A program made the translations under genes and the position numbers. A stretch of DNA of 19,016 bases, taken from Bdellovibrionales bacterium. Its GTDB lineage: Bacteria; Bdellovibrionota; UBA1018. Within the stretch, counting starts at the first letter, position 1. Every line of letters starts with the position of its first letter. Below are positions 1 to 19,016 of the stretch, piece after piece. The notes under the pieces were generated by a model. The model was given only the letters and a program-made list of their open reading frames with translations, ran no database searches and was not told the DNA's origin. The stretch is taken from NCBI GenBank assembly GCA_018968995.1, contig JAGWZD010000007.1:1-19016 (forward strand). The letters are read 5' to 3'.

Positions 1-2
1 CA

Positions 3-182
3 CTAAAGACCAGTGCCGATGTCGTCAATCTAGTGAAGGCTATTTTGGCAAACCATCTAGCGCTTCATGAGTCGGACTTAGGCAAAGTGGGACGACAACT
101 GGAGCAAATCACAGGTTCAGACCCCTTCGGGGGAGAGATGAAGAAATATGTGGCTTTTCAGACCATCAAAAAAGTGGCTTAA
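3..182 (+). CDS. C-terminal end of an unidentified protein (partial, cut by window start)
   Basis: Reading frame 3 is open from the window edge to a TAA at 180-182, giving 59 C-terminal residues; the other two forward frames hit stops early. The visible part is charged and helix-like (for example DVVNLVKAILANHLALHESD) and ends in TIKKVA. I do not recognise a family from this tail. Its last 35 bases overlap the start of the following lipoprotein gene, which suggests the two are co-transcribed and translationally coupled. It could instead be a chance open frame, but the amino-acid composition looks coding. Confidence 0.55.
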   Translation, partial: LKTSADVVNLVKAILANHLALHESDLGKVGRQLEQITGSDPFGGEMKKYVAFQTIKKVA

Positions 183-1842
183 ATGCCTTGTTCTTTGCCT
201 GTTGGTCGGGTGCCGGGCCGTCGACCCAGAGTTTCGGGCGATGACGGTCGACCCGGAGTCGCCGGAGAAGATTGAGGCTGACATACGGGCTATTGAGTCT
301 TTTGAAAACCGTTCACTAGCGGCATTTCAGTACTCAGCTTACCCAGTTTTAAGAAAGAACTGCGCGTCCTGCCACAATTCAAATAGTTCAAGTGCGGCTA
401 AAGCAGTACCGCATTCTGATGAAATGGCCGAGATTTCACAAAATACGCTTCTTGAGTTTCGTCTGGTCAGTTTTTCAGATTTGTCACAGTCTCGAATCTT
501 GAAGGTTCTAGAAAAAGACCAGCATCGCGCCATGTCTTTACATGAAATTCGTGGACTCGCCGATGCCCTATCGAAAGCACTTCAGAAATGGAACGATTTG
601 CGAGGGCCGGTTCCAGTTCTTTCAGAAGAGGATCAAATTCGATCGATCCCAGACTTTGATTTAAGGGATAAAGCGGCGTTTCGATCGAAACTTCATCCGA
701 TCATGGTTGAAAGCTGTGGCAGCTGTCACCAAAGCAATGGCATTACAAATGCCAGAAATATCCCTCACTCTGATCCTGCTGTGGACACTTCTTTTCAAAC
801 TCTCGAGCTGCGCTCTCTGGTGAATTATAAATATCCCGAACTTTCTCGGATTTTGTCGGTGTTTAACCCTGGCAACCACAATAGTGCGACTATTCCCAAC
901 CCCGAGGTTGCCAAGGAAAAAATCAGGGCCGGAGTATCCGCCTGGATCGATCTTCGAGGAGACGATCCCGATCAAGAACAGACCACCGCCGAGATTCTGC
1001 TTCCCCGAATTGAACCCCAAAGTGGCTCAGGCGCGGGTCTGTCTGACCGGAACTCAGCGGGCCAGCTGGTTTCTGTGAGTCGTAAGACGGTGGTGGTGCC
1101 GCTGGGTAATTTATTTGAGCCGAAAATTACGGATCCTGCTCGATCACCTGAGCTTCGTTTCGAGGTGATTCGCTCAGGGGCAGAGTTTTATCAGGTAGAG
1201 AACTTATCGTTTCGTAATCCGGCAGGCAACATCCCTCTTTCCTTGAATAGCGTGCGGGTTTATCTCAATGGTCAAAAGGTAAGCACAGCGAGTGGGTTTG
1301 CTTCGATTAAGCAGGTGGTCACCTCGCCTGCGTTTACCCCAGTGACTGCAGAGAGTCGGTCTGTTTTTCTCGAGTCAAGGTGCAAGGATGACACGGATTT
1401 AAACGACGCCGCGAGTCGTTGTTCAGATTCGATAAGCTTTAGTTTTGGGTGGATTGGATTTGAATCGCCCGACAGGCCTGAGTTTGTCCGGTTGAAACAG
1501 TTTATCCGAGAGCAGTGTTCAAGCTGCCACACCGGCGTTAGTCGCCCGACAACCTATTCCTTTTTGTCAGGGGGCGACTACAGAAGTGGCTCGCTTCCAG
1601 ATTTTGCATCCGCCGCAATGGAGAGCATGTCAGAGGCACAGTACATTGCGAGTCTCGGTCTTTCAGCGCGGCCCTATTTTTTGACCATCAATGATCCAGA
1701 GAAGTCGATTCTCTCGCAGGTGCTGCAATCCACGCCGGCGCCTTTGGTTTCTCAGATGCCAAAAGGGGTGAGCTGGACAGACGAGCAGCGAAGACAAAAT
1801 CGTCAGATCATCGATGACTGGATTCTAACGATACCCCGATAA
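148..1842 (+). CDS. Exported lipoprotein with three cytochrome c-like CxxCH domains
   Basis: A 564-residue predicted lipoprotein. The N-terminus is basic then hydrophobic and ends in a lipobox LLVGC (Cys22 would be lipidated). Three c-type heme attachment motifs are present: CASCH at 72-76, CGSCH at 190-194 and CSSCH at 457-461. The first two lie in homologous repeats of about 95 residues (about 58-153 and 176-271) that share AAF, CxSCH, PHSD, SRIL and a closing DLRG. The third copy is diverged; it has an MPKG segment near residue 540 that could supply the distal Met ligand, as in planctomycete- and myxobacteria-type cytochromes. Residues about 300-440 form a separate linker domain of beta character. 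ATG148 is the first possible start, because an in-frame TGA lies at 139-141; GGGGGAGAG about 10 bases upstream is the ribosome site. Heme binding is inferred from motifs. An envelope electron-transfer or redox role fits; the partner is unknown. Confidence 0.85.
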   Translation: MWLFRPSKKWLKCLVLCLLVGCRAVDPEFRAMTVDPESPEKIEADIRAIESFENRSLAAFQYSAYPVLRKNCASCHNSNSSSAAKAVPHSDEMAEISQNTLLEFRLVSFSDLSQSRILKVLEKDQHRAMSLHEIRGLADALSKALQKWNDLRGPVPVLSEEDQIRSIPDFDLRDKAAFRSKLHPIMVESCGSCHQSNGITNARNIPHSDPAVDTSFQTLELRSLVNYKYPELSRILSVFNPGNHNSATIPNPEVAKEKIRAGVSAWIDLRGDDPDQEQTTAEILLPRIEPQSGSGAGLSDRNSAGQLVSVSRKTVVVPLGNLFEPKITDPARSPELRFEVIRSGAEFYQVENLSFRNPAGNIPLSLNSVRVYLNGQKVSTASGFASIKQVVTSPAFTPVTAESRSVFLESRCKDDTDLNDAASRCSDSISFSFGWIGFESPDRPEFVRLKQFIREQCSSCHTGVSRPTTYSFLSGGDYRSGSLPDFASAAMESMSEAQYIASLGLSARPYFLTINDPEKSILSQVLQSTPAPLVSQMPKGVSWTDEQRRQNRQIIDDWILTIPR

Positions 1843-1843
1843 C

Positions 1844-2497
1844 TCAATGAGTAGAGAGGGTCCAGCCAACGCTCCAAAAAAGATTTTCGGTAGACTGAAG
1901 AAAACCCATCTCGACATTTGCACCAGAAACAGATTCGCGAAGATGCATTCCCAGGGTGACCCCCGAGATGAGTCGAGACTTGTTCTGAATTTGGTAGGGA
2001 TCTGAAGGTGTCCCGCTGTCTTTCCAATTAGCAACTCGGAAAAGAAGGGGCACCGAAAGAGAGAGGCTACTCGATTGCGAGGGTCTTGACCAGTGAATCC
2101 CTGGGGTCAGCATCGCGCCGAATGCGGTGCTATCTTTGGATAAATAATTGACCCCGCTCAAGGCAGAGGAATCCCTTGCAGATGGTGCGACCTGGCTGAA
2201 ACTCATCAGCACAGAAGAGCGTAATCTGGCAGACCAGGGATCGCGCGAGGCAAATAGAAAATCATAGGAAACGCCCCAGCCGCTTTGATTTGCTTTCAGA
2301 GGGAAAGCTTTTTGATCATTCGTTCGTACTAAAGAGATCGCCTCTTGCCAGTGAAGATATGAAAGACCCCATTTGGTCGATAGAGGGGGAGAGTCGCTCT
2401 GATCTTCAGTGACCAATGCAGACCCGTCGGCCAGTACGGTTTTTGTCCATGCACAAAGACTAATGCTGATGAATAAAAGCCTGAAGATTAAAGCCAT
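1844..2497 (-). CDS. Exported hypothetical protein, probable small outer-membrane barrel
   Basis: A 217-residue protein with a typical signal peptide (hydrophobic core about 4-16, likely cleavage after VLA at 21-23). The mature part alternates polar and hydrophobic residues and is rich in Ser, Gly and Trp, as in small beta-barrel proteins. It contains stretches such as WGLSYLHW and LSLSVPLLFRVANW, and no catalytic motif that I recognise. Its ATG lies 10 bases inside the 3' end of the upstream heme-barrel gene, so the two are almost certainly one operon with coupled translation, and the proteins probably act together at the outer membrane. It converges on the three-heme lipoprotein gene with one base between the two stop codons. 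Function unknown. Confidence 0.75.
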   Translation of the reverse strand: MALIFRLLFISISLCAWTKTVLADGSALVTEDQSDSPPLSTKWGLSYLHWQEAISLVRTNDQKAFPLKANQSGWGVSYDFLFASRDPWSARLRSSVLMSFSQVAPSARDSSALSGVNYLSKDSTAFGAMLTPGIHWSRPSQSSSLSLSVPLLFRVANWKDSGTPSDPYQIQNKSRLISGVTLGMHLRESVSGANVEMGFLQSTENLFWSVGWTLSTH

Positions 2498-3729
2498 AGG
2501 TGTACCTGAGACTGTAGGGTGAAGGTATCAGCAGATAGCAAATCATCACCTCGAGAGTGAGTTCCAAGGATATCAAACCGAAGTTCTAGGCGTTGCATGG
2601 GAAGGTACTGGATTGACGGGCCCGCGCGGAACAGCCTGGTTTTTTTCACTGTCCAGTCTGACGTGTAGGCCTCGGTGGTCATCATCAAATTCAGTCCTCG
2701 AGACAACTCTGTGAAAAACTGTCCGAACCAATATCCCCCAACGGCTGGAGCGCTAGAGATAAAGTCTTCTCTAATGACACCCAGTTGTGCGAGAAGGGCA
2801 GAGTTTCCGGGAAATCCCCATCTCAGATGGGTGGCGGCCAGGTGACGGTCGCGATAATTATTAGATCCGACAAAGCCCGATGCCCCTAGTCTGAGGGTTT
2901 TCGTGAATTCGTGCTCGCCAGAGATGGAAACTCCTTTTTGCCGAAGATCAGAAGATTGATAAAGATTTCCTGTAAGCACGTGTAAATATAGATCGGATTC
3001 AGTTGTCGAATAGTGCATCAGAAGTCCATGAGACTGATCGTTCTGATTAAAAAGAGTTTTCGAGCGAAGGTAAGCCGTGTGATCTGGAACCTTTAATCCG
3101 AAAACGGTGTCCATCATACCCAGGTACATTCCTAGGTGCTTACTCGCTCGTACGCCGAGGTAGTGTTCTCGAGAGATCCAGCTTTGCGCGGCTTTTTTCT
3201 GAGACTGAGAAACATTCGATGGTGCTGGAATGTAGCCGAAGCGACCCACGGCAATGAGTCGCTCTTTTGGGGATTTTATAGTGACCCCCATATCTGCCTG
3301 CATCGTGATCCAGCGAGAAATAGAGTTTGAGGACCCTAAGTTCTGAGAATAATGCATGCCACGATAGGTGAGGTTCGGTCGAAGCCAGCCCGGAAGGGGT
3401 TCACGCCCCAGAAATCCTGAGTGTTGCGCGAGGGTCTCATCGATTTCCTCAGAAGACTGATTTTCCGCTTTTAGATAAAATGGCCGCGCTGAAAAGATAG
3501 TGGCCGCGAGTGCTCTGCCATAATCGGATAAGGCTCCGCCGCCAGCAGGATGATAGTGGCAGGTCTGACAAGCGCCATAGCCTAAACCAATCGATTGAGG
3601 GAAGGCGCGAGCCTGTGTTCCGAGAGGAAGCTGGGCCAAAAAAAAGAAAAAGAGGATTAAACTGAAGCGCTTCGAGCTCACCCGCGGTTCATACCCCATT
3701 TTTAGATGATTTGGGATAGCCGCGTTCAC
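2488..3729 (-). CDS. Exported protein with one N-terminal CxxCH heme motif joined to a beta-barrel domain
   Basis: A 413-residue protein. A signal peptide (core about 22-37, followed by Thr-Gln-Ala-Arg-Ala) precedes a single heme-type motif CQTCH at 54-58. It sits in the context GACQTCHYHPAGGGALSDYG, a pattern seen in deltaproteobacterial exported proteins. The remaining 330 or so residues look like an outer-membrane barrel: alternating patterns, many Tyr/Trp/Gly, and a C-terminus ending VHLWL. The start is not certain: the longest form uses GTG at 3727-3729 with GGCGGAG about 12 bases upstream, while an ATG at 3697-3699 would shorten it by 10 residues and has no ribosome site. It is the first gene of a two-gene operon. 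The likely role is a porin-like protein with a periplasmic heme that passes electrons or senses redox state; this is inference. Confidence 0.78.
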   Translation of the reverse strand: MNAAIPNHLKMGYEPRVSSKRFSLILFFFFLAQLPLGTQARAFPQSIGLGYGACQTCHYHPAGGGALSDYGRALAATIFSARPFYLKAENQSSEEIDETLAQHSGFLGREPLPGWLRPNLTYRGMHYSQNLGSSNSISRWITMQADMGVTIKSPKERLIAVGRFGYIPAPSNVSQSQKKAAQSWISREHYLGVRASKHLGMYLGMMDTVFGLKVPDHTAYLRSKTLFNQNDQSHGLLMHYSTTESDLYLHVLTGNLYQSSDLRQKGVSISGEHEFTKTLRLGASGFVGSNNYRDRHLAATHLRWGFPGNSALLAQLGVIREDFISSAPAVGGYWFGQFFTELSRGLNLMMTTEAYTSDWTVKKTRLFRAGPSIQYLPMQRLELRFDILGTHSRGDDLLSADTFTLQSQVHLWL

Positions 3730-3770
3730 AATCTGGATTTACTCCGCCGATATGGTTTACTTCAACAGAG

Positions 3771-4874
3771 ATGGATTCGGTCGCCCAATCGCCCGCTCAG
3801 AAAAAGATCATCCATGTCGACATGGATGCCTTCTATGCTTCAGTCGAGAAGCTGGATCGGCCAGAACTTTTATCGAAGCCAGTGATTGTGGGAGGATCGC
3901 CGGAAAACCGTGGCGTGGTGGCCTCGTGTTGCTATCTGGCCAGACGCTTTGGGGTGCGGTCTGCGATTCCGTCTCGGCGGGCGCTTCAGCTTTGTCCTCA
4001 GGCAATCTTTATTTCTCCTCGATTTGGTCGGTATCGTGAAATCAGTCAGCAAATTCGAGAGATTTTTTATGAGGTCACCGATCAAGTAGAGCCTCTGTCT
4101 TTAGATGAGGCCTACTTAGATGTGACCCAAAACAAGCAAAACGAGCCGCTGGCGGGAAAATTAGCACACTGGCTTCGTTCTGAAATTCGGGCTCGAACGG
4201 GCCTCACGGCTTCAGCAGGGGTTGGGCCCAATAAGTTGATTGCGAAGATTGCGAGTGACCTGAAAAAGCCAGACGGTCTAGTGATTATTCCCCCAGACAA
4301 GGTGCTTGGAGTACTAGGACCGTTGTCGGTCGACCGACTTTGGGGTGTGGGGCCACGAACTGCAGAACGATTGAACCGAATGGGATACCTGAAGGTCTCT
4401 GATTTGCGCGACTCTTCTATTCAGAGGCTAGAAGCTGAGTTCGGTCGATGGGGCAGCGAACTTTGGGATCAGGCTCACGGTCGCGATGATCGTGAAGTGA
4501 TCTCGCACTGGGAGCCGAAAAGCTGTGGTTCAGAAACCACTTTCAACGAAGATATTTTAAATTCAGGCCGTCTATTTGCAGTGATTGATCAGTTGGCAGA
4601 AGAGGTGGCTGATGAGCTTGAAAAGATTCAACGGCCTGGCCGTACCGTTACTCTCAAAATTCGCTATTCGAACTTTGAAACCATCACTCGAAGCGAAACA
4701 CTCTTTCGTCCTACGGGTCGATATTCGGTGATTTCTCGAATCGCCCGCGAGCTCTTATTCAAAAATACCGAAGTGGGATTTAGGCCCGTTAGACTTCTTG
4801 GGGTGTCGATGACAGGTCTTTTGTCTTCAGAGGACGGTCCTGAACAGCTTTGGCTCGATCTGGATTTAGATTAG
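3771..4874 (+). CDS. dinB: DNA polymerase IV (Y-family translesion polymerase)
   Basis: A 367-residue Y-family polymerase of normal DinB length. The palm motif HVDMDAFYASVE at 15-26 gives catalytic Asp17, and Tyr22 in the steric-gate position. SLDEAYLDV at 110-118 supplies Asp112 and Glu113. SAGVGPNKLIAKIASDLKKP is the conserved fingers/palm signature, followed by the helix-hairpin-helix GVGPRTAERL and a little-finger domain. The C-terminus, QLWLDL at 359-364, matches the beta-clamp-binding peptide of Pol IV enzymes. The enzyme copies past damaged template bases at low fidelity. The region upstream is only 41 bases to a divergent gene. I see no SOS box of the Bdellovibrio or E. coli type there, so damage induction is not shown by the sequence. 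Its last 86 bases overlap a convergent gene. Confidence 0.97.
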   Translation: MDSVAQSPAQKKIIHVDMDAFYASVEKLDRPELLSKPVIVGGSPENRGVVASCCYLARRFGVRSAIPSRRALQLCPQAIFISPRFGRYREISQQIREIFYEVTDQVEPLSLDEAYLDVTQNKQNEPLAGKLAHWLRSEIRARTGLTASAGVGPNKLIAKIASDLKKPDGLVIIPPDKVLGVLGPLSVDRLWGVGPRTAERLNRMGYLKVSDLRDSSIQRLEAEFGRWGSELWDQAHGRDDREVISHWEPKSCGSETTFNEDILNSGRLFAVIDQLAEEVADELEKIQRPGRTVTLKIRYSNFETITRSETLFRPTGRYSVISRIARELLFKNTEVGFRPVRLLGVSMTGLLSSEDGPEQLWLDLDLD

Positions 4875-5259
4875 TACTGTCGCTCGTGTTGGTCGGTGAG
4901 GCCTTCTCAGCTTCGTTACGAATGCATGCGATCTTTATTTTTGAGACCGTTTGCTCGACTGGAGTTTCGAGCCAGGCCGTTGGTCGGAGGTGGGTATTTA
5001 ATGCTTCGAGGCAACCAGGCTTGAAGAGCGGGCGGCTCACCGCATCTTGGGCAGCAGTTTGAATGGACTGTTGCACGGTCGAGCCCTGATTGAGGGTCCT
5101 TGATAGATAACTGATTCCAGTAGTGACTCCCCAGAGCAGGGCGGCCCCGCCAGCAAGAATCGCCACGAAGGCAACTCCCGCAACCAGCGCCAACGTCTTT
5201 CTCGAAATACGTCTGAGTAGAACTTCTTTGATGAGCTTGATTAAAAGGAGCTGTTTCAT
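4789..5259 (-). CDS. Hypothetical single-pass membrane protein
   Basis: A 156-residue protein that I do not recognise. The N-terminus is basic (several Lys/Arg in residues 1-21), followed by one strong transmembrane segment at about 22-46 rich in Ala, Val and Gly, then a polar tail of about 110 residues with two Cys (about 83 and 112). The positive-inside rule places the tail outside the cytoplasm. The final 40 residues are low in complexity (Ser, Thr, Lys, Asp) and correspond to DNA shared antisense with the 3' end of dinB. ATG 5257-5259 has only a weak upstream ribosome site. The composition looks coding up to the overlap. Confidence 0.6.
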   Translation of the reverse strand: MKQLLLIKLIKEVLLRRISRKTLALVAGVAFVAILAGGAALLWGVTTGISYLSRTLNQGSTVQQSIQTAAQDAVSRPLFKPGCLEALNTHLRPTAWLETPVEQTVSKIKIACIRNEAEKASPTNTSDSTNLNPDRAKAVQDRPLKTKDLSSTPQEV

Positions 5260-5294
5260 ACCCGAAAGGGTAGTTCAGAGCGCCGGTTCGTGAA

Positions 5295-5315
5295 AATAGA
5301 TATCCCTGATCTATT
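5295..5315. promoter_or_regulatory. Perfect 7-bp inverted repeat, operator-like
   Basis: AATAGAT at 5295-5301 and ATCTATT at 5309-5315 form a perfect inverted repeat with a 7-base spacer (14-base centre spacing). A second repeat, TATCC/GGATA (5301-5305 and 5316-5320), is interleaved. It lies in the 96-base gap upstream of the minus-strand membrane-protein gene and downstream of the DoxX-like gene. There is no U-tract, so it looks like a dimeric regulator site rather than a terminator. The regulator is unknown. Confidence 0.3.
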
Positions 5316-5355
5316 GGATACCTTTATGTGAAGCAGAAAGACGCGGTAATCAGCC

Positions 5356-5721
5356 TCAGCCGAGTGAAACCCAAAGACTCAGAGAAAGCATGATCAGTGC
5401 GGGCAGGGATTTCATCGGAGCATCCTTCACTTTCAGATGCATCGCCAAAGCTCCCACCATCAAGGCGGCCAGAAGCAGGGCTGCTGGACGGGTGACAAGC
5501 GGAAACCAAAGCCCAGCTACGAGCAAAGACGCAGAGGCGATTTTTAGAAAGCCTACGGCATAGAAAGCGGAATCGTTAAGACCATAAGCGCGAAACTCAT
5601 CTCGAAGAGTCCGGGCCTCACCTCCCCGAAACGGAGTAGCTAGCGACGAGCGCAAGAACCACACGTTGAAAATTCCCAAAGCGACGATGAGCTGAACCAA
5701 ATGGGTCGGGGTAAAAGTCAT
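5356..5721 (-). CDS. DoxX-like integral membrane protein (copy 1)
   Basis: A small membrane protein of 121 residues with about four hydrophobic segments, typical of the DoxX-like families. The fold signature includes an EFRAYGL-type stretch after the first segment and a short LKVKDAP loop before the last helix. The same layout, with FERYGL and IKIKDS, occurs in the divergent neighbour at 5764-6114, so the two are paralogues. The start is taken as ATG at 5719-5721; a TTG nine bases upstream (5728-5730) would add three residues, but AAGG is only 3 bases from that TTG against 12 from the ATG, so neither is ideally spaced. The biochemical role of DoxX-like proteins is mostly undefined, with some linked to quinone or thiol redox in membranes. 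Confidence 0.82.
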   Translation of the reverse strand: MTFTPTHLVQLIVALGIFNVWFLRSSLATPFRGGEARTLRDEFRAYGLNDSAFYAVGFLKIASASLLVAGLWFPLVTRPAALLLAALMVGALAMHLKVKDAPMKSLPALIMLSLSLWVSLG

Positions 5722-5763
5722 AGTATTCAATGGCCTTTCGTTCGACTAGGATAGCACTACTTC

Positions 5764-6114
5764 ATGATAAACACCCTCTTCTTATTAACGGTGATTTCGG
5801 GCCTGGCTTTCCTGGTTTTTGGAGGCCTTTGTGTTTTCTCATCCAGGATGCGGGTAGAATTCGAGCGTTATGGATTGTCGAAATTTCGAACGCTGGTGGG
5901 CTGCCTAGAGGTACTGGGAGGCTTGGGTGTGCTTCTTGGGCATCGTTGGCCGCCTCTGATGGTTTTTTCAGCGGCGGGCTTGGCTGTACTCATGCTGCTG
6001 GGTGTGGGGGTTCGGATAAAAATCAAAGACAGTGTTCTTCAAACGCTGCCGGCTGCTTTGCTGTTTCTAGTAAATGCGGGCATTGTTTGGCTTTTTTTTG
6101 AATCTTCGGTTTGA
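5764..6114 (+). CDS. DoxX-like integral membrane protein (copy 2)
   Basis: A 116-residue membrane protein with about four transmembrane segments (about 4-24, 41-57, 66-84 and 93-111). It resembles the divergent gene at 5356-5721 in length, helix spacing, the FERYGLSKFR stretch after helix 1 and the IKIKDS loop before helix 4. Its stop codon overlaps the GAGGG ribosome site of the FAD oxidoreductase gene that starts nine bases later, so the two form an operon. The start is ATG5764 in a 42-base divergent intergenic region; the ribosome site is weak. A membrane partner for the downstream flavoprotein is possible but is inference from position only. Confidence 0.82.
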   Translation: MINTLFLLTVISGLAFLVFGGLCVFSSRMRVEFERYGLSKFRTLVGCLEVLGGLGVLLGHRWPPLMVFSAAGLAVLMLLGVGVRIKIKDSVLQTLPAALLFLVNAGIVWLFFESSV

Positions 6115-6123
6115 GGGATTTGG

Positions 6124-7113
6124 GTGACTTACGACATCATCATGATCGGGGCTGGAGTTGCTGGCCTAGCCGCCGCCTCAGAGCTTCAGAGTCAGGGAAA
6201 GAAAGTACTGGTCATCGACAAAGGGCGCGGAGTCGGAGGGCGGATGGCCACTCGTCGTGTCGGCCCTCTTCGGATGGACCACGGAGCGCAGTTCATCACC
6301 CTTCGAGATTCGCGTTTTGAGTCGAAAATTGCTCCGCTTCTTACCAGTGGAGAGCTCTTTCCATGGTCTCACGGATTTCCCCTCTGGCGCGACGGCTCGA
6401 TCAGTCCACGCCCCGACGGGCATCCACGATTTGCCCTCAGGTCGGGCATGAGCGCTCTGCCTAAATTCCTCGCACAGGGTTTAGAGATTCTTCTCGGTGA
6501 TGCGGCCACTGCCGTATCGCGCGAAGGCGTCGATGAGTGGCAAGTCGAGTTAGCCGGAGGTGCGCGCCACTGTGCCAAAACGCTTTTGATCAATATGCCG
6601 CCAGCGCAGCTCTTGCCTCTTGTTGGGGATTTTCTAGATGTAGAAACGCGGCAAAAAATTTCTGTCATTGAGATGGATCCCACTTGGGTGGTTTTTGGCG
6701 AGGTCGATCAGGATCCTGATTTTGGTGGAGTGGCTCTTGAGTTCGAGGGACATCCGGTGTTGCGTTTCATCGCGCGCGATCACACGCGACGCTCCCCCGG
6801 GCATTCGCCTGCTTTAGTGGTGCATTGCCACGAACGCTGGTCGCGCGAGAATCTAGAAGCTACAGCTACAACAGTGGTATCGATCGTTTCTCAGGAGCTC
6901 GAGCGCCTGTTTCAGGTCAGATTTAAATCAGAACCCGAAGTTCATCGCTGGAAATTCGCAACACCCCTCACTTCGCTTGGTGAACTCTGCCTCTGGAGCC
7001 CGGAGCTTCGCCTGGGAGCTTGTGGTGATTGGTGCGCGGGGGGACGCGTAGAGGGAGCAGTTCTTTCAGGCTGGGAGCTCGCTAAAAAGGCGCTCTGCAC
7101 CCCTTTACTTTGA
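6124..7113 (+). CDS. Renalase-type FAD-dependent oxidoreductase (NAD(P)-binding Rossmann amine-oxidase-like)
   Basis: A 329-residue flavoprotein of the length usual for bacterial renalase-like enzymes. It opens with a dinucleotide-binding fold: YDIIMIGAGVAGLAAASEL with GxGxxG at 9-14, an acidic VIDKG at the end of strand 2, then GVGGRMATRR at 36-45, a signature of the renalase/amine-oxidase group. HGAQFIT follows at 53-59. Near the C-terminus GACGDW and GRVEGAVLSG close the FAD site. Bacterial renalases oxidise 2- or 6-dihydro isomers of NAD(P)H back to the cofactor, so a housekeeping cofactor-repair role is likely but not proven here. The start is GTG6124 with GAGGG six bases upstream. It is the last gene of its operon, followed by a clear terminator. 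Confidence 0.88.
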   Translation: MTYDIIMIGAGVAGLAAASELQSQGKKVLVIDKGRGVGGRMATRRVGPLRMDHGAQFITLRDSRFESKIAPLLTSGELFPWSHGFPLWRDGSISPRPDGHPRFALRSGMSALPKFLAQGLEILLGDAATAVSREGVDEWQVELAGGARHCAKTLLINMPPAQLLPLVGDFLDVETRQKISVIEMDPTWVVFGEVDQDPDFGGVALEFEGHPVLRFIARDHTRRSPGHSPALVVHCHERWSRENLEATATTVVSIVSQELERLFQVRFKSEPEVHRWKFATPLTSLGELCLWSPELRLGACGDWCAGGRVEGAVLSGWELAKKALCTPLL

Positions 7114-7128
7114 GTGATTTTGATCTCC

Positions 7129-7155
7129 ACAGAGCGACACGGCTCTGTTTTCTTT
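7129..7155 (+). terminator. Rho-independent terminator after the FAD oxidoreductase
   Basis: ACAGAGC (7129-7135) and GCTCTGT (7142-7148) form a perfect 7-bp stem with a 6-base loop GACACG, followed at once by a T-rich tract TTTTCTTT. It lies 16 bases after the oxidoreductase stop codon and ends that operon. Confidence 0.8.
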
Positions 7156-7268
7156 CCTGTCCAAGGACTCTTCTGGGTGATGGTGCCCCCGATGAGGAAT
7201 CTAAATAGGCAAGAGTTGCCGAATATTTTGCCATCAATTGTTGGCAGCAGAAATGTCATAATCGAAAT

Positions 7269-8006
7269 ATGCAAAAGCCCATCCGGATGTGTATCGTCTT
7301 GATCGTCGTTCTTCTAGCTCCTTGGAGTGCATCTGTTGCGGAGCAAAAGCGACAGAGCCCGAAGCAGTCGAACTATGGACTGGTCCGTGAAGAGACTTAC
7401 GAGAACGGCAAGAAAGTGTCCGGGCGGTCTCGGGATGAGAATGGAAATTGGCATGAGACCACCCGAGAGCAGCTCCAAGCCGAGGAGCGCAAGAAGGCGC
7501 AAGCTCAGATAGAGCAAGCGGACCGTGAACGGAATTCCCGCGAAAAGTATGACCTCAGTGATGGTAAGAAACTCGCGGTGATGATCGCGAACCCAGGCTT
7601 GTCGGCGGGTTTCGGAGGAGGGCGCGCAGGTATTGCTCTGGAATGGGCGATTTTAAGCGGCGGAACCGACGATAACGGGAGGTTTAGTCGTGATTTTTTT
7701 AAGGGTTATTTCTTATCGGTGGGGGCTCGAGGATTTTCACCGGAGGCCTATACGGTAGGGTTTGGAAAGTTATACTTCAAAAGCAGTTGGGATCGGAGCC
7801 TCCTCCCTAGCACGTCCTCACAGGCAGACCTTCTGATTCGAAATGGTAGAATTGAAGGAGGCATGCTTACGAAAGCCGCAGGTATCTCGTCGGACAAGGG
7901 GTTCAAAAATTTTTTTTTGAGCGCTAGAATTGGCTTTCTTTCTAATCAAGCCATAGCGGAGTTGGGTGTGTCTTTTGGAATCCCACTGGGATCCTTTAAA
8001 TTTTGA
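7269..8006 (+). CDS. Exported hypothetical protein with charged linker and C-terminal barrel-like domain
   Basis: A 245-residue protein. A signal peptide covers residues 1-24 with likely cleavage after SVA. Residues about 25-95 are strongly charged and contain an ENGKKVSGRSRDENGNWHE stretch followed by a Glu/Lys/Gln-rich helix, possibly a coiled coil. Residues about 100-245 alternate hydrophobic and glycine residues (FGGGRAGIALEWAI, YFLSVGARGF, FFLSARIGFL) and end in GSFKF with a terminal aromatic, as in outer-membrane barrels. I recognise no family. A run of nine T (7910-7918) lies inside the gene. The upstream 155 bases contain the neighbour's terminator, so it has its own promoter; no convincing -35/-10 pair or ribosome site is visible, and ATG7287 is an alternative start. 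Confidence 0.72.
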   Translation: MQKPIRMCIVLIVVLLAPWSASVAEQKRQSPKQSNYGLVREETYENGKKVSGRSRDENGNWHETTREQLQAEERKKAQAQIEQADRERNSREKYDLSDGKKLAVMIANPGLSAGFGGGRAGIALEWAILSGGTDDNGRFSRDFFKGYFLSVGARGFSPEAYTVGFGKLYFKSSWDRSLLPSTSSQADLLIRNGRIEGGMLTKAAGISSDKGFKNFFLSARIGFLSNQAIAELGVSFGIPLGSFKF

Positions 8007-8020
8007 GCTGAGCTCTTTTT
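8005..8020 (+). terminator. Possible weak terminator
   Basis: GAGC-TGA-GCTC followed by five T overlaps the stop of the exported hypothetical gene. The stem is only four to five bases, so activity is doubtful. Confidence 0.25.
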
Positions 8021-8023
8021 GAG

Positions 8024-8232
8024 TCATCGAGCTAATCCGGCCCTCAGCCGCTGGACAGTATCAATCATCCTATTGCCCCGGTGGTCATGACTTACGCTAC
8101 CAAAGTTGGCTGGTTTAGGTTTGTAAACAAATTTTCTGGCATCTCCCTCATGCCTGCCCCGATAACTTGCACGTAGTGCCCGCGAGGTCCACGGCCATAG
8201 TCTTTGTTAGACGTAAAACACGCTCGGGGCAT
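8024..8232 (-). pseudogene. Decayed or frameshifted small coding remnant in the 8007-8352 gap
   Basis: The 346-base gap 8007-8352 has no long open frame, but the minus strand has two overlapping frames with protein-like composition. One starts at ATG 8230-8232 and ends at TAA 8092-8094 (46 residues, containing DYGRGPRGHYVQVIGAG). The other, with no upstream start codon, is open from 8206 to TGA 8024-8026 and contains ARKFVYKPKPANFGSVSHDH then NRMIDTVQRLRAG. The simplest reading is the C-terminal remnant of a gene broken by a frameshift between the two frames, lying downstream of and on the same strand as the 8353-9486 gene. Family not recognised. Chance open frames remain possible. Confidence 0.3.
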
Positions 8233-8352
8233 TTAGTCCGATTCGCCTGAGCTTATCGTTAAGGCCTCTAAGAGATTTGAGGTGAAGTCACACTTCAGAA
8301 ATACGAGGCGCATGACGAGTCTTGAGCGATGGTAAAGGTACATATCGTGACG

Positions 8353-9486
8353 CTAATCCCGGCACTCACGGGCACGATTTTTCAAAAACTCTCGGGGATC
8401 TGTCCTCTTTAAATTGTCGATAAATTTTTCAATCTGCTCCAACGACTCAAACTGAAGATTTCCGAACAAGCCAGCCAGCCTAATCCGACTGACTCCCTGA
8501 GGTTTCCAATCCTCATATACTTCCACCTGTTGTTCCTCTGGAAGTGCGGCGATGGCAGGGCTTTCTTTTAGCGCCGCGTCCTTCACGGCTCGTCTGAGTT
8601 CCCTCTCATTTCGCTCCAGAGTCGCCGGAATTGACCGCTTAAACTCTGCCAGGACCTGAGGATCGCTCAGCGAACGCCATTCGGTCGTGCTAACCGATGA
8701 GCGACGTGAATGGATCGAGCCCCCTTGTCCAGGCTTGCCCACTCCAGAAGATCGCGGTCCACTGGCACGCTCTTTCATGGTGATACACGCCAAAAACTCA
8801 GTTTTTCCGTCAGGATTTTCGCAGACGCCGACCTCGCCAGACTGACCGTTCGTAATGACGTTACAGCCCCGACCCTTAAACTCCTGGCAGCGTGGGAAAT
8901 GAACTCCCTTGGAATCAACATGAACGGGAAAGTTATTTTTTCCGGGGGCGATTGGGTCCCAGATGCCGGTGGAGATGGCCTGATTTCCCTGAAACCGGAG
9001 CTTCTCTCCAATTGGCCCCAGAGACTTCAAAAAGTCGTATATTTCATAGCCATTATTTCCGGCGCGACATGCCGAGTTATAGACGTCGATCGTGCAGCCC
9101 GAAGACTTTAGGGCTGGCACAACGTGAGTTTTGAGAAACTTTACTTCATTTTCAGAGCTGTCCCAGTGTCCAACATAGCTTAAATTCGCGCGACCGCCGG
9201 CATGCTGATTTAGGATTCCCTGAATGTCTTTATCGACCGGAATGACGTACGTCTTCTTGCAGCGGGTGGACGCAAGGTACGCCTTACAGCCCAGCCAATA
9301 AATACCCTCTTCACCCCGATTTCCTGTGCCGTACAGAGGGGTCTCGCCCCGCCCCACTTCAACCGGATTCATGGTGCCCGTCTGACAAATGCAGACGTCA
9401 TAATCTGCTGCGAAGGCCGATGGCGCTGAAATCACCAAAAATGCGACTATTCGAAGGACAGTGCGCTGCACTCTTGCGATCTTCAT
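8353..9486 (-). CDS. Exported protein with caspase-like (clan CD) His/Cys pattern, putative cysteine peptidase
   Basis: A 377-residue secreted protein with a clear signal peptide (cleavage likely after AFA at 24-26). In the mature part, NLSYVGHWDS (101-110) ends a predicted beta strand with Gly-His107. Thirty-three residues later IDVYNSACRAG (133-143) ends another strand with Cys140. A strand-GH then strand-xxAC(x)(x)G layout is the hallmark of clan CD peptidases (caspases, CHAT, gingipain, legumain), so His107/Cys140 is a candidate dyad. The N-terminal half is rich in Cys (32, 34, 67, 76, 131, 200, 208, 222, 234), suggesting disulphides outside the cytoplasm. Residues about 240-377 are a basic, charged helical tail, possibly a regulatory domain. 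ATG 9484-9486 has AAGGAG about 11 bases upstream. Gene reality is firm; peptidase assignment is inference. It may be a non-catalytic relative. Confidence 0.72.
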   Translation of the reverse strand: MKIARVQRTVLRIVAFLVISAPSAFAADYDVCICQTGTMNPVEVGRGETPLYGTGNRGEEGIYWLGCKAYLASTRCKKTYVIPVDKDIQGILNQHAGGRANLSYVGHWDSSENEVKFLKTHVVPALKSSGCTIDVYNSACRAGNNGYEIYDFLKSLGPIGEKLRFQGNQAISTGIWDPIAPGKNNFPVHVDSKGVHFPRCQEFKGRGCNVITNGQSGEVGVCENPDGKTEFLACITMKERASGPRSSGVGKPGQGGSIHSRRSSVSTTEWRSLSDPQVLAEFKRSIPATLERNERELRRAVKDAALKESPAIAALPEEQQVEVYEDWKPQGVSRIRLAGLFGNLQFESLEQIEKFIDNLKRTDPREFLKNRARECRD

Positions 9487-9508
9487 GGCGTTTCGCTCTC
9501 CTTCATTT

Positions 9509-9538
9509 ATTGAAGCACGACCAGGTATCCAGGGTCAA
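9509..9538 (-). promoter_or_regulatory. Candidate sigma-70 promoter for the putative peptidase gene
   Basis: On the minus strand TTGACC (9533-9538 on +) and TTCAAT (9509-9514) are separated by 18 bases. The -35 matches 5/6 and the -10 4/6. The predicted start of transcription would fall very close to the ribosome site, which weakens the call. The rest of the 9487-9782 gap shows no convincing gene. Confidence 0.25.
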
Positions 9539-9782
9539 AACTTACACCGAACAGATTCTTAACAAGCTTTATCGGAATCAACCGGGAGATGGGCCGCTGC
9601 GTCTACTCAGATTCAATCCCTAAAAGAGGTGAGTTGCGGTGTTGAAAAAGGCGTGATCTGTCTTGAGTAAAGCCGAGGCCCTCGACTGGGAGGATGGCGC
9701 TCACTCGCTGGAGGAGGCGCGGGCGTGGCGGGCGGATGGTCTCTCTAGAAAACTCAAAGGACTCGTTGGCGCCTTGCCAGCG

Positions 9783-10886
9783 TCATTTACACGCCCCAGA
9801 ACTCCTCAGCTTTTCGAGTTCGGGATCCCGCAAGCTTGTTTGGCCGAGCTTTTTTCGAATAGCAACTCGAAGTTCGCGAACCGAGCAGTTCTTCGGTTGA
9901 ATCACGAGCGCCTTATCTAGATCCAGAAGCGCGTCTTTTTCGCGATTTGTCTCAGCAAGTAGAGCCGCACGTCTTTGGTAAGCTAGTAGCGATACAGGGT
10001 TTGACTCAATCGCCCGGCCATAGTGCTCAAGCGCTAGGGTGAAATCCTTTTTGCTTTGATAATAGGCGGCCAAATTGAGTGCTGTCGCGTAGTGTGTAGG
10101 GTTTTCTTGCGCGGCCCTCTTCAGTAGAGAGAGCACCTCTTCACTGCCTGCCCCCAATTGTGATTTTACAGCAGCGAGGTTTGAATACGCTTCGGCAAAC
10201 TTAGGCGATTTTTGCGTCGACTTTTCGTAAAAAAGTGCTGCTAACTCTAGCTGACGGGATGCCGCACTCACAAACCCTAAACCAAGGTAAAGGCTTGCGC
10301 CGAGCTCTGAGGCGCTACGTAATGAAGCCAAATAATTTTGGTTTTCGATCGCCGGTTTTGGAATCGCCAGGTTTTCAATGTAATATGTGTCCGACGTGAC
10401 GGCGCCATTTTTTAGGGTTTCGATGTTTAAGCAGCGACCTTCCTTACAGATACGAACAAATACGTGATCTGGAGCTCGTACTAATGCAGCGTCGATACCC
10501 GTTCGTTCTGCGGCGAGCAGGTAGAGCGTGGAAACCCCCAGACAGTGCCCCTTTCGCGTGGAGAGAACGCTGTCGGGTAGCACGTTGTCCCTTTGCTTTC
10601 TGGACTGATAACTGTTGTCAGGCTGAATTTTCCAGGTCTGAAACACATAGCTTGATAAACCCGTCGATATTTCTTCTAAGGATGTGGCCTCGCGAAATTG
10701 CGGCGCCCCATCGATGAATTTCTTTAGCTGCCTTAGATCGGGTTTTGGTCGAACCTCGGAAATAATTGTTTCGACTTCCGTTCGTAGGGGGTGCCGTTCG
10801 AGCGACCTTGGCCCGTCTCCGCCCTGTGCGACAGCGAATAAGGGTGGCGCAAAAATCATCAGACAGTACAGATACTTAAGCCACAT
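9783..10886 (-). CDS. Exported SirB1-like transglutaminase-fold protein with C-terminal TPR repeats
   Basis: A 367-residue protein with a signal peptide (MWLKYLYCLMIFAPPLFAVA). Residues about 75-160 match the SirB1/transglutaminase-core type: RKGHCLGVSTLYLLAAERTG gives candidate nucleophile Cys115, APDHVFVRI gives His141, and LNIET (153-157) offers the third residue. About four TPR-like helix pairs follow from about 195 to 335 (for example AALFYEKSTQKSPKFAEAYS and ALEHYGRAIESNPVSLLAYQ). SirB1-type proteins pair this fold with TPRs, normally in the cytoplasm; here it is exported, so a periplasmic peptidase or transglutaminase-like scaffold is likely. The start is taken as ATG 10884-10886; a TTG 27 bases upstream (10911-10913) would also leave a workable signal peptide. 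The gene is divergent from the kinase at 10947, with a 60-base shared promoter region. Confidence 0.82.
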   Translation of the reverse strand: MWLKYLYCLMIFAPPLFAVAQGGDGPRSLERHPLRTEVETIISEVRPKPDLRQLKKFIDGAPQFREATSLEEISTGLSSYVFQTWKIQPDNSYQSRKQRDNVLPDSVLSTRKGHCLGVSTLYLLAAERTGIDAALVRAPDHVFVRICKEGRCLNIETLKNGAVTSDTYYIENLAIPKPAIENQNYLASLRSASELGASLYLGLGFVSAASRQLELAALFYEKSTQKSPKFAEAYSNLAAVKSQLGAGSEEVLSLLKRAAQENPTHYATALNLAAYYQSKKDFTLALEHYGRAIESNPVSLLAYQRRAALLAETNREKDALLDLDKALVIQPKNCSVRELRVAIRKKLGQTSLRDPELEKLRSSGACK

Positions 10887-10946
10887 CGGGCGACCGTGTA
10901 ACTTTCTCGACAAAAATAGTCAAGATTATGATAGTGCTCTGCCGCG

Positions 10947-12230
10947 ATGGGTCCAAATCCGAGGTTCGACGGCATTAGTGAATCGGCTTCCTCCGCCCGG
11001 GCGCAACGGCCCCCAGAGGATGCGGAGATTACCCAGGCTCAATTTACTCAAATGATGGAGGACCCGTTTTCGTTTTTCATCACCCAGCAGCTCACCGTTG
11101 GTAATGTTCGATCACTTAAGCGGCTGTGCACAGAAGTCGTACCCCAGCTAGAGTTGCGGGCCCGCCTCGAGAGTTATCTGGAAAGGATGCAGCAACTCGG
11201 CTTTCTCGCCATGAACGGCGATGAAATTATCGTTAATAAAATGGGCTTCCGATTCAAGCTCGATAGACGTGCCCAGGGCCGACTGTTCCCCGCATTATTT
11301 GAAATTTCCACCAATGCGGCAATTCGCGCTGTAGAGCAAGCCGGGACGGCCCCAATTCTGTTTTTGATCTCTGAGGACCCGATAACTTCAGGAGAGATTT
11401 CTAAAGCGGTAGAAAACTTTCGTGCCGAAATGCGAGTGATCGGGGAACGAGTGAAAACTCGCGATCCTCGTGGGGTTCGGGCGATAGGCATATTTAACAC
11501 TCCGATGCTCTCTGAGGACTTTGTAGCTGCGCCAGAATCCCTAGCGACTCAAACATCTTGTTCACCTGGAACTGTCGAGAGACGCTTAAGTGAGGTAGCT
11601 CAGGCGGCTCATGATATGGCGCCCGCCATACAGTCTCTTGAACTGATTGCGGGCGAAGCACGTGAGAAGCTAGACCCAGAGATCCTTCAGCTTCTTGAAT
11701 TAACCACCGAAAGAATCAGAAAAACCTATCAACACCTCCTTCCCAAAGGACGAAGAAAGGGGGAGGACGGCCTTGCCAACGGCGTTTACTGTGCGTTGGC
11801 TGCGTACAGAGAGGCCTCGAAAATCAAGCCGCACAGGATCAGTGTCGAATACGAGGGGCCGGCAGAGAGCTCGGCAACCTTGCAATTAGCGAATTCGGAG
11901 TTGACCCGGGCGATCGGAAACCTTCTAAAAAATGCAATCGAAGCATCGGATACAAAAGTGGATGGCCGCGTCCTTCTCTCTCTACAGGAAAGCGAAGACC
12001 TGATTCAGATTACCGTTCAAGATAACGGGCCAGGCTTTGATCCAGAGGTTTTAAATGAGATTCAGCGGGAGCGCTGGACGACCACAAAACTGAATGGGAG
12101 TGGCATCGGTATTCGACAGGCCACTGAGGCAACTCAGAAGGCAGGAGGTGATCTTCTTATCGAATCTACTCCGGGCCACGGGACCACGATTCGGGTTCGG
12201 CTACCCGTTTTACGAATAAAGCCCTCGTGA
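10947..12230 (+). CDS. Orphan soluble histidine kinase with N-terminal DUF4423/TIGR02147-like domain
   Basis: A 427-residue cytoplasmic protein without membrane segments. Residues about 30-190 follow the layout of the TIGR02147/DUF4423 family: a winged-helix-like start (RLESYLERMQQLGFLAMNGD at about 73-92), then FPALFEISTNAAIRAVE, the SEDPITSGEISKAVENFRAE block and a GIFNTPML close. A dimerisation/phosphoacceptor helix pair follows with AHDMAPAIQSLE (221-232); His222 is the candidate phosphorylation site. The ATPase domain has an N box (Asn325/Asn329 in GNLLKNAIEAS), G1 box DNGPGF (359-364) and G2 box GSGIGI (384-389). No response regulator lies adjacent. The ligand for the input domain is unknown. 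ATG10947 has no good ribosome site; M36 or M37 are alternatives. It may regulate, or be regulated with, the divergent transglutaminase-fold gene. Confidence 0.85.
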   Translation: MGPNPRFDGISESASSARAQRPPEDAEITQAQFTQMMEDPFSFFITQQLTVGNVRSLKRLCTEVVPQLELRARLESYLERMQQLGFLAMNGDEIIVNKMGFRFKLDRRAQGRLFPALFEISTNAAIRAVEQAGTAPILFLISEDPITSGEISKAVENFRAEMRVIGERVKTRDPRGVRAIGIFNTPMLSEDFVAAPESLATQTSCSPGTVERRLSEVAQAAHDMAPAIQSLELIAGEAREKLDPEILQLLELTTERIRKTYQHLLPKGRRKGEDGLANGVYCALAAYREASKIKPHRISVEYEGPAESSATLQLANSELTRAIGNLLKNAIEASDTKVDGRVLLSLQESEDLIQITVQDNGPGFDPEVLNEIQRERWTTTKLNGSGIGIRQATEATQKAGGDLLIESTPGHGTTIRVRLPVLRIKPS

Positions 12231-12333
12231 CAGGGCAGCGGTAATTCATCAAGAAAACTTTGCTGGGCGTAACTGGATTTACTCGGGCCATCCTGGCACC
12301 CATCGGGCCCGCATTTGCCCCGCGAAATTCAGA

Positions 12334-13107
12334 TCAATCACTCTTGCGCGTGATGAACAAAAAACTGTCGAACGTTTCCCAGAGCCCGCCTTTGAACTTT
12401 CCATGAACCGCGGTCTTGAGTGCTGCTCGGAACTGAAGATTCTCTTCATCAGTTGAACCGTCAGGTGTTTCGCGTGGAGAGCCGATCATCAACGTAGCCC
12501 AGTCCTCAAAAGCATACCGAAACCTCGACGAGTACCTCCAAAGCCGAGCCTTCTGAAACCCCGCCCCCTGTAGGAGTTCGTCAGAAACAGTTCTTACCAG
12601 TTGATCCGTCATGTCCCGCACCCGCAGATTTGGAATGCACCTCTTGGCAATCCGACGTAGCGGTGTTTTCGGATGCGGATATTTCCAGAGCAAGGCCAAA
12701 ATCCCGCCCGGCCTTAAGACTCGGTGAAACTCCTGCAACGACTTTTGATGATCAAACCAATGAAAGGCCTGAGCGACGGTAATGAGGTCAAATTTCCTCG
12801 CCGAAAACGGAAGGCCCTCCGCCCCAGAAATTTTAAATTGAATCTGATCGGATGGCTTGAGCTCGGAATTCAGAGACCGCGCCACCCGAATTCGCTGAAG
12901 ATTACTGTCGACGCCGTAGGACTGCTCGAAGTGTTTGGCTAGCTCGAAGGCCAGAATGCCCGTGCCCGTTCCGACATCCAGGAATGCCTGCCGCCGCTCG
13001 CAGGAGTGGACGATTTTTCGAATGACCGCGGGAGGATAACTTTTTCGAATTCGATTGTAGTCGTGCGACCTGTCGTGGGGGCTTTGGGGTCGGGTTCTTA
13101 AAGTCAT
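12334..13107 (-). CDS. Class I SAM-dependent methyltransferase (Methyltransf_11 type)
   Basis: A 257-residue enzyme with the standard SAM fold. Motif I is FLDVGTGTG at 42-50; GVD at 65-67 ends strand 2. A GLPF then FDLITVAQAFHWFD segment (98-119) is motif IV/post-IV of the Methyltransf_11 group, and LRPGGILALLW follows at 131-141. This composition resembles small-molecule or tRNA/ubiquinone-type methyltransferases; the substrate cannot be told. The start is ATG 13105-13107, set by a strong AGGAG (13116-13120 on +) eight bases upstream; longer forms would run into the upstream gene. It follows the metallopeptidase gene by 22 bases on the same strand, so an operon is likely. Confidence 0.9.
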   Translation of the reverse strand: MTLRTRPQSPHDRSHDYNRIRKSYPPAVIRKIVHSCERRQAFLDVGTGTGILAFELAKHFEQSYGVDSNLQRIRVARSLNSELKPSDQIQFKISGAEGLPFSARKFDLITVAQAFHWFDHQKSLQEFHRVLRPGGILALLWKYPHPKTPLRRIAKRCIPNLRVRDMTDQLVRTVSDELLQGAGFQKARLWRYSSRFRYAFEDWATLMIGSPRETPDGSTDEENLQFRAALKTAVHGKFKGGLWETFDSFLFITRKSD

Positions 13108-13129
13108 GAGAGGTTCTCCTAAGCTACCA

Positions 13130-14506
13130 TCAACTCTTACGATCATCGACACTTCGCTCGCCCAGAAAAAACTGAAGGGTCCCCTCTCGGTCATTCGCTA
13201 GGGTGTCCCTGCTTTCTTGAATCGAGGCCAAAGCGTAGTCGAGTTGTTCGGCGTAAGTCTCAGGATCGGGCTGCGTGAGCTTTCTTCGCAAAAAATCGTG
13301 CGGCCTACGATTGGTGATTCGTTCAGCGGCATCGAAGACAGATTCGATCGAATCGTAAGGAGAATCCTCGAGGCGCTTCTGCTCCAACATCTGGCGAAAA
13401 ACATCAACTAGGCCAATGCCGGATTCAGATCGAAGTGCGCAATCGAACAAAAACCAATCCATCAGCATGCTGGGCTTTTTTTGCAGAGCTTTCTGATAGA
13501 GCGTTTCGACCCAGGTCCTTAACCGAAATGGATAAGACTCCTGAAAAAGTAGACGCGTTGCCGGATTAAAATAGATATTCAGCACCTCGCCAATGCGAAA
13601 TCGATCCGCCTTGGGGCAGTCGCCTGAAGCATACAGGAGGCTCTTGAATCTCGCCGGGCCAGCCGAAGTGAACGCGTGCCCAATTTCATGGTGGAGCCCG
13701 TACAAAACGAAGTCGAGATAATCGGAATGACCTAGGGGGCCATAGTTCTCGACCTCGTCAGATCCAAAAATGGCAATTCCACCCGTGTAATTTTGGCCAG
13801 CAGCCATGGTCTGTCCCTGGGTTAAAGCCTTAAAACCGCGCGGTGCCTGAAGGTAGAGGATGCTAAGATCTCTGATCTTTGGATTTCGCCCAAAGCACTT
13901 TTCTTGAAATTCGATCGAGCTTTGACAGAACTCAAAGATCTCCTGAGGCGCGAGAGGAGGTTGAACACCATGTCCTAGCGCAACCCTAAAACGTCCGCAC
14001 TTTGAGTGAAAGATTTGCAGATCGCTACTGAGGTGAACAAAAACCTGGGCAATCTGCTGGGTAGGAACAATCGCGCCAGCTGAATTCACCGGAAGGTTCG
14101 AAATGATGGACCAACCATCAGGGATCCCCTCAAAACGCACCTGGTAATGTAATGGCGCTGAGCTTTTCTCGTAATCTCTGATCACTGGAAGCACGCCAGA
14201 GCCAAAGTGAATTTCGTGACCGTTGAAGAACGGATAGTGTACCGCTAGATCTACATTTGCCCCAACCAGGACGGAATACGGACTGGTGATTTCATAGGTG
14301 AGAAAAAAATTCCCCGGCGGGATATCTATTCTACCGTCTTCGGGTTGAATGGGGCGCCCATTCAGCGCCAGGTTGTGGATGAATTTTTCTGATTTCAAGA
14401 GTAGCGCTTCAATTTCAAAAGTGAGTATTTCGGACGCGCGTCCTTCGAGGCGAACCTGGATAGTCCGATTAAGTGCTTGCTGGTAGTGGATGACTAATTG
14501 ATGCAT
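13130..14506 (-). CDS. M61/M1-like zinc metallopeptidase with HEIGH motif
   Basis: A 458-residue protein without a signal peptide or membrane segment. The N-terminal 170 residues form a beta-rich domain like that of M61 and M1 peptidases. The catalytic signature is LHHEIGHAF, with HEIGH at 273-277 (two zinc His and the catalytic Glu274). Glu307 in RIGEVLN is the candidate third zinc ligand, 29 residues further on, a longer gap than in typical M1/M4 enzymes. The C-terminal helical region is about 140 residues. M61 enzymes act on small N-terminal residues; the specificity here is unknown. It lies directly upstream of the methyltransferase. An aminopeptidase is likely, but a non-M61 gluzincin cannot be ruled out. 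Confidence 0.78.
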   Translation of the reverse strand: MHQLVIHYQQALNRTIQVRLEGRASEILTFEIEALLLKSEKFIHNLALNGRPIQPEDGRIDIPPGNFFLTYEITSPYSVLVGANVDLAVHYPFFNGHEIHFGSGVLPVIRDYEKSSAPLHYQVRFEGIPDGWSIISNLPVNSAGAIVPTQQIAQVFVHLSSDLQIFHSKCGRFRVALGHGVQPPLAPQEIFEFCQSSIEFQEKCFGRNPKIRDLSILYLQAPRGFKALTQGQTMAAGQNYTGGIAIFGSDEVENYGPLGHSDYLDFVLYGLHHEIGHAFTSAGPARFKSLLYASGDCPKADRFRIGEVLNIYFNPATRLLFQESYPFRLRTWVETLYQKALQKKPSMLMDWFLFDCALRSESGIGLVDVFRQMLEQKRLEDSPYDSIESVFDAAERITNRRPHDFLRRKLTQPDPETYAEQLDYALASIQESRDTLANDREGTLQFFLGERSVDDRKS

Positions 14507-14617
14507 GAAAAGATCATTCCCATGGTAGTCAGCAGTATTAAAAATATATTCGTCTCAGACAGGATAGCCTGAACTCTATCAAGAGGAAGCTCTCTCCTGC
14601 CACTGGGTGTAAGTCAC

Positions 14618-15817
14618 CTAGGCCATCGACTCCCACGGGTAAATTTCTATTCTTTTCCTTAGTCCCTGACCGGCCGGAAACGAAATTCTGGCGGGAGCGA
14701 GGCCGAGGAGTTCTACCTTTGAGGATGAGAGTTTTTGACTTAGTGCCTTTAGGAGGGCCATGTCTCGTTCGAGGATACGTTCCTCTGAGAAGACTTGAAG
14801 TGCACTCAGTTGAGAGTCGCTTTGAATCAGCAGATGGACGATTCGGCCCTTTGGGGTTCTATAGTAGTACAGTTGCGATTCGCGTAGATCTCGATACGAG
14901 CGCTGCGAGAGTTGCTCATGTAGGAGCCAGGTGTGAAGCTGTCGTTCAAAGCTCGCTCCTAGTAAGCGTGAAAACGCGACATCACATAGAAAGTACCACG
15001 GCTTTCCGGTGCCTGCGGGATGAGGGTGAAGCACGTGAAGTGCAAATAACGAGGTCAGAATCTCAAGATGAGTTTTGATGCGTCTTAAGTCTCGTCTCAG
15101 TGCTCTTGCGATCGATCCAGCATCAGGTTCTTCAAGAGTGGCCACTTTTTCGAGGATTTGACGGCAGAGATCTGGATCAGCCTTGATCTTAGAAAAAAGC
15201 ATGGCATCACGATCGGTGGTCAGGTCGAGCCAGTCACGAAGAATAGACTCTCGTTCATTTCGATCTCGGACAGCAAAGACCCCCGGCATTCCCCCGCGCT
15301 CGAGGTGTTGTAATAACTGACTTCGCGTGAACCGTGGAGTGTTGTTTAACAGTGAAATACTGCGGGCAGGGTTGATCGTGGCGCCGAGGGCTTCAGCCAG
15401 ATTCATCGAATAAAGTCGTAACCGGCTCACTCGACCAGTGAGGGACTCTCTGATGAGGCTCAGTTTTGAAAATTCAGTCGATCCTAGAATCAGAAAACGT
15501 CCCGGCGCCCTGTTTGAGTCGACGGAGTATTTCAGAGCGTCAAATAGGGCGGGCGCTTTCTGTGCCTCGTCTATCACCAGTGGGGATGCGTTAGGAAAAC
15601 GTTCAATGAAGGTTTCAGGATTTTTTGCTGCAAACTCACGATCAACACGTCGATCGAGACTGACATACTCGAGGTAAGGAAGCTTCTCAGAAAGAAGTTC
15701 CCTTACAAGAAAACTCTTTCCTGTCTGCCTCGCGCCCTGGATCGCGACAACGGGAGAGAACCTTAGTTTCTTTAGAAGAAGCGGAATCGCATGACGACTT
15801 CTTGGGTGAGGCATCAT
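14618..15817 (-). CDS. ATP-binding protein of the AAA_14/DUF4143 family
   Basis: A 399-residue ATPase with the family layout. Walker A is GARQTGKS at 28-35. Walker B is SPLVIDEAQKAP (78-89; Asp83/Glu84). A sensor-like ILGSTEFS at 110-117 and SLTGRVSRL follow. The C-terminal part (about 230-399) matches the DUF4143 winged/nuclease-like region, with KTHLEILTSLFALHVLH and a LYYYRTPKGRIVHLLI segment. These proteins are widespread, often near toxin-antitoxin or mobile genes, and have no firmly known role. No obvious partner is adjacent. The start is ATG 15815-15817 (a second ATG follows directly). Confidence 0.92.
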   Translation of the reverse strand: MMPHPRSRHAIPLLLKKLRFSPVVAIQGARQTGKSFLVRELLSEKLPYLEYVSLDRRVDREFAAKNPETFIERFPNASPLVIDEAQKAPALFDALKYSVDSNRAPGRFLILGSTEFSKLSLIRESLTGRVSRLRLYSMNLAEALGATINPARSISLLNNTPRFTRSQLLQHLERGGMPGVFAVRDRNERESILRDWLDLTTDRDAMLFSKIKADPDLCRQILEKVATLEEPDAGSIARALRRDLRRIKTHLEILTSLFALHVLHPHPAGTGKPWYFLCDVAFSRLLGASFERQLHTWLLHEQLSQRSYRDLRESQLYYYRTPKGRIVHLLIQSDSQLSALQVFSEERILERDMALLKALSQKLSSSKVELLGLAPARISFPAGQGLRKRIEIYPWESMA

Positions 15818-15840
15818 TCCATTTAATCATGCCTATTATC

Positions 15841-15853
15841 GACACTCAATGTC
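15841..15853. promoter_or_regulatory. Small palindrome upstream of the AAA ATPase gene
   Basis: GACA-CTCAA-TGTC (13 bases) lies 23 bases upstream of the ATPase ATG, directly next to a GATAAT that would serve as a -10 on the minus strand. It could be an operator overlapping the promoter; there is no good -35. The site is short and may be chance. Confidence 0.25.
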
Positions 15854-16270
15854 TAAAATTGGCATATTTTAATTTCGAGTGATATTCATTGGATTTCGGC
15901 GTGCTCCGCTCATGTTGCGCGGGAGGAGGGGGCTAGTAGGTGGTGAGTCGACTGCCTTGCTTTGATTTTCCAAAGAAAAGGTGAATCAAAAAGAGTATTC
16001 TGAGGCAATCTCAGGCAAGTTGTTGCTCCAACCACTTTATGTGCCCTATCTAATAAAGAACCTGCTCAGAAGACGTCGATATCAAGGCGAAGGCTTTCGC
16101 GCTTTCCTTTGGGACGAAACCGGCTCACACCAGCGGATGGAATCCGCGCATCTGAGCCAACCAGTGGGATAAAAAATAGGGATAAGGACACTCCTTTGAT
16201 CACACCCACGAAGTAGAGATCCTGTGACAGAGGCTTGCCCGGCTGATTTGCCTCCACATGCTGGTCAAAA
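15854..16270. other. Gene-poor stretch with one possible small minus-strand frame
   Basis: Between the ATPase gene and the creatininase-family gene there is no convincing long gene. On the minus strand a frame running from ATG16311 (inside the creatininase 3' end) to 16066 gives 81 residues, with a protein-like middle (QDLYFVGVIKGVSLSLFFIP, a possible membrane segment) and a charged tail. It has no ribosome site, so I do not call it as a gene. A GTG frame at 15981-16172 on the plus strand is less plausible. The rest shows no RNA gene, repeat array or clear terminator. Confidence 0.4.
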
Positions 16271-17209
16271 TCACTCTCCGATCCGCGCAATTCCCACATA
16301 AACATAGGCAAGCCAAATCACAGCTACAGCAAAGGCCAGAACCCACGCTCGAAACGTTGTCTTATTACTCGGCAGAACCGAGTACCAGGATTTGAAAAGC
16401 CCATTGGGGTTTGCACCCTCAAACCACGCTCGAAGCTTCGGAAACGCTTCATCCAAAATACTCGTGACCGCGCTCTCACCAGCAAAGACCGAAGCCTTTG
16501 TAGGGTCGCCCCAGTATCCAGTCGTCTTTTTTTGAAAACGAAGTAGCAGTCTCGACACTGCGCTTGACGGTCGCTCGATCTTCATCGGCTTGAGTTTCGG
16601 TTCGCGCAACGTTCCTTGATACAACCAAAGAGCCACCGAGGTATCGCGCGCTCCTCCGTGCTCGTTTGGATCTGATCCAAACGGCATCTTCCAAAGATCC
16701 GCTGGCAGTGTTCCTCCTGATTGCGCGCTCACCAGCGCCGCACGCCCACCCCCTTCGCGGGATCGCAAAAATCCCCCGAATAGTCCTCGCCCCTGAGAAG
16801 CTTGTCGGGCCAGAATTCGCCCCGCCTCTTCAATCGCAACTACCTGACGAGGAGCCGCATTCCCAGTGAATCCCACCAGGTATCTAAATCCCTGCCGAAT
16901 CATCACGGATCCCACATCCACTAAATAATCGCGAAGCACATAGCCTCGAACTGGAAACGCGAAATTCGTTGTATTGCTGTCGACTGCTAGTGGGGCCACT
17001 GGCGCAATCACTGCCCGCCATCCCGGCTTCTCGGCCTCAAGGCGCTCAGCTGCAAGGCGACAGAGCGCTTGGGACTCATCCATGTCCAATCCCATCGGTA
17101 AATGAGGGCCATGGTCCTCGAGTCCGCTGACCGGAAAAAAAATCACCGTGCACTCCCGAGGCAGCGCCGCAAACTCATCAGCCGTCATTTTTTCAAGCCA
17201 GAGAGCCAT
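16271..17209 (-). CDS. Creatininase-family protein with C-terminal membrane anchor and altered metal site
   Basis: A 312-residue member of the creatininase amidohydrolase family. The first metal-binding block is well kept: PVSGLEDHGPHLPMGLDMDES (26-46) with Glu31, His33 and Asp42, equivalent to Glu34, His36 and Asp45 of Pseudomonas creatininase. The second block, usually NGHxxN (ligands His120 and Glu122), is FTGNAAP at 114-120 and contains no His or Glu, so the active metal centre may differ or be lost. NEHGGARDTS corresponds to the family's HAGExETS block. A hydrophobic segment near 289-308 is a C-terminal anchor absent from typical members. It starts four bases after the stop of the amidohydrolase, so it is in a two-gene operon with it. 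Confidence 0.87.
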   Translation of the reverse strand: MALWLEKMTADEFAALPRECTVIFFPVSGLEDHGPHLPMGLDMDESQALCRLAAERLEAEKPGWRAVIAPVAPLAVDSNTTNFAFPVRGYVLRDYLVDVGSVMIRQGFRYLVGFTGNAAPRQVVAIEEAGRILARQASQGRGLFGGFLRSREGGGRAALVSAQSGGTLPADLWKMPFGSDPNEHGGARDTSVALWLYQGTLREPKLKPMKIERPSSAVSRLLLRFQKKTTGYWGDPTKASVFAGESAVTSILDEAFPKLRAWFEGANPNGLFKSWYSVLPSNKTTFRAWVLAFAVAVIWLAYVYVGIARIGE

Positions 17210-17212
17210 TCT

Positions 17213-18229
17213 CTACACACCCTCTTTACGGCCAGAGTCCTTTAAAATTCGAAGCGCATTTCCACCCAGAACCAGGTCGGCTTGCTCGCGCGTGTACACT
17301 CCAGATTGAACACCCTCTTCAATTCTAGATTTCCCAAGAGAGATGTTCGTACCCACAAAAGGCCAGTCGGTGCCAAACAAAACACGATCGGCGCCTAGCT
17401 TTGAAATCGCCTCACTAATCACCTCGGGAGGCTGCCACGAAGTGTCTACGTAAAGGTTCGAATACAACTCGCAAAGCTCGATAGCCTTGAGCGGTTCGTG
17501 AAAGTTCATATGAGCCAGAATAAATTTTACTTCTCGATAGGCCTCAAACCAAGGAGTGAAGAGTTCGACTTTCCCCAAGTGAGGATCCTTAAAAAAAAGG
17601 CGATTATGAATGCATCCGGTGTGAAGGATCACTGGAATTCGGCACTCCTGGGCCACTTCTAAAAGCGCCCGGTATCGAGCGCAGTCCACTCCTTCACCGT
17701 CAGCAGCAGGGTGAATTTTCAAGGCCTTGGCCCCACGCTCGATGTATCCGCGAAGCGTTGCCGCTGGATCGTCACTGCCTTTTGGAACGTTCGCTACAGC
17801 AATCAGTCGATCAGGGTTTTGCTCGCACGCTTGAAGGACAAATTCGTTCGTACAAAACGGAGGATGAGCAATCACCAAAGTCTGATCCACACCCGCAGCG
17901 TCCATCGCATCAATTAAATCTTCTGCGGTCGACTCTACTAATAGATGAGGAAGGGTAGCGACTCCTCCCAAACTATCCATCCCATGCCGAGCCGATGCTG
18001 GCAGGTGCCGAGTCCACACTTGGGCAGAATGCATTTTCTCAGTGGCAGGCTGAAAGAACTGGCGAGCCATTCGACGGACCATGCCCAGGCCCATGCGTAG
18101 GGTCATCTCATTCAGGTAAGGTTTGAGCTTTTCTCCTGCTGGCCCTGGGGGCACCAGCTTGGGAACGTAGGGCAAAGCCTTTTCAATAGGGTTCGGAAAA
18201 ACATGGGCATGAAAATCGATAACGGGCAT
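17213..18229 (-). CDS. Amidohydrolase family protein (PF04909, Amidohydro_2, TIM-barrel)
   Basis: A 338-residue metal-dependent hydrolase of the ACMSD/decarboxylase-like amidohydrolase group. Motifs in order: DFHAH at 5-9 (metal His7 and His9), ALKIHP near 170, VILHTGCIH at 200-208 (His203), FILAHMNFHE (His240), and FGTDWPF with Asp288. These are the usual zinc or manganese ligands and catalytic Asp. Residues about 35-95 form an extra amphipathic insertion after the first motif. The substrate is not known. The ATG is close to a HAH motif as is normal; the ribosome site is weak. It leads a two-gene operon with the creatininase-family gene, so both may act on the same C-N or carboxyl compound. 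Confidence 0.92.
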   Translation of the reverse strand: MPVIDFHAHVFPNPIEKALPYVPKLVPPGPAGEKLKPYLNEMTLRMGLGMVRRMARQFFQPATEKMHSAQVWTRHLPASARHGMDSLGGVATLPHLLVESTAEDLIDAMDAAGVDQTLVIAHPPFCTNEFVLQACEQNPDRLIAVANVPKGSDDPAATLRGYIERGAKALKIHPAADGEGVDCARYRALLEVAQECRIPVILHTGCIHNRLFFKDPHLGKVELFTPWFEAYREVKFILAHMNFHEPLKAIELCELYSNLYVDTSWQPPEVISEAISKLGADRVLFGTDWPFVGTNISLGKSRIEEGVQSGVYTREQADLVLGGNALRILKDSGRKEGV

Positions 18230-18380
18230 AAGCCAGAGTTTAGCACGGCCTTTTTCGAAATTGAGGGTCTTGGATGGAAGTCCAAGCGGTTCTAGTTTCT
18301 GTCAATCCAGTGACGACACACGCGGACTTTGGCAGGCGCTAAGTGCCAAGAACCAAATTCTGCCCAAAACAACGGATCAG

Positions 18381-19016
18381 ATGCTTTTTGCGGGGTCTGT
18401 TCAGCTGATGGGGGTTGGATTTTTTGGTTTCATTTTGAGCAACGTGGCGAGTGTGCTGGGTCGTCAAGATGCAGCGCGGGAAAATCACATGAATAATTTG
18501 GACCGAATCGAAACATTCATGAAAATGCACGACACCCCACGAGGACTTAGGAATGAGGTTCGCAACTACTACAATTATCCGTGGACTCGAAAGAAGGGGT
18601 ACTTAGATCGCTCTCTCTTGGACAACCTTCCTCCGAAAATTCAATCCGACCTTTTCCTTCACTTGAATCGATCGATTCTACAGAAAGTTCCGCTGCTACG
18701 AGGGGCATCTGAAGAACTGATTGAAGATCTGATGCGTGAACTGGAGCCTCGAGTGGGGGACCGCGGCGATGCTCTCTACTTTATTCAGTCAGGCCAGGTC
18801 GAAATCCTTGGCGCAGATCGCCAAAAAATCGCCACATTGAGCGAAGGCGACTTTTTCGGAGAAATGGCGCTGGTTTCAGATCGATCTCGACGAGCCGCGG
18901 CCAGGTCCGTCAGTTTTTGTGATCTTTATGTCCTTCATCGAGAGGCTTTTGAGCAGGTCATTTCGGCCTATCCCGAGTTTCGTGAGCATATCCATCAGGT
19001 GCCTAAAACTCGAGGC
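18381..19016 (+). CDS. Truncated cyclic-nucleotide-gated channel-like protein: S6, C-linker and cNMP-binding domain (partial at window end)
   Basis: An open frame runs off the window end; 212 codons are visible from ATG18381. The residues MLFAGSVQLMGVGFFGFILS form a membrane helix like S6 of potassium channels. A C-linker follows (MKMHDTPRGLRNEVRNYYNY, then LDNLPPKIQSDLFLHLNRSI, typical of CNG/KCNH/HCN channels), then a cyclic-nucleotide-binding domain with GDFFGEMALVSDRSRRAAARS, the phosphate-binding cassette. In the same frame, ILPKTTDQ just upstream also fits the residues between the pore and S6, but no voltage sensor and no intact TVGYGD filter exist before it: the opposite-strand amidohydrolase begins 150 bases away. 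A TTG at 18261 would allow a longer start. It is therefore probably a 5'-truncated remnant, or a frameshifted channel. Confidence 0.72.
   Translation, partial: MLFAGSVQLMGVGFFGFILSNVASVLGRQDAARENHMNNLDRIETFMKMHDTPRGLRNEVRNYYNYPWTRKKGYLDRSLLDNLPPKIQSDLFLHLNRSILQKVPLLRGASEELIEDLMRELEPRVGDRGDALYFIQSGQVEILGADRQKIATLSEGDFFGEMALVSDRSRRAAARSVSFCDLYVLHREAFEQVISAYPEFREHIHQVPKTRG

Follow-up and report, generated by a model that had tools for sequence, protein, structure and literature searches.

Could the DUF4423 half of a TIGR02147 protein serve as the input domain of a histidine kinase? The question is raised by an ORF at positions 10947..12230 (+ strand, ATG start) of a 19,016-nucleotide stretch of contig JAGWZD010000007.1 from a Bdellovibrionales bacterium (hereafter the window). 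It encodes a soluble histidine kinase of 427 residues (termed P0001), the N-terminal part of which resembles the C-terminal half (C-half) of a TIGR02147 protein split into two genes. Proteins of the TIGR02147/DUF4423 type abound in this lineage (40 of the 55 genomes of the order at E ≤ 0.01, with at least 33 matches in one genome) and little studied, and a natural fusion to a kinase provides a functional lead. No paper naming TIGR02147 or Fsuc_second was found in the literature searched, and none of the titles listed by broader searches is on a DUF4423-kinase fusion; for DUF4423, a table in one article has Bd3700 among the upregulated Bdellovibrio proteins (PMC12546842).

A new input-domain architecture on an ordinary kinase

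The window ORF is confirmed as a real gene, and the fusion as genuine. P0001 shares its architecture with three relatives encoded on contigs other than that of the window, P0002, P0003 and P0004, with identities of 64%, 61% and 39%, respectively, over 87–95% of the query. A chance frame or an assembly chimera is ruled out, because three other contigs carry the same fusion and the window contig fits its assembly. The DNA polymerase IV encoded on this contig shares 75% identity with its counterpart in a same-genus genome, where it lies on a contig of only 5 kb; the identity is 53–57% for four further family genomes and 36–37% for two more, and five sampled family genomes have no match at E ≤ 1e-40.

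The kinase region comprises a DHp-like helical hairpin (residues 207–264; 11565..11738, +) and an ATP-binding (CA) domain (residues 276–420; 11772..12206, +). The latter possesses intact N, G1 and G2 boxes and matches the Pfam HATPase_c model over residues 318–421 with an E-value of 2.6e-19, which, together with the three relatives of the same architecture, bears out the earlier note in calling this gene a histidine kinase. The HisKA/HATPase module that it described holds for HATPase_c; HisKA is not called by Pfam, though a structure model predicts two DHp helices (residues 207–238 and 244–264). The first helix contains His222 (codon 11610..11612, +), the candidate phospho-acceptor, followed by Asp223, and this pair is invariant in all four fusions. 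The kinase was also correctly described as lacking a membrane segment, the highest Kyte-Doolittle mean over 19 residues being 1.16.

The top NCBIfam match of the kinase region (residues 222–420, 80.5 bits) is PrsK (TIGR02916), the XrtA/PEP-CTERM kinase; this score is far under the PrsK cut-off of 300 bits, and the N-terminal region of PrsK is unmatched in P0001. In the four fusions, the H-box is HD[MIL][AR]P[AV] (11610–11630 in the window), whereas HDIRSPL or a close variant is found in most of the phylum's kinases included in the comparison; PAI, PAL or PVL thus replaces SPL, one residue nearer the histidine. Both the HDIRSPL-type kinases and the solved ZraS, CckA, HK853 and CpxA have a DHp hairpin plus a CA domain, as does P0001; the fusions differ from them in a new N-terminal module and in having no receiver alongside. 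P0001 is a new input-domain architecture on an ordinary kinase.

Profile-level relation of the N-terminal module to DUF4423

The C-half (DUF4423-like) module spans residues 37–193 (11055..11525, +), as matched by the C-half HMM and delimited by alignment. Its winged-helix-like part (residues 40–97; 11064..11237, +) was mapped by alignment from the model of a C-half relative, P0082 (pLDDT 79), the first part of which is a winged helix; the lower-confidence model of P0001 itself has helices at residues 57–64 and 68–83 and a hairpin at 87–96. The following helix-strand-helix-strand part (residues 107–193; 11265..11525, +), with helices taken from the models and strands inferred from sequence, terminates with the EDFV motif that the stand-alone C-halves carry. 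No XRE-type HTH of the TIGR02147 kind precedes the module.

Direct comparison assigned the module to no family. Residues 1–206 matched no NCBIfam family at E ≤ 10, without reaching the TIGR02147 cut-off (50 bits), and gave only a sub-threshold Death effector domain in Pfam (E 0.12). P0001 did not reach the gathering score of DUF4423 (PF14394; 30 bits), and its score with an HMM of 29 TIGR02147 proteins (the fragment L047 was left out) was –0.5 bits. A profile of the four P0001-type sequences gave an hhalign probability of 18 against TIGR02147 (P 0.0013, score 27.4; 60 controls at most 18.6).

The stand-alone C-halves provide the bridge. An HMM of 19 of them, built without P0001–P0004, matched P0001 over residues 26–193 at 58.8 bits, compared to 6.0 for the best of 2000 shuffles; judged by this match, residues 37–193 are clearly homologous to the stand-alone C-halves. 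The closest of these share with the module an ED start and an R-x-x-G...EDFV end. Together, C-halves and fusions aligned with TIGR02147 at a probability of 88–90, colinear over positions 126–271 of 291 and with a score of 47 (controls at most 15); the probability was 93.2 with bridging proteins included, and the E-values of the matches at 88–93% ranged from 3e-6 to 3e-7. Profile A7 holds 24 of the 29 TIGR02147 proteins plus five bridging ones, with L043, L060, L062, L063 and L065 left out. The TIGR02147 profile itself has an XRE HTH at ~15–70 and a MarR-like winged helix at ~127–187.

In 368 genomes, the A3 profile matched 17 places at E ≤ 0.01, 12 of which are independent of the window and the four building sequences. 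These comprise four new C-halves, five full-length TIGR02147 proteins matched in their C-terminal half, all above the TIGR02147 cut-off of 50 bits (50.5 to 127.6), and three others (167 residues in G313, 37 residues with a stop in G332, and a match in a 445-residue frame of G202). By these profile matches, the N-terminal module of P0001 is a remote homologue of the DUF4423 part of TIGR02147, via the bridging family.

Alternatively, the module might be an unrelated winged-helix plus alpha/beta domain that resembles DUF4423 by convergence of common elements, as no single sequence matches DUF4423 or TIGR02147, and the C-halves without the fusions aligned with TIGR02147 at a probability of only 72 (E 3.4e-5) for all 19 and 55 (E 1.2e-4) for the ten closest. 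However, the colinear match lies far over the controls, five of the 12 independent genome matches are TIGR02147 proteins, and the family of the adjoining genes corresponds by profile to the N-terminal part of TIGR02147 (see below), and we consider convergence highly improbable.

Homology to DUF4423 being preferred, the input domain proposed in the earlier note is retained as a remote relation: its comparison with TIGR02147 and DUF4423 fails directly (NCBIfam, Pfam and HMM) and succeeds between profiles through the bridge (probability 88–93). Likewise, a C-terminal part of TIGR02147 type is indeed joined to the kinase, but it comes from the split form, as its C-half, rather than from the usual 270-residue protein; the nearest relative is the split version, because the link is visible only through the split C-halves. 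Compared to TIGR02147 (Fsuc_second)/DUF4423 (PF14394), P0001 is colinear at the profile level over residues 37–193 with the winged-helix plus alpha/beta C-terminal part, but it is unmatched by the curated models, lacks the N-terminal XRE-type HTH, carries a kinase, and has 427 residues instead of ~270.

Split TIGR02147 pairs

With the N-terminal profile, a search across the phylum (368 genomes) revealed four stand-alone proteins of 183–217 residues (E 3.5e-12 to 6.1e-6); 11 weaker matches (E 0.0016–0.0975) were left out. Each of these first four C-halves has a same-strand gene of 190–230 residues directly upstream. The profile of these four upstream genes matches the N-terminal HTH part of TIGR02147 with a probability of 98.4 (E 1e-14), and singly three of the four match TIGR02147 at 16–31 bits, under its cut-off. 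On the strength of these matches, we interpret a stand-alone C-half and its upstream gene as one TIGR02147 protein split in two, a division that parts the family into two testable units.

The split set was enlarged to 13 loci, eight found via the C-half (all eight with an N-half gene) and five via the N-half. Both halves are recognised by profile in 12 of the 13, four of these by construction; in the thirteenth, L150, an adjacent 196-residue ORF was assigned as the C-half by position and then entered into the alignment. The halves are adjacent on one strand in 11 loci, with the N-half gene upstream, and are oppositely oriented with another gene in between in L149 and L154. Two short matches of the A4 profile were left out (a 161-residue frame in G001 and a match with stops in G199). 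The A5 profile found 10 stand-alone C-halves of 194–204 residues in a protein collection, some being loci already in the set. The stand-alone C-halves as defined here (L082–L085, L149–L160 and P0082–P0091) are homologous to P0001 over the whole module; they are encoded on their own, and 13/13 loci also have an N-half gene, whereas the module of P0001 is fused to a kinase and its N-half was not found. Judged by eye, the pairs of L150, L153, L155 and L157 adjoin apparent type IV secretion or conjugation genes, a setting suggestive of mobile elements.

Kinase genes at split pairs and the spread of the fusion

A histidine kinase gene lies at most 1.5 kb from, or inside, the split pair at four of the 13 loci. 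It is divergent from the N-half in G302 and G239, divergent from the N-half with a second kinase past the C-half in G236, and between the two halves in G240. By contrast, a kinase HMM found none at 54 full-length TIGR02147 loci (flanks up to 1.5 kb, a few to ~2 kb). These loci, a sample from the matches listed, are L036–L065 without L047, L112, L113, L115–L117 and L129–L148, with L050 and L144 being one gene counted twice. The difference gives a Fisher p of 9e-4, or 0.005 with G239 and G240 merged, for genomes that are related and with several flanks cut by contig ends. The four nearest neighbour kinases have 228–351 residues and the general H-box type of many kinases of the phylum. Phylogeny did not support an identity of fused and neighbour kinases, as the G302/G236 pair and the G239/G240 pair stand apart from the fusions.

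As the C-half gene is separate in the relatives and sometimes stands beside a kinase gene, the two are suggested to work together. The kinase genes at four of the 13 split pairs lend indirect support to the idea, raised in the earlier note, that DUF4423 is a signalling module, one that would transmit a signal. Taken with the fusion itself, they lead us to predict a link of the C-terminal half to phosphosignalling, with a role in interaction or sensing.

Four fusions were found in all, on one contig each. The further DUF4423-HATPase fusions that the earlier note had looked to are the three relatives P0002–P0004 and none beyond: residues 36–206, searched against ~5.8 billion proteins, gave no other fusion among the 568 candidates scored, all of them proteins that share short words with the query. 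On reading by eye, none of six long TIGR02147 frames among those listed (761, 510, 411, 382, 380 and 346 residues) proved to be joined to a kinase.

Exported ORFs coupled to TIGR02147 genes

According to a simple hydropathy rule, an ORF with a signal-peptide-like N-terminus begins at or near the TIGR02147 stop codon in 36 of the 54 full-length loci, compared to 10 of 50 on the divergent side. Among 35 distinct ORFs of this kind, 21 overlap the TIGR02147 gene by four bases, and 20 have a GN[GPA] motif (VGNGG, TGNP) in the first 80 residues (shuffle mean 2.7, maximum 10). TIGR02147 looks like a cytoplasmic partner or regulator of an exported-protein class. A small exported ORF also follows the split C-half gene at –30 to +1 in 10 of 12 testable loci (L149, L150, L152–L160 and L084; L151 ends too soon); the ORF of L153 is just below the threshold, and L160 has none.

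Neighbourhood of the window gene

The kinase gene is flanked by unrelated genes: a divergent one encoding a transglutaminase-like plus TPR protein (9783..10913, –), which lies outside the system and has no match at E ≤ 1e-15 in four same-genus genomes, and a convergent methyltransferase gene (12334..13194, –). No N-half gene stands beside it, and no coupled or small exported ORF lies on its 3' side. The window contains 32 ORFs of at least 80 residues, many overlapping, and the 19 scanned with Pfam besides the kinase have no receiver match. The earlier note was right that no response regulator is adjacent; one may be encoded elsewhere. The window genome (G000) has no N-half gene at E ≤ 1, no TIGR02147 match at E ≤ 0.01, and nothing over the gathering score of DUF4423 (PF14394); the absence of N-half and TIGR02147 is tentative, because the assembly is 87% complete.

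An orphan left to decay after loss of its partner gene would fit such surroundings, where partner, exported and receiver genes were not found. P0001 might equally act as a phosphatase or an allosteric ATPase instead of a working kinase in vivo, given that its H-box has proline at +4 and alanine at +5 from the histidine instead of S-P and that Pfam does not call HisKA. We regard all of these as quite unlikely, and prefer a kinase that signals.

Proposed mechanism

We propose that P0001 is probably a cytoplasmic kinase whose input module (residues 37–193) descends from the C-half of a split TIGR02147/DUF4423 protein and relays partner binding to phosphorylation of His222. The module would consist of the winged-helix-like domain and then the helix-strand-helix-strand domain, the XRE-type HTH having been left in the partner gene, and would retain the partner-binding or dimerising role of the C-half. 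Binding of a partner (a TIGR02147-type regulator, HTH half, ligand or DNA) would set the DHp-CA conformation, upon which the kinase would autophosphorylate at His222 and hand the phosphate on to a response regulator whose gene lies elsewhere. In the relatives, the same coupling may operate in trans, via the separate kinase gene beside the split pair.

The predicted winged helix of the C-half resembles the PerR, CzrA and BlaI repressors, and profile comparison pairs the equivalent region of TIGR02147 with MarR-type regulators. Such likeness would also suit an input that reads DNA, in which a kinase tethered by its winged helix reports whether an operator is occupied or phosphorylates a regulator bound close by. 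However, winged helices double as interaction domains, the other DNA-binding-like part of TIGR02147, the XRE-type HTH, is absent, and there is no known operator; DNA reading thus seems unlikely. A protein partner is favoured, given the missing XRE-type HTH and the N-half gene present at 13/13 C-half loci.

More speculatively, the split pairs could be three-part cassettes of an HTH half, a DUF4423 half and a soluble histidine kinase, placing a two-component phosphorelay over a regulator class that otherwise has none and that shows translational coupling to small exported proteins. On this view, the window gene would be the fused form, with the DUF4423 half reading a partner regulator, or the pathway of the exported protein, into the kinase; we consider this possible, though doubtful.

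Other features of the window

A 458-residue protein encoded at 13130–14506 (–) has no Pfam or NCBIfam match, and a search of 33 other family genomes gave no relative at E ≤ 1e-10. Within 148–3729, a protein with weak multihaem cytochrome matches (148–1842) is accompanied by two proteins from the opposite strand, which are probably exported and match no family; one of these two carries a CxxCH motif (CQTCH). The ORF at 18261–19016 (+), which is cut by the window end, contains a cyclic-nucleotide-binding domain. By eye, the part before this domain is reminiscent of a cyclic-nucleotide-gated channel, namely of its last pore helix and C-linker; the frame leaves little room for the remaining membrane helices, and it perhaps encodes a truncated channel.
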